Both the position numbers and the translations under genes were made by a program. A stretch of DNA of 63,022 bases, taken from positions 1-63,022 of the IMG/VR virus record IMGVR_UViG_3300027857_000019; one strand, written 5' to 3'. The stretch comes from a virus. Positions within the stretch are counted from its first letter, which is position 1. Each line of letters begins with the position of its first letter. Below the pieces are notes generated by a model, which saw only the letters and a program-made list of their open reading frames with translations, was not told the DNA's origin and made no database searches. Below, one piece after another: positions 1 through 63,022 of this stretch.

Positions 1-127
1 CTTCGTTTAAACGCCCAACCCCAACGATCTGGACGATGAAAGTGTTGCTCATCATTCAGATGCGCTCGAGCAGTTTGGAGCACCGAAATTAGGTCATCTA
101 GCCAGAAGCTAGAAAAGGTATTACCAA
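1..127. repeat. Terminal direct repeat, left copy (circular overlap)
   Basis: These 127 bases are identical to 62896-63022. An exact overlap of 127 bases at the two ends of a contig is the usual sign of a circular molecule assembled with a k-mer of that length. A coding gene reads continuously through the join, which supports circularity (circular or terminally redundant DNA) rather than a true long terminal repeat. Confidence 0.9.
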
Positions 128-245
128 TTTCGAACCAATGTTCGTCATCCTCGCCAAGTAATTGGATGCAAACACGGTTATCGTTATCGCTCCGGCTCTC
201 AAAGCGAACTCCAAATTGGTTACCCTTGAAATCAGTTCCCATCAT
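1..245 (-). CDS. Small hypothetical protein, 3' end across the circular join
   Basis: The gene starts at ATG 245 (a second ATG is at 242) and runs off the left edge. Across the circular join it ends at a TGA corresponding to 62889-62891, giving 83 aa. The protein is acidic with many aromatic residues (FEIGNTFSSFWLDDL), soluble and without a membrane segment. It follows the 247-339 gene by one base and is the last gene seen in the leftward operon. The family is not recognised. Confidence 0.7.
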   Translation of the reverse strand, partial: MMGTDFKGNQFGVRFESRSDNDNRVCIQLLGEDDEHWFEIGNTFSSFWLDDLISVLQTARAHLNDEQHFHRPDRWGWAFKR

Positions 246-246
246 A

Positions 247-339
247 TTACGGCACCATCCCCGCGCCTGGGTAGCGGCAGAGCAAGACCAGCACAGCGAG
301 GAATAGCGCGAGCGGGAGGAATGCACCGAAGGATTTCAC
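247..339 (-). CDS. Tiny single-pass membrane peptide, 30 aa
   Basis: A GTG start at 339 overlaps the TGA of the upstream gene (GTGA), with GAGGA just before it. The peptide is one hydrophobic stretch (FGAFLPLALFLAVLVLLC) followed by RYPGAGMVP. The Cys after VLL resembles a lipobox but lacks the small residue normally found at -1, so lipidation is doubtful. Its role is unknown; a small regulator of membrane processes or an accessory lysis peptide is possible. Confidence 0.5.
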   Translation of the reverse strand: MKSFGAFLPLALFLAVLVLLCRYPGAGMVP

Positions 340-665
340 AATTCCTCGTCGGGGAATTTCGCTTCCCATTGCGCCTGCGATCTCTTCAGTACTGAAAAAT
401 GCCACCACGCCGGAAGCCTCACAGTGACATCCCAATGGATCGACTCTTTCAGGTAGTGCCAGAACATCACCCACAACGCGGTGTAAATGCTTCCGAATAA
501 TCCTCTGAGGATAGTCGCTATGGGCGTAACGATCAAGAAGACATCCAGCACTGCGGGAACGCGATTGCAGGCGTAAAGTTCAATGATTTTGGTCAAGCGA
601 GTCGCGCCGTCCAATACCTGCTGGGAGTTTTTCACTCGCCGATTCGTGTAATCGAAAGTGCTCAT
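336..665 (-). CDS. Hypothetical protein with membrane segment, 109 aa
   Basis: The start at 665 (MSTFDYTNRRVKN) is chosen because its ATG overlaps the TGA of the preceding tiny gene. The protein has a charged N-terminus, a hydrophobic central stretch (about residues 42-70, VPAVLDVFLIVTPIATIL and the following aromatic segment) and a charged C-terminus ending FPDEEL. One or two membrane passes are likely. No family is recognised. Confidence 0.6.
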   Translation of the reverse strand: MSTFDYTNRRVKNSQQVLDGATRLTKIIELYACNRVPAVLDVFLIVTPIATILRGLFGSIYTALWVMFWHYLKESIHWDVTVRLPAWWHFSVLKRSQAQWEAKFPDEEL

Positions 666-739
666 TTCGAGCCCTCCAGCGCGGCGATGATGAGGCCGCA
701 TGCGTAGCCAAGGGCAATGGCTGTGAGCACGAGTATCAT
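662..739 (-). CDS. Tiny membrane peptide, 25 aa
   Basis: The ATG at 739 follows a perfect GGAGG with six bases of spacing and overlaps the stop of the zinc-finger gene upstream (ATGA). The peptide is almost entirely one membrane helix (MILVLTAIALGYACGLIIA) ending in EGSK. Its own stop overlaps the next ATG at 665. The ribosome site and both 4-base overlaps are the evidence that it is a real gene; function is unknown. Confidence 0.6.
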   Translation of the reverse strand: MILVLTAIALGYACGLIIAALEGSK

Positions 740-990
740 TGAGTGCCTCCACATTGCGTGCCGAGCAACAGCGCATGACCAGCGCGGCAGAAAACGCAAA
801 GATTCAGACCGCCTACGCGCTTCAGGCACGCTAGACACTTGCGCTCGTCGCAACCGTCGCACGAGCCCCAGCAGCGCCAGCATGTGGCCTCCTTGCAGCT
901 AGGGCATATGTCGGTGCGGTCGCACGGGCTAGAGCAGCACTCGCATTCAGCGCGTGCCGCAGGATAATCATACTCACTTCCGTATAGCAT
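736..990 (-). CDS. Cysteine-rich zinc-finger-like protein, 84 aa
   Basis: The start at ATG 990 has GGAGG six bases upstream; the ATG at 996 sits directly on the GGAGG and is unlikely. The protein carries at least five CxxC-type pairs (CECC, CPSC, CWRC, CDGC, CLAC, CVFC), a pattern typical of RING or zinc-ribbon proteins that bind several zinc ions. Its target is unknown; it may contact protein or nucleic acid. Confidence 0.65.
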   Translation of the reverse strand: MLYGSEYDYPAARAECECCSSPCDRTDICPSCKEATCWRCWGSCDGCDERKCLACLKRVGGLNLCVFCRAGHALLLGTQCGGTQ

Positions 991-1168
991 TTGCATCCTC
1001 CTGCCGCTCCGTGGTCATGTTTCGGCTGCGCACGGTGATGTTATGCGCCTGGACATCGTGCTCCGCGCAGTGAGTACCCAATGCCGCATCGAGCGACTCT
1101 TGCACGTTCACAATGTCTGCCGCATCGCCCTCGACCTCCAGCACGATCGTGATTATCGCGCGACTCAT
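974..1168 (-). CDS. Hypothetical protein, 64 aa
   Basis: The ATG at 1168 overlaps the upstream stop and is preceded by GGAGGT. The sequence (MSRAIITIVLEVEGDAADI...) looks like a small alpha/beta fold with a beta-strand, a helix and a second strand (HNITVRSR). It overlaps the next gene by 17 bases. The family is not recognised. Confidence 0.6.
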   Translation of the reverse strand: MSRAIITIVLEVEGDAADIVNVQESLDAALGTHCAEHDVQAHNITVRSRNMTTERQEDANAIRK

Positions 1169-1392
1169 GCCACCTCCGCTTGGACTGGTACAGAGCACCA
1201 ATCATCCGTGTGGAAGAAAGTTAGGCCAGCAACGCTCTCAATATGCCCGCGATGCGTTACCGCCTGCGATTTGCCCAAGACCCCGTCGTCAGTGCCGCGG
1301 CGTCCGCATTTCCCACATACGATAACGCGACGGTTATACGGCCCGATCTTGCGCCCCAACCGTGCCCCTGTGAAGTCGTAATCCTTTTGCAT
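1165..1392 (-). CDS. Small protein with a zinc knuckle, 75 aa
   Basis: The ATG at 1392 is preceded by AGGAGG, about ten bases upstream. The middle contains CGKCGRRG, which can bind zinc together with later His/Cys residues. Upstream lies a gene-free gap (1393-1516) with GC-rich inverted repeats but no clear terminator T-run. The stop overlaps the ATG at 1168. Function unknown. Confidence 0.6.
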   Translation of the reverse strand: MQKDYDFTGARLGRKIGPYNRRVIVCGKCGRRGTDDGVLGKSQAVTHRGHIESVAGLTFFHTDDWCSVPVQAEVA

Positions 1393-1516
1393 TTCACTCG
1401 GGCCTCCTAAACCCTTATCCGCCCCGCTCTACGAGTGGAGCCGGTAAGAGAGCCGAAGATTCGGGCGCCCGATGCTCTGAGCGCCCTATTCGGCCAGGAG
1501 TGACTGAAGGGCTCAG

Positions 1517-2227
1517 TCATACCGAAGTCAAGCCGGGTAGCCACAGGATGTACGCGCTATCCCGATACCCGGAGTAATTCAAATCCAGCGAGCGAATCTG
1601 CCAGCCCGAATGCCGATGCAAGCCGACCCAGTTCCCATGTCCCATGCTGTAGTTATCGCGATGCTCTACGCCAGCCTCGCTGCCCTCAATCACGTATTCA
1701 ACGCGCCCGTCATCGAGCAACATGCACTCAGAATTGCTAGATATCGCCTTTTCCGCATCCGCGCGTGAGTCGTACCATTCGCCGTGGAGTTTCCAAGTTG
1801 GCACATACGAACCCTCAGTGCGATAGTATCCGTTCTGCCTCGAATCAGGACCGCGCCACACTGCCTTGATGCGAAAGTCGCCGCAGTTCGGCCCTAAGTG
1901 AGCCGTAGGAGCGTACCGCGCCGCAGCACGCCTCAGTTGCCGGAAGTCCTCCCGCTTGCCAGTCCTCCAACCAATCGCCACACGCCGAGTAGTGCGCGAG
2001 CCGAAGTAATCGCTCTGGCTGTCGGATTGGTCCTCCTCTAGTTCGGCAATGATGAGAGCCTGCGCCTTCGCCGGCCGCAAGGTGTCCAGCGCGGTCCAGC
2101 ATTTGTGCGCACGCTCTAGTGCCAGTTCGCGCTTACGCTGTTCGGCCTGATGGTCGTAGCGCGAGGCAAGCCCAACTTGCACTTTGCGCGGAATCTCGTA
2201 AATGTTCGTCTCGATTGTGGGTGTCAT
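1517..2227 (-). CDS. Hypothetical protein, about 236 aa
   Basis: The start at ATG 2227 (MTPTIETNIYEIPRK) is preferred because GGAG lies nine bases upstream; ATGs at 2242 and 2248 are also possible and would overlap the upstream stop. The N-terminal third is charged and helical (about residues 20-70, coiled-coil-like), followed by a mixed region rich in Trp, Tyr and His. No catalytic motif is recognised. It is the largest gene of the leftward operon. Confidence 0.65.
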   Translation of the reverse strand: MTPTIETNIYEIPRKVQVGLASRYDHQAEQRKRELALERAHKCWTALDTLRPAKAQALIIAELEEDQSDSQSDYFGSRTTRRVAIGWRTGKREDFRQLRRAAARYAPTAHLGPNCGDFRIKAVWRGPDSRQNGYYRTEGSYVPTWKLHGEWYDSRADAEKAISSNSECMLLDDGRVEYVIEGSEAGVEHRDNYSMGHGNWVGLHRHSGWQIRSLDLNYSGYRDSAYILWLPGLTSV

Positions 2228-2241
2228 GTTCGTAATCTCCA

Positions 2242-2538
2242 TTACCATTTCTCACGCGAGTTCAGCTCCGCTCCGCGTGCCCATCGCCGCCAGGTTGCCA
2301 TTGAGCACTGAGTGAAGCGCCCATTGTTGAGATACGACACCGTTCCATTGCGCGTCACTGATTTGACGTGCCGAACGATCTGGCCGTAGTTGCTCGTGAA
2401 GGTCCACATATCGCCCCGCTGAGGATCATTCAGCCGCTTTGGGCGAATGTTCCCGCACGTCTCAGAGTGATACCCAGCCATTCCGCCGCAATCGCGACAC
2501 GGCGGGTTCGGCGTGTTCACTTTGACTTTGCCGATCAC
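2242..2538 (-). CDS. Small Cys-containing protein, 98 aa
   Basis: The GTG at 2538 overlaps the upstream TGA and has GGAGG exactly six bases before it, which makes this start much better than the upstream ATGs. The N-terminus has a short zinc-binding-like cluster (CRDCGG...HSETCG). The middle (RGDMWTFTSNYGQIVRHV) reads like a small beta-barrel that senses or binds a ligand. Function unknown. Confidence 0.6.
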   Translation of the reverse strand: MIGKVKVNTPNPPCRDCGGMAGYHSETCGNIRPKRLNDPQRGDMWTFTSNYGQIVRHVKSVTRNGTVSYLNNGRFTQCSMATWRRWARGAELNSREKW

Positions 2539-2945
2539 GCTACGCCTCCAGGATGCTTCGGGCATAGCATGGACGGATTCTCCAGGGCGCATGTGCAGAC
2601 CTCGCCAGGGATGCCAAGGTCCGAAGGTTGGTCCACTTCGCCCATGCAATTGTCAACCAGATCGCGCAGAGTACGCGCGGACTTCTCAACGGGGCAGCCG
2701 CTTTCAGGTGAGCAAAACGTCAATTCATGCGTGACGCCCTTGGTTAAGTCGCGATGAACCACTAATTCATCGAGGTTCGCGTCAAGCCAATCGAGACGGC
2801 GAGTGTCCTCTTGACGTTCCATGATCGCGTTGATAAGCGCCGTCTGGTCGGCATCGGTCAGCCTATCGTGCGCTGCCAAGTAATGAGGCGCGAAAACCGT
2901 CATGCGAATCTGTTGCAGCCGGGCTATAGCGAGGCGTAAAGTCAT
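2535..2945 (-). CDS. Hypothetical protein, 136 aa
   Basis: The ATG at 2945 overlaps the upstream stop (ATGA). The protein is mainly helical and acidic (ADQTALINAIMERQEDTRRLDW) and ends with a Cys/His cluster (CTCALENPSMLCPKH) that could bind a metal. Stretches like TRRLDWLDANLDELV are seen in many uncharacterised phage proteins, but no function is assigned. Confidence 0.6.
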   Translation of the reverse strand: MTLRLAIARLQQIRMTVFAPHYLAAHDRLTDADQTALINAIMERQEDTRRLDWLDANLDELVVHRDLTKGVTHELTFCSPESGCPVEKSARTLRDLVDNCMGEVDQPSDLGIPGEVCTCALENPSMLCPKHPGGVA

Positions 2946-3109
2946 TCGCTTTGTCCCCTACCTTCCAACCGATCCACATAGCAGCCGGGATGCGCCGATT
3001 CCCAACGCTGGATAACCTCGAACTGTCGCAAGTGATCGGGATATTCAACGAGGTCATTACCGCGTGCCGTCGCTGAGGACCAATCGACCATCCATCTCTG
3101 CGCGTTCAT
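2942..3109 (-). CDS. Small hypothetical protein, 55 aa
   Basis: The start at ATG 3109 (MNAQRWMVDWSSA) overlaps the preceding stop and follows GGAGGAG. The protein is polar and aromatic-rich with no recognised domain. Both ends are joined to neighbouring genes by ATGA overlaps, which implies translational coupling. Confidence 0.55.
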   Translation of the reverse strand: MNAQRWMVDWSSATARGNDLVEYPDHLRQFEVIQRWESAHPGCYVDRLEGRGQSE

Positions 3110-3372
3110 CGCTGCTCCTCCCGCGTGCTCTGCGCCTCGCCGACGGCCTTCAGACACGCATCTAGCAGCCGTCCGTAAAATGCCGCTACAATCGCTTCGC
3201 GCATCGGTTTTCCGCGCCTTAGCGCCTCATCGACCGATTCCACGGCTTGTAGATACTGCCCTAGCGCGTATCGGTTATATCCGCGCCGACGTGATGCGGC
3301 CATGTCGTAAGCTGTGACCGCGTGCGCCAGGCGAAAGTGGATTACGTCTGAACTGAGAAGTGTGGGCGTCAT
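3106..3372 (-). CDS. Hypothetical helical protein, 88 aa
   Basis: The ATG at 3372 overlaps the stop of the previous gene. The sequence is predicted helical throughout, with amphipathic stretches (LGQYLQAVESVDEALRRG and AIVAAFYGRLLDACLKAV), compatible with a small helical bundle. No family is recognised. Confidence 0.6.
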   Translation of the reverse strand: MTPTLLSSDVIHFRLAHAVTAYDMAASRRRGYNRYALGQYLQAVESVDEALRRGKPMREAIVAAFYGRLLDACLKAVGEAQSTREEQR

Positions 3373-3680
3373 AAACGTATGTCCTCTTTGGGGTCTCCGG
3401 CTTCAGGGTCCCAGTTGCGGCGTCCCTCGTTTAGGTGGGCGTATTGCTCTGGAGACATGCGCCTTGCGATCGGCAGGTTCAGTGAAGGCGCTTTGAACGG
3501 ACCAGCGGTAAGTTCCAATTTGCGTTCGGCGAGCAATCGCGGCACGCCGAAATATCCATGCTGGTTCTGAATTGCGAGCCTAGCGCGCCGATAACACATA
3601 AGGCGCGATTCACCGCGAAAGCAGACATTTTGCCTGTAAAACTTGTACCAGTCCGGGAGAGAACGTAAGCGTGGTGTCAT
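3369..3680 (-). CDS. Basic hypothetical protein, 103 aa
   Basis: The start at 3680 (MTPRLRSLPDWYKFYRQN) follows GGAGG by about nine bases and lies just past the upstream stop (TAACATG). The protein is strongly basic and aromatic in its first half (CYRRARLAIQNQHGYFGVPR), suggesting contact with nucleic acid. No domain is recognised. Confidence 0.6.
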   Translation of the reverse strand: MTPRLRSLPDWYKFYRQNVCFRGESRLMCYRRARLAIQNQHGYFGVPRLLAERKLELTAGPFKAPSLNLPIARRMSPEQYAHLNEGRRNWDPEAGDPKEDIRL

Positions 3681-3681
3681 G

Positions 3682-3918
3682 TTAGCGCGCCTCCATCTGC
3701 GGGCCGGTTGCAGCGATTTCGGCAGCCGCACAATAGTTCCAGACCAATTCTTGCTCAAACTTCGCATCGTTGAGCGGCAGGCGATTGACATAGCCGATAG
3801 CAGCACTCCAAATCGTCTTATCTGCGCTCACCCAACCCTTTGTTGCCGCGTAGCGGCCTGTGTCGGCGCCTTTGTCGCGAGCGGCCCTAATGTATTCTGC
3901 GCGTTCCTGTTTGCTCAT
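3682..3918 (-). CDS. Small hypothetical protein, 78 aa
   Basis: The ATG at 3918 overlaps the upstream stop. The first half is charged (MSKQERAEYIRAARDKG), the second is helical and more hydrophobic (KTIWSAAIGYVNRLPL, VWNYCAAAEIAATG). Function unknown. Confidence 0.6.
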   Translation of the reverse strand: MSKQERAEYIRAARDKGADTGRYAATKGWVSADKTIWSAAIGYVNRLPLNDAKFEQELVWNYCAAAEIAATGPQMEAR

Positions 3919-4148
3919 GCCGTCACCCCCTTCATTGGGCCGATCCACCGAATCAGGTGACTCGGCAATACTTCGATCAATCCCGCACCTTTGAGAATGC
4001 CGAGAATCTTTTCGTAACCCTGAAACGTCACGCGGCCCATGAGTACGGCGTAAATCGTGCCGCTTGGGCATTCGCCGGCCTCGCGTATCGTTTCAGCTAC
4101 AGCCATAATAACGGCCGCGCCTGCTTTCAATTGCTCTTGTGTGGGCAT
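3915..4148 (-). CDS. Small protein, possibly winged-helix, 77 aa
   Basis: The ATG at 4148 overlaps the upstream TAA (TAATG). The order of elements (helix AAVIMAVAETIREAG, short helix, then GYEKILGILKGAGLIEVLPSH) resembles a compact winged-helix in which a recognition helix is followed by a beta hairpin. This is inference from pattern only. A transcription-linked role for this phage would be plausible. Confidence 0.55.
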   Translation of the reverse strand: MPTQEQLKAGAAVIMAVAETIREAGECPSGTIYAVLMGRVTFQGYEKILGILKGAGLIEVLPSHLIRWIGPMKGVTA

Positions 4149-4465
4149 TAGCGCACCTCCATTCTGGCGAGGTTCACGTCTTTAATCCAACACGCCCGTC
4201 CCAACTTGTCTGAGTGGTCAAAACTAACGCGGCAAATCGTTGTACCCAAATACCTCAAGATCCCACGTTTGCCATTTACCGTAACGCTGGCCCCTATTCG
4301 CAATTCCGTGCCGTGCTTTGATATGCATGCCATTCTGAAAGCGGCTCCTATCCGCTGTGTCGATGCTCTGACCCGACGCCTCTCGGCGTTTCGCCCGAAT
4401 CGCACGGGCTCATCAGGGGCCTTAGGCTGCAACTGCTTTATCTCGCACGGTGTAGAAAGCCGCAT
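4148..4465 (-). CDS. Hypothetical protein with small beta-barrel-like C-terminus, 105 aa
   Basis: Start choice is uncertain: ATGs exist at 4492, 4465 and 4333 and none has a strong ribosome site. The first half is basic (FGRNAERRRVRASTQR). The second half (LRIGASVTVNGKRGILRYLG) looks like a KOW/SH3-type small beta-barrel. It overlaps the 3' end of the upstream gene by 44 bases with this start. Function unknown. Confidence 0.5.
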   Translation of the reverse strand: MRLSTPCEIKQLQPKAPDEPVRFGRNAERRRVRASTQRIGAAFRMACISKHGTELRIGASVTVNGKRGILRYLGTTICRVSFDHSDKLGRACWIKDVNLARMEVR

Positions 4466-4739
4466 AAGTGCCTGTTTCGTGACAATTGGCATTGTAGAAA
4501 CAGAACTCTGTGACGGTCGCGTCGAATAGGCTTTCTACCGTCGGATAGGTGGGCGTTAGATTTCGCTCTTGCTTAATGTGCTCCGGATCGATCATCATTC
4601 CCAGTGAGAACGGGAATCCAGGACGCATCTTGTGAGCGATAATGTAGAACGGCTCGCCTTGAGCCCACAGTTTGCGAGCCCCTGCCTTACTGATCCGTGT
4701 GAATGTCGATGCCGAATCGCTAATCTTTAACCTTGTCAT
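4422..4739 (-). CDS. Conserved phage hypothetical protein, 105 aa
   Basis: The ATG at 4739 follows AGGAG and lies just downstream of a sigma70-like promoter. The layout FTRISKAGARKLWAQGEP...KMRPG...FDATVTEFCFYNANC...GTYAAFY matches a small protein family common in phages and plasmids, in which a Lys/Arg-rich helix is followed by an aromatic beta region. The biochemical role of that family is not known to me. Confidence 0.7.
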   Translation of the reverse strand: MTRLKISDSASTFTRISKAGARKLWAQGEPFYIIAHKMRPGFPFSLGMMIDPEHIKQERNLTPTYPTVESLFDATVTEFCFYNANCHETGTYAAFYTVRDKAVAA

Positions 4740-4767
4740 CCCTTATCAGCTCCTATCTGACAAGATC

Positions 4768-4796
4768 AGAATAGCAGCACCTAGCTGCGATTGCAA
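4768..4796 (-). promoter_or_regulatory. Sigma70-like promoter for the leftward operon
   Basis: On the minus strand the hexamers TTGCAA (4796-4791) and TATTCT (4773-4768) are separated by 17 bases. The predicted start falls near 4761, about 20 bases before the ATG at 4739. It would give a second transcription start inside the operon, downstream of the helix-turn-helix gene. Confidence 0.5.
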
Positions 4797-4799
4797 GAG

Positions 4800-5000
4800 C
4801 TAAATTGTAAAACTTTCTTTACGATTGCGCGAGGTGTGGCAAGCTACACACCTGCACTTAGAATCATACGCATGCGGAGCTTTGAAGCGAACTCCGCCAG
4901 AGTGAGTCTTACGCCTCAGGCTGTTCCGCCGCGCTCGCTCGCTCATTATGATCGCGTCTGGAATGCTAGCAGGATCGGTGTCAGGATGATACGGCCGCAT
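4800..5000 (-). CDS. Small basic protein with CRCVAC motif, 66 aa
   Basis: The ATG at 5000 is used; a TTG at 5021, directly after the upstream stop, is an alternative. The protein is basic and ends with HAYDSKCRCVACHTSRNR, a short Cys pair with a flanking His that resembles small zinc-knuckle phage proteins. It follows the helix-turn-helix gene and so is probably expressed early. Function unknown. Confidence 0.5.
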   Translation of the reverse strand: MRPYHPDTDPASIPDAIIMSERARRNSLRRKTHSGGVRFKAPHAYDSKCRCVACHTSRNRKESFTI

Positions 5001-5021
5001 CGCGTACCATTCTATACGCAA

Positions 5022-5255
5022 CTAGCTGGCTGTGTCAACAGGCTTCACAAGATACGGCCGCCCCGGCTTCCGCTTCTCCTTCGGCTTTGCTGGCCGACCA
5101 GGCGGTCGCCGATCCCGCACCGCGTCCAAATCCTCAGGCTCTATGTGGTAGCAGAATGCCCGAGTAATGGTCGCCTGTAATTTGTCTGCCCGAATCATCG
5201 CCACAATTGAACTCGCACTCAACCCGAGCTCCTCAGCCGCCTCTTTCACTGTCAT
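5022..5255 (-). CDS. Helix-turn-helix DNA-binding protein with AT-hooks, 77 aa
   Basis: Residues 1-45 (MTVKEAAEELGLSASSIVAMIRADKLQA) form an excisionase/MerR-like helix-turn-helix of the type found in Xis proteins. Residues 51-70 contain two AT-hook-like segments (PPGRPAKP and KPGRPY). It is the first gene of the leftward operon and faces the repeat-rich non-coding region, so it is the natural candidate for a repressor or activator acting there. A TGTAAAC-type site lies 37 bases upstream of its ATG, which would permit autoregulation. The DNA target itself is inference. Confidence 0.75.
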   Translation of the reverse strand: MTVKEAAEELGLSASSIVAMIRADKLQATITRAFCYHIEPEDLDAVRDRRPPGRPAKPKEKRKPGRPYLVKPVDTAS

Positions 5256-5291
5256 TTAACGAATTGTACTCTTTGCCACTGTTTCATGCAC

Positions 5292-5308
5292 TGTCCACAA
5301 GGTTTACA
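5292..5308 (-). promoter_or_regulatory. TGTAAAC-type 17-bp site, copy E
   Basis: On the minus strand the site reads TGTAAAC-CTT-GTGGACA, an imperfect copy of the palindrome TGTAAAC-N3-GTTTACA. It lies upstream of the helix-turn-helix gene. The same pattern is found at 5911, 10117, 13841, 22220 and 37819, always before a gene block. Confidence 0.55.
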
Positions 5309-5477
5309 GTCATAATTGTGCGGCAGCGTCTAATTTAATGCGTCGGGCCCATCGCGACGACCATACTACCGCCATCCTGCAAGCTGCGTCATAGGCCCAA
5401 CGCGGCTGCCAGACACCCTGCATAAGCCAAATTAATACTTACTTGCTAGGGTATAAATCAAACCGTGTGTATATTCC

Positions 5478-5498
5478 GACACGTGTCAATGTTGACAC
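5478..5498. repeat. Overlapping inverted repeats
   Basis: The palindrome GACACGTGTC (5478-5487) overlaps a second inverted repeat GTGTCAA-TG-TTGACAC (5483-5498), so the GACAC/GTGTC half-site is present three times in 21 bases. This looks like a cooperative operator for a dimeric regulator. Confidence 0.6.
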
Positions 5499-5503
5499 AC
5501 TCT

Positions 5504-5646
5504 GTAGCACGATAGGCACGGATCGTATTCAACTTCCGATAGTGTTGTATTATGTAAACTCGCAAGTGTATGATAACGCTCATAACGGCATGTAATCGTG
5601 CTACGCCTGCGAGCTAAGTGCTTTGTTTGCGACATTCGTGCTACGC
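5504..5646. repeat. Iteron-like repeats containing TCGTGCTACGC
   Basis: TCGTGCTACGC occurs at 5596-5606 and 5636-5646, exactly 40 bases apart, and its core ATCGTGCTAC occurs in inverted orientation at 5504-5513. Spaced repeats of this kind can bind a replication initiator or a regulator. Confidence 0.5.
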
Positions 5647-5649
5647 TTT

Positions 5650-5687
5650 GCGCCAGGTCGAAGGTTCGATGATTGGCGAGCTGGCGC
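5650..5687. other. GC-rich stem-loop with nested hairpin
   Basis: GCGCCAG (5650-5656) pairs with CTGGCGC (5681-5687), enclosing a smaller inverted repeat TCGAA-GG-TTCGA (5658-5669). No T-run follows on either strand, so it is not a standard terminator; a cruciform or RNA structure in the control region is more likely. Confidence 0.5.
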
Positions 5688-5762
5688 GATTGTCCAGGGG
5701 GGTACCGGGGGTGCTGAGGCGGCGGTTTGACTGCGCTCAGCTATATCAAAAAAAAGGAAAAA

Positions 5763-5867
5763 ATGGAGGGTGGTAGGGGGTCTGCGACTGAAACGGCCCC
5801 TACTCGTGGGTATTTCAACCGCGATGTCACTGATATTATCTCACGGGAAAAGTCTTTACAATTCTAA
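5763..5867 (+). CDS. Small hypothetical protein, 34 aa
   Basis: The ATG at 5763 is preceded by AAGGA within an A-rich leader, a good ribosome site. The peptide begins MEGGRGSATETAP and ends DIISREKSLQF. No domain is recognised. The only evidence is the ribosome site and position as first rightward gene, so it could be a chance reading frame. Confidence 0.35.
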   Translation: MEGGRGSATETAPTRGYFNRDVTDIISREKSLQF

Positions 5868-5910
5868 ACCATTGAGTTCACAATGATAACTAGGCTTGAC
5901 AAATGAAACC

Positions 5911-5927
5911 TGTAAAAGTGAGTTACA
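5911..5927 (+). promoter_or_regulatory. TGTAAAC-type 17-bp site, copy G (degenerate)
   Basis: TGTAAAA-GTG-AGTTACA lies five bases before the ATG at 5932 and overlaps the region expected to hold its ribosome site. TTGACA starts at 5896. It is the least conserved member of the motif set. Confidence 0.35.
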
Positions 5928-5931
5928 CGAA

Positions 5932-6141
5932 ATGAAAGGGAAAAGGCCAAAAGGGAAGAAGGTGGAGGCGGTCGTGGAGATACACGAAATATGGGTGAGG
6001 AAGGATGGGAAAATAATTCAGTGGCAAGCGATCGGGAAGGAAGTTCCGAAGGTGGTAGGGGAGTGGCCGGAGGCGGAAGCGCCTGTATTCTTCGCGCCCA
6101 CGGTGGAACGGTTTGAGCGGGAGCGATTAAGGTTTACGTAA
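5932..6141 (+). CDS. Small basic protein, 69 aa
   Basis: The ATG at 5932 is preferred; a TTG at 5896 would add 12 residues but coincides with a possible -35 element. The protein opens with a very basic segment (MKGKRPKGKKVE) and continues with beta-type sequence (VVEIHEIWVRKDGKIIQW). A small nucleic-acid-binding protein is possible. No family is recognised. Confidence 0.55.
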   Translation: MKGKRPKGKKVEAVVEIHEIWVRKDGKIIQWQAIGKEVPKVVGEWPEAEAPVFFAPTVERFERERLRFT

Positions 6142-6201
6142 AGCTGGCACAATCCTAGGTTGCAAAGGGGCGGGGGATGGGAGTAAGATTGCGGCAAAGA
6201 A

Positions 6202-6522
6202 ATGCTATGGAACTGGCTGCTGCTGCCGTGGCGGGTATTGCAGGTCATCGCGCAGGTGCATATGGACTGTCGGCGGGCACAGCGGAGGGTACAGATTCGG
6301 CGTATGGTTGCGGGAGGCAGCGGGGTGGACGATAAGGTTTGGGCGGGTCCGATGGTCGCACCGGCAGGCTTGGCGGAACTGATGCATCCGGCGGAATGCC
6401 CGTGTACTGATTGCGTGATTCAGCGCCGGATAGAGCGACAGAGTCGGCAGGAACCTTACGAACAATTGGTGACGCTCGAGGACGAGGTCGCGCTGGCGGA
6501 GATTTTTGCCAAAGGATTATGA
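6202..6522 (+). CDS. Hypothetical protein with N-terminal hydrophobic segment, 106 aa
   Basis: The ATG at 6202 opens with a hydrophobic stretch (MLWNWLLLPWRVLQVIA), then a basic segment, a Cys pair (CPCTDC) and an acidic helical end. The ribosome site is weak (AAAG). The stop overlaps the next ATG at 6519. Function unknown. Confidence 0.55.
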   Translation: MLWNWLLLPWRVLQVIAQVHMDCRRAQRRVQIRRMVAGGSGVDDKVWAGPMVAPAGLAELMHPAECPCTDCVIQRRIERQSRQEPYEQLVTLEDEVALAEIFAKGL

Positions 6523-6731
6523 GTGTGGTCGCCATGTCGGAAACTGCGGCCGAGCGGGCGCAAAGGATCGCCAATCGCCAAGTGTGGCTGGACGGCTACG
6601 CGCACGGTTGCATCGCGTCCGATAAGGTGAAGCAGGAGCGAATAGTCGGCTGGGTGGCGCTATACTTCGCGATCGGCGCGATTGTCAACAGTGCAGTGAT
6701 AGCCGTAATTTACAGCGGGTTCTTTGAGTGA
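6519..6731 (+). CDS. Small membrane protein, 70 aa
   Basis: The ATG at 6519 overlaps the upstream stop. The first 40 residues are polar (SETAAERAQRIANRQVW), followed by one membrane helix (VGWVALYFAIGAIVNSAVIA) near the C-terminus. An N-in, C-out tail-anchored topology is likely. Function unknown. Confidence 0.6.
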   Translation: MSVVAMSETAAERAQRIANRQVWLDGYAHGCIASDKVKQERIVGWVALYFAIGAIVNSAVIAVIYSGFFE

Positions 6732-6886
6732 CCGAAGCCGAGTACGACGCCGCCTATCTCGCCCGCTGGGGATGCACGGTGGAGGAAGCGATGAGCACCA
6801 AGGCTGACAGTGCAGACAGCCACGTGGATGGCTCAGGAGCCGAGAGCGGCGGGTCATCCGGCGTGAAGACCACCGACCCGCTGTAG
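6728..6886 (+). CDS. Small hypothetical protein antisense to the PEP-CTERM gene, 52 aa
   Basis: A GTG at 6728 overlaps the upstream stop (GTGA). The start reads VTEAEYDAAYLARWGCTVEEA, which looks like a genuine phage protein, but most of the rest (Ser/Gly/Asp-rich) lies opposite the 3' end of the PEP-CTERM gene. It may be an older gene whose 3' part was replaced when the minus-strand cassette arrived, or a chance frame. Confidence 0.35.
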   Translation: MTEAEYDAAYLARWGCTVEEAMSTKADSADSHVDGSGAESGGSSGVKTTDPL

Positions 6887-7407
6887 CCACCGTCAATTCC
6901 GCCCAAGTCAATCTCCACGAAGGAATGAATCGTGCGGTCGGCCATGTACGGGAATAGCGGGCCGCTCAGGTAAGCGGCATACATGTACGAGGAATCGGCC
7001 CAGGCGTCGAAGGTGACATGTTGCGCCACGCCCGACATGAAAGGTAGCCGCTCCATCGCGTACTCTGGCGTAGATCCGTAGGGCTCGTACCCTGGCGTGG
7101 TCAGATACCACGGCGCGGTGATCGTCGCCCAAGAATCGAGATACTCGCCGCAGGGGCAGCCCTGGAACGATGTCGCCATGGTCGTGACGTACAGGTCGAG
7201 ATAGCCGAACCCGCCACTGCTGGATTGCACGGTAATATCTCCGCTCCAGCTCGAGTGCTGCGTTATGCGCACCTGAGCCATTGGTGCGTTAGCAGGGTCG
7301 GCGGGAATTGCTAGGTCGGCATCGGCGAACATGCCGAGCGGTGACTGGCCAGTAACGATCAGGCTGGCTTGGAGGCAGAACGGGAAAAGCAGGAGGGTGA
7401 AACGCAT
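6754..7407 (-). CDS. Secreted PEP-CTERM domain protein, 217 aa
   Basis: The start at ATG 7407 (MRFTLLLFPFCLQASLIV) is chosen because AGAGG precedes it and because it begins a Sec signal peptide. The C-terminus has the full PEP-CTERM layout: PEPSTW at residues 191-196, a membrane helix (LSALSALVLIA) and a short basic tail (HPQRAR). In bacteria such proteins are exported, cut and anchored to the cell surface or exopolysaccharide by exosortase. The central region is beta-rich and may be an adhesin-like domain. It lies on the strand opposite its neighbours with its own promoter, which marks it as a moron-type cassette acquired from a host genome. No exosortase gene is in the phage, so processing would rely on the host. 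Confidence 0.85.
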   Translation of the reverse strand: MRFTLLLFPFCLQASLIVTGQSPLGMFADADLAIPADPANAPMAQVRITQHSSWSGDITVQSSSGGFGYLDLYVTTMATSFQGCPCGEYLDSWATITAPWYLTTPGYEPYGSTPEYAMERLPFMSGVAQHVTFDAWADSSYMYAAYLSGPLFPYMADRTIHSFVEIDLGGIDGGYSGSVVFTPDDPPLSAPEPSTWLSALSALVLIASSTVHPQRAR

Positions 7408-7426
7408 CGCGGGAACCTCTGATGGT

Positions 7427-7455
7427 ATTCTAAAGGCAATGAGGATACCATGCAA
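7427..7455 (-). promoter_or_regulatory. Promoter of the PEP-CTERM cassette
   Basis: On the minus strand TTGCAT (7455-7450) and TAGAAT (7432-7427) are separated by 17 bases; the -10 matches the consensus at five of six positions. The predicted start is near 7420, 13 bases before the PEP-CTERM ATG. Confidence 0.5.
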
Positions 7456-7617
7456 GAACCAAAGACCATTTTCGCGGAAGGAGAGTACTGGACCGTGAAG
7501 CCGCACCGCCGTGGACTTGTGGCGATCTGCGAAAAGCTTGACCTGAAGGTGACAGCCGCGGATGAGGGCACGCTACGGAAGGCTATTAGCGAGACCATGG
7601 AATTGCTCTGTGTTTAG
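7450..7617 (+). CDS. Small hypothetical protein, 55 aa
   Basis: The ATG at 7450 follows GAGG by five bases. The protein is charged and helical (MQEPKTIFAEGEYWTVKPHRRG... LRKAISETMELL), without membrane or zinc motifs. It starts in the 42-bp divergent space shared with the PEP-CTERM gene. Function unknown. Confidence 0.5.
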   Translation: MQEPKTIFAEGEYWTVKPHRRGLVAICEKLDLKVTAADEGTLRKAISETMELLCV

Positions 7618-7635
7618 TGATATGCTCAGGGGCAT

Positions 7636-7857
7636 ATGAATTCGACTCTGGATACCGCACTTCAGAACGCCGCCGCCGCTGAAGCAACTTATCAAGCCAG
7701 TTTAGGTAACGTAGCAACCATCCAAACGGCCATCGACACGGCCACGACGCCGCTCGAACCGGCGAAGGCCAAACTCGCAACAGACGCGACAGCCTTTAAC
7801 GCCGCGATGGACACGCTCAGTCAGGCCGCGCTGGCAGCAAAGGTGCCGACCGCATGA
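7636..7857 (+). CDS. Ala/Thr-rich small helical protein, 73 aa
   Basis: The ATG at 7636 follows AGGGG. The protein is dominated by Ala, Thr and Asp (LQNAAAAEATYQASLGNVAT) and is predicted to be a long amphipathic helix or coiled coil. Small proteins of this composition occur near phage packaging genes, but no role is assigned. The stop overlaps the next ATG. Confidence 0.6.
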   Translation: MNSTLDTALQNAAAAEATYQASLGNVATIQTAIDTATTPLEPAKAKLATDATAFNAAMDTLSQAALAAKVPTA

Positions 7858-8015
7858 CACTCCAAGTCTGGTTCTGGCTGTTCATGGCGCTGTGGCTGGT
7901 CTTCGGCATCTGGCGCGGCCGTACGGACGGCTGGCCTTTCTGGGGCGGCCACTTCTTACTGTTCGTGCTCTTTGCGATTCTCGGGTGGCAAGTTTTCGGC
8001 TCGCCCGTGAAATGA
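7854..8015 (+). CDS. Small two-pass membrane protein, 53 aa
   Basis: The ATG at 7854 and the TGA at 8013 each form ATGA overlaps with their neighbours. The protein has two hydrophobic helices (VWFWLFMALWLVFGIW and FLLFVLFAILGWQVFG) joined by a short loop RGRTDGW, the layout of many small holin-like or membrane-adaptor proteins. Function unknown. Confidence 0.6.
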   Translation: MTLQVWFWLFMALWLVFGIWRGRTDGWPFWGGHFLLFVLFAILGWQVFGSPVK

Positions 8016-8851
8016 TTCCGCGCAGTTACTACGTCGCTAACTCGGCGATGATTCCCTGCTCAGCATCCGACCTTGACTCTGACCCGCGCGGCATTATCTG
8101 GATATTCGAGGAGCCCGATCCACGAGGGGTCTACGTGATGGGAGTAGATCCGAGCGGCGGCATTCCACTATGGAATCGTTACGCCAGGACCGATTCTGAC
8201 CACCGCACCGATAACGGCGCCATACAGATTTTAAAGGTTGGCCGCGGCGAGGAGATCCCAGATAAGCAAGTGTGCGAGTTCGCCGCCCCGATCGACCCGG
8301 AAGATTTGGGCGAGGTTGCTAACATTGTCGGGCGGGTGTACGGCGGCTCAAGCGAAGAGGGTCAGGCTAAGGCCATCATTGAGATTCAACCCGGACCTGG
8401 CTTGCTCACTCAACGCAAGCTCATAAGCTACGGCTACACGAATCTCTTCGTCTGGTCCTACTTGGACGGCGCCACGCTCACGCGCACCAACACGATGGGT
8501 TGGACATCGACGCCCCGCACACAGCGCGACCTGTGGCTCCGTTCAAGTCGGCATATGATTCACGGGCTTTGTGACCTGTCGAGCCCTTGGCTGATCGAGG
8601 AAATGGCCGACGCCGAAATGAACATGGCGAAGATGCGCGCGCAGTCCGTCTATGGCAAGCATGACGATAGGCTGATGGCGTTGATGCTCGCCATTTGGTG
8701 CGCGCGTGAGTGGTCGCTCGACGTGGAGACGGTGCCGAGCGACTTAAGGACTGATGCAAAGCCGGTTGACCCACAGGCGTGCGACATGACATACTCCCAG
8801 ATGATGGACCAGTGGGAAGAACAGTTCTGCGCGTTAGGAGAGGAACGATGA
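8012..8851 (+). CDS. terL (nuclease part): Terminase large subunit, nuclease domain only, 279 aa
   Basis: This is the RNase H-like nuclease half of a large terminase, which cuts concatemeric DNA during packaging. The start at ATG 8012 overlaps the upstream stop. The three expected acidic motifs are present: VYVMGVDPSGG (first Asp), AIIEIQPGPG (Glu) and KHDDRLMALMLAIW (terminal Asp pair). The first conserved segment, IIWIFEEPDPRGVYV, is exactly the linker that normally follows the ATPase domain. No Walker motifs are present. The missing ATPase half is encoded at 34950-36185 on the opposite strand, and that protein stops where this one begins in the family alignment. Confidence 0.85.
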   Translation: MIPRSYYVANSAMIPCSASDLDSDPRGIIWIFEEPDPRGVYVMGVDPSGGIPLWNRYARTDSDHRTDNGAIQILKVGRGEEIPDKQVCEFAAPIDPEDLGEVANIVGRVYGGSSEEGQAKAIIEIQPGPGLLTQRKLISYGYTNLFVWSYLDGATLTRTNTMGWTSTPRTQRDLWLRSSRHMIHGLCDLSSPWLIEEMADAEMNMAKMRAQSVYGKHDDRLMALMLAIWCAREWSLDVETVPSDLRTDAKPVDPQACDMTYSQMMDQWEEQFCALGEER

Positions 8852-9321
8852 CTCTCATGGATCTGAGTCGCCGCGCGCTTTTGAAGTCGCTTGCGGCGCT
8901 GGTCACAGCGCCGACAATTCCAGTGATGGCTGCGGCCAAGCCTAATCGTCATTGGATCAAACCGCACTTTTCCGGCTTTCAGCCCATGCCGGCAGCTTTG
9001 TCTGTGGCTGGGCAGATCATTGGACAGCGTTCGGACGGTATCCATTTTTGTTCCAGTGTAAGAATTGACCTAGTAGACCTTGAAATGGAACTCAGAGAGG
9101 AGCGAATACCGCTAGACATTCTGAGCATGAGAAATCTTACGCCGACCGAGGCTGGGCGCTTCTCTCCGTTGATCGCAACGCGCATGGAAGCCGCCGCCGA
9201 TCTATTCAACTCTTTCCTGAATTGCGATTGCACGCTCCGTACGCAATGCGCTCAGCACTACCGACCTATGCCGGAGTTGAGTCCTGAAGAATTGGCAGAA
9301 TTAGAGGAGGAACTCGCATGA
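8848..9321 (+). CDS. Hypothetical protein with Tat-like leader, 157 aa
   Basis: The ATG at 8848 overlaps the terminase stop. The N-terminus has a twin-arginine motif followed by a hydrophobic stretch and a possible cleavage site (SRRALLKSLAALVTAPTIPV, then MAAA). This is the layout of a Tat signal peptide, although a chance basic-hydrophobic N-terminus is possible. The mature part is acidic (DLVDLEMELREERI) and ends ELSPEELAELEEELA, with Cys residues in the second half. Function unknown; it sits between the terminase nuclease and the portal. Confidence 0.65.
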   Translation: MTLMDLSRRALLKSLAALVTAPTIPVMAAAKPNRHWIKPHFSGFQPMPAALSVAGQIIGQRSDGIHFCSSVRIDLVDLEMELREERIPLDILSMRNLTPTEAGRFSPLIATRMEAAADLFNSFLNCDCTLRTQCAQHYRPMPELSPEELAELEEELA

Positions 9322-9797
9322 GCGGTGCGGCCAAATACGACGATGAAATCAAGTACGAGACGATAGTCCCCGCCGCGCTGACGAAAAAGTTAAAGGCAAG
9401 CACGCAGAACATCACGGGTCAACTGCTTCGCCTGCCCCTACGCTTCGAGGAGATGTACGTCTTCATGCAGGAGGCCGATCGTGCTGGCATGGAACTCGAA
9501 GAATACCTTGCGCGCCAACTCCGCGACTACGGACGCACCAAGACTGGCTCGTACATCGTCAATCCCGACGAACGCCGCGAGATCGAACAGATTTTAGGTA
9601 TAAACCTAGGCATCTCAACGACAAGCCTCTCGCGGCATATCAAACTTCTGGCCGTTTGCGGCTTGCAGGGCACGGCTGTACTGTTCCCGGTCGATGTCAT
9701 CAAGCGGCTTCGCTCACGCTGCATCGGTAAGCAGGATTTCAAGGTGTGGCTGGAGAAGACCGTCATCCAGCAGATGAAGAACTACGTGGGGATGTGA
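9318..9797 (+). CDS. Hypothetical protein, 159 aa
   Basis: The ATG at 9318 overlaps the upstream stop. The protein is mixed helical with a basic C-terminal half (VIKRLRSRCIGKQDFKVWLEKTVIQQMKNY). It contains no recognised motif. Its place between terminase and portal suggests a packaging or early morphogenesis accessory role, which is inference. Confidence 0.6.
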   Translation: MSGAAKYDDEIKYETIVPAALTKKLKASTQNITGQLLRLPLRFEEMYVFMQEADRAGMELEEYLARQLRDYGRTKTGSYIVNPDERREIEQILGINLGISTTSLSRHIKLLAVCGLQGTAVLFPVDVIKRLRSRCIGKQDFKVWLEKTVIQQMKNYVGM

Positions 9798-10105
9798 TGC
9801 GCTGCGGCAATTGCGAGCACGAGATGGTCATCGGGGATTGGCCCTTCTGCCCACACGGGCAAGCCTTCACGCACGACGCCCAAATCTCCGACCGCGAGGC
9901 CATCGTCCTGTACGAACATCCGACTAAGGGCGTGCGCTGGCCAGGGCGCAACGACGCGCCGATTCCCGCGCATTTTGCATGCGAGGGCTTCGTGCGCAAG
10001 GAGTATAAGGGAGGGATTGCCGATGTGCGAAGAATCGAAAAGCAGCACGGGGTCACCAGCGAAATCGGGAATTACGACCGAAGCGGACACGCCGACAGAG
10101 AATAA
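9797..10105 (+). CDS. Zinc-ribbon protein, 102 aa
   Basis: The ATG at 9797 shares one base with the upstream stop. Residues 2-18 (RCGNCEHEMVIGDWPFCPHG) form a Cys2/Cys-His zinc ribbon like that of FmdB-type proteins. The remainder is polar. Proteins of this type are often encoded beside phage terminase and portal genes, but their role is not established. Confidence 0.65.
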   Translation: MRCGNCEHEMVIGDWPFCPHGQAFTHDAQISDREAIVLYEHPTKGVRWPGRNDAPIPAHFACEGFVRKEYKGGIADVRRIEKQHGVTSEIGNYDRSGHADRE

Positions 10106-10116
10106 ACGTGTTAGGC

Positions 10117-10133
10117 TGTAAACTAAGTTTACA
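10117..10133 (+). promoter_or_regulatory. TGTAAAC-type 17-bp site, copy A (perfect palindrome)
   Basis: TGTAAAC-TAA-GTTTACA is a perfect 7+3+7 inverted repeat whose last base is the A of the portal ATG. No ribosome site fits in front of this ATG. If the element acts as a promoter with TAAACT as -10, transcription would start at the ATG and the portal mRNA would be leaderless. Confidence 0.65.
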
Positions 10134-12058
10134 TGCCAGCGCCATCACGAACCGCCTTACCCTTCCGCGAAAGAGAAGCCGAAAATTACGAAAAAGATCT
10201 ACTGGGCTTTTGCAATGAGGCGATTCAACAGGGCGATGCCTACCTTCGAGCGCAGACGGGGTACGACAAGATTCAGAAATCCATCGACGCGATCATGTCG
10301 GTTGAGGATTCCCCTCGCGCCTCGTCACTCTCCGACACGAAAGCGAACCACACGGGCAAGACGGCGCTTGACCTCGCATCCCTCCTGACTGACACCAAGC
10401 CATTCTGGGAATATCGCACGCCGCCAGGTTCCAGCTTCGGCAAAATTGCCGAGAACCTAGGCAAGTGCTCGCAGTACTGGTATCTCCAGAAGCGCATCGA
10501 CATGCGGCAAGGCGATGTCATCAAGTACGCTCTAGCCGGAGGTACGGGCTATCCGCACATCACTTGGAACCCGAAGACTCTCGACGCAGACATGACCGCC
10601 GAGGACCCGCGCGACGTGCTGCCGATCTCGCCCGTCGAGCACGACACCCTGCAATCGGGACTCGGCGTCATCATCCGGCGTGCCCGAGTTCCCTGGTTCG
10701 TCCGTAGTCAATACGGCATCGACGTGCCTCCCGACAAGGACGGCTCATCGACTGGCGGGGCCGCAGTCGCATCCTCACGAGCGATGCGATTGCTGGAGAA
10801 GTTGGGAGGGTCACCGTTCTGGGATGTGCTAACTAAATCGAAGCCCGCACGCCAAATGCCACGACTGCCGACCGTGGATGTATTCACGATGTACATCCAC
10901 GATGATCGCGTGAACGAAGAGCGGTATCCGGTTCAGATTGGCGAATTCGACCGTGAAGGGAAGCCGCTGAACAATTGGTCGTACATCGTGGAATCCGGCG
11001 AGGAACTCTACCCGCGCGGGCGCATGGTGGAATTCTGCCGCACGCACAAGAAGCCTCTATACGACGGGCCGAATCGCTATTGGCACGGCATGTTCCCACT
11101 GCCGAAGCTAACGCTCGATCCATGGCCCTGGACGTTTCTAGGCAAGGGCGGCTTGTGGGACACGCTACCATTGCAAGGGACGCTTAACCGACTCCTGCGC
11201 GTTATTGACGATCAAGTCGAGAAGATTGGGCGCCCTGATATCGTTGCCGACAAGAATTCCATCTCAGAAGGGGCACTGAATAAGATTGACACTCGGCGCG
11301 CCGGACTTAAGATTCGCTTCAATCCGATGTCCGGTAAGGGCGTCGAGATCGTCAAGAGCAATCCTATCGACGCCTCGATCATGAACTTAGTGCAGTTCAT
11401 CATCAGCCAAATCAAGGAACTGTCCGGCGCGGCCGACCTCGGGCAGTTGATGAAGCTCAACCAACTGCCGAGCGATGACACGATCAGTCGCATTGTGGAG
11501 GCGATGAGTCCAGCCGTGAGAGCTCGGTCGCGGGCACTCGAAGCCTATGTACGCGAGTTCGCGACGATCATGGCGTACAATTTCCTCCAATTCTACACAG
11601 AGCCAATGTGGATGGAGATTTGCGGCCCGAACGCGGTTACGCCCGATTGGTTCGACTTCGATCCTGGAACGTTCCTGCCCGATTACATCCATCGCAGCGA
11701 CATGGATAGGCGCGGCATTCCCACGCGAGCGGCTTTGGACCGTGGCCCCTTGCCGCGGCAAGACCGGGCGAAGGAACTCATGCGGAGCGTGGCCTTCCAC
11801 GTCGCGCCTGGTTCTTTGCTGGCGGCGTCGGCAATGGAACACAAACTCTTGCTCCTGCAATTGTCGCGAGCTGGGTTAATCGATCACTGGACCTTGCTCG
11901 AAGCGCTGGAGATTCCAAACGTGGGAGATGCACCGGCTGGCACAATTACTGATAGACTAATGGCTGAGCAAAAGATGGGGCTCGGGATGCAAGTGAGCGC
12001 GGCAGGCCGAAAGGCGAGCGGACAGAAAATGCCAAGGCAGGTGACAAAAGAATCATGA
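10133..12058 (+). CDS. Portal protein, 641 aa
   Basis: The portal forms the ring at one capsid vertex through which DNA enters and leaves and on which the tail is built. Length (641 aa), a mixed helical/beta core, the segment DMRQGDVIKYALAGGTGYPH, the long central clip/stem region (PFWDVLTKSKPARQ) and a C-terminal helical part (GLIDHWTLLEALEIPN) fit podovirus-type portals. It lies between terminase nuclease and scaffold/capsid genes, the usual order. No Shine-Dalgarno sequence precedes the ATG. Its stop overlaps the homing endonuclease start. Confidence 0.8.
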   Translation: MPAPSRTALPFREREAENYEKDLLGFCNEAIQQGDAYLRAQTGYDKIQKSIDAIMSVEDSPRASSLSDTKANHTGKTALDLASLLTDTKPFWEYRTPPGSSFGKIAENLGKCSQYWYLQKRIDMRQGDVIKYALAGGTGYPHITWNPKTLDADMTAEDPRDVLPISPVEHDTLQSGLGVIIRRARVPWFVRSQYGIDVPPDKDGSSTGGAAVASSRAMRLLEKLGGSPFWDVLTKSKPARQMPRLPTVDVFTMYIHDDRVNEERYPVQIGEFDREGKPLNNWSYIVESGEELYPRGRMVEFCRTHKKPLYDGPNRYWHGMFPLPKLTLDPWPWTFLGKGGLWDTLPLQGTLNRLLRVIDDQVEKIGRPDIVADKNSISEGALNKIDTRRAGLKIRFNPMSGKGVEIVKSNPIDASIMNLVQFIISQIKELSGAADLGQLMKLNQLPSDDTISRIVEAMSPAVRARSRALEAYVREFATIMAYNFLQFYTEPMWMEICGPNAVTPDWFDFDPGTFLPDYIHRSDMDRRGIPTRAALDRGPLPRQDRAKELMRSVAFHVAPGSLLAASAMEHKLLLLQLSRAGLIDHWTLLEALEIPNVGDAPAGTITDRLMAEQKMGLGMQVSAAGRKASGQKMPRQVTKES

Positions 12059-12654
12059 TGAAGCGTGGAGAGATTCGTACATGCGCTTGCGGTTGTGGAG
12101 AACCAGCCGCAGTTTATCGTAACGCCAAGGGAGAAAACAAGGGCTGGCGAGGATATGCACGCGGCCATTCTCCATGCGAAGGACTTGAGGTAAAAGTGCC
12201 CTCCCAATCGGTAGATCTAGCCTACATGGCGGGAATTATTGATGGTGAAGGTTGCATTTATGCCAGAGTCGTACTGTATCCCAAAAGAGGCATGAGCACG
12301 TTCCTCCAACTATCAGTCACTATGTGCTCTCCCTCGGTCATCGAATGGATACATGAGAATTTTGGCGGAGAAATTTATCTTTCCTCGCCTCCTTCTGGCG
12401 CTCGCCGCGAGCGATTTCATTGGCAAGTCCGAGGCGCAAACATAAGCATTGTTCTCTCGGCAATCCTCCCCTACCTAAGAGAAAAGAGCGTCAGGGCCAT
12501 TCTCGCGATGGAATTAGCTGGACTAATCAAGCGAGGAGGAAAGAATATTGGGCAAGAAGAGGTAAGTCGTAGGCAGGATCTAGCGGGTAAAATCAAGGCT
12601 TTTAATCAGGCCTTGTTGAGCGAAGATCCGGCCAGGAATGTACCGATTAATTGA
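12055..12654 (+). CDS. LAGLIDADG homing endonuclease, free-standing, 199 aa
   Basis: The motif YMAGIIDGEGCIY (about residues 58-70) is a single LAGLIDADG helix with its catalytic acidic residue, so a homodimer is expected. The N-terminal CACGCGEPA...GYARGHS is a Cys/His segment often fused to phage homing enzymes. It overlaps the portal stop by four bases and does not interrupt any gene. Free-standing enzymes of this kind promote spread of themselves or of a nearby intron; the capsid intron lies 2.2 kb downstream. Confidence 0.8.
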   Translation: MMKRGEIRTCACGCGEPAAVYRNAKGENKGWRGYARGHSPCEGLEVKVPSQSVDLAYMAGIIDGEGCIYARVVLYPKRGMSTFLQLSVTMCSPSVIEWIHENFGGEIYLSSPPSGARRERFHWQVRGANISIVLSAILPYLREKSVRAILAMELAGLIKRGGKNIGQEEVSRRQDLAGKIKAFNQALLSEDPARNVPIN

Positions 12655-12689
12655 ATCGTAGTTCGCAGTGGCAGTGAAAGGAGCGAATA

Positions 12690-12977
12690 GTGGTACATGA
12701 TCTTGCAAAGATTACGGGGGCCGATACAAACCCTCACGCCCTCTTGTCGGTTAGAACTTCCGCCTGTTGGGTTCAACTCATAGCTGATCCGGGCAATACG
12801 AGCCCTGTGAATGTTGGCGGTCCCACCTTGGCGACAGGACGTGGACTCCCTATCGCTAAAGGAGCCGGTCAATTGTTCCCGCCCGTTGCGGACATTAACA
12901 GTTACGATCTGCAAAAAATCTTTTACCAGTTCGGCACGATTAACGATGTGCTCTGGGTAACGTACCATACGAGGTGA
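12690..12977 (+). CDS. Small beta-rich virion protein, 95 aa
   Basis: The GTG at 12690 follows AAAGGAG. The sequence (CWVQLIADPGN... TRGLPIAKGAGQLFPP-like segment ... YDLQKIFYQF) has the pattern of a small beta-sandwich seen in head-decoration or virion-surface proteins encoded beside portals. Assignment as structural rests on pattern and neighbourhood. Confidence 0.55.
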   Translation: MVHDLAKITGADTNPHALLSVRTSACWVQLIADPGNTSPVNVGGPTLATGRGLPIAKGAGQLFPPVADINSYDLQKIFYQFGTINDVLWVTYHTR

Positions 12978-12981
12978 GCAA

Positions 12982-13170
12982 ATGGCTGGAACAATATTCG
13001 GCAAGCCGCGCGATGAGGTTGTAAAGCGCCCCGGCGCGTTCTCGGCGAAGGCAAAGAAGGCTGGGATGTCCACGGCTGGCTTCGCCAAGAAAGAGGAACA
13101 CGCGAAGGGCAGACTCGGCAAGCAGGCGCGGCTGGCGGAAACATTCGCGCACATGCGAGCCAAAAAGTAG
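12982..13170 (+). CDS. Small basic protein, 62 aa
   Basis: The ATG at 12982 starts four bases after the upstream stop. The protein is Lys/Ala-rich (DEVVKRPGAFSAKAKKAG, KKEEHAKGRLGK) and resembles the small basic proteins commonly found among phage head genes. No function is assigned. Confidence 0.6.
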   Translation: MAGTIFGKPRDEVVKRPGAFSAKAKKAGMSTAGFAKKEEHAKGRLGKQARLAETFAHMRAKK

Positions 13171-13199
13171 TACAATTCAACGCAAGGAGACAGAACGCA

Positions 13200-13355
13200 A
13201 TGGCAAAGCACGAGAAGATGGGCGGCCACAATTACGAGGGCAAGAGCGGCCATATGGCCCGCAAGGAGCATGAGCCCAAGAAGCTCGCCCACGGCGGCGG
13301 CAAGAAGGGTAGTGGCTTCATGGTCACGCCGATGCACAAGAATCTGGCGAAGTAA
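13200..13355 (+). CDS. Small Lys/His/Gly-rich protein, 51 aa
   Basis: The ATG at 13200 is preceded by AAGGAG. The sequence (MAKHEKMGGHNYEGKSGHMA, then KKLAHGGGKKG) is very basic and His-rich and is probably unstructured. It is the same type of small basic head-gene neighbour as the gene before it. Function unknown. Confidence 0.55.
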   Translation: MAKHEKMGGHNYEGKSGHMARKEHEPKKLAHGGGKKGSGFMVTPMHKNLAK

Positions 13356-13361
13356 GTCTCC

Positions 13362-13817
13362 GTGCCTGATATCCTCTCAGTCTCGGGACCCGGCTCGCGC
13401 GACAAGTCGGAGGATAACCGGCTCTCTGGTCCACCGCCCCTCCCGCCCGACGCTACGCGCCCCGCGCACAAGCACATGAAGGCGCTGATGGACCGCAGCG
13501 ACCGGGACCAGAACGACCCCGGTATGGGGCGCGACTCGGCCAATCCATTCGTCCGTAAGATGATGAGCATGAAGAATATCGAAATGGGCATTCGGGATGC
13601 CGTGGCCGCCGATCCCAATCTTTCCGCGCCGATGGCTCAAATTTTGCAAGCCGCTCAGGCCGCCATCCTCGGCAGCTTGCAATCTGGGCCTGGACTCGCG
13701 CCAACTTCAGCTATCCTGCCTCCACCGGGCATGCCTTCCCCTGCCGGGGCTGCACCGGGAGGACCGTCGCCCATGCCGGGGCCAGCGGTCCTCCCGATGC
13801 CTCCACCCGGACAATGA
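13362..13817 (+). CDS. Proline-rich protein, 151 aa
   Basis: A GTG at 13362 starts six bases after the upstream stop. The protein has a polar N-terminus with PPPLPPDATRP, a helical middle (RKMMSMKNIEMGIRDAVAAD) and a Pro/Gly/Ala-rich tail (PPPGMPSPAGAAPGGPSP). A capsid-assembly or minor virion role is possible from its position just before the scaffold gene. Confidence 0.6.
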   Translation: MPDILSVSGPGSRDKSEDNRLSGPPPLPPDATRPAHKHMKALMDRSDRDQNDPGMGRDSANPFVRKMMSMKNIEMGIRDAVAADPNLSAPMAQILQAAQAAILGSLQSGPGLAPTSAILPPPGMPSPAGAAPGGPSPMPGPAVLPMPPPGQ

Positions 13818-13818
13818 T

Positions 13819-13857
13819 TTGACATCCCGTCAAACATAGGTGTAAACTCCCTGTACA
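13819..13857 (+). promoter_or_regulatory. Promoter with TGTAAAC-type site, copy B
   Basis: A consensus TTGACA (13819-13824) is followed after 18 bases by TAAACT (13843-13848). The latter lies inside TGTAAAC-TCC-CTGTACA (13841-13857), a two-mismatch copy of the 17-bp palindrome. This would drive scaffold and capsid genes with a leader of about 105 bases. Confidence 0.55.
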
Positions 13858-13959
13858 GTAGCCAATTAGCCTAGGCGTCTAGCGCTCAGCGAGAATCAGG
13901 CCCGCAAGGCTGGCGATTTCTCCGGGTAGGATGCTGGCAGACGAAAAGGATTACGACGA

Positions 13960-14760
13960 ATGACAGCGGCAGAAGCGAAAAAAGAATTTGCGAAGCTGGC
14001 GAAGGAACACGGTCTCTCTGATGAACAGCAGACCGCAGTGCTTCAGGCTTTTGAGAATGAGAAATTCGCTGGCGCGGTAGCAACTGGCTATGCGCGTCAC
14101 TCCGAGTACAGCTCGGCGCTCGACAAGAAACGGGAGTTCGAAGAGAAATTGGCGACCTACGAGAAGTGGTACAAAGAACAGGCAACACCCGCAATCCAAT
14201 TCGCCAATTCCAAACTTACCGCCTTGGAAGAGTACGAGAAGCGGTTCGGCAAGTTAGACGACGAATCGACGCCTGGAGAAAAGAAGGCCGCGGCCGGCGC
14301 CGCAGGACTTACGCGCGAGGAGATTGAAAAGCTCCTGGAGCAACGGAACAATGCACTGTCGGGAGCGTTCGTGGATTACGAGCGCACGATGGGCGACATT
14401 CGGGATGAGTATCGCGACACGTTTGGAAAGCGCTTGCCAGTCGGGGAACTCGAAAAGTTCATGCGCGAACAGAAGATTACCGATCTTCAGGTCGCCTATG
14501 AACGCTGGACGAAACCTCAACTGGAGGAAGTCCGAACGAAACAGCGCGAAGAAGAGCGCAAGAAAGACAGGGAAGAGTGGGAGCGTGATTTTCGGTCCCG
14601 CAACAAGATGCCCTCGGAGCAACGTCCTGAGCCGACGACCGTCCTCGAAGACCTGACCAAAATCAGGCACCAAAAGGACTATAACGAGAACGCTCAGAAC
14701 GAAGAGGCCAAGGAAGCTTTCCTGAGTTCGATGCGCGAAACCTGGCAGAAGTCAGCGTAA
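13960..14760 (+). CDS. Scaffolding protein, 266 aa
   Basis: The ATG at 13960 follows AAAGGA. The protein is highly charged and almost wholly helical, with coiled-coil-prone segments (EKKAAAGAAGLTREEIEKLL and KQREEERKKDREEWERDF), no Cys residues and a basic/acidic C-terminal region. Composition, length and position directly before the major capsid gene fit an internal scaffold that directs procapsid assembly. Confidence 0.75.
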   Translation: MTAAEAKKEFAKLAKEHGLSDEQQTAVLQAFENEKFAGAVATGYARHSEYSSALDKKREFEEKLATYEKWYKEQATPAIQFANSKLTALEEYEKRFGKLDDESTPGEKKAAAGAAGLTREEIEKLLEQRNNALSGAFVDYERTMGDIRDEYRDTFGKRLPVGELEKFMREQKITDLQVAYERWTKPQLEEVRTKQREEERKKDREEWERDFRSRNKMPSEQRPEPTTVLEDLTKIRHQKDYNENAQNEEAKEAFLSSMRETWQKSA

Positions 14761-14810
14761 CACCCGGACCATCCTCGCTCATCCGGCACTTCAATTCATG
14801 AGGTGGCCGA

Positions 14811-16187
14811 ATGGCCGAATTAGACCAGATAAACGTAAGCACCAAACGCTTCATTCGCAAGAAGCCAAAACTGATCGACAACGTTAGCGATTGAGAGGCG
14901 TTGTATAAACCCGAGGTAATTTCATGGGACACCCACCGAAACCGGGCAACCAGAGGCAAGCGATGGAGCCGCCAGAAGGAATGCCAGTCTGCTCTAAGAG
15001 AATGGCATATTGGCTCAGGCAACATTTTGCAGCCGCAACGACTAAACCCTTGGGGCCGGAAACGGCATGTGATAGTCTGAACTGCACCGATGGGAAAGGT
15101 GCAGAGGTGACGGAAACGATCACCCGCCCGAATTGATCCGGGTTCACAAGTAACAGCAAGCTTTCAGAACGACCCGACAGCCGCTTACGCTAAAGAAAAC
15201 CTTCGAGAGGATTTCGACGGCGGGCGACTCATAGGGGAGAATTTCATCTATAACGGGCTCGTGGGCGGCTCTTACCTGCCGGGTAAGCAGTTCGACACCA
15301 CGCAGATCCAAATCGAGCAGCAAGGCCAATTCACCATAAGGTATTTCGAGGTGGGCGTTACGCTCTCCAAGGAAGACATTCAGGTGATAAACAAGGGCGA
15401 AAACGCCGCCTTCAGGCTGATCGATTCGCGCATGGAGGCCGCCTATATGACGTTGGGCGCCCACCTTGCGATTTCGCTCTACATGAGCGGAACGGGCACA
15501 ACCGCCGCTCAGCCGAATGGACTGGCTGAGGCGCTCAATGACAACACTACCGCCTCGTGGGATGGCAACCTGTATTCCACATACGGCACACTTACCCGCG
15601 GCGGCTCCATCGGTGCGGCCTACAATTCCCCGCCGACCAACGTCAACGGGACTATCGAGTACAACACGCTCGAAGAGGTCTATGGCGACTGTACTTTCGG
15701 CGCTGGCGAATTCGAACCAAACATCGGCGTTACCACTGTGAAGGGCTACTCCTACATTAAGGAGAAGTTCCAGACACAGCAACGCTTCAACGACACCCAG
15801 GACCCGAAGATCGGGTTCAACGGCCTGAAATTTAACAATTCGGTCATCATGAAATCGCGCTACGCCCCCGGTTCCTATCTGACCGGGCCATCTGGCGCGG
15901 GAACCAATGACCCGATCGCGCTCACCTATCTGCGCCAATCGCAGGGCAACCCGGCCGCCGTCTACCCAGTCGGCTCGCTTGGCAACACTGGCGAGACGCT
16001 GTTCTTCCTGAACGCGCGCAAACCGTTCATGAACTTCTACATGACCAACGATGAGGAGTACGGCATGGGCTTCACAGGGTTCAAGCCATCGGCCGGCAAC
16101 ACTCTCATCGTCGGGCAAGTCCTACTGGCCTGTAACGTGACCTTCTCGCCGCGTTATCATAGGCAGTTGTACGGAATCACGGGATAA
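14811..16187 (+). CDS. Major capsid protein, intron-split, join of 14811-14884 and 15161-16187, 366 aa
   Basis: Exon 1 (74 nt) begins at ATG 14811 after GAGGT and encodes MAELDQINVSTKRFIRKKPK followed by LIDNV. Without splicing the frame stops four codons later. Removing 14885-15160 joins GT to C and gives DNVFQNDPTAAYAKENLRED in frame, followed by FDGGRLIGENFIYNG, a run typical of HK97-fold capsid proteins of this type. Exon 2 continues without interruption for 342 codons, with the spine region, loops and a C-terminal strand (SAGNTLIVGQVLLACNVTF). A GTG at 15261 would drop 34 residues of the conserved N-terminal arm and is not the true start. Confidence 0.85.
14885..15160 (+). ncRNA. Group I self-splicing intron in the capsid gene, 276 nt
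   Basis: The 5' splice site follows U14884. Exon bases ACAACGU pair with the guide GCGUUGU at 14898-14904, giving a seven-pair P1 with the required U-G wobble at the cut. The five bases just before the guide (GAGAG, 14893-14897) pair with the first five of exon 2 (CUUUC), forming P10. The intron ends in G15160. Core elements are present: GACTA (15040-15044) pairs with TAGTC (15073-15077) as P7; GCCG-GAAA-CGGC near 15055-15066 is a P8 hairpin with a GNRA loop; CTGCACC and GGTGCAG (about 15082-15104) form P9. No homing endonuclease is encoded inside. Confidence 0.85.
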
Positions 16188-16199
16188 GGAGACAATCAC

Positions 16200-16730
16200 A
16201 TGCCATACCGACAAGAAGTGCCTCATCTCGGAGTGACCGGCAACCCGGACACCTTCAACGTTGCTACCCTTCCGTATCCAGGACAGGCCGGCAACACTTT
16301 CCAGTGGAACGGAAACACTTACACCATTGTACAGCTCGATCCTGGAGCGACGCCGCCGATAATCGGCCAAGTCATGTTCTGGATGACAAAGACGGGCTTA
16401 ACGCCGCAAGTGACCAACGTAGTGGCGAACGCAGTCAACGGCGCGACTACGAACGCCTGGCGCAATGAAGTGGCGGGAATCATTCGCAATATCGCCACGG
16501 CCGGAAATTGGATTTGCATGCTGATTCAGGGCAGCAATATCCCGGTTTTGATTACCGGGGTGAGCCCAGGCATCGGAGATATGGCCGTCGCGAATGTCGC
16601 AGCCAGTGTCGGAGTTGCGCTAAATATCGCAGCGGGAACGGCGCCGACGTACCAGACAATCGGCGTCTTTCGATCCACGTTCACCGGCAACCTGGCGAAC
16701 TGCGACGTTAACATCGAGAATCTGCTGTAA
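16200..16730 (+). CDS. Putative virion protein, 176 aa
   Basis: The ATG at 16200 follows AAGGAG closely after the capsid stop. The protein is low in charge and rich in Asn, Thr, Val and Ala (VTNVVANAVNGATTNAWRN), a composition typical of beta-rich virion components such as head-decoration proteins. No family is recognised; the structural role rests on position. Confidence 0.6.
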   Translation: MPYRQEVPHLGVTGNPDTFNVATLPYPGQAGNTFQWNGNTYTIVQLDPGATPPIIGQVMFWMTKTGLTPQVTNVVANAVNGATTNAWRNEVAGIIRNIATAGNWICMLIQGSNIPVLITGVSPGIGDMAVANVAASVGVALNIAAGTAPTYQTIGVFRSTFTGNLANCDVNIENLL

Positions 16731-16741
16731 AAGGAGGATGA

Positions 16742-16990
16742 ATGGCAGCAGTCACAGTCAACACCAAACCGTCCGAAAACGTTATCGGGAACCAGCGTCA
16801 AATGCTATACCCGAGCGTCACATTCACAACAGGGCAAACCTTGGACGTACCGCTTCGTAAGGTGCTCTCGTTCAATGCCGATCCAAACTCCGCGCTTACC
16901 GCAGTCGCCTACGCGGCAATAACGGGAGGCACGCGGATTACACTAACGGGCAGTGGAACAGCTTCAAAGTTAGAAGTCGTCGGCCACTGA
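16742..16990 (+). CDS. Small putative virion protein, 82 aa
   Basis: The ATG at 16742 has a strong AAAGGAGG ribosome site. The protein is a short beta-rich sequence (VTFTTGQTLDVPLRKVLSFN, GGTRITLTGSGT). Position between capsid and neck genes suggests a decoration or head-completion protein. Confidence 0.6.
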   Translation: MAAVTVNTKPSENVIGNQRQMLYPSVTFTTGQTLDVPLRKVLSFNADPNSALTAVAYAAITGGTRITLTGSGTASKLEVVGH

Positions 16991-16993
16991 CCC

Positions 16994-18220
16994 ATGGTCG
17001 ATCAATTTGCTGATATCTGGGGGGCGGTGCATCTTCGCTGCCCCTCAGCGGGGCCAGTGCTTTCGCAGAATCTCGTCCGTAACGCCTTTCGGCGCATTGC
17101 GGAAAGTCGGCGATGGAGTTGGCTCATCAAGCCCGGAGAATTCATCGTCCCAAATTTGTATAACACCGGCGTTGTGGCCCTTAATATCGGATCGTCACTC
17201 GTGACCGGCAGCGGCACCGCATGGACGCAAGCGATGGTCGGCCAGCAGTTCCGGTGTGGAACCACGGGGCCGATTTACGATATTCAGCAAGTGCTTTCCG
17301 GGACCCAATTGCTGCTGAACCAGCCTTGGGCGTTCACGCAATCATTTACCGCAACTCCCTATCAGATTTACCAGTGCTACTTCACACCTCCGAGCGATTT
17401 TCATGCGTTCACGACGCTATGGGACCCGAACTATAATTGGCAGCTCAACCTCAATATCGACCAGCGCCAGATCAATGCCTACGACGCGCAACGCGCCAAT
17501 TTTCAGCAAGCCTATGTCGTGAGCTTTCGCGATTATGCGCTCGGCTACCAGGGCAATGTTTCGCAGCCCTTGCAAATCATCGGGACTGGCAATGCTCCGG
17601 CGTTGATGGGCAATACCTCCTACACGGCCCCGGCGAACGGCCTCTATGCGATCAAAGTAACAACTGGCGGCGCGGCAGGAACCGCGACGTTTACGTGGTC
17701 CTTCAACGGTGGCGCGATGTCGGGGAATGTGACCACCGATGGAGTGATCGGCAATCCGCTCAGCAACGGCGTTGGAATTTACTGGCCGGTAGGTTTCACG
17801 TTCAACATTAACGATATCTTCATCGTGCAGGCGACGCCGCAGGCAACTACGGGCTTGCCGCGGTACGAACTTTGGCCGCATAATCAGAGCCCTTACGTCT
17901 ATCCCTTCCTATACGAATCCAGACCGCCTGATTTGGATGATCCCGGTGCCACGCTACCGCTGTACATTCGCGGAGACGTGCTAATGGAAGCGGCACTCGG
18001 CGATCTCGCGCGTTGGCCTGGCACGGCGGAACAGCCTAATCCTTACTTCAACTTGCCACTAGCACAGGTGCAGCAAGGCCGCGTGGACAAAATGATTATG
18101 GAATTAGAGCGCCAGGATGATGAGGTTTACGTCCAGTCAGTGAGTTACGATATTTCCCAACTTCCCTTCGCGCCACTTCCTTGGGGCGATTCAAACTGGT
18201 TGCAGAGTCACGCCGTTTAA
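16994..18220 (+). CDS. Putative head-tail adaptor with inserted beta domain, 408 aa
   Basis: The N-terminal 50 residues (ADIWGAVHLRCPSAGPVLSQ, then FRRIAESRRWSWL) and the C-terminal 90 residues (LYIRGDVLMEAALGDLARWPG, reading IRGDVLMEAALGDLARW, and KMIMELERQDDEVY) are helical and look like the two parts of a neck/adaptor protein that docks on the portal. The region between, about residues 65-300, is beta-rich and low in charge, and may be an inserted domain. The adaptor call rests on the helical ends and the position two genes after the capsid. Confidence 0.5.
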   Translation: MVDQFADIWGAVHLRCPSAGPVLSQNLVRNAFRRIAESRRWSWLIKPGEFIVPNLYNTGVVALNIGSSLVTGSGTAWTQAMVGQQFRCGTTGPIYDIQQVLSGTQLLLNQPWAFTQSFTATPYQIYQCYFTPPSDFHAFTTLWDPNYNWQLNLNIDQRQINAYDAQRANFQQAYVVSFRDYALGYQGNVSQPLQIIGTGNAPALMGNTSYTAPANGLYAIKVTTGGAAGTATFTWSFNGGAMSGNVTTDGVIGNPLSNGVGIYWPVGFTFNINDIFIVQATPQATTGLPRYELWPHNQSPYVYPFLYESRPPDLDDPGATLPLYIRGDVLMEAALGDLARWPGTAEQPNPYFNLPLAQVQQGRVDKMIMELERQDDEVYVQSVSYDISQLPFAPLPWGDSNWLQSHAV

Positions 18221-18236
18221 AGTACGATAAGCATTC

Positions 18237-19442
18237 ATGCTTCCAGCCACTACGGCGTCATGCCCCGGTCTCGCCCCTACGCAACCCAATTGGGAATACA
18301 GTCGCCTTATTGAGCAGGGCATCCAAGCGCGACTAAAAGGCGACTTCAATACTGCTACTGCTTGCATTCTGAAGGCTATTCGCTTAGACCCGGAGCGCGT
18401 GGCAGGCTATCACAACTTTGGAATAGTCGCCACAGATCAGGGCGATTTCATGACCGCAGGCCGGTGCTCTGAATTGGCATGGGAGCGCTCTGAAGGATGC
18501 GGAGATCAGATCCGCAAGCAAATAGGGCTAGGCTTGGCGCAAAACTTGATGCGGTTGGGGGAATTCGAGACAGCGGGACCACTGTGGGAGTACGGACGGC
18601 TGAGAGCGAGTTGGTGGCCGTCGCTCGGCAGCCAAGTATGGGACGGGAGTCCCGGTAAGCGCGTAGTGGTAATTCCAGAGGGCGGATACGGCGACTTCTT
18701 CATGTTCCATCGCTGGCTACAGTTGCTCAAAGCACGTTCTGAACGTGTACGGTTGGTGATTTGGCGGCAACTTGCCGATTGGTGCGATTGGGCGGCGCTC
18801 GGCGTCGATGAGGTCACGATCGCAGAAGGCGGCAAGGTTCCCTTCGATGTCAAGACGTTCGATCTCGAAGAGGTCTCCATCTCGCTTATGAGCCTGCCCA
18901 TCATCCTCGGCATGAAGAAATGGACCGATATTCCGGCCATCGCCCCCAGGAAGAAAACTATCGGTCGCTACGGACCCTTGCGCATCGGTTTTTGTTGGCG
19001 CTCTGAGGAGAATACTAGCCCCGTGCGCACCAAGTCTCTGCCGGTTACTGTTGCCGATGCCATCTGCCAAAAACTGCGCGACCCGCAACCTATGTTTTCC
19101 TTGTCGCCTCAACGTGCTGGCCTTCATAACGCTGATGAATTCCGCGAACCGGGAGCGCTAACAATAGAATCTGATTGCATGGCCTCCTGGCGAACAACTG
19201 CAGATTACATCAGTTCGATGGACTTCGTTCTGACTGTTGATACTGCGGTCGCGCATCTGGCCGGATTACTGGGCGTGCCGACTCTGATTCTTTTGCCGAA
19301 ATCTTCCTGCTGGCGGTGGGGGATGCCGGAGCGAACCGTTGATCCGTGGTACGGCGGGCACGTGACATATTATCGGCAACCGAAGCCTCGCGAATGGGAT
19401 GCAGAGGATATCGTCAGGGCGCTCACAGAGAGGTTGCGGTGA
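18237..19442 (+). CDS. TPR-containing glycosyltransferase-like protein, 401 aa
   Basis: Residues 20-95 contain TPR-type helical repeats (GDFNTATACILKAIRLDPER). The C-terminal half has a GT-B-like nucleotide-sugar region, with IGFCWRSEEN and the segment DYISSMDFVLTVDTAVAHLA followed by GLLGVPTLIL, which matches glycosyltransferase family 9/TPR proteins. It would transfer a sugar onto a phage or host acceptor. It starts a five-gene sugar module inserted between head and tail genes. The exact sugar is unknown, but a GDP-fucose synthase lies in the same module. Confidence 0.75.
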   Translation: MLPATTASCPGLAPTQPNWEYSRLIEQGIQARLKGDFNTATACILKAIRLDPERVAGYHNFGIVATDQGDFMTAGRCSELAWERSEGCGDQIRKQIGLGLAQNLMRLGEFETAGPLWEYGRLRASWWPSLGSQVWDGSPGKRVVVIPEGGYGDFFMFHRWLQLLKARSERVRLVIWRQLADWCDWAALGVDEVTIAEGGKVPFDVKTFDLEEVSISLMSLPIILGMKKWTDIPAIAPRKKTIGRYGPLRIGFCWRSEENTSPVRTKSLPVTVADAICQKLRDPQPMFSLSPQRAGLHNADEFREPGALTIESDCMASWRTTADYISSMDFVLTVDTAVAHLAGLLGVPTLILLPKSSCWRWGMPERTVDPWYGGHVTYYRQPKPREWDAEDIVRALTERLR

Positions 19443-20272
19443 ATATCGTCACGGTTTCCACATGTCGGCGCCCGTTTCACACGCGACTATGCCTGGAATC
19501 CATTTGTCGCGCCCAACGCTGGCATCCGTGGGCTGATAAGATAGCCGTCTGTTGGAATTTGGACCGCAGCGAAGACCTTGCGCGAGAAGTCGAAGGAGTC
19601 ATCGAGAGGAACCCCGATATTCCTTTGCAAGTGTGGTGCGAACCAACATCGGTCGCAAGTGCACACGATGCCTCTGGCTGGATGCTTTCGACCGCCTTCG
19701 ATCTCGGGGCACGTTGCACTCTGTACGTCGAGGATGACGTGATTCTGGGCGTCGATTCATTCGTAGTGCTCGACTGGTGTCAGCAAGCGCTAGCAGCAGG
19801 CCGACTATCCGATAAGATAATTGGCTGCACACTCTACCACGAGACGATCCCGGCGCACTACACTGAACGGCCGCCAGATCCGCGCTTGCTTCACTTGTGC
19901 CCCGGAATCAATACCTGCGGGGGAACCGCATTCTTTCGTGAGCCTTACTTGCAATGCCTGAAACCCGATTGGAACTGCAAGCAGGTCGAGCCGAAAGGGT
20001 TCGATTATTCGGCTCACTATCTGATGTACCGCCACGGGCTTTACATGGTCTACCCGGATTATGGGCGATCGATGAACTGCGGATTTACCGCGGGCTCGAT
20101 AGCGCAGGAGACTTGGGCGCAGTACTTTGGCCGCTCGATCTGGGTACAGACGCACGATGCGGCAAGATCGCCAGAAGAGTTGCGGATCGACGTAAACGGG
20201 CCGGACAGCTACCCCGGACTTGTCCGGGAGACATGGATGGTCGCCGAATTGGAGTACAGAGGACTGCTATGA
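19439..20272 (+). CDS. Glycosyltransferase, GT-A-like, 277 aa
   Basis: The GTG at 19439 overlaps the upstream stop (GTGA) and has AGAGG before it. The protein opens NIVTVSTCRRP, like GT-A enzymes, and has the metal-binding motif LYVEDDVILG at about residues 95-104. Aromatic residues in the C-terminal half (YPDYGRSMNCGFTAGS) could line an acceptor site. Likely acts in the cytoplasm on a nucleotide sugar. Acceptor unknown. Confidence 0.75.
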   Translation: MNIVTVSTCRRPFHTRLCLESICRAQRWHPWADKIAVCWNLDRSEDLAREVEGVIERNPDIPLQVWCEPTSVASAHDASGWMLSTAFDLGARCTLYVEDDVILGVDSFVVLDWCQQALAAGRLSDKIIGCTLYHETIPAHYTERPPDPRLLHLCPGINTCGGTAFFREPYLQCLKPDWNCKQVEPKGFDYSAHYLMYRHGLYMVYPDYGRSMNCGFTAGSIAQETWAQYFGRSIWVQTHDAARSPEELRIDVNGPDSYPGLVRETWMVAELEYRGLL

Positions 20273-20478
20273 ACTTCGAACCAAAAGCTGATTGCGTTTG
20301 CGGACACGCTTACGAGAAGCATGGCGGGGATACCGAATGCCCCGGTTACACGGGATGCAGGGATCTCGATTGTAGTTGCCATGTGTTCGAATTGAAAGAA
20401 GAATTAGAGCCGAAGGCTAGCGACCGTTTCTGGGCGCATGTCGAAACGATGCTATTAAACCGAGAGAGGAATCAGTGA
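20269..20478 (+). CDS. Small cysteine-rich protein, 69 aa
   Basis: The ATG at 20269 overlaps the upstream stop. The first 40 residues hold a zinc-binding-like cluster (CVCGHAYEKHGGDTECPGYT, then CRDLDCSCHVF); the rest is an acidic helix. It lies inside the sugar-modification module, and any link to it is positional only. Confidence 0.6.
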   Translation: MNFEPKADCVCGHAYEKHGGDTECPGYTGCRDLDCSCHVFELKEELEPKASDRFWAHVETMLLNRERNQ

Positions 20479-21176
20479 GCAACTATAAGCCCGACTATTG
20501 GCAGACAGTCCCAGGCTGGTTTGATTGGATGGATCTCTACGATGAGGTCGCCCTTACCACTCCGCCAGGGTCGCTTGTAGTGGAGGTCGGTGTTGCCTTC
20601 GGGCGATCGCTGCTTTACCTTGCACAGCGCATCAAGGAGACCGGCAAGGACATCCAGGTCGTCGCGGTGGACCGCTGGCAACCATACCCAGAGCACCACT
20701 TTATCTACCAGGAGGATGCGCCGATAGTCGAATCGGAGCGGGTTGCCTACGAGTGCGCCAAGCGGCATGGTGGCGTGTTCCCGGCGTTCTGCTACCACCT
20801 GTACGAATCGGGATTGGCCGATTGGGTGAATGTTGTACGGGCGGATAGCGTGAAAGCCGCTCGTATGTTTGAAAATTGGGCACAGAACATATATGATGGA
20901 CACCCTACCAAACAACCGCATTTCGTATTTATCGACGCCGAACACGAAGCGCAAGCAGTAGATTTAGACTTACACGCATGGTGGGATGAGGTAAAGCCTG
21001 AATGGGCGGCCGGTCACGATTACAATCGCGGCTCCGACATTCATTTCCCCGGCGTGTGGAAGACGGTAGACGCCAAATTTGGTCAGGAAAATGTGGAGTG
21101 GCGAGGACAAACCTGCTGGGTTGTTCGCCGTTCGCACTTGGAGAGAACTTCAGAAGTGAATTCAATGGTTGTATGA
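20475..21176 (+). CDS. SAM-dependent methyltransferase, 233 aa
   Basis: The GTG at 20475 overlaps the upstream stop. Motif I of a class I methyltransferase is clear (VVEVGVAFGRSLLYLAQ), followed by VVAVDRWQP and the later segment FVFIDAEHEAQAVDLDLHAWW, as in family 24-like methyltransferases that act on sugars or small molecules. In this setting it may methylate the glycan made by the neighbouring enzymes. Confidence 0.75.
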   Translation: MSNYKPDYWQTVPGWFDWMDLYDEVALTTPPGSLVVEVGVAFGRSLLYLAQRIKETGKDIQVVAVDRWQPYPEHHFIYQEDAPIVESERVAYECAKRHGGVFPAFCYHLYESGLADWVNVVRADSVKAARMFENWAQNIYDGHPTKQPHFVFIDAEHEAQAVDLDLHAWWDEVKPEWAAGHDYNRGSDIHFPGVWKTVDAKFGQENVEWRGQTCWVVRRSHLERTSEVNSMVV

Positions 21177-21301
21177 AAACTCGACGACACCATAACAACG
21201 ACGGGCGGAAACAGATTCAAAGTGGAGGAACGACTAAGGCGCTTAAGAGAATAGCTAAAAAGTTACACCTTCGATTTGTCGGGGCAAAGTTCAAAACATG
21301 A
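21173..21301 (+). CDS. Small basic peptide, 42 aa
   Basis: ATG 21173 and TGA 21299 both form ATGA overlaps with neighbours, the same spacing as other genes of the module. The peptide is very basic (MKTRRHHNNDGRKQIQSGG, then KALKRIAKKLHLRF). Function unknown. Confidence 0.5.
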   Translation: MKTRRHHNNDGRKQIQSGGTTKALKRIAKKLHLRFVGAKFKT

Positions 21302-22224
21302 AGGCCTGCATCTTGGGACATAGCGGCATGGTCGGCTCGGCGCTGATGCGCAAGTTGGGTAATCTGCGTCACGCAGATGTGCTTATTGATTGCGGCGATT
21401 TACGCGACCAGCGCCACACACGCGAGCTTGTAGCGGGGTTGCTGAATCTTGGCGCAACTCACATATTCTTGTGTGCGGCGAAGGTGGGCGGCATCCAAGC
21501 CAACCTCAGCTATCCGGCCGAGTTCATCGAAGACAACCTTCGCATCGAGTTGAACGTGATCGAAATGGCGCGGAGATGCGACGCGCGGCTGGTCTACTTC
21601 GGCTCCTCCTGCATCTACCCACGAGACGCCCAGCAGCCAATCCCGGAAGAGGCGCTGATGACCGGACCACTCGAGCCGAGCAATGAGCCCTATGCGATCG
21701 CGAAAATCGCGGGAATCAAAATGCTTCAGGCGTATGAAAAGCAGTACGGCATGAAGTCTTTGATTCTGATGCCGTGCAACCTCTACGGGCCGGGGGATAA
21801 CTTCGACTTGGAGACGGGCCACGTGCTGCCCTCACTCATTAGGCGATTTGTGGAGGCGAAGGAGTCCGGCGCCGAGAGTGTGACGCTGTGGGGCACAGGG
21901 GTAGCGCGGCGCGAGTTCCTGCATGTGGACGATCTGGCGGAAGCGGCAGTGTACTTGGCCGAGTCCGGCGTAACGGGCATGGTGAATGTGGGCAAGGGAA
22001 CCGATCAGACTATCGGGGCGCTGGCTAACATGATCCGCTTGGTGGTGGGCTACACGGGATTGATCGGCTACGATCCTAACAAGCCGGATGGCACGCCACG
22101 CAAACTGCTCGACATCTCCAGGCTGCGCCAGTGCATGACGTGGACGCCTCGCACGGTGCGCGAGGGCATCGAGGAGACCTTGGCGTGGTATCTTCAATCA
22201 CTGAAACAACCCTGCATGGTGTAA
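21298..22224 (+). CDS. fcl: GDP-L-fucose synthase-like epimerase/reductase, 308 aa
   Basis: The N-terminus GHSGMVGSALMRKL is the NADP-binding motif of GDP-4-keto-6-deoxymannose epimerase/reductase. The catalytic Ser (FGSSCIYP) and the Tyr-Lys pair (PYAIAKIAG) are present, as is HVDDLAEA in the C-terminal domain. Length matches the family. The enzyme would make GDP-L-fucose or a related deoxysugar in the cytoplasm for the two transferases encoded just upstream. The GDP-mannose dehydratase needed before it is not in the genome and must come from the host. Confidence 0.85.
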   Translation: MKACILGHSGMVGSALMRKLGNLRHADVLIDCGDLRDQRHTRELVAGLLNLGATHIFLCAAKVGGIQANLSYPAEFIEDNLRIELNVIEMARRCDARLVYFGSSCIYPRDAQQPIPEEALMTGPLEPSNEPYAIAKIAGIKMLQAYEKQYGMKSLILMPCNLYGPGDNFDLETGHVLPSLIRRFVEAKESGAESVTLWGTGVARREFLHVDDLAEAAVYLAESGVTGMVNVGKGTDQTIGALANMIRLVVGYTGLIGYDPNKPDGTPRKLLDISRLRQCMTWTPRTVREGIEETLAWYLQSLKQPCMV

Positions 22225-22236
22225 ACTTGATTTACA
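22220..22236 (+). promoter_or_regulatory. TGTAAAC-type 17-bp site, copy C
   Basis: TGTAAAC-TTG-ATTTACA differs from the perfect palindrome at one position. It overlaps the stop codon of the fucose synthase gene and lies 32 bases before the ATG at 22252. With TAAACT as -10, the transcript would start near 22234, just before the AAAGGAG ribosome site. Confidence 0.6.
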
Positions 22237-22251
22237 GAAAGGAGCATCTGA

Positions 22252-22443
22252 ATGGCTAAATACGAGAAAGACTTAATCACCAGCCCATCAGCGTTCAAGC
22301 GTGAGGAATCGTGCAAGCCGCCCAAGGGAACGCAGGTAAACGGGGCGGTCGGTTACGGCGTCCCAGAGCGCACTCACAGCAAGAATGCTGTAGAGGAAGT
22401 TACATACGATCACAACAGTCCAGAGAAAAAGGGAGATCTGTAA
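22252..22443 (+). CDS. Small hypothetical protein, 63 aa
   Basis: The ATG at 22252 follows AAAGGAG. The protein is polar and charged (MAKYEKDLITSPSAFKREE) and probably disordered. It is the first gene of the tail block behind the copy C site. Function unknown. Confidence 0.6.
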   Translation: MAKYEKDLITSPSAFKREESCKPPKGTQVNGAVGYGVPERTHSKNAVEEVTYDHNSPEKKGDL

Positions 22444-22451
22444 GGGCGTGA

Positions 22452-23882
22452 ATGGCGTACTCCTACATCACGCAGGTGCAGGCAGTCGCGCAACTCGCGG
22501 CGCTGCTTGATGACCCGAACAATCTGTACTGGAGTTTCGCCGAACTCGCCATCTATCTCACTGAGGCTGTCCGCACATTCTCCGGCCTGAGTCGGTTCTA
22601 TCGCGCTCGGGCTGCATTCCAGCTTGCTCCAACCGTCCCATTCTACGACCTGCCAAAGCTGATCCCTCAGCGCTCGTACAACGTGCTCGATACCGATATC
22701 GCGACAACGTGCGCGTTGCATTTACTCGAATCGCCGCCTACTGGGAATATCTGGAATGGAACCGACCAGTTTTCACTCTCGGATGTAGCAGACGCCATCA
22801 CGAGGCGCACGAACCAATTCCTGCTTGACACCGAATGCACCGTATCGCTTACAGGTGGGTTCGGGCTGACATGGGACCAAGCCACGATGACATGGGACCA
22901 ACTCATCGCGACGTGGGACCAACTTGGCCTTGGGGCAGTCGTAACCATCACGCCACCGGAAGACCGTGTTCAAATGCCGGATAACGTAATCGCGGTACGG
23001 CACGCGAATTTCGCGGATGGCTCAGGGAATCAGTACTCGCTATGGCAGGACGACCAATGGTCGGTCGATTCAGGGAGCAACTCGCTGGCAAAGCAGACTC
23101 CAGGTCGCCCACTGGTCTATACCCTCTCGGAAACTCCCGCGCTTACCTTGCGCCTATCGCCGCCGCCAATACAGAGCGGACTGCTGGAGTTGGCTACAAT
23201 CAGCGCGGTTGGGCCATTCAACCCCCTCACTGGGACTACGCTCGGAATCCCCGACGACTATTCCTGGGTTGTGAAGTGGGGTGTTTTGGCGGATCTGTTG
23301 GGCCGCGACGGACAGGCCAGCGACCCGTACCGCGCTCAATACTGTGAATCGCGCTATCAGGAGGGCGTCATCGCCTGTCGGGCGGGCAGTTCTGTGCTAG
23401 ATGTCCAGTTGGAGGGTCAGCCATTCTGGATGACATCCTACACGCAGATGCGAGACGCTATTCCATCGTGGCGTAGCGCAAGGCAGAAGCCCAAGGTTGG
23501 GGCCATGCTCGGCCAGAATCTTGTTGCCTTCGGGCCTGTTCCTGCGCGAGCCCATGGCGTCACGATGGATGTCGTAGCTAACGCTGTTGTGCCAACTCCG
23601 GGCGGATTCGTACAAGTTGGCAGAGAAGAACTCGGCGTCATTCTCCGGTACGCTAAGCACCTTGCCGCCTTCAAGATGGCTGGACAGGAATTCATGGAGA
23701 CGATGGACGGCTGGCAGGCCATGGTAAAGCTCGGCGTGCAGATGAATTCGGCATTACGTGCGGAATCGCGGAACCTCGTTGCCATGCGAGATCTGGCGAG
23801 TATTGATCGGCGATTCAAACCTGATCGGATGCCGAGTCCAGAGAAACAACAGGCCGCGCTGGTCGGCCAGGGGATTAATTAA
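22452..23882 (+). CDS. Putative neck or tail protein, 476 aa
   Basis: The ATG at 22452 starts shortly after the previous stop. A helical N-terminus (LYWSFAELAIYLTEAVRTFS) and the later YDLP-containing segment resemble phage neck/tail connector proteins. Residues 140-160 hold three tandem 7-residue repeats starting TWDQ. The C-terminal third is helical and charged. The tail role rests on its position before the spike gene. Confidence 0.55.
   Translation: MAYSYITQVQAVAQLAALLDDPNNLYWSFAELAIYLTEAVRTFSGLSRFYRARAAFQLAPTVPFYDLPKLIPQRSYNVLDTDIATTCALHLLESPPTGNIWNGTDQFSLSDVADAITRRTNQFLLDTECTVSLTGGFGLTWDQATMTWDQLIATWDQLGLGAVVTITPPEDRVQMPDNVIAVRHANFADGSGNQYSLWQDDQWSVDSGSNSLAKQTPGRPLVYTLSETPALTLRLSPPPIQSGLLELATISAVGPFNPLTGTTLGIPDDYSWVVKWGVLADLLGRDGQASDPYRAQYCESRYQEGVIACRAGSSVLDVQLEGQPFWMTSYTQMRDAIPSWRSARQKPKVGAMLGQNLVAFGPVPARAHGVTMDVVANAVVPTPGGFVQVGREELGVILRYAKHLAAFKMAGQEFMETMDGWQAMVKLGVQMNSALRAESRNLVAMRDLASIDRRFKPDRMPSPEKQQAALVGQGIN
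22869..22931 (+). repeat. Three tandem 21-bp repeats
   Basis: ACATGGGACCAA and close variants start at 22869, 22890 and 22911, a strict 21-base period that encodes TWDQATM, TWDQLIA and TWDQLGL. The in-frame period suggests recent expansion by slippage within the neck/tail protein. Confidence 0.7.
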
Positions 23883-25978
23883 TGCTGAGAGCCTTCGGAA
23901 ACGTAGAGCAAGGCGGGTCCACTGTCAACGTGTCAGTCGCCAGTGGCGCTTATACGGGAGCCACGACGGGCGACGTCCAGAAATCGTTTCCGGGCGCTAC
24001 CGTAACCGTGTATCTGACAGGGACCCTCACGACGGCTACGATCTACTCGGACAACGGCATCACGCCCCTCGCTAATCCCTTCACGGCTACGCAGACGGGC
24101 TACTGGTTTTTTTACGCGGCGAACGGCCGGTACGACGTGAAGTTTAGCGGGGCTGGAGTGCCAGTACCATTCACGCTAGGCGACATCTCTCTTAGCGATC
24201 CGGGTGGCGTCGCAACGGGAGTGACGAGTTGGGGACCGCTCGGCAACTCGCGCACAGGCGCAGTAATTCCGGCGACAAACGACTACACCCTTCGACAGAT
24301 TCAGAATGTCCCATTTTTGAACGTCCTCGACTTCAATTTCGCACCGCAGGCTCCTGGAACGTCGCTCAGCCCCGGCGCGAACGTCATCACTCTTACGCCT
24401 GTGCCTCCGGGTGTGAACGGTGCAGACGGGAGCCACTACCTCTACATCTCTGGTGGAACTGGGGCCGCCGAAGCCGTGCTCATCACGGGCGGTACGGCTG
24501 TATCGGGAGGCGCATCTGGCACGGTGATCGTGAACTGTGCGAACTCGCACTCCGGCGCGTGGACGATTGCCAGCGCTTCAGGAGGTTTGCGCGAGGCGAT
24601 CATTTACGGCGGGACCGGTGCGGATATCCGCATCCCAGCCAATACGACCCTAACGCTCTACGCGCAACTCGTCATTGACCAGCAATTCCTCACAATCTCT
24701 GGCGCGGGCAAAAGTTCAAGTCTGGTCATTGCCGGAGCAAATGCCAATATCAATTCCGGCCTGATTTACATCGGTACATCGGTCGGCGCTGGCCTAACGC
24801 TGCGAAACTTTGCGCTGGATGGGAACCGCGCAAATAACGGGACGAACAATGCGAACGGGGCGTGCGTTTACGCAGGCGCTACGTTTTCTACCAGCGGCAT
24901 CGACGGAGTGAGCATCATCGGCATGGAGTGCCGATTTACCAACAAATTCGGCATCGAAGTAGCTGGACCTCAGAATCGCTGGCTCATCCGCGAATGCTAC
25001 ATCCACGACAACGGGGGACCTGGAGGGACGGATGGCGGAGTCGGAATCTATTTCGTGCAGAGCGGCGCCAACCCGTTTGCCGAAGATGTGCAAATCATTG
25101 GGAACCATATCGAGGCGAATTATCCGACCGCAGGAGCGGCGAACTTTGGCGGCGGCATTCTCATCTCGGCATATCGGGCGATAGTCTCGGGGAACTTTTT
25201 CAAGAACAATTATAACGGCGGTGGACAGGTCGCTGGCGCGATGGAGATCGTCGCGAATAATCAGGTCTATCGCACTACGCCTAAGCCAAACGGAAACGCA
25301 GGCGGCGGCGACAACACGACCGGCATTGAGTGCGTCACATTTCCCCAGCAAGTGACGGGGAATATCGTTATAGGCCACGATCTAGGCGGCGGCATCGTGC
25401 TCCAAGGGAATCCCCTAGGCCCTGGTGGAGAAGGTTCCGGCGATATGGTGGTCGCCGACAACTACGTACTCACGGCTTCAGTCGGGATCTCGCTTCTCAA
25501 CGCTGGTGGGACGATACGGGCCGTCATCATCGCAAACAACCGCATCGCCGCTGGCTTGGGAGGCGGAGTTGTCGGACTGCAAATAGACACTGCGGCGGGA
25601 GTCGTTTCGGTTATCGGGAACAATTTTATAGACTGCACGACATTCGTGGTGGACAACACTACCTACGGCGTGCTCTACGCCAACAATCTGCCATTCTCGG
25701 TCAACAAGCTCTATCTCGGCATCGTTCCTTCAGCGGCTTCAATTACGATGGCTGCCTCGCAAGTAGCGACGATCACAGGAGCCACAAATATCAACACGAT
25801 CAGTCTGAAGCCAGTCTACGCTGGCGCGGTCGGTGCTGGAATCCAGGTCACACTGATACCGGCTGCGGGTTCTACATGGCGCGTCGTCACGGGCGGTAAC
25901 ATTGGGAATAACCTGACTCCAGTCGTAGGCATCCCGGTAATTCTAGTATTTGACGGGACGTTATGGTGGGCGAAATAG
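23882..25978 (+). CDS. Tail spike with right-handed beta-helix, 698 aa
   Basis: Residues 230-620 consist of repeated short beta-coils rich in Gly, Asn, Ile and Val (LTISGAGKSSSLVIAGANAN; VIIANNRIAAGLGGG), typical of pectate-lyase-like right-handed beta-helices. The N-terminus (about 1-130) looks like a separate beta domain for attachment to the tail. The protein likely binds or cuts a surface polysaccharide. The ATG at 23882 overlaps the previous stop. No catalytic residues can be named safely. Confidence 0.7.
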   Translation: MLRAFGNVEQGGSTVNVSVASGAYTGATTGDVQKSFPGATVTVYLTGTLTTATIYSDNGITPLANPFTATQTGYWFFYAANGRYDVKFSGAGVPVPFTLGDISLSDPGGVATGVTSWGPLGNSRTGAVIPATNDYTLRQIQNVPFLNVLDFNFAPQAPGTSLSPGANVITLTPVPPGVNGADGSHYLYISGGTGAAEAVLITGGTAVSGGASGTVIVNCANSHSGAWTIASASGGLREAIIYGGTGADIRIPANTTLTLYAQLVIDQQFLTISGAGKSSSLVIAGANANINSGLIYIGTSVGAGLTLRNFALDGNRANNGTNNANGACVYAGATFSTSGIDGVSIIGMECRFTNKFGIEVAGPQNRWLIRECYIHDNGGPGGTDGGVGIYFVQSGANPFAEDVQIIGNHIEANYPTAGAANFGGGILISAYRAIVSGNFFKNNYNGGGQVAGAMEIVANNQVYRTTPKPNGNAGGGDNTTGIECVTFPQQVTGNIVIGHDLGGGIVLQGNPLGPGGEGSGDMVVADNYVLTASVGISLLNAGGTIRAVIIANNRIAAGLGGGVVGLQIDTAAGVVSVIGNNFIDCTTFVVDNTTYGVLYANNLPFSVNKLYLGIVPSAASITMAASQVATITGATNINTISLKPVYAGAVGAGIQVTLIPAAGSTWRVVTGGNIGNNLTPVVGIPVILVFDGTLWWAK

Positions 25979-25981
25979 CAC

Positions 25982-28900
25982 ATGCCCGCTTACTCGCGAA
26001 AATACTCCAAATTCTTCTGCAAGGGGATGAACCTTAACCGTTCTCTCGATGCGATTGGGGACGGAGAATTTGGCTGGCTCTACAATGTGCGCCAGTATCG
26101 CGCTGGTGAGTTGGTTTCCCGCCCGGGTCTTGCGCTCACGTCCAATTCCTTCGGAGCGACAGGGCCGACCGATTACCTGCATTCAGGCTACACGCTGAAC
26201 GATACCAACCCGGATTCATCCGGCGGAACGCGGCGATTCGTCGGCTATAACACAACGCTCTGGTGGGGAGACCAGTTAATCTCCGGCTCGACATTCACGC
26301 AGATAGATTCCGGCTTTAGCGGGAATCCGCTGTCAATGGTTGCATTCTCGCCGAAAGAGAACCCCACACCATTCCTGTATGTTGGAGACTCTAATCAATC
26401 GCGTAAGTACTCCTCTTCCTACCTGAGCGCTGGAATCCCGACCGTCTACACGATCGGCATCCCGCAATCCTTTGTCGATAACGCTGGACCAGTGCTGAAC
26501 TGCGTCTCGCCAATCCCGACATTCTCGGCAGGCAGCATCACAGGCACAGGCTATCAGTGGCGATGGGTATTGCGCCATCTTGTGACGGGCTCGACATCCG
26601 CCCCAGGCGCGCCGACCTACACGCCTCAGAGCCTCACGAATCAACAGGCGTCTTTCCCCGACCCGAACACAGCTTTGAGTACTGAATACATCTGGGATCT
26701 TTACCGATTCGGAGGAACACTTCAGGCGTGGGCTTTCGTAGGGTCAGTCGTGAATTCTTCAGGTGGCACGGTGACCGACAATTTCACCGATTTGCAGTTG
26801 GACTCGGCGCAAACGCTGGATGTTCAGCCTGGAGATGTGCTATTCCAACCATTTCTAGTACGCGATGTGCCACGCTCCGGGACAGCCGGAAGCGTAAATG
26901 CGGCGCAGGCAACCGTTCCAGGAGCTTTAGGCGGTCATGGTTCGCAAGTGAATAGTGCGGCGCAGTTCAATCCCAACTGGATTCACGGAACGACGATCAC
27001 CGTTAACGATATAGAATGCACTATCAGCGCGATCGTATCCTCATCTATTCTCTTCGTCGATCAGGACCTTGGAAATCTCGGGGCTGTCGGATGGAAGGTT
27101 GACGGAGCGCTTGAAGCAGGAGCCCCATTGCCCTACATGTGGGGTCCATATGGCGCTGGACAGTTCGGCCTCTATATGTTCGGATGCGGAGACCCGCGTA
27201 ATCCTGGCACGCTCTACTGGACGAACGGCAACGACCCGGATACTACCTCCCCAACAAATTCTCTGGAACTTTGCTCCCCGTCTGAGATCCTACAGAATGG
27301 CTGCATCTGGAATGGTCGCTGTTACGTGTGGTCGAATGAGCGCATGTGGGAGGTCACGCCGGATCTCATCAACGCGGGGCAATTCATCGCACAAGTCATC
27401 CCTGGCGCGCGAGGGCTCGCTGCGCCGTGGGCCTTTTGCGTGGGAGACCTCATCTATTTTGTCGCCAAGGATGGGATCTACGAATCAGGCGGCGGGCTGC
27501 CAAAGAACATCAGCGATGCGCAGATGTACCAACTCTTCGGGCACGATTCTCTGAACGGAGAGATCGTCGCCATTCCTGATCCAGAAGGCGCTCCCGGAGC
27601 CCAACTCCTGCTGTATACGCCAGATCCTAACAATCAAAAGACGTGGCGGCTCACGTGGTATGACGGCGTTCTCTACTTCGACTACGTGGAATTCACAACA
27701 GGCCTCAGTCGGACGCTAGTACGCGACAGCCATATCATGAACGGCTGGATCATAGATTATTACCCTGCATCGCTCAATGTTGGGTATGTCTACCGCTTTG
27801 GGGAAGAAGCGTCTCATGATGTGCTGGTGGGGGTGGGATCGTCACTGGGCCACTTTTTTGGCAATTCCGATTTTGGGCAGCCGATTGAATGCGCGGTAAT
27901 GACGGGAGCGGATCTGCTCGGAGATTATCGGGCGCCCAAACTGATCGGCGATGCCGTCGTTGGCGGCCTGACGAACAATACTAACGTAACCGCGCGTTTG
28001 CTCGGAAGCCTGAACACAATTCAACTGGGTTCTGGAACGCTCAATACTCCCGCCTACGGGCAGTTGATTATCGACGTTGGGAATGGGCTGGGCCAACTTG
28101 ATAGGACCGCCGGCCTCTGGTTTCACTGGTCGAGCACGGTCGAGATTACCGTTAGCGATTGGGAACCCAGTTACGTTCTCAAGCCAGAAACCATCCAGAA
28201 GCGGGCTACGGACTGGACCGACGACGGCTTAGCAGGCTCGAAGTTCTTGAAAGCGGTTGTGATTGAGGCTAATGTCAGTGCTCTGCCTCTAATTCAGGAT
28301 TTAGTCGTCGATAATGTCAATCCGCTGAAAGTGAGTAGCGGCCTCCACACCTTTGTTGCGGGTGATGTTGGGTCAATCCTTCAGGTGGTCGGAGGCGCAG
28401 GCTTTACGCAGGGAACATATTCAATTCAATCCATAGTCGGCTCTTCTGCGATTCTAGATCATTCGCCAGGCGCGTTAAACGCTGCCGGAGGATTCTACAT
28501 CCTCTCTGGCAATCGCACGGTTCAGGTGCAGTACGATGGAGGGTCGGTTGCGGCAACCATCACGCTTGCAGCGCCAGGGCAGACAGAACTACCGTATTCC
28601 ATCGTTCCTCCGGTTGTCTGCCGGGAAATGCGGCTGGTTCCTACCGATGCGAAAACCTGTGAGATATTCAACGTCCGCTACGTTTGGGATCAATACCCGG
28701 AGTACCTCGATATCAACGAAGATTTCTACCTGGACAAGTGGCCGACCAATAAATACATTCGCGGCGTAGCGATCGAGGGAGATACCCAGGGATCAACTGT
28801 GCAAGCCCAGGTCCAGGCGGATGGCGGTACTGTCATCTCAACGCTTCCGCTTGTTCAGTCGGGGAAAACGCTCTCGTTATTTGCCTTTGGAACACCGTTT

Positions 28901-29911
28901 TTGTCATCCGAGGTTCGCCTGATACCGTTAGGGCATTGGCGCAAGCATTCAATCCGCTGGATCTTCGACGAATACCCCGACTTCGCCGGATTGATTACTC
29001 CTTGGGATGACGGAGGGCATCGTGGCGCTAAATATCTCCGCGGCGCGCTTCTAAAAATCGATACGGCCGGCAATAGCGTGTCGCTTGATCTCCAGACGGA
29101 CGGCGGGGAAAGCGGCCAATCCTTTTCACTTTCCACAAATGCGCAGTTTGAAATAGCGGTAGCGTTCAATCCGCCGATAGTGGCGCACCTGATGCGCTGG
29201 TTGCCCAACTCGCAACTGCGCTATTGGAGCACGGAATGGATCTTTGATCCTTACCCAGAACTCGCGGCCATATTCAGCCCGATCATGACGCTGGGCAATG
29301 TTGGCGCAAAGTTCTTTCAAGGGGTTCGACTGACGGCCGACACTCAAAACGCTCTTGTCGCTTTCCAGATTGTTTTCGATGGAGGGCAACTCGGCCCACT
29401 CCTACCCGCCACACGGTTTAACGGCAAGACGACTATTCCATTCTCCTTCGTTACGCCCTTCATTGCGCACGATATTCAAATCATTCCGCAAGGCGCGGCG
29501 CGGATCTTTGTGCCAGAGACGGAGTGGGTTTGGGAACCCGTGCCGGAATTGGCATCGAACTGGATAACGCAGGCGACCGACCATGATTTCCCAGGCTTCA
29601 GCTTCTTGCGAGATGGCTGGATTGGATATCAGTCAGCACCGACAGCGACAGCGGCAGAAGTTCTCTCCATCACGACGGAGTACGGAGTCTCGACCTACAA
29701 CCTGCCTCCATCAGCAACCTACGTGCGCCCGTATCAGGTGCTCGCTCCTCAAAAGTCGCGCTGGAAGCAGTACAGCGTGACATCGGCTAAGGGCGTGCGG
29801 TTGTTCGTGAAGGATACAAACCTGCGCATCAAGCCGTGGGGATCACCTGGACCATTCGTTGGCGCTGCACCTTTTGGAGACTTCTCTCGCATTATCGGAG
29901 CACGGATTTAA
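25982..29911 (+). CDS. Giant virion protein with tandem beta repeats, 1309 aa
   Basis: The N-terminal segment NRSLDAIGDGEFGWLYNVRQ followed by GELVSRPGL is like tail nozzle or stabilisation proteins of short-tailed phages. From about residue 700 onward there are roughly five tandem beta domains of about 95 residues, each carrying a W-x(2-3)-YPE-type motif (VWDQYPEYL, IFDEYPDFA, IFDPYPELA, VWEPVPELA). These may form a beta-sandwich string at the tail tip. ATG 25982 follows the spike gene by three bases. Confidence 0.6.
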   Translation: MPAYSRKYSKFFCKGMNLNRSLDAIGDGEFGWLYNVRQYRAGELVSRPGLALTSNSFGATGPTDYLHSGYTLNDTNPDSSGGTRRFVGYNTTLWWGDQLISGSTFTQIDSGFSGNPLSMVAFSPKENPTPFLYVGDSNQSRKYSSSYLSAGIPTVYTIGIPQSFVDNAGPVLNCVSPIPTFSAGSITGTGYQWRWVLRHLVTGSTSAPGAPTYTPQSLTNQQASFPDPNTALSTEYIWDLYRFGGTLQAWAFVGSVVNSSGGTVTDNFTDLQLDSAQTLDVQPGDVLFQPFLVRDVPRSGTAGSVNAAQATVPGALGGHGSQVNSAAQFNPNWIHGTTITVNDIECTISAIVSSSILFVDQDLGNLGAVGWKVDGALEAGAPLPYMWGPYGAGQFGLYMFGCGDPRNPGTLYWTNGNDPDTTSPTNSLELCSPSEILQNGCIWNGRCYVWSNERMWEVTPDLINAGQFIAQVIPGARGLAAPWAFCVGDLIYFVAKDGIYESGGGLPKNISDAQMYQLFGHDSLNGEIVAIPDPEGAPGAQLLLYTPDPNNQKTWRLTWYDGVLYFDYVEFTTGLSRTLVRDSHIMNGWIIDYYPASLNVGYVYRFGEEASHDVLVGVGSSLGHFFGNSDFGQPIECAVMTGADLLGDYRAPKLIGDAVVGGLTNNTNVTARLLGSLNTIQLGSGTLNTPAYGQLIIDVGNGLGQLDRTAGLWFHWSSTVEITVSDWEPSYVLKPETIQKRATDWTDDGLAGSKFLKAVVIEANVSALPLIQDLVVDNVNPLKVSSGLHTFVAGDVGSILQVVGGAGFTQGTYSIQSIVGSSAILDHSPGALNAAGGFYILSGNRTVQVQYDGGSVAATITLAAPGQTELPYSIVPPVVCREMRLVPTDAKTCEIFNVRYVWDQYPEYLDINEDFYLDKWPTNKYIRGVAIEGDTQGSTVQAQVQADGGTVISTLPLVQSGKTLSLFAFGTPFLSSEVRLIPLGHWRKHSIRWIFDEYPDFAGLITPWDDGGHRGAKYLRGALLKIDTAGNSVSLDLQTDGGESGQSFSLSTNAQFEIAVAFNPPIVAHLMRWLPNSQLRYWSTEWIFDPYPELAAIFSPIMTLGNVGAKFFQGVRLTADTQNALVAFQIVFDGGQLGPLLPATRFNGKTTIPFSFVTPFIAHDIQIIPQGAARIFVPETEWVWEPVPELASNWITQATDHDFPGFSFLRDGWIGYQSAPTATAAEVLSITTEYGVSTYNLPPSATYVRPYQVLAPQKSRWKQYSVTSAKGVRLFVKDTNLRIKPWGSPGPFVGAAPFGDFSRIIGARI

Positions 29912-30810
29912 TGGCGAAGCAGGGACTTCCTCAGCGTGCAGCGCCTAAATTAGTTGACACTTCCATACAGACACTCCAACGCGCTTTCGATCAGGCATTC
30001 AGCAATATCTACCAACTGCAGTCCAGCATCCGAAGCGTCACAGCGCCAACGTCGGTCTCTCCCGGTTTGTCCGGCACTCACTCGGAGCGCATAACCGACT
30101 TTCCGCCTGGCAACTACGCGGCTGGCACGCAGTTCTTTGAGACCGACCGGAACTTGCTATATGTCGTGGTAACGATTGCATCCGCTGGAGGGCCGGTAAA
30201 TCAATGGCTGTACGCTTCGGGGATCTACCAGCGCCTCCAAAATCAATTAGCTTCGCTCAAGCCAACTCTGACGGCTTATGATAACGGATTGCTGGCCGAG
30301 GTCACAGATTACCGGCATATTCTGCGCTGGACAAGTCCAAGTTGGGGTTGGGGGCCTGGAGATGATGGACGGGCTGGCGAGGGGCCAATCATGCGCGAGG
30401 TTGACCCGAACCCCACGACTGGTTGGCACCTCTATGACGGTTCAACCGTTGCCTACCTGAACGCCGATGGGACGACGACGAACGTAACTTTGCCGGATCT
30501 GACGAGCGTAGCTGCCAATGCGTCCTATCTTAAGGCTGGCAGCCCAAACAGTGGCCCGAATGCCGCTACCCCCCCGACAACGGCAGCGGGCGGCTCAACC
30601 AACGCGGCGGCCACTGGAATATCAGACACCCAACCTCTAACCGGATCAGTGAGCGTTACACCGGCCGCTGGTTCATCAGTCGCCGTCAATCCGCATACTC
30701 ACCCGATCGTTGATCCTCAACATAGTCACACGTTCGGCGCCGGAGCGATCACGATAAATACCGATGGGCAACCCCGAAACTTGGAGCGAAGGCCTTGGTT
30801 TCGCCTCTAA
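29911..30810 (+). CDS. Tail fibre with collar-like C-terminus, 299 aa
   Basis: The ATG at 29911 shares one base with the previous stop. An N-terminal helix (LVDTSIQTLQRAFDQAFSNIY) is followed by a beta region and a C-terminal domain with PHTHPIVDPQHSHTFGAG and NLERRPWFRL. His-x-His pairs and a final R-x-W-F-R are typical of phage tail-collar/fibre tips that bind metal. Likely a receptor-contact protein. Confidence 0.7.
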   Translation: MAKQGLPQRAAPKLVDTSIQTLQRAFDQAFSNIYQLQSSIRSVTAPTSVSPGLSGTHSERITDFPPGNYAAGTQFFETDRNLLYVVVTIASAGGPVNQWLYASGIYQRLQNQLASLKPTLTAYDNGLLAEVTDYRHILRWTSPSWGWGPGDDGRAGEGPIMREVDPNPTTGWHLYDGSTVAYLNADGTTTNVTLPDLTSVAANASYLKAGSPNSGPNAATPPTTAAGGSTNAAATGISDTQPLTGSVSVTPAAGSSVAVNPHTHPIVDPQHSHTFGAGAITINTDGQPRNLERRPWFRL

Positions 30811-30828
30811 AAGGAGTATCATAGCGTC

Positions 30829-31521
30829 ATGGGCGGCTTCACTAATCCTTTGGGCAGTTCGCCGACAGCGGGTCCAGCCGCTCCGCTTGCGCCGCAGCCT
30901 AGTTCTGGCGATTCGCTGGCCGCTTACCTCCAATCACTTACGAATCGCGGGGCTACTACCGGCGGCGACCAGACCCAGGCTGGAGGTCAACTCCTGCAAT
31001 CCGGCGCAGGAACTACCGCGACAGGCTTGAATCAATTCACCGACCCGATCAACTATTGGAAGGCTATACTCGCCGGTGATCCAAATACGACATCGAGCGC
31101 ACTGGCCCCGACTGTGGCAAACGTAAACGCGCAATATGACGCTGCAAACAAGAGTTCTAGTCAGATGATGCCGAGGGGCGGATTTGCTTCGACGGTACGC
31201 GCGAATCTGCCATTTCAGAAGTCGGCACAGGTGAGCAACTCTATTCTCGGACTGCAACCGCAAGCCGCCAGCGCCTTGACAGGCATAGCGAATAATGAGT
31301 CTCAGATCGGACTCGGGCAACAAGGAATCGGCGTGAATGAGCAGGGGGTCGGGCTTCAGCAGTTGCAAGCGGCCTTACAGGCTCTCTTACAGCGGCGGCA
31401 ACAGAATGTCTCGCAGGATATTTCCAATACAGGCTTGCTAACTGGAGGACTCTCAAATCTTACGGGAGACATTCTAGGGAGTGGCCCTATCATGAAATCG
31501 CTAGGATTCCCAACTCCTTAG
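30829..31521 (+). CDS. Gln/Ala-rich putative internal virion protein, 230 aa
   Basis: The ATG at 30829 starts a protein with a disordered Pro/Gly N-terminus and a Gln-rich helical second half (GVGLQQLQAALQALLQRRQQ). This composition, with no Cys, is common in phage internal or ejection proteins. The role is inferred from position after the fibre gene and before two similar large proteins. Confidence 0.5.
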   Translation: MGGFTNPLGSSPTAGPAAPLAPQPSSGDSLAAYLQSLTNRGATTGGDQTQAGGQLLQSGAGTTATGLNQFTDPINYWKAILAGDPNTTSSALAPTVANVNAQYDAANKSSSQMMPRGGFASTVRANLPFQKSAQVSNSILGLQPQAASALTGIANNESQIGLGQQGIGVNEQGVGLQQLQAALQALLQRRQQNVSQDISNTGLLTGGLSNLTGDILGSGPIMKSLGFPTP

Positions 31522-31525
31522 CCCT

Positions 31526-33283
31526 ATGGGAGCCAATGCCTATTTCGCCGAACTCGCGAGGATTAAGTCACAGGAACGTCAAAATAAGTGGCTACAGCAG
31601 ATTGAAAAGTCTCGTCAAGACTGGATGGAAAATCCAGAACTCACGGGAGCCGAACGACAGGCTGCTCATGACAAATGGGTCAAGCAGCTCGACATTGGGC
31701 CAGCGGAGGATCACGAGAAATTCGGCGGTCTCATCGGTGCAATCGGGAAGTTGGTTCATCATCACGGTAAAGCCGTCGATGCCCAGGCCGCGCAGAACGA
31801 CCTAAAGGAAGCGCAAAACCGTGTAGCGCAGACGGCTCCAGGCATGGGAGCGCCTGCCGCAGGCTCGCCAACGCCAGGACAGGCAGTCTTGCCGCCTCCA
31901 GGCAGCGCTATGCCAGCCGTGACGCCTCCACCTGCCCAACCGCCCGCTGAAGTCAGCAAAGGGGTACAAGGGGCTGAGGATGCCGTAGAAGGGGGCACAG
32001 GAGGGCAATCCAGCCCGGTAAACGCCGCCGCAGGAGCAGGAGTGGCCCCGCCAGTCGCTCAAGCGGCTGCGGCCGCTCCAGCGTCGCCCAGCCCTTGGAT
32101 GAGCCTAACGGAGCGCAACCTTGCAACGGAAAGGGCTAAAGCGCAGCAGACCGCCGAGATGGGCTTGGCCGCTAACAAGGCCAAAGTTGAGCAGAATATC
32201 GGCCTTGTCGGGCCTGAAGACTTCGCTAAACTAGACCCATTCCAGCGTGCGCAACTCCGGACTGGCGCGCCGATTCAGCGGGACTATCGGCCTGTCGTGA
32301 GCAAAGGCGGCGAGCGAGCTTTAAGCGAAGGTGAGCGCGCGGTATTCCCAACGGACTTCATGACGGGTGAGCCATTGAAGGAGGGAGACATCGTATCGGC
32401 GGTTATGGTTAATGGGGAACCTCAGGGCTTCTCGCGCATCACGCCGAAGACGGTAGGCGGTCCTACGACGGTAGGGCCGAATGGACAGACAACGGTGAAC
32501 CGGGTGAATCCCTATGCGCCTCCCGGCGCTACGCCTGTGGTGGGGACCATCCCAGCAATGCTCCCCACCACTTCGAGCACGTCATCCACTAAGCCCGTGA
32601 AGATTGGCGAGGACGCTCAAGGTAATGTAACATATGCGGACATGACGAGCAGTTCGTCGGCGACAAAGCAAAAAGTCACGCCGAAAGGCCCGATAAATCT
32701 GACTCCTCCAAGTGGAGCACCGAAGCCAAGCGGGGGCGGAGGGGTTCCGAAGACGAGAACCTTCGAGGGCATAAAATCTGATTCTGCTCTGAAGCGCGAC
32801 ATAGAGAACCAGTACGATGCCAAGGGCGCTGAGGCTATGGCTGAGACCACGCCGGTTATCAAGATGGTCGATAGAGCCATCGCGATGATTAAAGCCGATG
32901 GCGAGAACAGCAATATGCCGTTCACGCGCACGCTTCAGCGCCTTGGCTACAAGTACGGGTTGGCGACCGACGCCTCTAAGCTCATCAACAATTTGGAGCT
33001 GGGCAAGGTGATTGGGGCGGCGCGCGTGTTGAAGGGGGGCTCACGTTCCTATCAAGCGCTTGAGCTTGCGATGCAGCATTTGCCGAACGTTACGACAGGC
33101 TCAAACAAGTTGATGTTGGAACAATTGCAGAATGTGCGCCAGAACCTTACTGACGTGCAGGACGCGGCCAATCAGTTTCACCGCAAGTATCCCGGCAAGA
33201 ATGCGCCGAATACACCACAGACTTTGATACCTCCAGGTGCAGGCCGCATCAAGATTCTGAGCGTGGAGCCGGTTGCACAGTAA
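31526..33283 (+). CDS. Putative internal/ejection protein, 585 aa
   Basis: The N-terminus is charged and helical (LARIKSQERQNKWLQQIEKS). The middle is Pro/Ala-rich and probably flexible (PPPGSAMPAVTPPPAQPPAE). The C-terminus is helical (KLMLEQLQNVRQNLTDVQD). No enzyme motif is seen. Such low-complexity large proteins next to tail genes are often packaged and ejected with DNA, which is inference. Confidence 0.5.
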   Translation: MGANAYFAELARIKSQERQNKWLQQIEKSRQDWMENPELTGAERQAAHDKWVKQLDIGPAEDHEKFGGLIGAIGKLVHHHGKAVDAQAAQNDLKEAQNRVAQTAPGMGAPAAGSPTPGQAVLPPPGSAMPAVTPPPAQPPAEVSKGVQGAEDAVEGGTGGQSSPVNAAAGAGVAPPVAQAAAAAPASPSPWMSLTERNLATERAKAQQTAEMGLAANKAKVEQNIGLVGPEDFAKLDPFQRAQLRTGAPIQRDYRPVVSKGGERALSEGERAVFPTDFMTGEPLKEGDIVSAVMVNGEPQGFSRITPKTVGGPTTVGPNGQTTVNRVNPYAPPGATPVVGTIPAMLPTTSSTSSTKPVKIGEDAQGNVTYADMTSSSSATKQKVTPKGPINLTPPSGAPKPSGGGGVPKTRTFEGIKSDSALKRDIENQYDAKGAEAMAETTPVIKMVDRAIAMIKADGENSNMPFTRTLQRLGYKYGLATDASKLINNLELGKVIGAARVLKGGSRSYQALELAMQHLPNVTTGSNKLMLEQLQNVRQNLTDVQDAANQFHRKYPGKNAPNTPQTLIPPGAGRIKILSVEPVAQ

Positions 33284-34584
33284 TGGCCGTCAAGCGCATC
33301 ACGGCGGAAGTAGACGGCAAGCAGATGGTGGTAACTGCCGACATCCCCGATGATGCCACGCCAGAGGAAATCGAGCAGGCAGTCAGTGGGGCACACCAGA
33401 GTGTACAGCCTCCTCCTCCCGGTGCAGCACAGGGCAAGTTCCAGTATCCTCCAGGAGTGCAAGCCGAACTCGCGCATTCGACTGTTGCGCCAACGCGCTG
33501 GGATATTGCCAAGCAAGCGCTGACTGGGGCTGGAAAATACCTACTCGATCCTAATGGGATCTCGCACGGCAATGGTCTCCGGCAAATCATCGCAGATCGG
33601 GACGACCCGGCTACTGGAGTCAAGAAAGGCGACATCATGCTAGGGATGGGCGGGGATCATGGCCCTCTCGCCTATAGCACTCCTGCGGAGGAAGGCGGGG
33701 GGATGCTTGCAGGCATTCCCGGCGCAGTACAGATGGGTCTGAGTATAGGCGCTCCACTCAGTAGGGCTCTTTCACGACTCAAGCCTTCAGCTTCTCCGAG
33801 CGGTCAAGGGTCATGGTTGGCGAACAAGGCTATGGAATTCGGCGCAAGACGCGTTCCCTTCGGCAGGGACCTCTTGGATGCCTACCGGAAATCCGCAGGA
33901 ATTGCGTTGCCCGAAAGCCCTAGCCCTACGTGGAGTCCGGGGCAGCCGACTGGCATTCCAGGGCAAATTGAATTACCGCCTCCGCCAATACGCCCCTCTA
34001 CCCAAAGAGCACCTGGACCTTTGCCGACTCCCGAACCGATACCCGTTCGACCGTCTACCCAGCGTGCGCCGGGACCGATTGCGCCGCCTCCAACGGAAGC
34101 GCCGCCAGTCTTTCGTGGCTCAACGAATCGCGCTATTAGCCTCGCTCCGCCTGAGGAAGCCGCCACTTCCGCGAGTGCTGCGCCGGGAACCCCGAAAGCG
34201 TGGCGCGGCGGTAACGTGCCTGAGGATCAGTTCGCAGAGATCAAAGCGCGCATGGAGCGCAATGTTGCAGAAGGAGCGCAGCCGAAGCAGCCCATCGAAT
34301 TGAAGCCTCCCGGCGAGAAGCCTCAACCGCCAGTCGCTCGAAGCCTCGAAGACCCACGTACCGTCCTGGAGCCGGTCTCCGAGAACAAGGACACCGTTCT
34401 CGCCCAGCGCTTCATGAAGATGGGCATGACGCCGGAACAGGTCGAGGCCCTCTCAGACGCGGAGACGAACCGGCACTCGATTGAGGCTGGTTTCAGCAAG
34501 TTCTACGGCAAGCATCTGAGTCGGACGCCTGCGGAGGGTAGGGCCTACATCGCGAACCGGATGCGCGAGCTCTCTAAACCTTGA
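33283..34584 (+). CDS. Proline-rich putative virion protein, 433 aa
   Basis: The ATG at 33283 shares a base with the previous stop. Residues 1-45 are a small alpha/beta domain (ITAEVDGKQMVVTADIPDDA). Residues 210-290 hold repeats of RPSTQRAPGP and many Pro runs. The C-terminus is helical (MGMTPEQVEALSDAETNRHS). It ends the rightward tail block and overlaps the convergent KTSC gene by 11 bases. Confidence 0.5.
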   Translation: MAVKRITAEVDGKQMVVTADIPDDATPEEIEQAVSGAHQSVQPPPPGAAQGKFQYPPGVQAELAHSTVAPTRWDIAKQALTGAGKYLLDPNGISHGNGLRQIIADRDDPATGVKKGDIMLGMGGDHGPLAYSTPAEEGGGMLAGIPGAVQMGLSIGAPLSRALSRLKPSASPSGQGSWLANKAMEFGARRVPFGRDLLDAYRKSAGIALPESPSPTWSPGQPTGIPGQIELPPPPIRPSTQRAPGPLPTPEPIPVRPSTQRAPGPIAPPPTEAPPVFRGSTNRAISLAPPEEAATSASAAPGTPKAWRGGNVPEDQFAEIKARMERNVAEGAQPKQPIELKPPGEKPQPPVARSLEDPRTVLEPVSENKDTVLAQRFMKMGMTPEQVEALSDAETNRHSIEAGFSKFYGKHLSRTPAEGRAYIANRMRELSKP

Positions 34585-34777
34585 TGCCCTTGTACGTGCC
34601 GTTAATCCGCGCGTGGAAGTACTTGCCGACCGAGTGCGCCTTCAGCAGATTGTTGTAGTGAAACTCAGGCACGCCAGGATAGCGGTAGCGCTTGCCATTC
34701 TCGAAGACGATGCTCAACTCGTGGGACTCTTTATCGTACTCGGCGGATTTGATGTGGGAGGATTTTAGGTCAGGCAC
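34574..34777 (-). CDS. KTSC domain protein, 67 aa
   Basis: The GTG at 34777 is used because it overlaps the stop of the upstream gene. The whole protein is a KTSC domain: LKSSHIKSAEYDKESHEL near the start, then VFENGKRYRYPGVPE and YNNLLKAHSVGKYFHARING. KTSC proteins are short, common in phages and sometimes fused to lysyl-tRNA synthetase-like proteins. Their biochemical role is unclear. Confidence 0.8.
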   Translation of the reverse strand: MPDLKSSHIKSAEYDKESHELSIVFENGKRYRYPGVPEFHYNNLLKAHSVGKYFHARINGTYKGIKV

Positions 34778-34940
34778 GGCCCTTCGCCATCGTTGGAAGT
34801 GCGGAGCGCTTCGTGGAAGCAAAGTCGTGCAACTGCCCCTTGCTCATCTTCAGCAAGCCCTTGTTCTTCGCATAGAGTTTCCCTGGTGAATGTTCAGCAA
34901 TAGCCATCGCTTCCTGCTGCTTTTTACTTACGGCTGGCAT
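34770..34940 (-). CDS. DUF3008-like small protein, 56 aa
   Basis: The ATG at 34940 follows the ATPase gene stop by nine bases. The sequence MPAVSKKQQEAMAIAEHSPG and the segment MSKGQLHDFASTKR match the DUF3008 pattern (basic start, central helix, final EFAxTK-type motif). DUF3008 proteins are often found in prophages; function unknown. Overlaps the KTSC start by 8 bases. Confidence 0.7.
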   Translation of the reverse strand: MPAVSKKQQEAMAIAEHSPGKLYAKNKGLLKMSKGQLHDFASTKRSALPTMAKGRA

Positions 34941-34949
34941 ATCCGTATT

Positions 34950-36185
34950 CTACCTCATGTGCTGAAGTTCACCTGATGATGGGGCCTTCGTGGATGTGGC
35001 GATATCGTAGGGAATTCCCTCATGCGCCCGATTACGGCATCGCTCCAAGAACTCTGTCGGGAATGCGCTACGCCCCGAATGCTGGAAACTCTCCTGAGGA
35101 GTGGCGCTCCAATTCGAGAGGAAGAAGTTGAGATTCCCCGCGCGCCGGTATTCCTCGCGTGTCGTTTCCCACCAGTAGAGGTTATCCTTGGGCAGGAAAT
35201 ACCGTTGCCAGCGCGTGTACAGGTGCGAGGTCTCCGAGACTTTCTTCGCGTGCAGGATGGACTGCTCGGCTGGTTCCCAATCGGTCGGCGGATGGCGGCG
35301 GTATTTCTTCGGCTCGGCGTACCAGGGAATAAAGATGTAGGTCCAGCGCGGATGTTTTCCCTTTCTGCAATCTTCGGTGAACTCGTGCCAGAAGTTGCCG
35401 CGGCCGGCCGGCACCGCCTCCATGCCGAACAGCGTGTTGATAGACTGTGGAATCGCAGGCATCAGGTCGAACTGAATCACGCCGGGATACTGCCATTGCG
35501 AGACCTCCGTCAAGTGGCCGATCTCGAATTGCCGCGATATTCCCATTGCGCCCTTTTGCGAGGATTCCTGATAGATGAGGCGGGAATTGTTTGCGAAGGC
35601 TAGATGCTCATCCTTCACGTCGTAGACGATGGCTGGCTTGAGAAATGATGGCAACTCCTGATACATGAACTTGTCGCGGTCGTAGACTTCGCGGATAAGA
35701 TCAGAATTGAGGCTGGCAGCCATACCGCGCGTGTGGTCGTTCAGCACGAGCCGATGGACCGACAGGCAGCGCCAGATCATCGTGAAGCCTATCTGCCGCG
35801 ATTTATTGCAGGCTACTAGGATGCCATCGACGGGCTCTCCACGAGAGCGTTGCTCATGGCATTCTTCCTCTTTCTTGCCGATCTTTTCCATGAGCATCTC
35901 TTGGGGCTCCCAGTAGTTGAGAGGGCCAGCGCCGCCGCCGACCGTTGCATCAATGTTGATGGTCAGATAGCGGTTGGCGCAGTACTGGAAATCCAGCTTG
36001 CAGAGGATTTGCTCGTTGTGAATGAAATCGTGATCTTCGCTCGTAATGGCTTTCTTCTTGGCTAGAAGCGCGTCGATCTCTTTGGCGCGTTCAATACTAA
36101 CGGCTGGCTTGTGGCGCTTTAGCTTGAGCTTGAGGGCCTTCTGGACCTTGTGAGTGTTCTGGTCTACGATGAGCGGGGAGTACAC
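34950..36185 (-). CDS. terL (ATPase part): Terminase large subunit, ATPase domain only, 411 aa
   Basis: The GTG at 36185 follows GAGGAG. A terminase-type Walker A is present (NKSRQIGFTMIWR, about residues 127-139) and the Walker B region ends in a catalytic Glu (IGHLTEVSQW). Downstream, the segment WSATPQESFQHSGRSAFP is the usual end of the ATPase domain; the protein then stops after about 40 residues without any nuclease motif. It would be the packaging motor. The nuclease half is a separate gene at 8012-8851 on the other strand. The gene follows the putative small terminase gene, as is usual. Confidence 0.85.
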   Translation of the reverse strand: MYSPLIVDQNTHKVQKALKLKLKRHKPAVSIERAKEIDALLAKKKAITSEDHDFIHNEQILCKLDFQYCANRYLTINIDATVGGGAGPLNYWEPQEMLMEKIGKKEEECHEQRSRGEPVDGILVACNKSRQIGFTMIWRCLSVHRLVLNDHTRGMAASLNSDLIREVYDRDKFMYQELPSFLKPAIVYDVKDEHLAFANNSRLIYQESSQKGAMGISRQFEIGHLTEVSQWQYPGVIQFDLMPAIPQSINTLFGMEAVPAGRGNFWHEFTEDCRKGKHPRWTYIFIPWYAEPKKYRRHPPTDWEPAEQSILHAKKVSETSHLYTRWQRYFLPKDNLYWWETTREEYRRAGNLNFFLSNWSATPQESFQHSGRSAFPTEFLERCRNRAHEGIPYDIATSTKAPSSGELQHMR

Positions 36186-36491
36186 TCACTCCTCATCCTT
36201 GGTTTCCAGAACCTTTACCGTATCCTCACTGAGCCCCGCCTTCATCAGAGCCTTCTCTTCCGGCGAGAGGATGCCGTACTGCTTTTTCAACTCACGCAGG
36301 AACTCCTGCTCTGGGTCGGTGTAGGTGACATCATCCTCTTCCGCTGGATCGTTGATGCGCTTCTTGGGTTGGGCCACGAGTCCGACAGCATCGCACTCGG
36401 CTTTGTAGAGCGCCGCGAGCAGTTCAAGCGAGTCGGCGATGCGCTCCAGTTGCTTGACAGCAGGCGCGAGGCGGGCGATGGTTACGTCCAT
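36186..36491 (-). CDS. Acidic helical protein, 101 aa
   Basis: The ATG at 36491 overlaps the upstream stop. The protein is helical and acidic (VKQLERIADSLELLAALYKA; PEQEFLRELKKQYG). It directly precedes the terminase ATPase gene. It might be a packaging accessory or even a small-terminase-like protein, but no DNA-binding motif is visible. Confidence 0.6.
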   Translation of the reverse strand: MDVTIARLAPAVKQLERIADSLELLAALYKAECDAVGLVAQPKKRINDPAEEDDVTYTDPEQEFLRELKKQYGILSPEEKALMKAGLSEDTVKVLETKDEE

Positions 36492-36595
36492 TACTTCATC
36501 GACAGCTTGCGCTTCGTCTTGTCGGCGAGGCTCATCGCCATGTTCTTGATCGGCTTCGTCATCTTCGCACCGCCAGCGCCTTCCGCCTGGAACAT
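36491..36595 (-). CDS. Tiny basic peptide, 34 aa
   Basis: The ATG at 36595 lies 13 bases after the stop of the zinc-finger protein and has AAGGG upstream. Upstream ATGs (36667, 36691, 36697) would extend it but overlap the neighbour by 60-90 bases, unlike the rest of this genome. The peptide is basic (MTKPIKNMAMSLADKTKRKL). Function unknown; start uncertain. Confidence 0.45.
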   Translation of the reverse strand: MFQAEGAGGAKMTKPIKNMAMSLADKTKRKLSMK

Positions 36596-36608
36596 CTTTG
36601 GACGGCCC

Positions 36609-37250
36609 TTAGTCGGCTGCGGTAGGCTCTGGCTCGCGTTGCGCGAGAGATCCTGTTCCTTCGTCATCGTGTTGCCATTTAGTCCCGGCATTCTCATCGT
36701 CTCCCTCTGAAGCATCAATGATATCAAGAGTGCTATCCAGGATGCGACCGACCTCCGCAGTGGTTCGCTCCACTGAGCCAGTCGGCAGCGTGAAATTCTG
36801 CTGGATAACGGCCTGTGGCCCGCGCTTCCCAGTCAGACCGGAGATCTCCAGCAGGAACCGACGCGACTCTTTATCGCCTGGCAGCATCACGGTTCCATGC
36901 CCTTTACAGCGCGGACATTGAATCGTCGTGCTTCCCTTTCGTGGCTGTCCGGTTCCATCGCAAACTGTGCAGTACGTCTCGATGCTCCTGGCATCGTTCA
37001 CGATATCGCGGAACAGCGGCGGCAATTCTGGGCTGATGAGTGCGACGGCCTCCGCGCAGTGATGGTCTCGCCAAACCTCCAAAAACCTCGCAGCGCCGAT
37101 CTTGTTTTTGTTCAGCAGAACGGAAACAGGCTTGGAGAGCAGGCGCGGGTCGGCGAGGTCTTTCGCGAGCGCGCGGAAAGCTGGCTCATCCTCACGGTCA
37201 ACCGCCGCCCGGACGGATTCAGTGGGTAGGTTCTTGAGGATTGACTTCAT
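36609..37250 (-). CDS. Putative small terminase with zinc finger, 213 aa
   Basis: The ATG at 37250 overlaps the preceding stop. The protein has a helical N-terminal half (KIGAARFLEVWRDHHCAEAV), then a DnaJ-type zinc finger (CTVCDGTGQ...CPRCKGHG at about residues 114-138), then an acidic tail. It is the best small-terminase candidate because it is encoded just upstream of the ATPase gene and has a potential DNA-binding zinc finger. This is inference; the fold is not the classic helix-turn-helix small terminase. Confidence 0.5.
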   Translation of the reverse strand: MKSILKNLPTESVRAAVDREDEPAFRALAKDLADPRLLSKPVSVLLNKNKIGAARFLEVWRDHHCAEAVALISPELPPLFRDIVNDARSIETYCTVCDGTGQPRKGSTTIQCPRCKGHGTVMLPGDKESRRFLLEISGLTGKRGPQAVIQQNFTLPTGSVERTTAEVGRILDSTLDIIDASEGDDENAGTKWQHDDEGTGSLAQREPEPTAAD

Positions 37251-37489
37251 TGCGGTTCAAAGGCCGCCAACTCCGATCTTAGTTTTGCCTCAGCGGCTTC
37301 ATTTATCGGAGGCGCAGTCATGGGAGGCGCAGTTGTGCTAAGTTCCGCTTGCGCCGCAACGTAGATCTCCCGTCGCGACTTCGCTGCTAGCTTCACCATG
37401 GTCTTGATGTTCGCCTCGGAGAAGTGCGGGCGCCCTTGGGCGATCATCGCGGCAACCAGAATCAGAATCTCGTGCTCAGCAGTATCCAT
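37247..37489 (-). CDS. Hypothetical protein, 80 aa
   Basis: The ATG at 37489 overlaps the upstream stop (TAATG). The first half is helical (MDTAEHEILILVAAMIAQG, then IKTMVKLAAKSRREIYVAAQ); the second is Pro/Ala-rich then helical. No motif is recognised. Confidence 0.6.
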   Translation of the reverse strand: MDTAEHEILILVAAMIAQGRPHFSEANIKTMVKLAAKSRREIYVAAQAELSTTAPPMTAPPINEAAEAKLRSELAAFEPQ

Positions 37490-37779
37490 TATGCACTCAC
37501 CTTCTGAACCATCTTTCCTTCGGTCCAACCTAATCGCTTCAAGAGCCGCTGATTCGCCTCGGCGGTCATAATCATGAGACCACCGTTCGCCAAGGCCACG
37601 CACTGCTGGCCATAACGCTTCGGATCTGGGAACACCGAGACCACGGAATCGACCTTGATCGTGTTCGGTTGCCCATCATCGTCAAGCCATCCGAAATAGG
37701 GACTACCGCCGGAGGGCGTCTCCATCGGGAATGCCGAACGTGCGTAATGTCCGTTTGGCACTGTAATCGCTCTTTCCAT
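37489..37779 (-). CDS. Hypothetical protein, 96 aa
   Basis: The ATG at 37779 follows GAAAGG. It opens the leftward terminase operon. The protein has an aromatic/Gly segment (GGSPYFGWLDDDGQPNTIKV) and a helical C-terminus (MTAEANQRLLKRLGWTEGK). An extended -10-like TGTATAGT lies directly upstream (TATAGT at 37793-37788). Confidence 0.6.
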   Translation of the reverse strand: MERAITVPNGHYARSAFPMETPSGGSPYFGWLDDDGQPNTIKVDSVVSVFPDPKRYGQQCVALANGGLMIMTAEANQRLLKRLGWTEGKMVQKVSA

Positions 37780-37818
37780 TGCCTTTCACTATACACCTGA
37801 TGTCACGAAAAAGCATCG

Positions 37819-37835
37819 TGTAAACTTTGTGTACA
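37819..37835 (+). promoter_or_regulatory. TGTAAAC-type 17-bp site, copy D, in a divergent control region
   Basis: TGTAAAC-TTT-GTGTACA has one mismatch to the perfect palindrome. It lies between the leftward terminase operon (first ATG 37779) and the rightward exported-fibre operon (first ATG 37861). TATGAT at 37844-37849 could be a -10 for the rightward genes and TATAGT at 37793-37788 for the leftward ones, so one site could control both. Confidence 0.6.
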
Positions 37836-37860
37836 GTTTGGAGTATGATAGCGAGATAAG

Positions 37861-39720
37861 ATGAGACTCCTAACTGGCACGGCCCTTTGCCTCTTCATGG
37901 CTATGCAGGGGGCCGTCGCTCAAGTCCCAGGCATCCCCATGCAAGGCTCGGATATGGTCTCCAATGGTCGAGCCATCATCAATAACGCCTTTCTTTTCCT
38001 GGGCAATGGCAAAGTCGCACGTTGGACAGGAGTAGGAGCACCAGGGTCAATCCCGCTGAGCGTACAGGGAGATCTCTACTACGACACGTCGGGCCTGCAC
38101 ACCTACGCCTGTTACTCAACAGTCTGCTCAACGGCTCCGAATTGGGCTCGCATCGACGGGCTCGTAACAGCGCCAGGTTCAAACGGGCAGTTGGTTTACA
38201 ATCTTTCGACGGCTTTCGCGGCGTTTACTCCAGGCGGAGATGTGACGTTTACCGCGCCAAATTTCACGGTAACGGGCACAGGCGGGGTCGCATTCGCCCC
38301 TTCCGCGACCACGAACGCTTTGAACGCTTCCAATATTTCCAGCGGCACGCTTCCCGCAGCACGGCTCCCGGCGACGGTTTTCCAGACTAATCAGAGCAAC
38401 ACGGTCACGACCGGCACGCAAGACTTTAGCGCGAGTCTTCACTTCATCCCGAAAACGGCCGCCAATGTTGGCGCACTGCCAGCTACAGGCTGTGCCGCCG
38501 GCGAAATAGCAATGGTCCTATCGGCTACTCTGGGACAGCAAATCTACGAGAATTCGGGTACCGGGGCCTGTGTATGGACGCAACAAGGAGGAGGCGGCGG
38601 TGGCGGCGCTTCGTGGGCATCCCAATTAAACGACTGGCTCATTACGCGCACATCGGCTACCGTTCTGACTATCTGTCAAGGCGCTTCGAGCACGACTCCC
38701 TGCGCCTTTCGCATTGGAACGCGAGTCTGGACATTTACCGCCGCCTCCACGGTCACTCTAACGACCGGCACAGGCTTGGCCTACATCGCGGGCGATGCTT
38801 CAGGAGTGATTGGAGTCTATGTCAATACGGCAAATTTCACGAGCGTCGCGTGCTCGGGTTGCACCGTGTTCAATGCGACTCAAGCCCCTACTGATGGAGT
38901 TGTGTTCGCCTCCTGGAATGCGACGGCGAATACATGGGACTCGACAGGAACTGATCTGCGGGCAGTCTTCAGTAATCGCGGCAAATTCGTGGCTTCAGCA
39001 ACGATCACTCCAGTAATCACTTCCGATTCGATCTCATTCAATGCCTTAGGCGGCGGTCCCACGCCCTCAGGCTTCTACCTGACTTCTGGCGGGACCTCGT
39101 ATTGTGGGCCGACGTTCCAGGTATGCACTCCTGCGAGTGGGCTAACGATCCTGACAACGGCGGGAAGTTCGACCGTCAACGCAAGCGGCGGTACCCAGGT
39201 GATTCAAGCGAAAGCAGCGGCAGGCGACAACATCATAGCAGTAGGGCAGGCCATTGCTGGCGGCAATACTTCCCTAACCGTGGCCGTCAACTGCTCGGCA
39301 TTTCCTTCAGCCAATAGCGTGTATCCGCAATGTGGCGTTGGGTTCAGGGAGTCTGCCACTGGGAAACTGGTCTTTATCGCGCAGCCTTTTTACAACCACC
39401 TTCAAGGCGGTTCGAGCGGCCTGACGCTCTATTCATTCACCAATCAAACGACCTTCGCTTCCACTCTCAGTTCAAACACCTTCACCTACATCGGCATGGG
39501 CACGATCTGGTGGGCGAAGTTGACGTGCTCGGTTGCCGGTTGCGCTACTGGCAATATCACAATTCAGACAAGCCCTGACGGGGTGAACTGGTCGCAGGGA
39601 TTCACTGAGGCAGTGGGTGGCCACTTCACGACAGCGCCGAATCAGTGGTACGCCTATGGTTCCAGTTCCTCTACGGACAACGATCTGTACGTTGACATCA
39701 TGAGCTTCCTGGTCCAATGA
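37861..39720 (+). CDS. Exported fibre-like protein with Sec signal peptide, 619 aa
   Basis: Residues 1-20 (MRLLTGTALCLFMAMQGAVA) form a clear Sec signal peptide, with cleavage likely before Gln21. The mature protein is Gly/Thr/Ser/Asn-rich and beta-type, with the fibre-like segment LNASNISSGTLPAARLP, a Gly-8 linker (GGGGGGGA), and paired Cys residues throughout (CYSTVC, CSGC, CGPTFQVC, CSVAGC) that could form disulfides after export. It looks like a phage fibre made for the periplasm or cell surface. First of four such genes. Confidence 0.7.
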   Translation: MRLLTGTALCLFMAMQGAVAQVPGIPMQGSDMVSNGRAIINNAFLFLGNGKVARWTGVGAPGSIPLSVQGDLYYDTSGLHTYACYSTVCSTAPNWARIDGLVTAPGSNGQLVYNLSTAFAAFTPGGDVTFTAPNFTVTGTGGVAFAPSATTNALNASNISSGTLPAARLPATVFQTNQSNTVTTGTQDFSASLHFIPKTAANVGALPATGCAAGEIAMVLSATLGQQIYENSGTGACVWTQQGGGGGGGASWASQLNDWLITRTSATVLTICQGASSTTPCAFRIGTRVWTFTAASTVTLTTGTGLAYIAGDASGVIGVYVNTANFTSVACSGCTVFNATQAPTDGVVFASWNATANTWDSTGTDLRAVFSNRGKFVASATITPVITSDSISFNALGGGPTPSGFYLTSGGTSYCGPTFQVCTPASGLTILTTAGSSTVNASGGTQVIQAKAAAGDNIIAVGQAIAGGNTSLTVAVNCSAFPSANSVYPQCGVGFRESATGKLVFIAQPFYNHLQGGSSGLTLYSFTNQTTFASTLSSNTFTYIGMGTIWWAKLTCSVAGCATGNITIQTSPDGVNWSQGFTEAVGGHFTTAPNQWYAYGSSSSTDNDLYVDIMSFLVQ

Positions 39721-42700
39721 GAGACTTCGTTAGTACGTTCCTAAAAGCGTGGGCTCTGTTACTGCTCTGTATGTTCCTCGCGGCCGCACTGCTAGTATTT
39801 ATTCCAATAGCTCAGGCCGCGACCACCATCAATTCGATCTCCACCACGCCGACCCAGGCAATCGTGGCCGTGACGCGCCCTACCGCGAATCCTCTCACGG
39901 CAATCAAGGTGAGCGAAGATCCGGCATTTGGAACCATCCTTGACGATGTGAACCCCGCACTGTTCGCCAACGCGGATCAAGAGGCAGCGCACCTCGCAGT
40001 GCCGACGACAGTCAGCGGATCAAACACTATCGTCATCCTCCGTATCGGCCTGCGTACCTCTCAGCAATCCCTAACTGGCAGTGCGCCTGATAGCAAATGG
40101 CACTCGCGGGCGCTGGCGGCCTCAACGCACTACTACGTCACTGTTACCGGCGATGCTCCGGCGACAGGCGAGTTCGTCACGGCGACTACAGCCGGGATCG
40201 CGCCGGAAGGTCCTCCGCTTGATCCGAATGGCTTCGGACAGATGGGCAATTGCGAATACACGGACTTTTCCAAGCCTTGCATCGAGCCGCACACCGGACA
40301 AAAGATTTACTCCACCGACCCGAACGCCTGGGGTTCAAGCGCCATCGTGCCAATCAAGCCCCTCTGGTACTCTGGCGGAACGGGTTGGACGAACCTCTCG
40401 AATATCGCAGCCTATAGCGGAGCCGGGGCCACGACGGGGAATACGAATACGGTCTGCGTCTATCTTGGGGTTGACGGGAGCGTGTACAACAATTCCGCCA
40501 CGTTCGGCGCAACGGCGGGGTACTGGCCCTACAATAACCTGACCGATCTTGCGCTGGACTTGTACGGCGCCGGATCAGATGCCAGCGGGACAAACCGAAC
40601 AGTCCAAGGCGCTCTCTCGCTTGATTCCTGCCAAACCGCGTACACTCCGGCTCAGACGGTCGCGCTTCCGCATACGGCTCAGGCAGCCTCGGGAACACTG
40701 CCGAGCACGTACCCGAGCGCCTACTTCGCATCGTGGGGCGGAAAGGCTCTTCCACGCGCCGCCATGCCGCACCAAGGCTATGTGACGGCTTCGGCTGGAG
40801 TCGTAACGCTTACCGACACGGTGAGCGATGCTTTCGGTCACAGCATACCGATTGGGAATACGGCCCAAAGCGTCAACGCATACTTTGACAAGGACTGGGT
40901 AGCCGGAACCAAACTGCTCATCCCTGGCGGGAGCGCCAATTCAGGTGGCGCTTGCGTGAATGATTTTTGCACGATTGCCAGCGTGCAGAATGGGACACAC
41001 CTAACGCTTGTGGAGAATCTAACGATTGGGGTAGGGTCCACTGGATGTTCGGTGAGTTCATCCGGCTCAACCGGCTGCTACTACCACTCCGCTGGACTAG
41101 CGGCAATCCTGCAAAAGACCAACGCGACAGGGACGATCACCTTCAGCGCCCGCTGGAAAGTCGCGCAGTCTTATCCCCAGGATATTTGGACAGGCGGCCA
41201 TGCTATCGTTCCGGTGACGGCTTCAGACGGCTGCACGGGCTATCCGGCAATCTTCCCAAGCAACCGGCAGGAGGTCGGAGCGCTCTACCTCTCCTGTACC
41301 AGCGGCACGAACTCTCCTTCGTTGCGACTGATCTCTCAGTTTCCGAACAACGGCTGCACGAACGGGAGTTCGAACGATTGCCCTAGCGGCGCGATTCAGA
41401 ACCTTGGTCCCACTACTCCCCAGTTCGATCCGGTGGACCCGTCCCTTATGTACGTGACCAAGCCGACAAACGGCGGCCATACCGGATTGTTCAAAGTGAA
41501 GTACAACGCGACCGGAACATCATGCGGCGGCAGCGCGTGCGGCTGGCTCCCTTGGACTCACTGGAACACTCCATATTCTTCGACTACCATCGCCGCGCCA
41601 GTCACCAACGAGTTGACGTGGACGAACCTAACGCCATTTGTCGGCGGTCAGGATCTTCGCAGTCAGATCCTTGCGAATACCAACTACAGCGAAACATTGT
41701 GGGGGCCGCTCACCGGCTTCAACACGGCTGGCCTGGCTGGTCCGTTCATGATCCTCTACGTCCTTTCAGGCGGCCAGAATGTCACTGGCTGGATGTTCGC
41801 GTTCTGCACCTCGAGCGCCGGGGTATGTTCCGGTCCTGGCCCTGGAGGCTTTTACAAGGCATGGCGCACGGATGACTCAACGGCTGGCGGGACGGACGTT
41901 TCGAACGGAGCGCTGCGGTACAGCGGGATACACGCCATCACGCCGCTCTTTGGTTCGACCGTGGCTAACGGATCGGCCTTTCTGCTCTCGACTCACACGC
42001 TAAATGCCGGGACCTCGACCATCCTCAATAGTGGCCCTTACACCGGGACAATCACTGCCGTGAGCCGCGGCGGCGTCTTTAGCTCGAATACCGCGCTCCC
42101 CTGGCCGATTGATGGAACCTATGACAATACATGCCCTGGTGGATTGCCAGCGTGGGTAGTGGCTCGCGGGGCAGTCGGCAACCAGTGCGTACTTGTCCAG
42201 GGACAGTTGCCGTGTAACACCTTTGCGGGCGCGGCAGAGGCGGCCGCGCAGCCCTGCCCATACAACTCATCTTGGGGCTATATCAGTGCGGCCGGTGGAA
42301 CCAGCGGCCTTGAAGTTGGCGACTTTGGGAAGGACAATTCGGGCGATGCCGGCGGATTTGGTGGGGAAGATGACGAGGGCTTCATGGTCGTGACTACGCC
42401 CACGCTTGTCAGCGGGAGCACCTACCAGTGGTACATGCAACGTAATGCCAACTTCTCCTATTGCGCGTTCGGTAACGCGCAGTCCGTTCCGCCAAAGGAC
42501 GGCATTCAGTCTGCGGCGCAACTCCAGCACGCAAATGGCTGGGGATACCACATGGTTCCGCGCGACGGCTGCGCTGGCGGCTCTGCTCTGCTCGTGGATA
42601 TCGCAGGCAATAATGGCTACGCCTACAACTTCAATTTAATCACCGGGCATTTCGACGCTACCAATGTGGGACCGCAGGCGACCAGCATCATTGGCGCGGG

Positions 42701-43823
42701 GGCGCAACTACCGGACTTCTCCTTCATTTACAACATTCAGTCGCAATTCCCGTGGAGTTCCATTCCGAATCCGCGCAGTTCGTATCAAATACAAGGGCCG
42801 AAGTTCGCCGGATACAATTCGGACTTGGCTATCCAGTCCTACTCGAACACGAACCAAGCGGCGGCATCCGCGCTTCTAAAGCAGTACGCATTTGACTTTT
42901 CGACCTTCAACGCCGCGACTGGGGGTGATCTGGAATCTCCAGGGCAAACCATCGGAAGCCCGTTCGGAGCCTCACTGCAAGGCGGGACCACGGGCGTTTA
43001 TAGTTTGACCATTAGCGGGACTCCCGACATCAAGCATCAGAATCTCAACGTGTGGGTCGGGCGGCGGATGCTGATCGATATTTCCAGTCCCACGCTGGGC
43101 AATACAATCACCGACGCCAATGCGTACCGTTATTGCTACGCTTACAAGGCTGGCGAATGCCGCATCGGATCGGCGCAGGGAACGCTCTACGTCGCCGTTC
43201 CGTACCTCGATGTGGTTGACAGCCCGACGCAGTGCTGGGCTTCCCAGATGAACCTGAATATCCCGTGCGCGTTCGCCGGACCAACCGAGGGAGGTCAGGG
43301 CCGACAGGTCTACATGGGCTCATCTGACGGCGCGGCAGCACGGCAACGCTACCTCGGCTGGCTCGGCATGGGGCCTGGGCAGCAACAGGTGTACTCGAAG
43401 ATACTGCCAACGCCGGACGGGCTCTTCGGGCTGTTTGGCAGCTATGTGACCAACGGTTACGATACGACTCTGAAGATGGTCCAATTGCCGCCTCCAGCGA
43501 ACGATTCGGTCTCTAGGTCCACTTTTGTACCAGTTTCTGTCCAGTGTCCCACTGGAAGCACGTGCATTGCAGAGTTCGGATACGATGAGACCGGCTACGA
43601 CCACGCGAATAAGTTCTACTGCACGACCCGCGCTGAAAACTGCCGAGTAGTGAGCCCGACGATCAACGAAGCGAGCCCGTTCAGTTTCCCGTTTCCGACT
43701 GACGCAGCTCTCACGCCGGTAAGCGGTTCTATCCTGATTCCCGCGCTGCCGGGGCACGTGCTGTACTACCGTCTCATCATCGGCGGAAATCCAGGCCCAA
43801 CTCAGGTTGTGGCTGTGCAATGA
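39717..43823 (+). CDS. Giant exported protein with Sec signal, 1368 aa
   Basis: The ATG at 39717 overlaps the previous stop. A basic start and a long hydrophobic stretch end in AQAA (LLLLCMFLAAALLVFIPIAQ), giving a signal peptide with cleavage near residue 36. The next 110 residues resemble a fibronectin-III-like domain (ALAASTHYYVTVTGDAPATG). The rest is a very long beta-rich region with many Cys, Gly and Tyr residues, including several CxxxC spacings. No enzyme motif is recognised. An adhesin-like surface protein is the best description. Confidence 0.65.
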   Translation: MRDFVSTFLKAWALLLLCMFLAAALLVFIPIAQAATTINSISTTPTQAIVAVTRPTANPLTAIKVSEDPAFGTILDDVNPALFANADQEAAHLAVPTTVSGSNTIVILRIGLRTSQQSLTGSAPDSKWHSRALAASTHYYVTVTGDAPATGEFVTATTAGIAPEGPPLDPNGFGQMGNCEYTDFSKPCIEPHTGQKIYSTDPNAWGSSAIVPIKPLWYSGGTGWTNLSNIAAYSGAGATTGNTNTVCVYLGVDGSVYNNSATFGATAGYWPYNNLTDLALDLYGAGSDASGTNRTVQGALSLDSCQTAYTPAQTVALPHTAQAASGTLPSTYPSAYFASWGGKALPRAAMPHQGYVTASAGVVTLTDTVSDAFGHSIPIGNTAQSVNAYFDKDWVAGTKLLIPGGSANSGGACVNDFCTIASVQNGTHLTLVENLTIGVGSTGCSVSSSGSTGCYYHSAGLAAILQKTNATGTITFSARWKVAQSYPQDIWTGGHAIVPVTASDGCTGYPAIFPSNRQEVGALYLSCTSGTNSPSLRLISQFPNNGCTNGSSNDCPSGAIQNLGPTTPQFDPVDPSLMYVTKPTNGGHTGLFKVKYNATGTSCGGSACGWLPWTHWNTPYSSTTIAAPVTNELTWTNLTPFVGGQDLRSQILANTNYSETLWGPLTGFNTAGLAGPFMILYVLSGGQNVTGWMFAFCTSSAGVCSGPGPGGFYKAWRTDDSTAGGTDVSNGALRYSGIHAITPLFGSTVANGSAFLLSTHTLNAGTSTILNSGPYTGTITAVSRGGVFSSNTALPWPIDGTYDNTCPGGLPAWVVARGAVGNQCVLVQGQLPCNTFAGAAEAAAQPCPYNSSWGYISAAGGTSGLEVGDFGKDNSGDAGGFGGEDDEGFMVVTTPTLVSGSTYQWYMQRNANFSYCAFGNAQSVPPKDGIQSAAQLQHANGWGYHMVPRDGCAGGSALLVDIAGNNGYAYNFNLITGHFDATNVGPQATSIIGAGAQLPDFSFIYNIQSQFPWSSIPNPRSSYQIQGPKFAGYNSDLAIQSYSNTNQAAASALLKQYAFDFSTFNAATGGDLESPGQTIGSPFGASLQGGTTGVYSLTISGTPDIKHQNLNVWVGRRMLIDISSPTLGNTITDANAYRYCYAYKAGECRIGSAQGTLYVAVPYLDVVDSPTQCWASQMNLNIPCAFAGPTEGGQGRQVYMGSSDGAAARQRYLGWLGMGPGQQQVYSKILPTPDGLFGLFGSYVTNGYDTTLKMVQLPPPANDSVSRSTFVPVSVQCPTGSTCIAEFGYDETGYDHANKFYCTTRAENCRVVSPTINEASPFSFPFPTDAALTPVSGSILIPALPGHVLYYRLIIGGNPGPTQVVAVQ

Positions 43824-45865
43824 AGGAGATCCTAATGCGATTGGTTTTGCTTTTCCTCTGCGCCGCTTCTCTATGGGCGCAGTACATTCCTCCAGGCGGC
43901 GGCACAGGCAACGGCATCACAAACGTTACATCCCTGCCGGCGACTTGCACGGCCAGCGGCTCTCCCAACGTGGTGTTCCTAACCACTGGAACGGTGGGTC
44001 CCTACGCTTGCCTCGCACCAAACACATGGACCTTCATCGGTACAGGTGGCAACACGCCGGGGGTCGCGGGCTACACGCTCTGCGCGAGTGGCTGCAATAC
44101 GACGATACCGGCGAGTGGGACAACCATCGCGGCGGCGACGCATGGACAGGGGCTTTACCCGTTCATCGGCGAATGTCTGGACGGTTCGGGGATTGCGATG
44201 GCCTGCAACTCCACGGTTAACACGACAACCGGGGCGCTGACGTTGAACTATTCCAGCGCTCCGTCTCAGGTGACTATCGTGGGCGCGACGGGCGGCTTCG
44301 CGAATCCCTTAACAACGCTCGGTGATCTGATGTATGAGAACGCCACGCCTGCCCCAACGCGGTTGGCGGGGAACACAACCAGCGCTCTGAACGTCCTGAC
44401 TCAGACCGGCACAGGCTCAGTAAGCGCCGCTCCCGCCTGGACGACTCTAGCGACAGCCGGGATTGCTCCGTCTTCCACGGCCGTCACAGCGTCAAGCCCT
44501 GGGGTAGGAATTGCCCATTTCGCCGGATCGACTCAGGCAGTTACCAGTTCTACCATCGTAGCCGCCGACATCGCCGCCAATACGATTACGTCGGGACAAG
44601 TGAACAACTCGATTGCGCTCACGGGCACCGACATTAACACGTCCAACCAAGTCACAGCTACTCATCTTGCCGCTCCACTCCCGCTCGCGCAGGGTGGAAC
44701 GAATTGCGCGACGCCGTATGCCATCAATCCGCAGACTACGACCTATCAGGTTGTCGCAGTGGATTTCACTTGTTCCAAGACGATCTCTGTTGCCTCTGGA
44801 ACGTTCACCATCACACTAGTCGCTTCCGGTTCGCAGCCTGTGGCTGGTTCTTATATTCAGGTTGTCAACTACGGTTCTGGCGTAGTCACCATCGCTCGGA
44901 GTGGACAGAATATAAACGGTGGCACCAGCAGTTTGACCCTTGAAGCGGCCAGCGCTACGATTCCTTCGGACTGCTTTATTCAATCCGACGGTACCAATTA
45001 TTTCGCATCTTGCGGGGCCGGAAATGCCCTCACGACCCAAGGAGATCTCAGCGTAGCCGGAGTAAATGGTATACCGTCTAGGCTAGCCGTTGGAGGGGCT
45101 ACAACCCTACTTCATGGCGGGGCTTCGACGCCCGCATATAGCGCACTTGCCTTAGCCGATACGCCATTGACCACCCGCGGCGATCTGCTGGTCGCGAATT
45201 CCACTCCAGCGCTCGGTAGACTCGCAATCGGCGCGGCGAATACGGTCCTGCACGGAAGCGCGACCGACCCTACGTATAGCGCCGTGGTGGGCGGAGACTT
45301 CGGTTCCTCGATCGCCGCGCGCGCGGGGCTGAATAATGCGACGGCCGCTGCGGCAGCGCCCACGTTCTCGACCACCGCCGACTTCCTCGCCTACCAGGTC
45401 GCCGAGATTCCGCAGGTTGTCTTCATGAATGCGGATTTCACGACATCGGGCGTCGGTACGGCACTCGAAGCGATTACCGGCCTCACTTGGACACTTCCCG
45501 GCTCAACGGCGCTGAACGTCTCTTTCTCTTGCCATCTCATCTATCACCAGAATAGCGCCGCCGCTGCCGTAGCCTTTGGCACTCAGAACGCGACTACAGC
45601 GCCCACAAATTACGCCGCTAAGGGTGTGATTTACACTAGCGCGAGCGTCTTTGCGGCGGCGAATGTCGTCGCCAACACAGCGACAACGGCCGTCTCAGTG
45701 GTGAGCGGCACACCATCCGCGATCACGACCAACTGGAATGCTGATCTCGATGGCCTCATTGAGCAGCCGTCCGGCACGGCAAGCGTGTTCACAATTCGCG
45801 TCTCGACTGCCACGGCCGCAGATACCGTGACGGTTAAGAGAGGAAGTTTTTGCCGCGTGAATTAA
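43820..45865 (+). CDS. Exported fibre-like protein with Sec signal peptide, 681 aa
   Basis: The signal peptide MKEILMRLVLLFLCAASLWA ends before Gln. The middle contains three copies of a repeat used in phage fibres (LTTLGDLMYENATPAPTRLA, LTTQGDLSVAGVNGIPSRLA, LTTRGDLLVANSTPALGRLA) with the linking segment LLHGGASTPAYSA. A C-terminal beta domain follows, with two Cys residues (SFSCHLIY, GSFCRVN). ATG overlaps the previous stop. Repeat content shows it is a fibre; the signal peptide is atypical for one. Confidence 0.75.
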   Translation: MKEILMRLVLLFLCAASLWAQYIPPGGGTGNGITNVTSLPATCTASGSPNVVFLTTGTVGPYACLAPNTWTFIGTGGNTPGVAGYTLCASGCNTTIPASGTTIAAATHGQGLYPFIGECLDGSGIAMACNSTVNTTTGALTLNYSSAPSQVTIVGATGGFANPLTTLGDLMYENATPAPTRLAGNTTSALNVLTQTGTGSVSAAPAWTTLATAGIAPSSTAVTASSPGVGIAHFAGSTQAVTSSTIVAADIAANTITSGQVNNSIALTGTDINTSNQVTATHLAAPLPLAQGGTNCATPYAINPQTTTYQVVAVDFTCSKTISVASGTFTITLVASGSQPVAGSYIQVVNYGSGVVTIARSGQNINGGTSSLTLEAASATIPSDCFIQSDGTNYFASCGAGNALTTQGDLSVAGVNGIPSRLAVGGATTLLHGGASTPAYSALALADTPLTTRGDLLVANSTPALGRLAIGAANTVLHGSATDPTYSAVVGGDFGSSIAARAGLNNATAAAAAPTFSTTADFLAYQVAEIPQVVFMNADFTTSGVGTALEAITGLTWTLPGSTALNVSFSCHLIYHQNSAAAAVAFGTQNATTAPTNYAAKGVIYTSASVFAAANVVANTATTAVSVVSGTPSAITTNWNADLDGLIEQPSGTASVFTIRVSTATAADTVTVKRGSFCRVN

Positions 45866-45874
45866 CGAGCCCAT

Positions 45875-48841
45875 ATGAGAACAATCGTCATCTCAATCCT
45901 TCTATTTTCCGCGCTCTTTGCGCAGACCAAAGATTCTGACCAGCGGTTGCTGAACTCCAAAACCTTCGCCAACCTCGGCACGCCCGCCAACGGAGCTATC
46001 GTCTACTGCTCGGACTGCACTGCGGCTAATCCAACGGCCAGCGGCGGCACTGGGGCCGTAGTGCGCCGTGAGAACGGAGCATGGAACGGCGGCGGAGGGA
46101 GCGGCGGCGTGTCGTCTTTTACGGGTGACGGAACGCTAATTACCAATTCAGCTTCGACCGGAGCCGTCACAGCCACACTCGGCAAAACCTTTCAAGGCAA
46201 CGGGACCAAGCTACAATTGTCCACCGGCACGACTACGACTGGCGACTGCGTAAAGTTCGACGCGAACGGCAATACTATAGACTCTGGAGGAGCTTGCGGC
46301 GGCGGCGGATCTCCGGGAGGCTCAACCACGCAGTTTCAGTTTAACGATGCCAGTTCGTTTAATGGTACGGCTGGCTTCACCTGGGATAAAAACAATCCCG
46401 GCCTATCCCTATCCCTTATCAATCCCCTGCAAGGCAACGACGCCAACGACCGCCGAGGCGCGCGGTTCGCATTCACGACCGACTCCAGCACATCCAATCC
46501 GAACTTCTCGGATCAGAACGGGCTAGAAATTGTACAGACAATTCTCAACGGTCAGGCGACAAACGGTGGCGCGACGACAGCTAAGACTACCTTCCTAACC
46601 CTGAACCTCTCGCAGACCGGCTACGGCTCTGGCCAGAGAATCCCGTTTGGTATCGGCCAAATCTCATACGGCATGAGCGACAGCGGACTGATGAGTATTA
46701 CTAACCAATATGCCGGTGGTCCGGTCAATGGCGATGAGTGCGACGGGTGCTTTTCGACCGTCTCTTATTCGAAGCAGCAACCGTCTCTGGCGCTGACAAC
46801 TATCAGTAGTGTCGTGACTCCATCCACATGCAATACGACCAGCACGCAATCCATCACAGCAAACATAGCGGTTCAGACCGTCACTGTTGCAAGTTCGACA
46901 GGCTGCAACATCGGGAATTACGTCATCATCGGCCAGGAGGTTGCATCGGGCTCTCCCAATCTTGAAGCCGTCAAGATCACAGCGAGTGCGGCCGGAAGCA
47001 TTTCCGGCATCTTTCGCTATACCCATTCCAACGGAGTGACCGTCACGCCAGCTACGGTCCTGGCGGTTGCCGATGTCAGCAAGTTCGGACAAGACCGGGT
47101 ATTGGTCGATATGTCGGCTACGAGCTACACGACCGGCACTGTGGCGTCAATCTCCGGTGGTGGATTCACCGGCTCAGGGACTACCTGGGCGAACAATATG
47201 GTCGGCGGAACTGCAACCAATATCGGCTGCGTCTCGCTGACTAACGATAACTTCACGGTCACACCATTTGACAACGGCGCGAACATTCTGCGGTCTTGGT
47301 ACCAGATCACGAGTGTAACTTCGGCCACGAGCATTGGAATTTTCACCTACTCCGTTGCTGGTGATATGGCCTATCGTGGTAACGGGGTTGGATCGGGTGC
47401 GTATACGATTCGCCCTTGTGCGAGGGTGCTTCTGATAGAAAGCTCCGCAGGTTCATTCACCGGAAACGTGATTCTGGAGAACAACAGTTTCACTTGGACG
47501 GCGGCGGATAATATCGAAGTGGCGATAAGTCCGTACCCTGACGTGACCGGATTTCAGTACAACATTGCGGCTTGGACCCCTGGTGGAACGTATCGCCAGT
47601 TTATGAACGTCACCAACTCCGGGGCGCGTAAATTTTCAGGTGGGTTCAATTTGGTAAGTGCCCTTGCGGTTGGCGGCGGTGCAGACACAGTGGCTTGGGA
47701 TACAGGCTATGCTGTAGATAGTGCCAACACGGGCTTCTCAATCGGGGAAACTCGAACAGGGAACGCTTTCCTAGCAACCGCGACACCCACAAACTCAACA
47801 ACAAAGAAGCCTTGCTATAACTTTGTGGGAGCTGCCCTGGCTGGCGGAGTGTGCGCTGATTACGATACCGCCCTTGTCGGTCTCACGGGACAAAGCACCG
47901 ACAATCTTAGCACCGGGGGATTTGCAAAAGTTACGGTAGATTATGTAAACAACCCAGACGGTAAAGGAATTATTACCGCCGTTGGACATTTCACAATTGA
48001 TGGGTCGCGGGCTGGATCAAACGGCCCGCTAGTTACTATTAAATCTGCCAGCAACGACACCTTACAATTTGCCATGAATGCCGGGAGTACTACAGACACA
48101 GGGAGAGGCGGAACCATTGAAGAAGTTGTCAATTATCACCATGCCTCAGACCCATTTGTCAGTTATGGCTCGATGATTGAAACGGGCGTTCAGATGAATG
48201 ATGGAGCAAACAACACAGCGTTTGGGTCGTTTGGGGCCACGAAAATAGCGGCAAGCTCCTCACCCGCCACGAACGCAAGTTCTAATCTGATTTGGTACAA
48301 CGCCTCGGTTTGGACCGGATCAGTGGCGCGGAACACTTGGATGTTTAACAGGGCGTACCCAGGAGTCTCCGGTAACAACGCTCATGTGGAATGGCAAGTA
48401 GCCGGGTTAGATCCTGCTCAGACATGGAATGCTACTTTCCCGTCTGTTTTTGCTGGCGTGAATGACCAAGGAAAATTCAGGTTTGGAAATGAGAACCTTC
48501 CCCAGGCATCCTCGGTAATGGCTACGCTCGATCCAACCGGGTTGACTGCCTCTCGTCTCTTCACTATGCCAGACATGGCGGGAACCTTCGCCTTAGACTT
48601 GACAGGAACAACAGGAACCATCAGCGGTGCGGTAACTGCCGGAGTATGTGACTCAGGGACGGCTACGGTGACAGGAGCGACCACTGGAATGGGTGTGGTG
48701 GCAACACCTATAACTTATCCTGGAGACGGAACAGTGTGGTACGGTTACGTAAGTGGCTCCAACACTGTCACCGTCAAAGTTTGCGGTTTGACGGTTGTGA
48801 CCCCAAGCGCAAGTGCTTACAACGTGAGGGTGATTAAATGA
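45875..48841 (+). CDS. Exported fibre-like protein with Sec signal peptide, 988 aa
   Basis: The signal peptide MRTIVISILLFSALFA ends before Gln17. Two Gly-rich linkers (GGGGSGGVSSF and CGGGGSPGGST) separate N-terminal domains. The TTQFQFNDASSFNGTAGFTW segment is typical of phage fibre shafts. The C-terminal third (from about 47640) is visibly more AT-rich than the rest and may have been exchanged. The last domain ends TVKVCGLTVVTPSASAYNVR. Likely a surface or tail adhesin. Confidence 0.7.
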   Translation: MRTIVISILLFSALFAQTKDSDQRLLNSKTFANLGTPANGAIVYCSDCTAANPTASGGTGAVVRRENGAWNGGGGSGGVSSFTGDGTLITNSASTGAVTATLGKTFQGNGTKLQLSTGTTTTGDCVKFDANGNTIDSGGACGGGGSPGGSTTQFQFNDASSFNGTAGFTWDKNNPGLSLSLINPLQGNDANDRRGARFAFTTDSSTSNPNFSDQNGLEIVQTILNGQATNGGATTAKTTFLTLNLSQTGYGSGQRIPFGIGQISYGMSDSGLMSITNQYAGGPVNGDECDGCFSTVSYSKQQPSLALTTISSVVTPSTCNTTSTQSITANIAVQTVTVASSTGCNIGNYVIIGQEVASGSPNLEAVKITASAAGSISGIFRYTHSNGVTVTPATVLAVADVSKFGQDRVLVDMSATSYTTGTVASISGGGFTGSGTTWANNMVGGTATNIGCVSLTNDNFTVTPFDNGANILRSWYQITSVTSATSIGIFTYSVAGDMAYRGNGVGSGAYTIRPCARVLLIESSAGSFTGNVILENNSFTWTAADNIEVAISPYPDVTGFQYNIAAWTPGGTYRQFMNVTNSGARKFSGGFNLVSALAVGGGADTVAWDTGYAVDSANTGFSIGETRTGNAFLATATPTNSTTKKPCYNFVGAALAGGVCADYDTALVGLTGQSTDNLSTGGFAKVTVDYVNNPDGKGIITAVGHFTIDGSRAGSNGPLVTIKSASNDTLQFAMNAGSTTDTGRGGTIEEVVNYHHASDPFVSYGSMIETGVQMNDGANNTAFGSFGATKIAASSSPATNASSNLIWYNASVWTGSVARNTWMFNRAYPGVSGNNAHVEWQVAGLDPAQTWNATFPSVFAGVNDQGKFRFGNENLPQASSVMATLDPTGLTASRLFTMPDMAGTFALDLTGTTGTISGAVTAGVCDSGTATVTGATTGMGVVATPITYPGDGTVWYGYVSGSNTVTVKVCGLTVVTPSASAYNVRVIK

Positions 48842-48957
48842 GTGATATCGCAATAATGAGTGTGTTCGTAATAGTCACAGTGACGTGGATAGCGTTCGAT
48901 GAACATCGCAGACGCAAACGTAACGGTCACACCCTGACCATCGGAGATCCAGAATGA
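48838..48957 (+). CDS. Tiny membrane protein, 39 aa
   Basis: ATG 48838 and TGA 48955 form ATGA overlaps with both neighbours. One membrane helix (AIMSVFVIVTVTWIAF) is followed by a short basic tail (EHRRRKRNG). Function unknown. Confidence 0.55.
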   Translation: MSDIAIMSVFVIVTVTWIAFDEHRRRKRNGHTLTIGDPE

Positions 48958-49325
48958 TCCTACGCCGCTCTGCACAACTGACAGACAAGGAAGGCAGGAT
49001 GCTCAAAAGGTTGACGCACGTTCTCGCAGGAGTTGTTCTGACCATCATGCTATGGGGTGTATGGACGGTCGCCCACAACGGTCTTATCGCTTCCCATCTC
49101 GCGGTTAAGCCGCCGGAAATTACGCGCTACGGGCCTCCAACTTTTGGCGACGAAGAGGCTCCAGGCTGTATCTCAATCACTGAGGACGATCCTGGAATAG
49201 CTGTAACAGCTGAGTCGCGCTCGGCTCTAAAGAGTTACTCCGATAGGAACTTTAAGATCCGGCCATGCGCCAAAATGTCAAGCAGGCGGGCAATGGAATC
49301 ATTGCGCCAGAAAGGAAACAGATGA
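48954..49325 (+). CDS. Single-pass membrane protein, 123 aa
   Basis: The ATG at 48954 overlaps the upstream stop. A basic N-terminus is followed by one membrane helix (LAGVVLTIMLWGVWTVA, about residues 24-40) and a polar domain of about 80 residues with two Cys, predicted to lie outside the cytoplasm. Its placement after the exported proteins suggests an envelope function. Confidence 0.6.
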   Translation: MILRRSAQLTDKEGRMLKRLTHVLAGVVLTIMLWGVWTVAHNGLIASHLAVKPPEITRYGPPTFGDEEAPGCISITEDDPGIAVTAESRSALKSYSDRNFKIRPCAKMSSRRAMESLRQKGNR

Positions 49326-49837
49326 ATCGAAGACTTCAGAGAAGACTTGAGAGGATTTCCTCCTACTGTATCGGCGCATTGGTGGTCGTAGTGTGGATAG
49401 TAACGACAATCGTCGCCGCAGAGACGCCGAAGCCTAAGGATGCTCACCAGTCGGGACTCGTGACTTCCGCTCCGGCTCCCGCAAAGGATACTTCCGTCAC
49501 TCCGTTGCCAGCTTCGATGTCCACGGCGGAATTGAAAGCTAAGCCCTTTGCCGAAGCCGTTCAAGCGCCACCGCAAGAATCCATCGCCAAACCAGCGCCG
49601 CCGCCCGTCATCCCCGAGAAACTGGAGATCCTCTATTTTCGCGCCGCGCTGGAAAGCGTGACTGCCGCACGCGCGGCCGACCAAGCCTTTGAGCGCGAGA
49701 AAGCTGTGAGTAAGGAAGTGCAGACCGCCTGCGGTTCAGCCTTCACGCCCACTGAACAGATGCGCCCCGACGGCAAACCGGCCGGTCGCCTGATCTGCGC
49801 TCCACTCCCAGCGCCTCCCGCCCCTCCCGCCAAATAG
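49322..49837 (+). CDS. Membrane-anchored Pro-rich protein, possible spanin-like, 171 aa
   Basis: The ATG at 49322 overlaps the previous stop. A basic start and membrane helix (YCIGALVVVVWIVTTIVA) are followed by a Pro/Ala-rich region and a helical segment (ILYFRAALESVTAARAADQA), ending in a Pro-rich tail (APLPAPPAPPAK). A periplasm-spanning anchor such as a spanin is possible, but no o-spanin partner is evident. Confidence 0.55.
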   Translation: MNRRLQRRLERISSYCIGALVVVVWIVTTIVAAETPKPKDAHQSGLVTSAPAPAKDTSVTPLPASMSTAELKAKPFAEAVQAPPQESIAKPAPPPVIPEKLEILYFRAALESVTAARAADQAFEREKAVSKEVQTACGSAFTPTEQMRPDGKPAGRLICAPLPAPPAPPAK

Positions 49838-49841
49838 CCGC

Positions 49842-49870
49842 TTGACATTTGCAATCTGCTAGCACATGAT
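49842..49870 (+). promoter_or_regulatory. Sigma70-like promoter before the first RHH gene
   Basis: TTGACA (49842-49847) and CATGAT (49865-49870) are 17 bases apart; the -35 is perfect and the -10 matches at four positions. The predicted start leaves a leader of only a few bases before the ATG at 49882. Confidence 0.5.
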
Positions 49871-49881
49871 GGCAGATAGCA

Positions 49882-50022
49882 ATGCCGAAGCCTGTCTACT
49901 GCCGCTTGGAGGATCCGATTTACGAGCGCTTCGTGAAGGCTGCGAACGCCGAGTATCTGTCTCTATCGAGTGCAATGCGGCAGGCAATCGCAATGTGGCT
50001 GAAGAAAAAGGAGAAACGATGA
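49882..50022 (+). CDS. Ribbon-helix-helix regulator, 46 aa
   Basis: The peptide MPKPVYCRLEDPIYERFVKA, continuing NAEYLSLSSAMRQAIAMWL, has the beta-strand plus two-helix order of CopG/Arc-type ribbon-helix-helix proteins. The short strand VYCRLED would bind the DNA groove as a dimer. It follows its own promoter and overlaps the next gene (ATGA), so it may autoregulate this small operon. Confidence 0.65.
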   Translation: MPKPVYCRLEDPIYERFVKAANAEYLSLSSAMRQAIAMWLKKKEKR

Positions 50023-50306
50023 AGCCGACAATTCTGAATATCCAGGGCTCGAACCCGAGCGGAATGGGCGATCCGGCGGCCGACCCACGTGGCCCACAGT
50101 CCATCACCGTCAACGGCAGCGGCCTTGCCAATGCCAAGTTTTTCATTTACGAAGGCCCCGGCGTCGAGGAAGGCGTACGGGCGTACTTCCCGAACGACAC
50201 GAGCCTCCTGGCAGTGGCGAAACTGCTGGTCAAAGGACCGTATCAGGCGCTTGTCGTGACTAGTGACGGGCAGGCGAGCGATTGGTTCAGCTTTCAGGTG
50301 GGGTAA
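50019..50306 (+). CDS. IPT/TIG-like small beta-sandwich protein, 95 aa
   Basis: The ATG at 50019 overlaps the RHH stop. The sequence PTILNIQGSNPSG, the central SITVNGSGLANAKFFIYEGPG read as SITVNGSGLANAKFF, and the final VVTSDGQASDWFSFQV follow the pattern of IPT/TIG immunoglobulin-like domains, which often occur on virion surfaces and bind carbohydrate or protein. Location in the virion or host envelope is not known. Confidence 0.55.
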   Translation: MKPTILNIQGSNPSGMGDPAADPRGPQSITVNGSGLANAKFFIYEGPGVEEGVRAYFPNDTSLLAVAKLLVKGPYQALVVTSDGQASDWFSFQVG

Positions 50307-50309
50307 CGC

Positions 50310-50711
50310 ATGAGCCTTTGGCAGGATATCCTCGTGCAATTCGGCATCATTCCACCACCGCTGACTTGGGCGCCAGCCTATGAGCAGGTGTACATCACCT
50401 TCACGTGGCCTGATGGCTCTCAAATACAGTACCCGATGGACCCGCACGAACAGGTCACGGCAGATACGGCTGAGCACCTACGGGCGATCTACGACCCGCA
50501 GGGCACGGTCGTGGAGCATTCCATTCTCGGCGAGGGTGGGCCGTCTGTCGGGCCAGCGCTACGATTCCTACAGTGGCCTGCGACCCCAGACGGCAAGCAG
50601 GTGTCTATTCTCGCCTCGGCGCTTGCGAAGGCTTGGGATCAGTATCCGCTGGACCCAAAGCAGGCGGATGCTGCGGTGCGCAAGATAATCGCAGGGTATG
50701 GGGCCGCCTGA
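50310..50711 (+). CDS. Hypothetical protein, 133 aa
   Basis: The ATG at 50310 follows the previous stop by three bases. The protein starts MSLWQDILVQFGIIPPP, has a beta-type middle (QVYITFTWPDGSQIQYPMD) and a helical end (ASALAKAWDQYPLDPKQADA). No family recognised. Confidence 0.6.
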   Translation: MSLWQDILVQFGIIPPPLTWAPAYEQVYITFTWPDGSQIQYPMDPHEQVTADTAEHLRAIYDPQGTVVEHSILGEGGPSVGPALRFLQWPATPDGKQVSILASALAKAWDQYPLDPKQADAAVRKIIAGYGAA

Positions 50712-50714
50712 TCC

Positions 50715-51068
50715 GTGGCCGCAGTCGTCGTCCCAATCCTCGCCGCACTGGAACCTGTGATAGCCCCACTCGTGATTCAGTTGATTGACAAAGCCTTTCC
50801 GCCGCGGACTGGCTCAACCAAGTTCACGACTGCCGTTTCCTGGTTCGAGAGCCTCTTTGCTGGACTGGCGAAGGTTAATCCTGCAACCGCCGTGCCCGAT
50901 CAGCCGACCATATCCGGTTGGGTTCAGAGCCTCGTGGACGGACTAAATAAGGCAGGAGCGTTGAAGGGACCGGCGACCGTCATCCCGACGACAACTGGCG
51001 GATTGGACAATGCCATCTCCGTGCTAAACTGGCTGAAAAGTTCACCGATACCAATTGGAGGCGTATGA
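50715..51068 (+). CDS. Hypothetical hydrophobic protein, 117 aa
   Basis: The GTG at 50715 starts four bases after the previous stop. The N-terminus is hydrophobic (VVVPILAALEPVIAPLVIQL) and may be membrane-associated; the rest is polar with helices (WFESLFAGLAK, WVQSLVDGLNKAG). A holin-like role cannot be excluded. Confidence 0.55.
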   Translation: MAAVVVPILAALEPVIAPLVIQLIDKAFPPRTGSTKFTTAVSWFESLFAGLAKVNPATAVPDQPTISGWVQSLVDGLNKAGALKGPATVIPTTTGGLDNAISVLNWLKSSPIPIGGV

Positions 51069-51226
51069 CCGACCCGCTTGACAAACTAATCGAGAAGGCC
51101 AAGGTGGATATTGAGACCGCCGTGCAACTAGCTTTGGCGAGGATGGCGCTCGGCAGAATCGTATCCATCAATCCAGCTTGGGCCGACCGGGCGAAGGCTG
51201 CGCTGGACAGCACCGGAGAAGAGTGA
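51065..51226 (+). CDS. Small helical protein, 53 aa
   Basis: ATG 51065 overlaps the previous stop and its TGA overlaps the lipase GTG. The sequence (MTDPLDKLIEKAKVDIETAV, then LALARMALGRIV) is helical and charged. Function unknown. Confidence 0.55.
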   Translation: MTDPLDKLIEKAKVDIETAVQLALARMALGRIVSINPAWADRAKAALDSTGEE

Positions 51227-51924
51227 GCTTCGACCCGGCGCTCTGCCTAGACCCAATTCTCAAACTCTCTCAGGCAGCGTACAATCCCGCGCTGATGCCG
51301 GCCGGATGGGAGATCGTAGCGACGGTCCAGCCGGGAGACTTTGGCTTTCTCGTGGCGAACAGCCACCCAGCCGTATCAGTTGCGGCCTTCATTATCCGCG
51401 GCACGGAGCATCTTGAGGAGTGGCTGGCAGACTTCGACGCGCGACCAGTGCCCGATCTATACGGTGGTTGCGGACACGTGGCGCGAGGCTTTCAGGATGT
51501 GTACTCCGAAATCCGCACCAGTCTATTCAGGCCATTGTTGCCGGCCTTCGCGTATGACGAATTGCACGTGATCGGGCATTCGCTCGGAGGAGCGCTATCG
51601 CAGTTGTTCGCGAAGGAGTTAGCCATGCGCTTCCAGCGCAAGATGACGGATGGCCCGAAGATTGTGGTAGAGCCGACGCTATGGACCTTCGAGTCTCCGC
51701 GCCCGTTCTGGATGGACGCCGTGCAGGAGTTCAACCAACTGGTAACGGAGTACTGGCGCGTTGAGAACCGGCCTGACATCGTGCCGCACGCTCCGCCTAC
51801 CGATGCTGGATACCAAGCTGGTGGATCGCTTGTGGCTGTCAGTGCGCCGTTCTCGCTGGACGTGCATGTCAACCACTCGCTGGCTTCGGTTGCACTGGGC
51901 TTGCAGAAGTTGGTAACGTCATGA
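51223..51924 (+). CDS. Class 3 lipase-like hydrolase, 233 aa
   Basis: The GTG at 51223 overlaps the previous stop. The nucleophile elbow VIGHSLGGALSQLFA (Ser near residue 121), an Asp in RVENRPDIVPHAPP and a C-terminal His (DVHVNHSLASVAL) complete the Ser-Asp-His triad of alpha/beta-hydrolases of the lipase_3 type. IIRGTEHLEEWLADFD matches the oxyanion-side region. No signal peptide is seen, so export would need a holin or another route. It might hydrolyse membrane lipids during lysis; substrate unknown. Confidence 0.8.
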   Translation: MSFDPALCLDPILKLSQAAYNPALMPAGWEIVATVQPGDFGFLVANSHPAVSVAAFIIRGTEHLEEWLADFDARPVPDLYGGCGHVARGFQDVYSEIRTSLFRPLLPAFAYDELHVIGHSLGGALSQLFAKELAMRFQRKMTDGPKIVVEPTLWTFESPRPFWMDAVQEFNQLVTEYWRVENRPDIVPHAPPTDAGYQAGGSLVAVSAPFSLDVHVNHSLASVALGLQKLVTS

Positions 51925-52085
51925 CCATGCGCGAGATCATCCTGCAAGTGCTGACTGCTCGCGCCGTGCCTGATGCCGACGCGCTGGCTACCGAACTTGC
52001 AGCCGCCCTCGAAGCCGCCAACTTCGCGCAGTGGACCGGCATCGGCGGGCGCTTCGAGTACATGGAATCATACGGCGGTTTGTGA
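51921..52085 (+). CDS. Small helical protein, 54 aa
   Basis: The ATG at 51921 overlaps the lipase stop. The sequence (MTMREIILQVLTARAVPDAD, then LATELAAALEAANF) is helical and Ala-rich. No motif is recognised. Coupled to neighbours by 4-base overlaps. Confidence 0.55.
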   Translation: MTMREIILQVLTARAVPDADALATELAAALEAANFAQWTGIGGRFEYMESYGGL

Positions 52086-52297
52086 CCGAAGAATCGTTTC
52101 GGATTGCAGATGGCCGTATCAACTTCAAGGATCTCGGCTCATACAACAAGCGCGTCAAGATTCAGCTTGGCTTTCACGTCAATTGGCGACGTAGCGGCTG
52201 GCTGCAAAAGACGCGCCCAAAGCGCTACAAGTGCATATCGCGCGATCACGCGAAGCACAGGAGGATGGCGCACACGCGCATGAAAAAGGTGCGATAA
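52082..52297 (+). CDS. Basic hypothetical protein, 71 aa
   Basis: The GTG at 52082 overlaps the upstream stop. The protein is strongly basic (WLQKTRPKRYKCISRDHAKH) with a beta-type first half. Likely binds nucleic acid, but no fold is assigned. It is the last gene before a terminator. Confidence 0.55.
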   Translation: MTEESFRIADGRINFKDLGSYNKRVKIQLGFHVNWRRSGWLQKTRPKRYKCISRDHAKHRRMAHTRMKKVR

Positions 52298-52325
52298 TCG
52301 TAGCAATCAGTACCGTTTTGAAGAA

Positions 52326-52356
52326 GGCCCGGACGCAGCACTCCGGGCCGTTTCTA
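52326..52356 (+). terminator. Rho-independent-like terminator
   Basis: GGCCCGGA (52326-52333) pairs perfectly with TCCGGGCC (52342-52349) around an eight-base loop and is followed by GTTTCTA. The T-run is short, so efficiency may be moderate. It separates the lipase operon from the RecT operon. Confidence 0.65.
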
Positions 52357-52384
52357 TTGGCGCGAAAATAAATTGAGATTTCGC

Positions 52385-52414
52385 TTGACTGCAAATCATC
52401 ATCCGTAGTAATGT
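52385..52414 (+). promoter_or_regulatory. Sigma70-like promoter of the RecT/replication operon
   Basis: TTGACT (52385-52390) and TAATGT (52409-52414) are separated by 18 bases. The promoter directly follows the terminator and precedes the second RHH gene. Confidence 0.5.
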
Positions 52415-52420
52415 TTGAGC

Positions 52421-52573
52421 ATGGCAACATTGCAACCGAAAAAGTTGACGGTAGCCCTGCCCGAAGATCTCCACAAAAAACTAAAGCTTCAATCCAAGCG
52501 CGAGGGTCGAATTATGCAGCGCGTGGTCGAGGAGATACTACTCGAAGGGTTGAAGCGGAGGGCCACGGCGTGA
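52421..52573 (+). CDS. Ribbon-helix-helix regulator, 50 aa
   Basis: MATLQPKKLTVALPEDLHKK is a classic RHH start (strand KKLTVALPEDL, then helix), followed by REGRIMQRVVEEILLEGLKR as the second helix. It opens the RecT operon behind its own promoter and may act as an autoregulator. GTGA overlap with the next gene. Confidence 0.75.
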   Translation: MATLQPKKLTVALPEDLHKKLKLQSKREGRIMQRVVEEILLEGLKRRATA

Positions 52574-53007
52574 GCGAAACCAACCAAGCAGAATTTAAAG
52601 GATGGGCCAAAGTTGAGGTGATGGGCCATCAATCCCACATCGGCCTTGTGACCACCGAGGCCTATGGGCAGGCGGTTTTATTCCGCATCGATTCGCCCGA
52701 AGTTCCCGAAGCGGAAGAAACGCTCGATGTTGCCGACTGGGTAGGTGAACAGCGCTGCCCGGCTGGCACGGTTGTCAAACGACCCAAGATTGAGGCGCAC
52801 TCCGTTCTGGTTGGCTCAGGATCAATCTACCGGATAATCCCCTGCTCGGAAGCGGCCGCCATGAAGGCTATACGCTCAGGGCAACGACGCCCGTTGATGC
52901 TGGTGAGGTTGCCTGAAGGCCACGCCTTGCCCGCGCCGAATGGACCATCCGTCACCGTAGACACTTGGGAGCCTCGGGAAGAGGAAGACTTCGAGGATAC
53001 CATATGA
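52570..53007 (+). CDS. Hypothetical protein, 145 aa
   Basis: The GTG at 52570 overlaps the RHH stop and has GGAGG upstream. The sequence WAKVEVMGHQSHIGLVTTEA resembles the start of a small beta-rich domain seen in phage proteins near recombination genes (KVEVMGHRxxxG-type). The end is acidic (WEPREEEDFEDT). Function unknown. Confidence 0.6.
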   Translation: MSETNQAEFKGWAKVEVMGHQSHIGLVTTEAYGQAVLFRIDSPEVPEAEETLDVADWVGEQRCPAGTVVKRPKIEAHSVLVGSGSIYRIIPCSEAAAMKAIRSGQRRPLMLVRLPEGHALPAPNGPSVTVDTWEPREEEDFEDTI

Positions 53008-53207
53008 ACAGCACCCTCATCGGGCATGACACAGTTACCGCCATCCTGAGCGGCGCGATCCGCATTCGCCCGCTGGCCGGAGCAATCGAGATCACGTCGC
53101 AGGATACGCGCCTGCTCATACCGGGCGACAAGATTCTGGACGTGGAGACGCTCGCGCCGGAGCCGCTCAGGTTTCCAGCGAACCGCGAAGATGGAGGATG
53201 GCTGTGA
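53004..53207 (+). CDS. Small hypothetical protein, 67 aa
   Basis: The ATG at 53004 overlaps the previous stop. A beta-rich small protein (TVTAILSGAIRIRPLAGAIE). Its TGA overlaps the GTG of recT. No family recognised. Confidence 0.55.
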   Translation: MNSTLIGHDTVTAILSGAIRIRPLAGAIEITSQDTRLLIPGDKILDVETLAPEPLRFPANREDGGWL

Positions 53208-54451
53208 GCGACACCCTGCAAAACGATAGCGCCCTGGTCAAGCAGGCGGAAAAGAGCTTGCTCAACGTGCTTGGCAAGTACCAGAAATCGCTGCAAGCTG
53301 TACTCGGCGATGAGATCAAGCAGCGCCGGTTCATGTGGTTAATTGTTAACAATATCAGGGGAAATCCAGCGCTGCTAGGCTGCACTCCGCTGAGCTTCAT
53401 CAACGCTGTCATGCTTGCGAGCCAGATGAAGATTGAGATTCGGCGCAACTCAGCCTATCTGATCCCCTACGGCAAGGAATGCCAACTGCTAGTGGATTAC
53501 CGCAGTAAGCTGGACCTCGCACGGCGCAGCGGTCAGATCGGCGGCATTACCCTGAATCTGGTCTACGAGGGCGATGAATTCGAGTATGAGGAAACGGCTC
53601 GCGGCGTAGTATTCCGTCACAAGCCCCTACAATATCGCAGCCGTGATGGCAAACTGTGGACCGTGCCAGTTGATGAACGCGGGGAAGTGGTACTCGGATA
53701 CTCGCTCGCACGGCTGACGAATGCACAGGAACCGCAAATTGACATTATGAGTCTTGGGGAGATCGAGGGTATTCGGCGGCGTGCGAAGTCCGGTGCCGGA
53801 GTCCCGTTCAACCACTACGGCAAGACCATGCCAGCGCTGTCGTTGGCGGAGATTCGCAAATTGGATGTCTCCAAGATGGCTTTTCGCGATCCGTACCGAC
53901 TGCCGTGGATCACTGACTGGAATCAGATGGCCCGCAAAACTCTGGCGCACCGCGGCGCGAACTATTGGCCGCAGAGCCCAGAACTGGCACTCTCGCAGGA
54001 CGTGGACGACGGTAACGACACGGGCAATCAGCCGATGGCGATAGGCGCGGAGGAACTCGCGGATGTTATGGACCCGGTGGACAATCAGCCGCTCGTTCAG
54101 ATACCCGACAATCCCGACGAACAGCGACAAGCGCAAGGAGCCATTGCCGAGCAGAAGATTACGGAACTGAGCAAGGCGACTCAGAAGCGCGGCCGACCGC
54201 CCAAGCAGGAGCCGGAGCAAGCGCCGCTGGTTGACATCGCGCAGCAATCCGAGCCAGAGCACGAGATGTCGCAGGAGGAAAAGCTTTTCTGGAGCATTCC
54301 AGACCGCCGCAAGATGTGGGATCAGTTCCGAGTGCAACTTGGACAGGACCGCTACCAGCAGATTGTGAACGATAACGACAGCGCTCTAAACTTTGTCTGC
54401 TACCAAGCTATGCAAGAAGCGCTGAAGGCCGACAAGGAGCAACCCTGGTGA
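53204..54451 (+). CDS. recT: RecT-family single-strand annealing protein, 415 aa
   Basis: The GTG at 53204 is chosen because GGAGG lies six bases upstream, whereas the ATG at 53198 directly abuts GGAGG. The core (about residues 15-260) has RecT hallmarks: LLNVLGKYQKSLQAVLGDE at the start, NPALLGCTPLSFINAVMLAS, and LIPYGKECQLLVDYRSKLDL. It anneals complementary single strands in recombination-dependent replication. A C-terminal extension of about 100 residues contains an AT-hook-like KRGRPPKQ and an acidic tail. No RecE-type exonuclease is found next to it; the DUF1064 nuclease may partner it. Confidence 0.85.
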   Translation: MSDTLQNDSALVKQAEKSLLNVLGKYQKSLQAVLGDEIKQRRFMWLIVNNIRGNPALLGCTPLSFINAVMLASQMKIEIRRNSAYLIPYGKECQLLVDYRSKLDLARRSGQIGGITLNLVYEGDEFEYEETARGVVFRHKPLQYRSRDGKLWTVPVDERGEVVLGYSLARLTNAQEPQIDIMSLGEIEGIRRRAKSGAGVPFNHYGKTMPALSLAEIRKLDVSKMAFRDPYRLPWITDWNQMARKTLAHRGANYWPQSPELALSQDVDDGNDTGNQPMAIGAEELADVMDPVDNQPLVQIPDNPDEQRQAQGAIAEQKITELSKATQKRGRPPKQEPEQAPLVDIAQQSEPEHEMSQEEKLFWSIPDRRKMWDQFRVQLGQDRYQQIVNDNDSALNFVCYQAMQEALKADKEQPW

Positions 54452-54705
54452 TCCGCTGCCGTATCTTTGGCTGTTACATGGAGCACCATCAGGCTCAGTG
54501 CTGTGAGCGTTGCGGAGCGTGGTATCTCGACCCGGAGTTCGTGGGTTGCAGCATCGCCCATCGGGGTCGCGTGGCACTCTCGCGCTGGTGGTCGTACCTG
54601 AAGTATCGCTGCCCAGTTCGGCGGTGTCCTGAGTGCTCGCGGCTGTACTGGGGCGAGAGTCTATGCTGTAGCGAGGAGTGCGACCGAAAATACGTGCCTT
54701 TTTGA
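54448..54705 (+). CDS. Cysteine-rich zinc-binding protein, 85 aa
   Basis: The GTG at 54448 overlaps the recT stop. Two Cys-pair clusters are seen: QCCERCGAWYLD and CPVRRCPECSRLYWGESLCC. Likely a double zinc ribbon. Position after recT suggests a DNA-metabolism accessory. Confidence 0.6.
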   Translation: MIRCRIFGCYMEHHQAQCCERCGAWYLDPEFVGCSIAHRGRVALSRWWSYLKYRCPVRRCPECSRLYWGESLCCSEECDRKYVPF

Positions 54706-54712
54706 GGCGGCA

Positions 54713-54898
54713 ATGTCATTGCAAATTAACATCCCGGCCACATTCACCGTAACGCTGGAAGACGGGCGATCGATAATCCTCAGCGAGGAAGATTTATTCG
54801 CGACGTGGAGTTTTGGGCACGGCAATCCTGTGGACTTTGGGCAGTACATGAACTTCCTAAAGTTTCTCGCGGAACTTGGCAGGAGGGGCGGTGTATAG
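54713..54898 (+). CDS. Small hypothetical protein, 61 aa
   Basis: The ATG at 54713 follows GAGG. The sequence (INIPATFTVTLEDGRSIILS, then QYMNFLKFLAELGRR) is a strand-rich half plus a helix. No family recognised. Confidence 0.55.
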   Translation: MSLQINIPATFTVTLEDGRSIILSEEDLFATWSFGHGNPVDFGQYMNFLKFLAELGRRGGV

Positions 54899-55031
54899 CA
54901 CGCAACCAGCCCGGGAGCACGCCATCCTCGTTTTGTCGCGCCCCGGCTTCATGCTCGCGCTGCCGGAGGATGTGTTTGCGTTAATTGAACTGCTGGAGGA
55001 TGACGTTGAAGCGTCTCTTACTTCTGATTAG
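54891..55031 (+). CDS. Small hypothetical protein, 46 aa
   Basis: The GTG at 54891 overlaps the previous stop by 8 bases and follows AGGAGG. The peptide (REHAILVLSRPGFMLALPED, then VFALIELLEDDVEA) is acidic at the end. It overlaps the next gene by 26 bases. Function unknown. Confidence 0.5.
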   Translation: MYSTQPAREHAILVLSRPGFMLALPEDVFALIELLEDDVEASLTSD

Positions 55032-55200
55032 CGACTTGTCCGACCTGCCGATCAGTAGGTCGGCTGCGTGGCGGCGCATTGGTGAGAACGTTCGAAGCCT
55101 GGATCGGGGTGATGCTTGTCACGGCGAAGTGTCGCACCGCGATAACTCCTTAAGCGCCCCGATCCAGACTTGGGATGTAGTTCACAAGGGAGGCGAGTAA
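55006..55200 (+). CDS. Small hypothetical protein, 64 aa
   Basis: A TTG at 55006 has GGAGG six bases upstream and is preferred to ATG 55000, which directly abuts it. The peptide begins MKRLLLLISDLSDLPISRSA; the remainder is polar. The stop overlaps the next ATG (TAATG). No family recognised. Confidence 0.45.
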   Translation: MKRLLLLISDLSDLPISRSAAWRRIGENVRSLDRGDACHGEVSHRDNSLSAPIQTWDVVHKGGE

Positions 55201-55574
55201 TGGGCGATTGCGATGTTTGCATCGGCGTGGAAGTAGACGGCTACTGCGAATTCTCCGAAACGAAGATTCGCAAGGCGCGAAAGCCAGCAAAGTGCTGTGA
55301 ATGCCAGCAACCCATCCAGATCGGTGAGCAATACGAAGTGACGACGATGATTTACGAAGGGGAATTCTGTAAATATCGGACATGCCTGCTTTGTGTTGAA
55401 ATTCGGCGCGTCTTCACATGCGGCGAGGGATTTTATTATGAATCTTTGTGGGAAGAAATGGAGGAATACGCCTTTGAACGTCTGACCACGGCGAGCAAGT
55501 GCTTTCGCGAACTATCACCAGAGGCGAAGGCGTTTGTTTTGGAGCGCTGGCGACGATGGAAGGGACTGCAATGA
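55200..55574 (+). CDS. Zinc-binding phage protein, 124 aa
   Basis: The ATG at 55200 overlaps the previous TAA. The motif KARKPAKCCECQQPIQIGEQY, read as KARKPAKCCECQQPIQIGE, followed by YRTCLLCVEIRRVF is a very widespread zinc-binding module of phage proteins. Four to six Cys residues would bind one or two zinc ions. Function is unknown despite its frequency. Confidence 0.7.
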   Translation: MGDCDVCIGVEVDGYCEFSETKIRKARKPAKCCECQQPIQIGEQYEVTTMIYEGEFCKYRTCLLCVEIRRVFTCGEGFYYESLWEEMEEYAFERLTTASKCFRELSPEAKAFVLERWRRWKGLQ

Positions 55575-56020
55575 CCGACGCTTGGACCGAGGCCGAAATT
55601 GCCTTGCGGAATGCGCGAGTCTTTGGGACCGCTCAGCAGTCGGCTAAACCTGTGATCTTACATGCTAAGGACCAGCGGGCTAAAGGTCGCGTCCGCGTGT
55701 CGAAGGGTATGAATAAGACCGAGGCCCGATATGAGGCTCACCTAGCGATGCGCAAGCGCCTTGGTGAGGTCTTGTTTTACCGCTTCGAGTTTGTGACGGT
55801 CAAGATTGCGGAGGATACGAGGTATACCGCCGATTTTACGGTGATGCTGGCTGACGGTTCCATGGAACTCCACGATTGTAAGATTATTCGCAGCGGGCAG
55901 GACCGAGCGCATATTGAGGATGACAGCCTTGTCAAGATGTGCGTGGCAGCAGAATCGCCGTTCGTAGTGAAGGCTGTATGGCCTCTGCCGAGTGGCGAGT
56001 GGGGGGAGAGAGAGTTTTGA
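55571..56020 (+). CDS. DUF1064 family putative PD-(D/E)xK nuclease, 149 aa
   Basis: The ATG at 55571 overlaps the previous stop. The conserved start of the family (MNKTEARYEAHLAMRKRLGE) and the core RYTADFTVMLADGSMELHDCK fit DUF1064, in which the Asp and the E/D-x-K motif form a nuclease active site; here the E is replaced by D (HDCK). A resolvase- or exonuclease-like role beside RecT is likely. Confidence 0.75.
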   Translation: MTDAWTEAEIALRNARVFGTAQQSAKPVILHAKDQRAKGRVRVSKGMNKTEARYEAHLAMRKRLGEVLFYRFEFVTVKIAEDTRYTADFTVMLADGSMELHDCKIIRSGQDRAHIEDDSLVKMCVAAESPFVVKAVWPLPSGEWGEREF

Positions 56021-56395
56021 ATGCAGCGTCCTGAGCACACGCCGAAGCGCATTCAAAGGAAGCGCACCAAAGGCTATAAAATGCCTCCAGGCTGCGTTTA
56101 CGTTGGGCGACCGACAATTTGGGGAAATCCGTTCAAGTTGACGGATGACAAGAGCCTTGGTCAGATTGTCCGAGAGTACCAATTATGGCTGGCCGGTGAG
56201 AAGGAAATTGACGACGGTGGGTTGCGACGGTTTGCAGTGCTGGGGAGGCTCTCGGAATTGCGAGGGAGGGACCTCGCTTGCTGGTGTCCCCTTAACTGTC
56301 CGTGCCATGCTGATGTGCTCTTGGAGACTTACGAGACGGCACGCGAGAAGGTGCTGGCTAGCATGGAGATCGCGACTGAGTTGAGAACCAAATGA
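56021..56395 (+). CDS. DUF4326 protein, 124 aa
   Basis: The protein has the DUF4326 signature: basic start RIQRKRTKGYKMPPG, VYVGRPTIWGNPF in the middle, and LRGRDLACWCPLNCPCHADV at the end. The Cys/His cluster near the C-terminus may bind metal. DUF4326 is common in phages and plasmids; function unknown. Starts directly after the nuclease stop. Confidence 0.8.
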   Translation: MQRPEHTPKRIQRKRTKGYKMPPGCVYVGRPTIWGNPFKLTDDKSLGQIVREYQLWLAGEKEIDDGGLRRFAVLGRLSELRGRDLACWCPLNCPCHADVLLETYETAREKVLASMEIATELRTK

Positions 56396-56649
56396 TTGTG
56401 CATGACCATTTCGAGGGATCGGCTCACTGTATTGAATGCGATGGCCCATGCCTATTGAAAGGTGAAGACCGCGCACTGACAGATTTTCTCCGCTGGACAT
56501 TGGAACACCATGCTCGTTCGTGGACTCACCTCAGATCCTTCGAGGAAGATGCGCTCCGACGGCTAGTTGGACTAGACAAGGCGTGTAAGCTCTGGCAACG
56601 GGCTCGTGAGAGCGCTGAAAGAATCAATGCGTTAGTGGGGAAGCCATGA
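56392..56649 (+). CDS. Hypothetical protein, 85 aa
   Basis: The ATG at 56392 overlaps the previous stop. The N-terminus carries HFEGSAHCIECDGPCLLKG (potential zinc site), followed by helices (FLRWTLEHHARSWTHLRSFE). No family recognised. Confidence 0.6.
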   Translation: MIVHDHFEGSAHCIECDGPCLLKGEDRALTDFLRWTLEHHARSWTHLRSFEEDALRRLVGLDKACKLWQRARESAERINALVGKP

Positions 56650-56837
56650 GCGAGCCGAACCGCGCCGACGACCTGACGCGACAGGAGGAGAGTGCCTTCC
56701 TGGATGAAGAGGGCCTGTGGGACCATGGCGATCCCTACCTTGACGAGGAGGACTATGACGATCCCGATGGCATTCTACGCCGCGACAGAGACGTAGAGGT
56801 TGACGCTCGCAACGACCGGCGGAAGGCGCGCCCGTGA
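56646..56837 (+). CDS. Acidic small protein, 63 aa
   Basis: The ATG at 56646 overlaps the previous stop. The protein is extremely acidic (EGLWDHGDPYLDEEDYDDPD) with a basic end. DNA mimicry is a possibility given the charge, but this is speculation; it may simply be disordered. Confidence 0.55.
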   Translation: MSEPNRADDLTRQEESAFLDEEGLWDHGDPYLDEEDYDDPDGILRRDRDVEVDARNDRRKARP

Positions 56838-56858
56838 TTTTTCCCTTGATTGATTGTC

Positions 56859-57638
56859 ATGACTACGCTAGAATATCCGTATCGAGAGCAGTACCGTTTA
56901 GCGGCGGGCTCGAATCGGATTTCCGGTCCCGGTGGGGTGCCATCCACACCCCACCACCCGGACTTCCCTTGGATGGAGGGATTTACGAAATCACGACCTT
57001 GGATTAGACTCTATACCGAAGTCCCAGACGACCCGAAGGTCCAAGGGCTAACCGGGAACCTCTTCAAATTTTGGATTAACTGTCTCTGTCTGGCCGGGAG
57101 AAACGACGGCTGGCTCCCGCCAGATGAACAGATAGCTTGGTGTCTTCGTGAACAGCCGTCGAAAATAGCCACAATGAAGCGTCAATTAGTGGTCGCTGGA
57201 CTTGTCGATGAAACGCCTGAAGGCGGTTACAGTCCGCACTCATGGAACGACCGACAATATGAGACGGACGTTTCTACGGAACGGGTAAGGCGGTTGCGGG
57301 AACGGGAACGGAAACGCCTCGAAACGGTTTCAGCAAACGGTTCCTCCTCTGTCTGCTCTGCTCTGTCTGTTCTGTCTGAAAATAAAGAAACTTCCTTACA
57401 GAAAAATCCCAACTATCCCGCATGGTACGAATTACTCGTGCAATACCCTGGTGCGGCGAGACTTAAAGGGAGTCCCGACGTTGCGCTGGTAGACAGGTGC
57501 GCAATTATGTTCAGAGGAGACGTGGAAGCATTCGCCGGAGCTCTCCGAGAGTTGCACTTGAGCGGTAAGAAGCCGGATTTATCGTGGGGTTGGTTTTTGA
57601 CGGTACTGCCGCAGTATGTGGAGAATGGGCGGCCTTGA
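56859..57638 (+). CDS. DnaD-like/replisome organiser protein, 259 aa
   Basis: The ATG at 56859 is used (a TTG at 56850 is also in frame); no clear ribosome site exists. Residues 45-110 (RPWIRLYTEVPDDPKVQGLT, then FKFWINCLCLAGRNDGWLPP) match the N-terminal winged-helix domain of phage replication initiators that load helicase. A flexible linker with Ser runs and a helical C-terminus follow. No helicase or polymerase is encoded, so the host machinery would be recruited. The stop lies inside the conserved hairpin element. Confidence 0.7.
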   Translation: MTTLEYPYREQYRLAAGSNRISGPGGVPSTPHHPDFPWMEGFTKSRPWIRLYTEVPDDPKVQGLTGNLFKFWINCLCLAGRNDGWLPPDEQIAWCLREQPSKIATMKRQLVVAGLVDETPEGGYSPHSWNDRQYETDVSTERVRRLRERERKRLETVSANGSSSVCSALSVLSENKETSLQKNPNYPAWYELLVQYPGAARLKGSPDVALVDRCAIMFRGDVEAFAGALRELHLSGKKPDLSWGWFLTVLPQYVENGRP

Positions 57639-57663
57639 AAATCCCCGCGCAAAGCGCGGAAGT
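57632..57663 (+). ncRNA. Conserved hairpin element, copy 1
   Basis: This 32-base element (copy 2 at 58410-58441) contains the stem CCGCGC-AAA-GCGCGG flanked by CTTGAAAATCC on the left and GGAAGT on the right. Compared with copy 2, one stem pair is swapped G-C to C-G, a compensatory change that supports RNA pairing. GGAAG ends exactly 10 bases before the ATG at 57673, the same spacing as in copy 2, so the hairpin probably presents or hides the ribosome site. Confidence 0.65.
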
Positions 57664-57672
57664 GTGGACAGT

Positions 57673-58320
57673 ATGAAGCTTTTGGGACAAGGGCGGCAAG
57701 AAATGCAGAATTACCGCGTTATTGAAGTGGGCCGCAGCGCCGTCGATCACCTTGTCCGTGCTCATTACCTCCATCGCTGGCCCGGCGTGGTCACTGGCGT
57801 CCTCGCGCTGCTCGACGGAGGCCGACCGATAGGCGTCTTGGTTTTTGCCCTACCTCCGCGTGAAACTTTTAAACGGTATGGCGTCTCGTTAGCTTGGGAA
57901 CTCGCACGACTATTTATTGAGGATTGCACGCCGAAGAACACAGAGACGTGGTTCGTAGGTCGTGCGATTCGCTGGGTTCGCGAGTCAAAGCCAGATGTGG
58001 AATTGCTGGTTTCCTATGCCGATCCATCCGCGAACCACACGGGGGTTATCTACCGCGCTGGTAACTGGATTCAGGACGGGCGAACAGATCAGGAGCGGAA
58101 GACTCCGCGTTTTGACTATCTGTCAACCGGACGAACGATGCTCGCGCCACTCTTGAGCGAAGAGACGAGCGCGAAGCGGTATAGCCGTAAGGCCCATGTC
58201 AACGGTGACGATGTTTCCCGCATAGCCAGGGCGTCAAAATATCGTTTTATTTTTTGGCTGGACGGAAAGCACGAAAAGCGGAGGCGGGCTCTGCGGGGAC
58301 GCAACCAAGCTGAGGGATAG
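57673..58320 (+). CDS. Mom-like DNA-modification protein (GNAT-like), 215 aa
   Basis: The start at ATG 57673 has GGAAG ten bases upstream. The sequence follows the Mom-like family: HYLHRWPGVVTGVLALLDGG, IGVLVFALPPRE, VSLAWELARLFIED, ETWFVGRAIRWVRE, LLVSYADPSANHTGVIYRAG and RKTPRFDYL. Phage Mu Mom alters adenine in DNA to protect it from restriction. The family is related to GNAT acyltransferases. A role in protecting this phage genome is likely; the exact modification here is not known. Confidence 0.75.
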   Translation: MKLLGQGRQEMQNYRVIEVGRSAVDHLVRAHYLHRWPGVVTGVLALLDGGRPIGVLVFALPPRETFKRYGVSLAWELARLFIEDCTPKNTETWFVGRAIRWVRESKPDVELLVSYADPSANHTGVIYRAGNWIQDGRTDQERKTPRFDYLSTGRTMLAPLLSEETSAKRYSRKAHVNGDDVSRIARASKYRFIFWLDGKHEKRRRALRGRNQAEG

Positions 58321-58322
58321 CC

Positions 58323-58408
58323 TAGTGTGGGGCTCATCAAGACGATGAGGGGCGCGGAGGTTATGCTTTCGCGCCCAACACTTTACATCGGATTGAAAGA
58401 CCCCACTA
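58323..58408 (+). ncRNA. Candidate structured RNA, three- or four-way junction
   Basis: Between the Mom-like gene and the next gene, TAGTG-T-GGG (58323-58331) pairs with CCCCACTA (58401-58408). Inside lie CTCATC-AAGAC-GATGAG (58333-58349), GGGCGCG...CGCGCCC (58350-58376) and a weaker CTTT...AAAG pair (58381-58399). This is not a tRNA because no T-arm sequence is present. It may be a riboswitch-like leader for the following genes. It is based on pairing alone. Confidence 0.45.
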
Positions 58409-58409
58409 T

Positions 58410-58441
58410 GCCTTGAAAATCCCCGCCCAACGGGCGGAAGT
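58410..58441 (+). ncRNA. Conserved hairpin element, copy 2
   Basis: Stem CCGCCC-AAC-GGGCGG with the same flanks as copy 1 (29 of 32 bases identical, and one of the differences pairs with another). GGAAG ends 10 bases before the ATG at 58451. It directly follows the structured region at 58323-58408. Confidence 0.65.
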
Positions 58442-58450
58442 AAAGAATAT

Positions 58451-58651
58451 ATGAGCCTTTCAGACGAAGAATTAGCCCGAATTATTCAAACTGCCGATGC
58501 GTATATTCTGGCGTTACGGCAGGCGTTTTACAGCGCGAAACCAGAAGTAAGGGCCGCAGCCGAAGCTAGACTCAACGATTTAGGTTCTCGTTGGCTGGCC
58601 GTGCGCGTCGAATATTGCGATATTCCAGAGGCGACAGGAGTTGAGCGATGA
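58451..58651 (+). CDS. Small helical protein, 66 aa
   Basis: The ATG at 58451 is preceded by the copy 2 hairpin. The protein is helical and mostly charged (MSLSDEELARIIQTADAYIL, then FYSAKPEVRAAAEARLNDLG). Function unknown. Stop overlaps the next ATG. Confidence 0.6.
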   Translation: MSLSDEELARIIQTADAYILALRQAFYSAKPEVRAAAEARLNDLGSRWLAVRVEYCDIPEATGVER

Positions 58652-58824
58652 GCCCCAAGCGAGCGCTACGCATCCTGAACGGCCTAAGTTCGCGCCGATG
58701 CTTCGTGTGTGGACGGTTCGGCCTGTGTGTGCATCGGGAGCCGCGCGTGGTAGTTGCGCAGGCGGAGCGATGGATTGATGCCATGCGACGGGATGTCGAA
58801 CGAGGGAAGGAGCCGAAGCGATGA
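58648..58824 (+). CDS. Small Cys-containing basic protein, 58 aa
   Basis: ATG 58648 and TGA 58822 both form ATGA overlaps. The peptide MSPKRALRILNGLSSRRCFV, then CGRFGLCVHRE, has a CxxC plus Cys/His set that may bind zinc. The rest is basic and helical. Function unknown. Confidence 0.55.
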   Translation: MSPKRALRILNGLSSRRCFVCGRFGLCVHREPRVVVAQAERWIDAMRRDVERGKEPKR

Positions 58825-59033
58825 AACAATTTGAATTGTTTGTAGCGAACGCGATAGCTACGGTGCGCTGCGAGATCACTCCGTACTCGGCGGGTTACGA
58901 CTGTGGCAAGAACGGCCCCAATGGGCGCAATTGCCACTTTGGGCTGTTTTGCACGGCTGAGAATACACGTGAATGGGAACGCGGCAAGAGGGACGCCGAA
59001 GTCGCGAAGGAGCCGGAGGCCAAGCATGCCTGA
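58821..59033 (+). CDS. Small Cys-containing protein, 70 aa
   Basis: The ATG at 58821 overlaps the previous stop. Cys residues (VRCEITPYSAGYDCGKN, GRNCHFGLFCTAEN) suggest metal binding or a disulfide. The end is charged (REWERGKRDAEVAKEPEA). No family recognised. Confidence 0.55.
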   Translation: MKQFELFVANAIATVRCEITPYSAGYDCGKNGPNGRNCHFGLFCTAENTREWERGKRDAEVAKEPEAKHA

Positions 59034-59259
59034 CCCCGACTACATCGACCTGTACACGCGCGAGTGCGAGGGCTGGAAGGCGCGGGCTGAGAAGGCCGAG
59101 GCGCAGTTAGCCGAACTGCTGGAGGCGGCCAAGCCGTTTGTGGAGAAGGCGCAGTATGTTATCGGTTCGCGCGCAAGCGACAACGATTTTGATTCCTGGC
59201 AGTTAAAACGCGGCGATCTGCGCCGCCTCGCGGAAGTGGCTGGGAGGATTAAACCGTGA
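59026..59259 (+). CDS. Coiled-coil small protein, 77 aa
   Basis: The ATG at 59026 overlaps the previous gene by 8 bases. After MPDPDYIDLYTRE the protein is a long helix rich in Glu, Ala and Lys (KARAEKAEAQLAELLEAAKP), likely a coiled coil. Stop overlaps the next GTG. Confidence 0.55.
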   Translation: MPDPDYIDLYTRECEGWKARAEKAEAQLAELLEAAKPFVEKAQYVIGSRASDNDFDSWQLKRGDLRRLAEVAGRIKP

Positions 59260-59498
59260 TAAGCCTGCGAGACGACTGGCTGGCCGACCCGGAGCATCGG
59301 CTGATTCAGGATCAAATTGACGCCGGATGGTCCGACGTACCGGGTTACAAGATTCCGCCAGACTTCAGGACGCGCAGGCCGCCGACGAACGCGGGCGGCT
59401 GTCCGAAGAGCGGCAACGGCCGGCCGCACGGCCCGCTGGATTACGCCTACTGGGAGCGGCGCTTCGAACGCAGGCGAATGAAAGCCAGGGGATTATGA
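59256..59498 (+). CDS. Basic hypothetical protein, 80 aa
   Basis: A GTG at 59256 overlaps the upstream stop (GTGA). The protein is Arg/Gly/Pro-rich (FRTRRPPTNAGGCPKSGNGR, then WERRFERRRMKARG) and probably binds nucleic acid. Stop overlaps the next ATG. Confidence 0.55.
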   Translation: MISLRDDWLADPEHRLIQDQIDAGWSDVPGYKIPPDFRTRRPPTNAGGCPKSGNGRPHGPLDYAYWERRFERRRMKARGL

Positions 59499-59725
59499 CG
59501 CCCGAACTGAAGAAAAAGCTCAGATTGCAAGGCATCGACAAGCGGGCGCGGGGCGCGTTCTTTAACGGCAGACGTAAGGATGTGAGCGGGGCTAACTTCT
59601 CGGAGCACGGCTGCTACCTCTGTCCGAATACCTTCCCCTGCGAACTCGGCGAGAACTGCGATCACGCCGTCTATGTGCGGATCTGCCCGACATGCGACCC
59701 CGAAGCGGGAAAGAGGAAGCGATGA
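59495..59725 (+). CDS. Small zinc-binding protein, 76 aa
   Basis: The ATG at 59495 overlaps the previous stop. A basic N-terminus (MTPELKKKLRLQGIDKRARG) is followed by a CYLCPNTFPCELGENCDHAV...CPTCDPE cluster, likely a zinc finger. Function unknown. Confidence 0.55.
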   Translation: MTPELKKKLRLQGIDKRARGAFFNGRRKDVSGANFSEHGCYLCPNTFPCELGENCDHAVYVRICPTCDPEAGKRKR

Positions 59726-59778
59726 CCGAGCTAGAAAAATGCGATAGCGAGATTGCGACCTGCGAGGCGATGCTTTGA
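59722..59778 (+). CDS. Tiny leader peptide, 18 aa
   Basis: ATG 59722 overlaps the upstream stop and the TGA overlaps the TTG of the methyltransferase gene. The peptide MTELEKCDSEIATCEAML may serve only to couple translation of the methyltransferase. It is very short and could be non-functional. Confidence 0.35.
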   Translation: MTELEKCDSEIATCEAML

Positions 59779-60473
59779 CGCCGTACTGGGAGGAGCCGGG
59801 AATTACGATCTACCATGGAGATTGCCGGGAGATTCTACCCCAACTCGAGGCGGAATCAATCATCACGGATCCCATCTGGCCCAATTGCGAGCATGTATTC
59901 CCTGGGATAGACGCCTTTGCGCTTCTACATTCAGCTCTCGAGTTGGCACATCCCGCAGTTCGCCGCGTAGCCGTACATCTAGGCTGTATGTCGGATCCGC
60001 GCTTCTTATTGGCGGTTCCTACGCGCTGGCCATACTTGCGCACCTGCTATCTGGAGTACGCGGCAATCTCGTATCTCGGTAGAATACTACGAGATGCGGA
60101 CGTTGGGTATGTTTTTGGAGACGCGCCAGATTCAAAAGAGGGAGCTCGCGTTATCCCTGGTCGGATGCTGGCAACCAGAAACGACCACACTCTCAATCGA
60201 GGTTGGGGTAAGCATCGCCAGAAGGATTTCGACGGCAAGTTGTCGGACCTCAAACATCCCGCCACGCGGCACATTCAGCACGTTCGCTGGCTTTGTAAAT
60301 GGCTCGGAGGCGGATCCGTCCTAGACCCGTTCGCGGGATGCGGGACGACAGCGTTAGCGTGTAAGTCAATCGGCGTCCAATGCACTCTAGTTGAACTCGA
60401 GGAGCGGTACTGCGAGATTGCGGCCAAACGTCTGAGCCAAGGCGTACTCGACTTGCAGGAACTCGCCACATGA
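59775..60473 (+). CDS. DNA methyltransferase, beta-class, 232 aa
   Basis: The TTG at 59775 follows GAGG. The order of motifs is that of N6-adenine/N4-cytosine beta-class enzymes: catalytic motif IV near the N-terminus (ITDPIWPN, a variant of DPPY/W) and SAM-binding motif I near the C-terminus (VLDPFAGCGTTALACKSIG) followed by LVELEERYCEIAAKRL. The variant motif IV makes the base specificity uncertain. With the Mom-like protein in the same operon it may serve in DNA protection; Mu Mom is itself controlled by Dam methylation. Confidence 0.75.
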   Translation: MTPYWEEPGITIYHGDCREILPQLEAESIITDPIWPNCEHVFPGIDAFALLHSALELAHPAVRRVAVHLGCMSDPRFLLAVPTRWPYLRTCYLEYAAISYLGRILRDADVGYVFGDAPDSKEGARVIPGRMLATRNDHTLNRGWGKHRQKDFDGKLSDLKHPATRHIQHVRWLCKWLGGGSVLDPFAGCGTTALACKSIGVQCTLVELEERYCEIAAKRLSQGVLDLQELAT

Positions 60474-61147
60474 CTGACCTCCGCACGCTCGACACTGCCC
60501 TGAGGTGGCTTGTAGCCGCGCTCTGGGCAATCGTGCTCGTGCAGCGCCTTAGGAATGGAGATTTCCTAGCCGCCCCGCTGTTCGCCTGCTATCTGGCCGC
60601 CATGAGCCTACGGGAGGCCCTGAACCTCCAGCTACCCAGAGCGCTATTCCTTGAGCCTACGGTGCTCTCCCTGCGTTTCTGCGCCACATTGGAGGCTGTG
60701 AGCCTATGCCTGCCACGCAGAGCGCATGGTGAGCGCCGCTGGCTCGTTCTGATGCTTTTGGAGATTGGAGCCGCAACTCAATACGCTCTTTACAGGTTTG
60801 GCTATCCGATCGGTGCGTCGCTGATCGATTGCTACGCCGCAGCCCGTCAGTATTTTCACGTCGCAATGGCCTTCGCAACATTCACGGGCATAGTTTTGTA
60901 TGCGCTAGAAGGAAGGAGGGTTGAGCCCGTACCGCGAGCCCACTATTTGATTGTCACGGCTCATTTGTGGCTAATTGCCGTGATCGGGTTTTTGTATCGC
61001 CCGACTACCGGGACCAACTGGCGGGAACTGCACATCTGGTATCTAGCCGGTTCCTGCGCATGCCTGGCGTGCTGGTGGATGGTAGGCGGGACCGTACAGA
61101 GATTCAATCTTCACGATTCCCGCCGACCGACCGTAACCGCTGAATAA
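60470..61147 (+). CDS. Multi-pass membrane protein, 225 aa
   Basis: The ATG at 60470 overlaps the previous stop. Six to seven hydrophobic helices are visible (LRWLVAALWAIVLVQRL, LAAPLFACYLAAMSLREAL, HVAMAFATFTGIVLYALEG, YLIVTAHLWLIAVIGFLY, WYLAGSCACLACWWMVGG). No enzyme or transporter motif is recognised. It ends the rightward operon and overlaps the convergent gene by 44 bases. Confidence 0.6.
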   Translation: MTDLRTLDTALRWLVAALWAIVLVQRLRNGDFLAAPLFACYLAAMSLREALNLQLPRALFLEPTVLSLRFCATLEAVSLCLPRRAHGERRWLVLMLLEIGAATQYALYRFGYPIGASLIDCYAAARQYFHVAMAFATFTGIVLYALEGRRVEPVPRAHYLIVTAHLWLIAVIGFLYRPTTGTNWRELHIWYLAGSCACLACWWMVGGTVQRFNLHDSRRPTVTAE

Positions 61148-61403
61148 CCTTACGATTAAAGTCTTCCTCCTCCGTGGCTTTACGGCGGCACTCATTCACG
61201 AGATCAATCACGAGATCTGCGGCCATTTCAGGATTGCGCCTTGCGAGTTCTCGGTAACTTCGCACGATCTCTTCTCGGCGACCGTTCTCGTAAGGTAGGC
61301 GCCTCTTTCGCCATTCGCGGAGTTTACCCTGCGAATATGTCACGGCGATAGTAACAGCCCCGCCCACCAGTAAGTCATATGCGTGCTCCCAAACGTAGGC
61401 CAT
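61104..61403 (-). CDS. Membrane-anchored helical protein, 99 aa
   Basis: The ATG at 61403 lies in a poor ribosome context. The first 25 residues form a membrane helix (YDLLVGGAVTIAVTY), then a basic/acidic helical tail (REWRKRRLPYENGRREEIVR; RRKATEEEDFNRKVIQRL). A phage lysis accessory or spanin-like role is possible. Ends the leftward membrane cluster. Confidence 0.55.
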   Translation of the reverse strand: MAYVWEHAYDLLVGGAVTIAVTYSQGKLREWRKRRLPYENGRREEIVRSYRELARRNPEMAADLVIDLVNECRRKATEEEDFNRKVIQRLRSVGGNRED

Positions 61404-61411
61404 CCAGGGGC

Positions 61412-61552
61412 TCAGTTGTCATTGGGCGGCACGTTGGGAGGCGGATCGTCGGTCGGAGGCGGGTCGTCGGCAGGCGCAGGATCGCTAGTCAATGGCGGCT
61501 CATACACCGGCTTTGGCTCGGGCTCTTTGGGCAGTTTGTCTTTGTCTGGCAT
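61412..61552 (-). CDS. Proline-rich acidic peptide, 46 aa
   Basis: The ATG at 61552 follows GAGGAG at eight bases. The peptide is mostly Pro, Asp and Glu (KLPKEPEPKPVYEPPLTSDP, then DDPPPTDDPPPNVPP) and certainly extended. Without a lipobox or membrane helix it is not an o-spanin in itself. Function unknown. Confidence 0.5.
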   Translation of the reverse strand: MPDKDKLPKEPEPKPVYEPPLTSDPAPADDPPPTDDPPPNVPPNDN

Positions 61553-61577
61553 AGAAGTGGCTCCTCGCGAAATGGTA

Positions 61578-61907
61578 TCACGTTTCCGGGGAACGATGGC
61601 TATGTCCGTTGCGGAAAACGCCGGTCAGATATAAAGTCTTAGCCCACAGCACCGTAACCCAAATCGCCCATATCGCCAACGTGGCATCGTGCAACCAACC
61701 TGGGAACTGTCGAAGATACCGCGGCACCGCAATCACCAGCGCGAAACGGTTGCACTGATCGAGCGTGGCGATGCTCATCACAATACCCATGTACTTCGCC
61801 AAGGGGTCACGTACCCTCATTCGCCAGAGCAGCGCGGCGCCGAGCAAGGACGCGCAGATGCCAGAACCGAGGTAAAGGACCAGTAAAACGGTGAGGGTCT
61901 CCTTCAT
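61578..61907 (-). CDS. Membrane protein, holin candidate, 109 aa
   Basis: Three hydrophobic helices are predicted (LTVLLVLYLGSGICASLLGAA read as LTVLLVLYLGSGICASLLGA, MGIVMSIATLDQCNRFALVI, HDATLAIWAIWVTVLWAKTL), the size and topology of class I holins. The ATG at 61907 lies inside the 8-bp duplication flanking the 308-bp insertion; its original ribosome site (AAAGGA) is now 300 bases away on the far side. Translation may now depend on coupling with the ORF in the element, whose stop overlaps this ATG. Confidence 0.6.
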   Translation of the reverse strand: MKETLTVLLVLYLGSGICASLLGAALLWRMRVRDPLAKYMGIVMSIATLDQCNRFALVIAVPRYLRQFPGWLHDATLAIWAIWVTVLWAKTLYLTGVFRNGHSHRSPET

Positions 61908-61909
61908 TT
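61902..61909. repeat. Target-site duplication, left copy
   Basis: CTTCATTT, identical to 62218-62225, directly flanks the 308-bp element. Read on the gene strand it is AAATGAAG and contains the ATG of the holin-like gene. Confidence 0.8.
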
Positions 61910-62179
61910 GGGAATTATATACTTGACTACCCGGGAGACGAGCGCCACATCAATATTCCACCAAGCACCAGACGGAAAATACAAGATGAATCGCTTGTAC
62001 CACTTTGCACGGGTTTTGCCGCCTTCGGGGTTGCATTGTTCACGTTCTTTTATCGGACGTAGGAGGTCAACACAGTGTAATTTCCAGCCACGGACGGTTT
62101 GCCGATTCCACACTTCCCCTTTCGCCTGGGTCCCGTGATGGTTCATATCGTTTTTCTCAAGAGAAATCTTCAGTTTCAA
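61904..62179 (-). CDS. ORF carried by the insertion element, 91 aa
   Basis: A TTG at 62179 has AGGGG six bases upstream; ATG 62146 (MNHHGTQ) is an alternative. Sequence is basic and aromatic (GEVWNRQTVRGWKLHCVDLL, then KTRAKWYKRFILYFPSGAWW). The last ten residues (SRVVKYIIPK) are encoded by the element's terminal repeat, and the TGA lies in the target duplication, overlapping the next ATG. It may be a real cargo gene or a chance frame that maintains coupling. No transposase motif is seen. Confidence 0.45.
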   Translation of the reverse strand: MKLKISLEKNDMNHHGTQAKGEVWNRQTVRGWKLHCVDLLRPIKEREQCNPEGGKTRAKWYKRFILYFPSGAWWNIDVALVSRVVKYIIPK

Positions 62180-62217
62180 CTGTGGCCCCTATGCAGGTAG
62201 TTAAGTATATAATTCCC
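61910..62217. mobile_element. MITE-like insertion element, 308 bp
   Basis: The ends are 21-bp inverted repeats (61910-61930 and 62197-62217) matching at 20 of 21 positions, starting GGGAATTATATACTT. They are flanked by identical 8-bp direct repeats. Removing the element plus one duplicate recreates a 4-base ATGA overlap between the flanking genes, the normal junction in this genome, and puts AAAGGA at good spacing before the downstream ATG. The element is too small to encode a transposase and would have moved with one supplied in trans. Confidence 0.8.
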
Positions 62218-62225
62218 CTTCATTT
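62218..62225. repeat. Target-site duplication, right copy
   Basis: CTTCATTT, identical to 61902-61909. On the gene strand it contains the TGA stop of the upstream membrane gene (CGC AAA TGA). Confidence 0.8.
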
Positions 62226-62498
62226 GCGGGGTCCTTTATCGCGCGGTTTCCTTAATTCCGTATGCAGATCGGCAAAGCCTTGGCTCATAATAGCATCCCG
62301 GCGCTCTAACGCACGCATAAACTCGCTCTGGCTCTTTTCCAAGCGTTCCTGAGCGATGTCCAATTGCGTGGAGATAATCGCCATCTGGCGCAGCAGCAGG
62401 GGCCAGACGAGCTTGTAAATTGCCAATACGACGATCAGAAGCGCGACAATTGGCAGGCCGTAACGGTCGAGAATGCTCCAGATGTCATGAGGGTTCAC
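62220..62498 (-). CDS. Single-pass membrane protein with coiled coil, 92 aa
   Basis: The ATG at 62498 overlaps the upstream stop. One membrane helix (LPIVALLIVVLAIYKLVWPL) is followed by a helical coiled-coil segment (IAQERLEKSQSEFMRALERR). Possible i-spanin or lysis regulator; topology N-out is not certain. Confidence 0.6.
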   Translation of the reverse strand: MNPHDIWSILDRYGLPIVALLIVVLAIYKLVWPLLLRQMAIISTQLDIAQERLEKSQSEFMRALERRDAIMSQGFADLHTELRKPRDKGPRK

Positions 62499-62839
62499 TT
62501 CGCCTCCGGCTTGGGTGGCTCAATAATAACCGGGGTAACGGGCGGGATAGGCGGCCCACCCTCGGCGCGGACGGTGGTGGTCGTGGTGGTGGTAGCGGCT
62601 GGCTCTCCAGATCCGCGGCCTGTTAGCGTATTCTTGGTGAGCATCCCGAACAGACACCCGCCGATAGCCGTAATCGCCTCGCGGATGAAGGGCACGACCT
62701 CGCCGTCGCGGGAATCGTGATCGGCGTGCAGCATCGTTACGCCGGCCAAAATGTAGAGGATCGTCAGGAGCACGATAACAAAGTTCTCGCGCAATAACTT
62801 GCTCCAAGCAGCGAGTTCGCCGAGCAACGTTTGCCACAC
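62495..62839 (-). CDS. Membrane protein with Thr-run and Pro-rich tail, 114 aa
   Basis: A GTG at 62839 starts the protein; no good ribosome site is visible. Two hydrophobic helices (FVIVLLTILYILAGVTML and ITAIGGCLFGMLTKN) are followed by a run of seven Thr and a Pro-rich tail (PPIPPVTPVIIEPPKPE). The layout resembles phage holins or membrane anchors. First gene of the leftward membrane cluster. Confidence 0.55.
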   Translation of the reverse strand: MWQTLLGELAAWSKLLRENFVIVLLTILYILAGVTMLHADHDSRDGEVVPFIREAITAIGGCLFGMLTKNTLTGRGSGEPAATTTTTTTVRAEGGPPIPPVTPVIIEPPKPEAK

Positions 62840-62888
62840 TGATTTATGGGATTAGGATAGCATGAGGGCTTCCCAGAAACAGAAAGAG

Positions 62889-63022
62889 TCATGATCTTCG
62901 TTTAAACGCCCAACCCCAACGATCTGGACGATGAAAGTGTTGCTCATCATTCAGATGCGCTCGAGCAGTTTGGAGCACCGAAATTAGGTCATCTAGCCAG
63001 AAGCTAGAAAAGGTATTACCAA
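62889..63022 (-). CDS. 3' part of the gene that crosses the circular join
   Basis: This is the repeated end of the 83-aa gene described at 1-245, ending with TGA at 62891-62889. Residues here correspond to the C-terminal two-fifths (LDDLISVLQTARAHLNDEQH, then RWGWAFKRRS). Confidence 0.65.
   Translation of the reverse strand, partial: GNTFSSFWLDDLISVLQTARAHLNDEQHFHRPDRWGWAFKRRS
62896..63022. repeat. Terminal direct repeat, right copy (circular overlap)
   Basis: Exact copy of bases 1-127; see the left copy. The unique genome is therefore 62,895 bp. Confidence 0.9.

Follow-up and report, generated by a model that had tools for sequence, protein, structure and literature searches.

Little is understood of the PEP-CTERM/exosortase system, with which environmental bacteria sort proteins to their surface. 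Phage morons, in turn, include the genes of lysogenic conversion and superinfection exclusion. PEP-CTERM proteins are defined by a near-invariant PEP motif close to the C-terminus, a hydrophobic stretch of ~14 residues and a strongly basic end of five residues, together with an N-terminal signal (Haft et al. 2006, PMC1569441). The podophages Tunturi_1 and Tunturi_2 infect the Acidobacteriota genus Tunturiibacter (PMC11924767). Here we analysed a stretch of viral DNA of 63,022 nucleotides, referred to in full as the window, which encodes a predicted exported protein of 217 aa, P0001, with a PEP-CTERM-like C-terminal tail. The reading that we favour, at a probability of about 0.55, is that P0001 serves a soil phage, with a probable host in the Acidobacteriota, as an accessory protein that is directed to the surface and sorted by the exosortase of the host.

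P0001 and its PEP-CTERM-like tail

The gene for P0001 (6754..7407, minus strand) is supported by its coding score, a tail rule and a sub-threshold match to PF07589. It starts with the ATG at 7407, which is preceded by the Shine-Dalgarno-like sequence AGAGG, and stops with the TAG at 6754-6756. Its orientation is opposite to that of its plus-strand neighbours on both sides, which are an upstream small gene of 70 aa at the end of one flank (6519..6731) and a divergent small gene of 55 aa (7450..7617), both located by codon scoring. The first conserved gene beside this variable slot encodes the nuclease half of the large terminase (8015..8851, plus strand). Codon scoring, trained on the long genes of the same phage and compared over six frames, gave P0001 an in-frame log-odds of +22.4 versus -31 to -115 in the five other frames. 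P0001 is a coding gene with the phage's own codon usage, and the 217-aa minus-strand ORF against the neighbouring flow, as put forward in the preliminary description, is confirmed by the ORF positions and by this score. An AlphaFold model of P0001 computed without an alignment was uninformative (mean pLDDT 36).

The C-terminal sequence of P0001 is APEPSTWLSALSALVLIASSTVHPQRAR. The PEP-CTERM-like tail, PEPSTW-LSALSALVLIASSTV-HPQRAR (6757..6837, minus strand), has its PEP motif ~27 residues before the C-terminus of the 217-residue protein. The hydrophobic stretch that follows, LSALSALVLIASSTV, has a mean hydropathy of 2.05 over 13 residues, and the basic end, HPQRAR, is short and weak, with two Arg and one His only. 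At the other end of the protein, the signal-peptide-like N-terminus MRFTLLLFPFCLQA (7366..7407, minus strand) passes a simple signal-peptide rule with an uncertain cleavage site. Positions 2-18 of PF07589 matched the tail at 6787-6840 with 17 bits in a DNA search and 14.4 bits in a protein search, both below the gathering cut-off of 20.7 bits, which is a scoring threshold and not a biological feature. An NCBIfam profile search of P0001 gave no match. The PF07589 score alone is not decisive, since a similar score (16.3 bits) arises antisense to the integrase of a related phage, G007, which was rejected as a PEP-CTERM carrier for this reason.

We applied a three-part rule to all six-frame ORFs of at least 60 residues. 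It asks for PEP, an uncharged hydrophobic stretch of 13 residues and a net basic end, all at most 45 residues from the stop. P0001 was the only match among the 530 ORFs of the window. The rule matched one of 6186 ORFs in related phages (774 kb) and none of the 34,148 ORFs in 60 dinucleotide-shuffled windows. The tail architecture of P0001 exceeds chance, and on these controls we rejected chance alone as its origin. Taken together with the coding signal and the N-terminus, which looks exported, this favours a divergent PEP-CTERM protein. Because the Pfam threshold was not reached and the basic end is short, P0001 is better described as a probable divergent PEP-CTERM protein than as a firm assignment. 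The complete PEP-CTERM tail proposed earlier is thus upheld in its PEP motif and hydrophobic stretch and by the rule controls, but its basic end is weak; PF07589 matches in the right place but below its cut-off, and NCBIfam is empty.

The weak basic end and the low profile score would also suit a plain membrane-anchored periplasmic protein, in which the tail is a transmembrane anchor only, no exosortase takes part, and the site of action is the inner membrane, with a function in, for example, exclusion of DNA entry or lysis timing. For such a topology an N-terminal signal and a C-terminal helix alone suffice. However, an exact PEPSTW, correctly spaced before the helix, would be unnecessary for an anchor, and the rule finds nothing in shuffled sequence. 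We consider this explanation unlikely beside the preferred reading of P0001 as an exosortase substrate.

The sequence TTGCAT-N17-TAGAAT (7427..7455, minus strand) had been proposed as the gene's own promoter. The letters are present, but they match the consensus at 3/6 and 5/6 bases (8/12 in all), and a promoter scan limited to the sigma-70 consensus returned 0 sites for P0001, with 0.6 expected by chance, so that this proposal is not supported. Apart from the promoter, the preliminary observation is sound, and its interpretation is a reasonable hypothesis. A terminator scan for P0001 likewise returned 0 terminator-like sites. The 42-bp gap between the divergent genes (7407/7450) also holds the dyad ATGGTATTCT-N10-AGGATACCAT (7422..7451, no strand assigned), with 9/10 positions paired. 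There are 47 comparable dyads in 63 kb, and ~3% would be expected in a 42-bp gap by chance. The dyad is a better regulatory candidate than the proposed promoter, but it is still a weak candidate for an operator.

Distribution of P0001 and of phage-borne PEP-CTERM genes

No homologue of the body of P0001 was found in IMG/VR, phages, plasmids, the PDB or the relatives of the window phage. The gene itself was detected in none of 16 IMG/VR relatives, some of which are fragments, and is absent from Tunturi_1, where PF07589 has no match. There was also no credible PEP-CTERM protein of any other kind in these 16 relatives or in Tunturi_1. All the small genes from 6325 to 8015 are without counterparts in the relatives, so the locus of P0001, next to the gene for the terminase nuclease, is a variable slot.

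A survey of other viral contigs was made by scanning IMG/VR for DNA encoding PEPSTWA. Two scans gave 16 and at least 120 stretches, with 80 listed from the second. A proper tail was present at 82 of the 100 PEPSTWA sites read among the matches listed, so that IMG/VR contains at least 82 canonical tails. A scan with PEPSTW followed by Leu or Phe gave few true tails. PF07589 scored above its cut-off in all 50 survey records tested, and a single PHROG model found a terminase in 17 of them. Some survey records may be host DNA, such as G066, where there are five PEP-CTERM genes and the terminase model had no match; other records are clearly phage. On contigs L117 and L138 the PEP-CTERM gene directly follows the same helicase-like gene, with a tail module in the opposite orientation on its other side, and in L095 it is downstream of a large DNA-polymerase-like gene (all neighbours named by eye). 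The PEP-CTERM gene is located less than 1 kb from an integrase, and faces it, twice in G060 and once in G032; it lies within the integrase region in L297, a contig that is probably a temperate phage. Many of the survey contigs appear to come from soil, judging by the sample sources shared in contig names and by phage relatives.

Among the proteins from other viral records, 48 related PEP-CTERM proteins form one large group. For pairs of related survey proteins at 60-98% identity the median dN/dS was 0.16 and all values were below 0.5, indicating that these families evolve under purifying selection. An earlier median of 0.78 was set aside, as misaligned families had been mixed in. The families tested had no match in PHROGs or in the isolate-phage collection, and the literature containing both 'PEP-CTERM' and 'phage' does not describe phage-encoded PEP-CTERM proteins in its titles and abstract openings. 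The survey of phage genomes suggested in the preliminary description thus reveals that PEP-CTERM genes recur in uncultured viruses, with at least 82 tails and a terminase in 17/50 records. We regard this recurrence as the more interesting result, and P0001 as a modest, divergent example.

An exosortase search of 67 viral records, comprising the window and 66 others, detected none. Sorting of P0001 would therefore need the exosortase of the host, and the dependence on a host enzyme foreseen earlier holds insofar as 67/67 records tested show no exosortase. The gene had also been called a moron cassette. It is indeed phage-encoded, against the flow and absent in relatives, and a moron-like role is supported by the wider class, since PEP-CTERM genes recur in other phages at module borders and near integrases, under purifying selection; the cassette's promoter and terminator, on the other hand, were not found. 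As the PF00589 integrase was not found in the window, a moron that is expressed from the lysogen is a hypothetical reading of this gene.

An isolated gene against the flow, found in the window phage only, could also be a passenger, that is, a PEP-CTERM gene acquired from a host and as yet unselected in the phage. However, its codon usage is the phage's own, its frame is intact and the class is under purifying selection in other phages, all of which makes a mere passenger rather improbable. Returning to P0001 as an exosortase-sorted phage protein, we see about even odds that phages piggy-back on exosortases as a general strategy. Many soil phages, whether temperate or not, would then carry conserved PEP-CTERM genes while having no exosortase, and the sorting machine of the host would deliver their proteins to the cell surface or the exopolysaccharide matrix. 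P0001 would be a divergent example from Acidobacteriota.

The window phage and its probable host

The window has a perfect 127-bp direct repeat (1-127 = 62896-63022) and contains 62,895 unique bases. With this terminal repeat, the window is a complete phage genome. PHROGs recognise its portal, major head protein and RecT, and the 16 IMG/VR relatives were found via the head protein. The closest isolates are the podoviruses Tunturi_1 and Tunturi_2 (PP887698, PP885685), and the terminase, portal, MCP and several tail-region proteins of the window are homologous to those of Tunturi_1. The host of the window phage is likely to belong to the Acidobacteriota. Neither the portal protein nor a 14-sequence MCP alignment matched anything when bacterial genomes were searched for a host or prophage. 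As to closer relatives, RecT yielded distant matches only, and the terminase nuclease half yielded two loci only.

The large terminase of the window is split into an ATPase half (34950-36185, minus strand) and the nuclease half (8015-8851, plus strand), ~26 kb apart. In Tunturi_1 the terminase is one ORF (1-2172), and in most IMG/VR relatives the halves are near each other on one strand. Glycosyltransferase-like and LAGLIDADG-like genes, named by eye from sequence, lie between the terminase halves in G011, G014 and G016. The window also has a methyltransferase (Methyltransf_24) and a sugar epimerase gene at 20475-22224, possibly for glycan modification. Starts resembling Sec signal peptides were seen on large tail-region proteins of the window (37861-39720, 43835-45865 and 45875-48841) and of Tunturi_1 (L059, 10371-23028). 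By the simple signal-peptide rule, 3/19 large ORFs were positive in the window, 5/15 in Tunturi_1 and 24/192 in the relatives; the comparison set of other viral loci gave 12/434. It would be unusual for tail or receptor-binding proteins to be exported.

As such N-termini occur on several of the large proteins in the tail region, in the window as in Tunturi_1, P0001 might be virion-related, belonging to a set of proteins that phages of this group export by Sec and that end up on the particle or where it is released. However, P0001 lies well away from the tail genes, on the opposite strand and in a variable slot, and it has an anchor tail that the exported-looking tail-region proteins do not have; a virion-related role is very improbable. 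A spurious ORF or a chance tail, to which the sub-threshold profile score and the comparable chance match in G007 would point, is hardly credible against the strong in-frame coding signal, the AGAGG before the ATG and the three-part rule controls.

Possible route to the host surface and comparison with known systems

In the reading of P0001 as a surface-directed substrate of a host exosortase, the infected cell would synthesise the protein, with expression perhaps controlled by a dyad operator in the divergent gap. Following the scheme of Haft et al. (2006, PMC1569441), Sec would export the protein by way of the N-terminal signal peptide, and the C-terminal helix would retain it in the inner membrane; the host exosortase would recognise and cut the PEP motif, and the protein would be passed to the outer surface or the exopolysaccharide matrix. 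There, P0001 may alter the host envelope. Our guesses at its surface effect are superinfection exclusion, a change in the matrix and aggregation. PEP-CTERM proteins are reportedly needed for floc formation in Zoogloea, in work cited in PMC12642866, and on that report a matrix effect would be no less likely than the blocking of receptors.

If phages regularly provide its substrates, the PEP-CTERM/exosortase system becomes a phage-host interface. Phages could then reshape the matrix or the receptors of the host via its own enzyme. The substrates that they encode would also offer small tools for probing the function of PEP-CTERM proteins.

The window phage differs from Tunturi_1/2 (PP887698, PP885685; PMC11924767) in that the main homologues share only ~22-30% identity across most of their length, and in that Tunturi_1 has TerL as one ORF and no PF07589 match. 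The phages are alike in their size of ~63 kb, in their homologous MCP, portal, terminase and tail proteins, and in their exported-looking tail-region proteins. Unlike phage morons, P0001 has no detected promoter or terminator, sits in a genome without a detected integrase and would rely on a host exosortase instead of acting alone. Like them, it stands alone against the direction of its neighbours, occupies a variable slot and is absent from relatives. In contrast to the substrates of the PEP-CTERM/exosortase (EpsH) system (PF07589, PF09721; PMC1569441), P0001 is encoded by a phage that lacks a detectable exosortase, scores below the profile cut-off and has a short basic end. It shares with them the order of PEP, helix and basic end, a predicted N-terminal signal and a body without known homologues.
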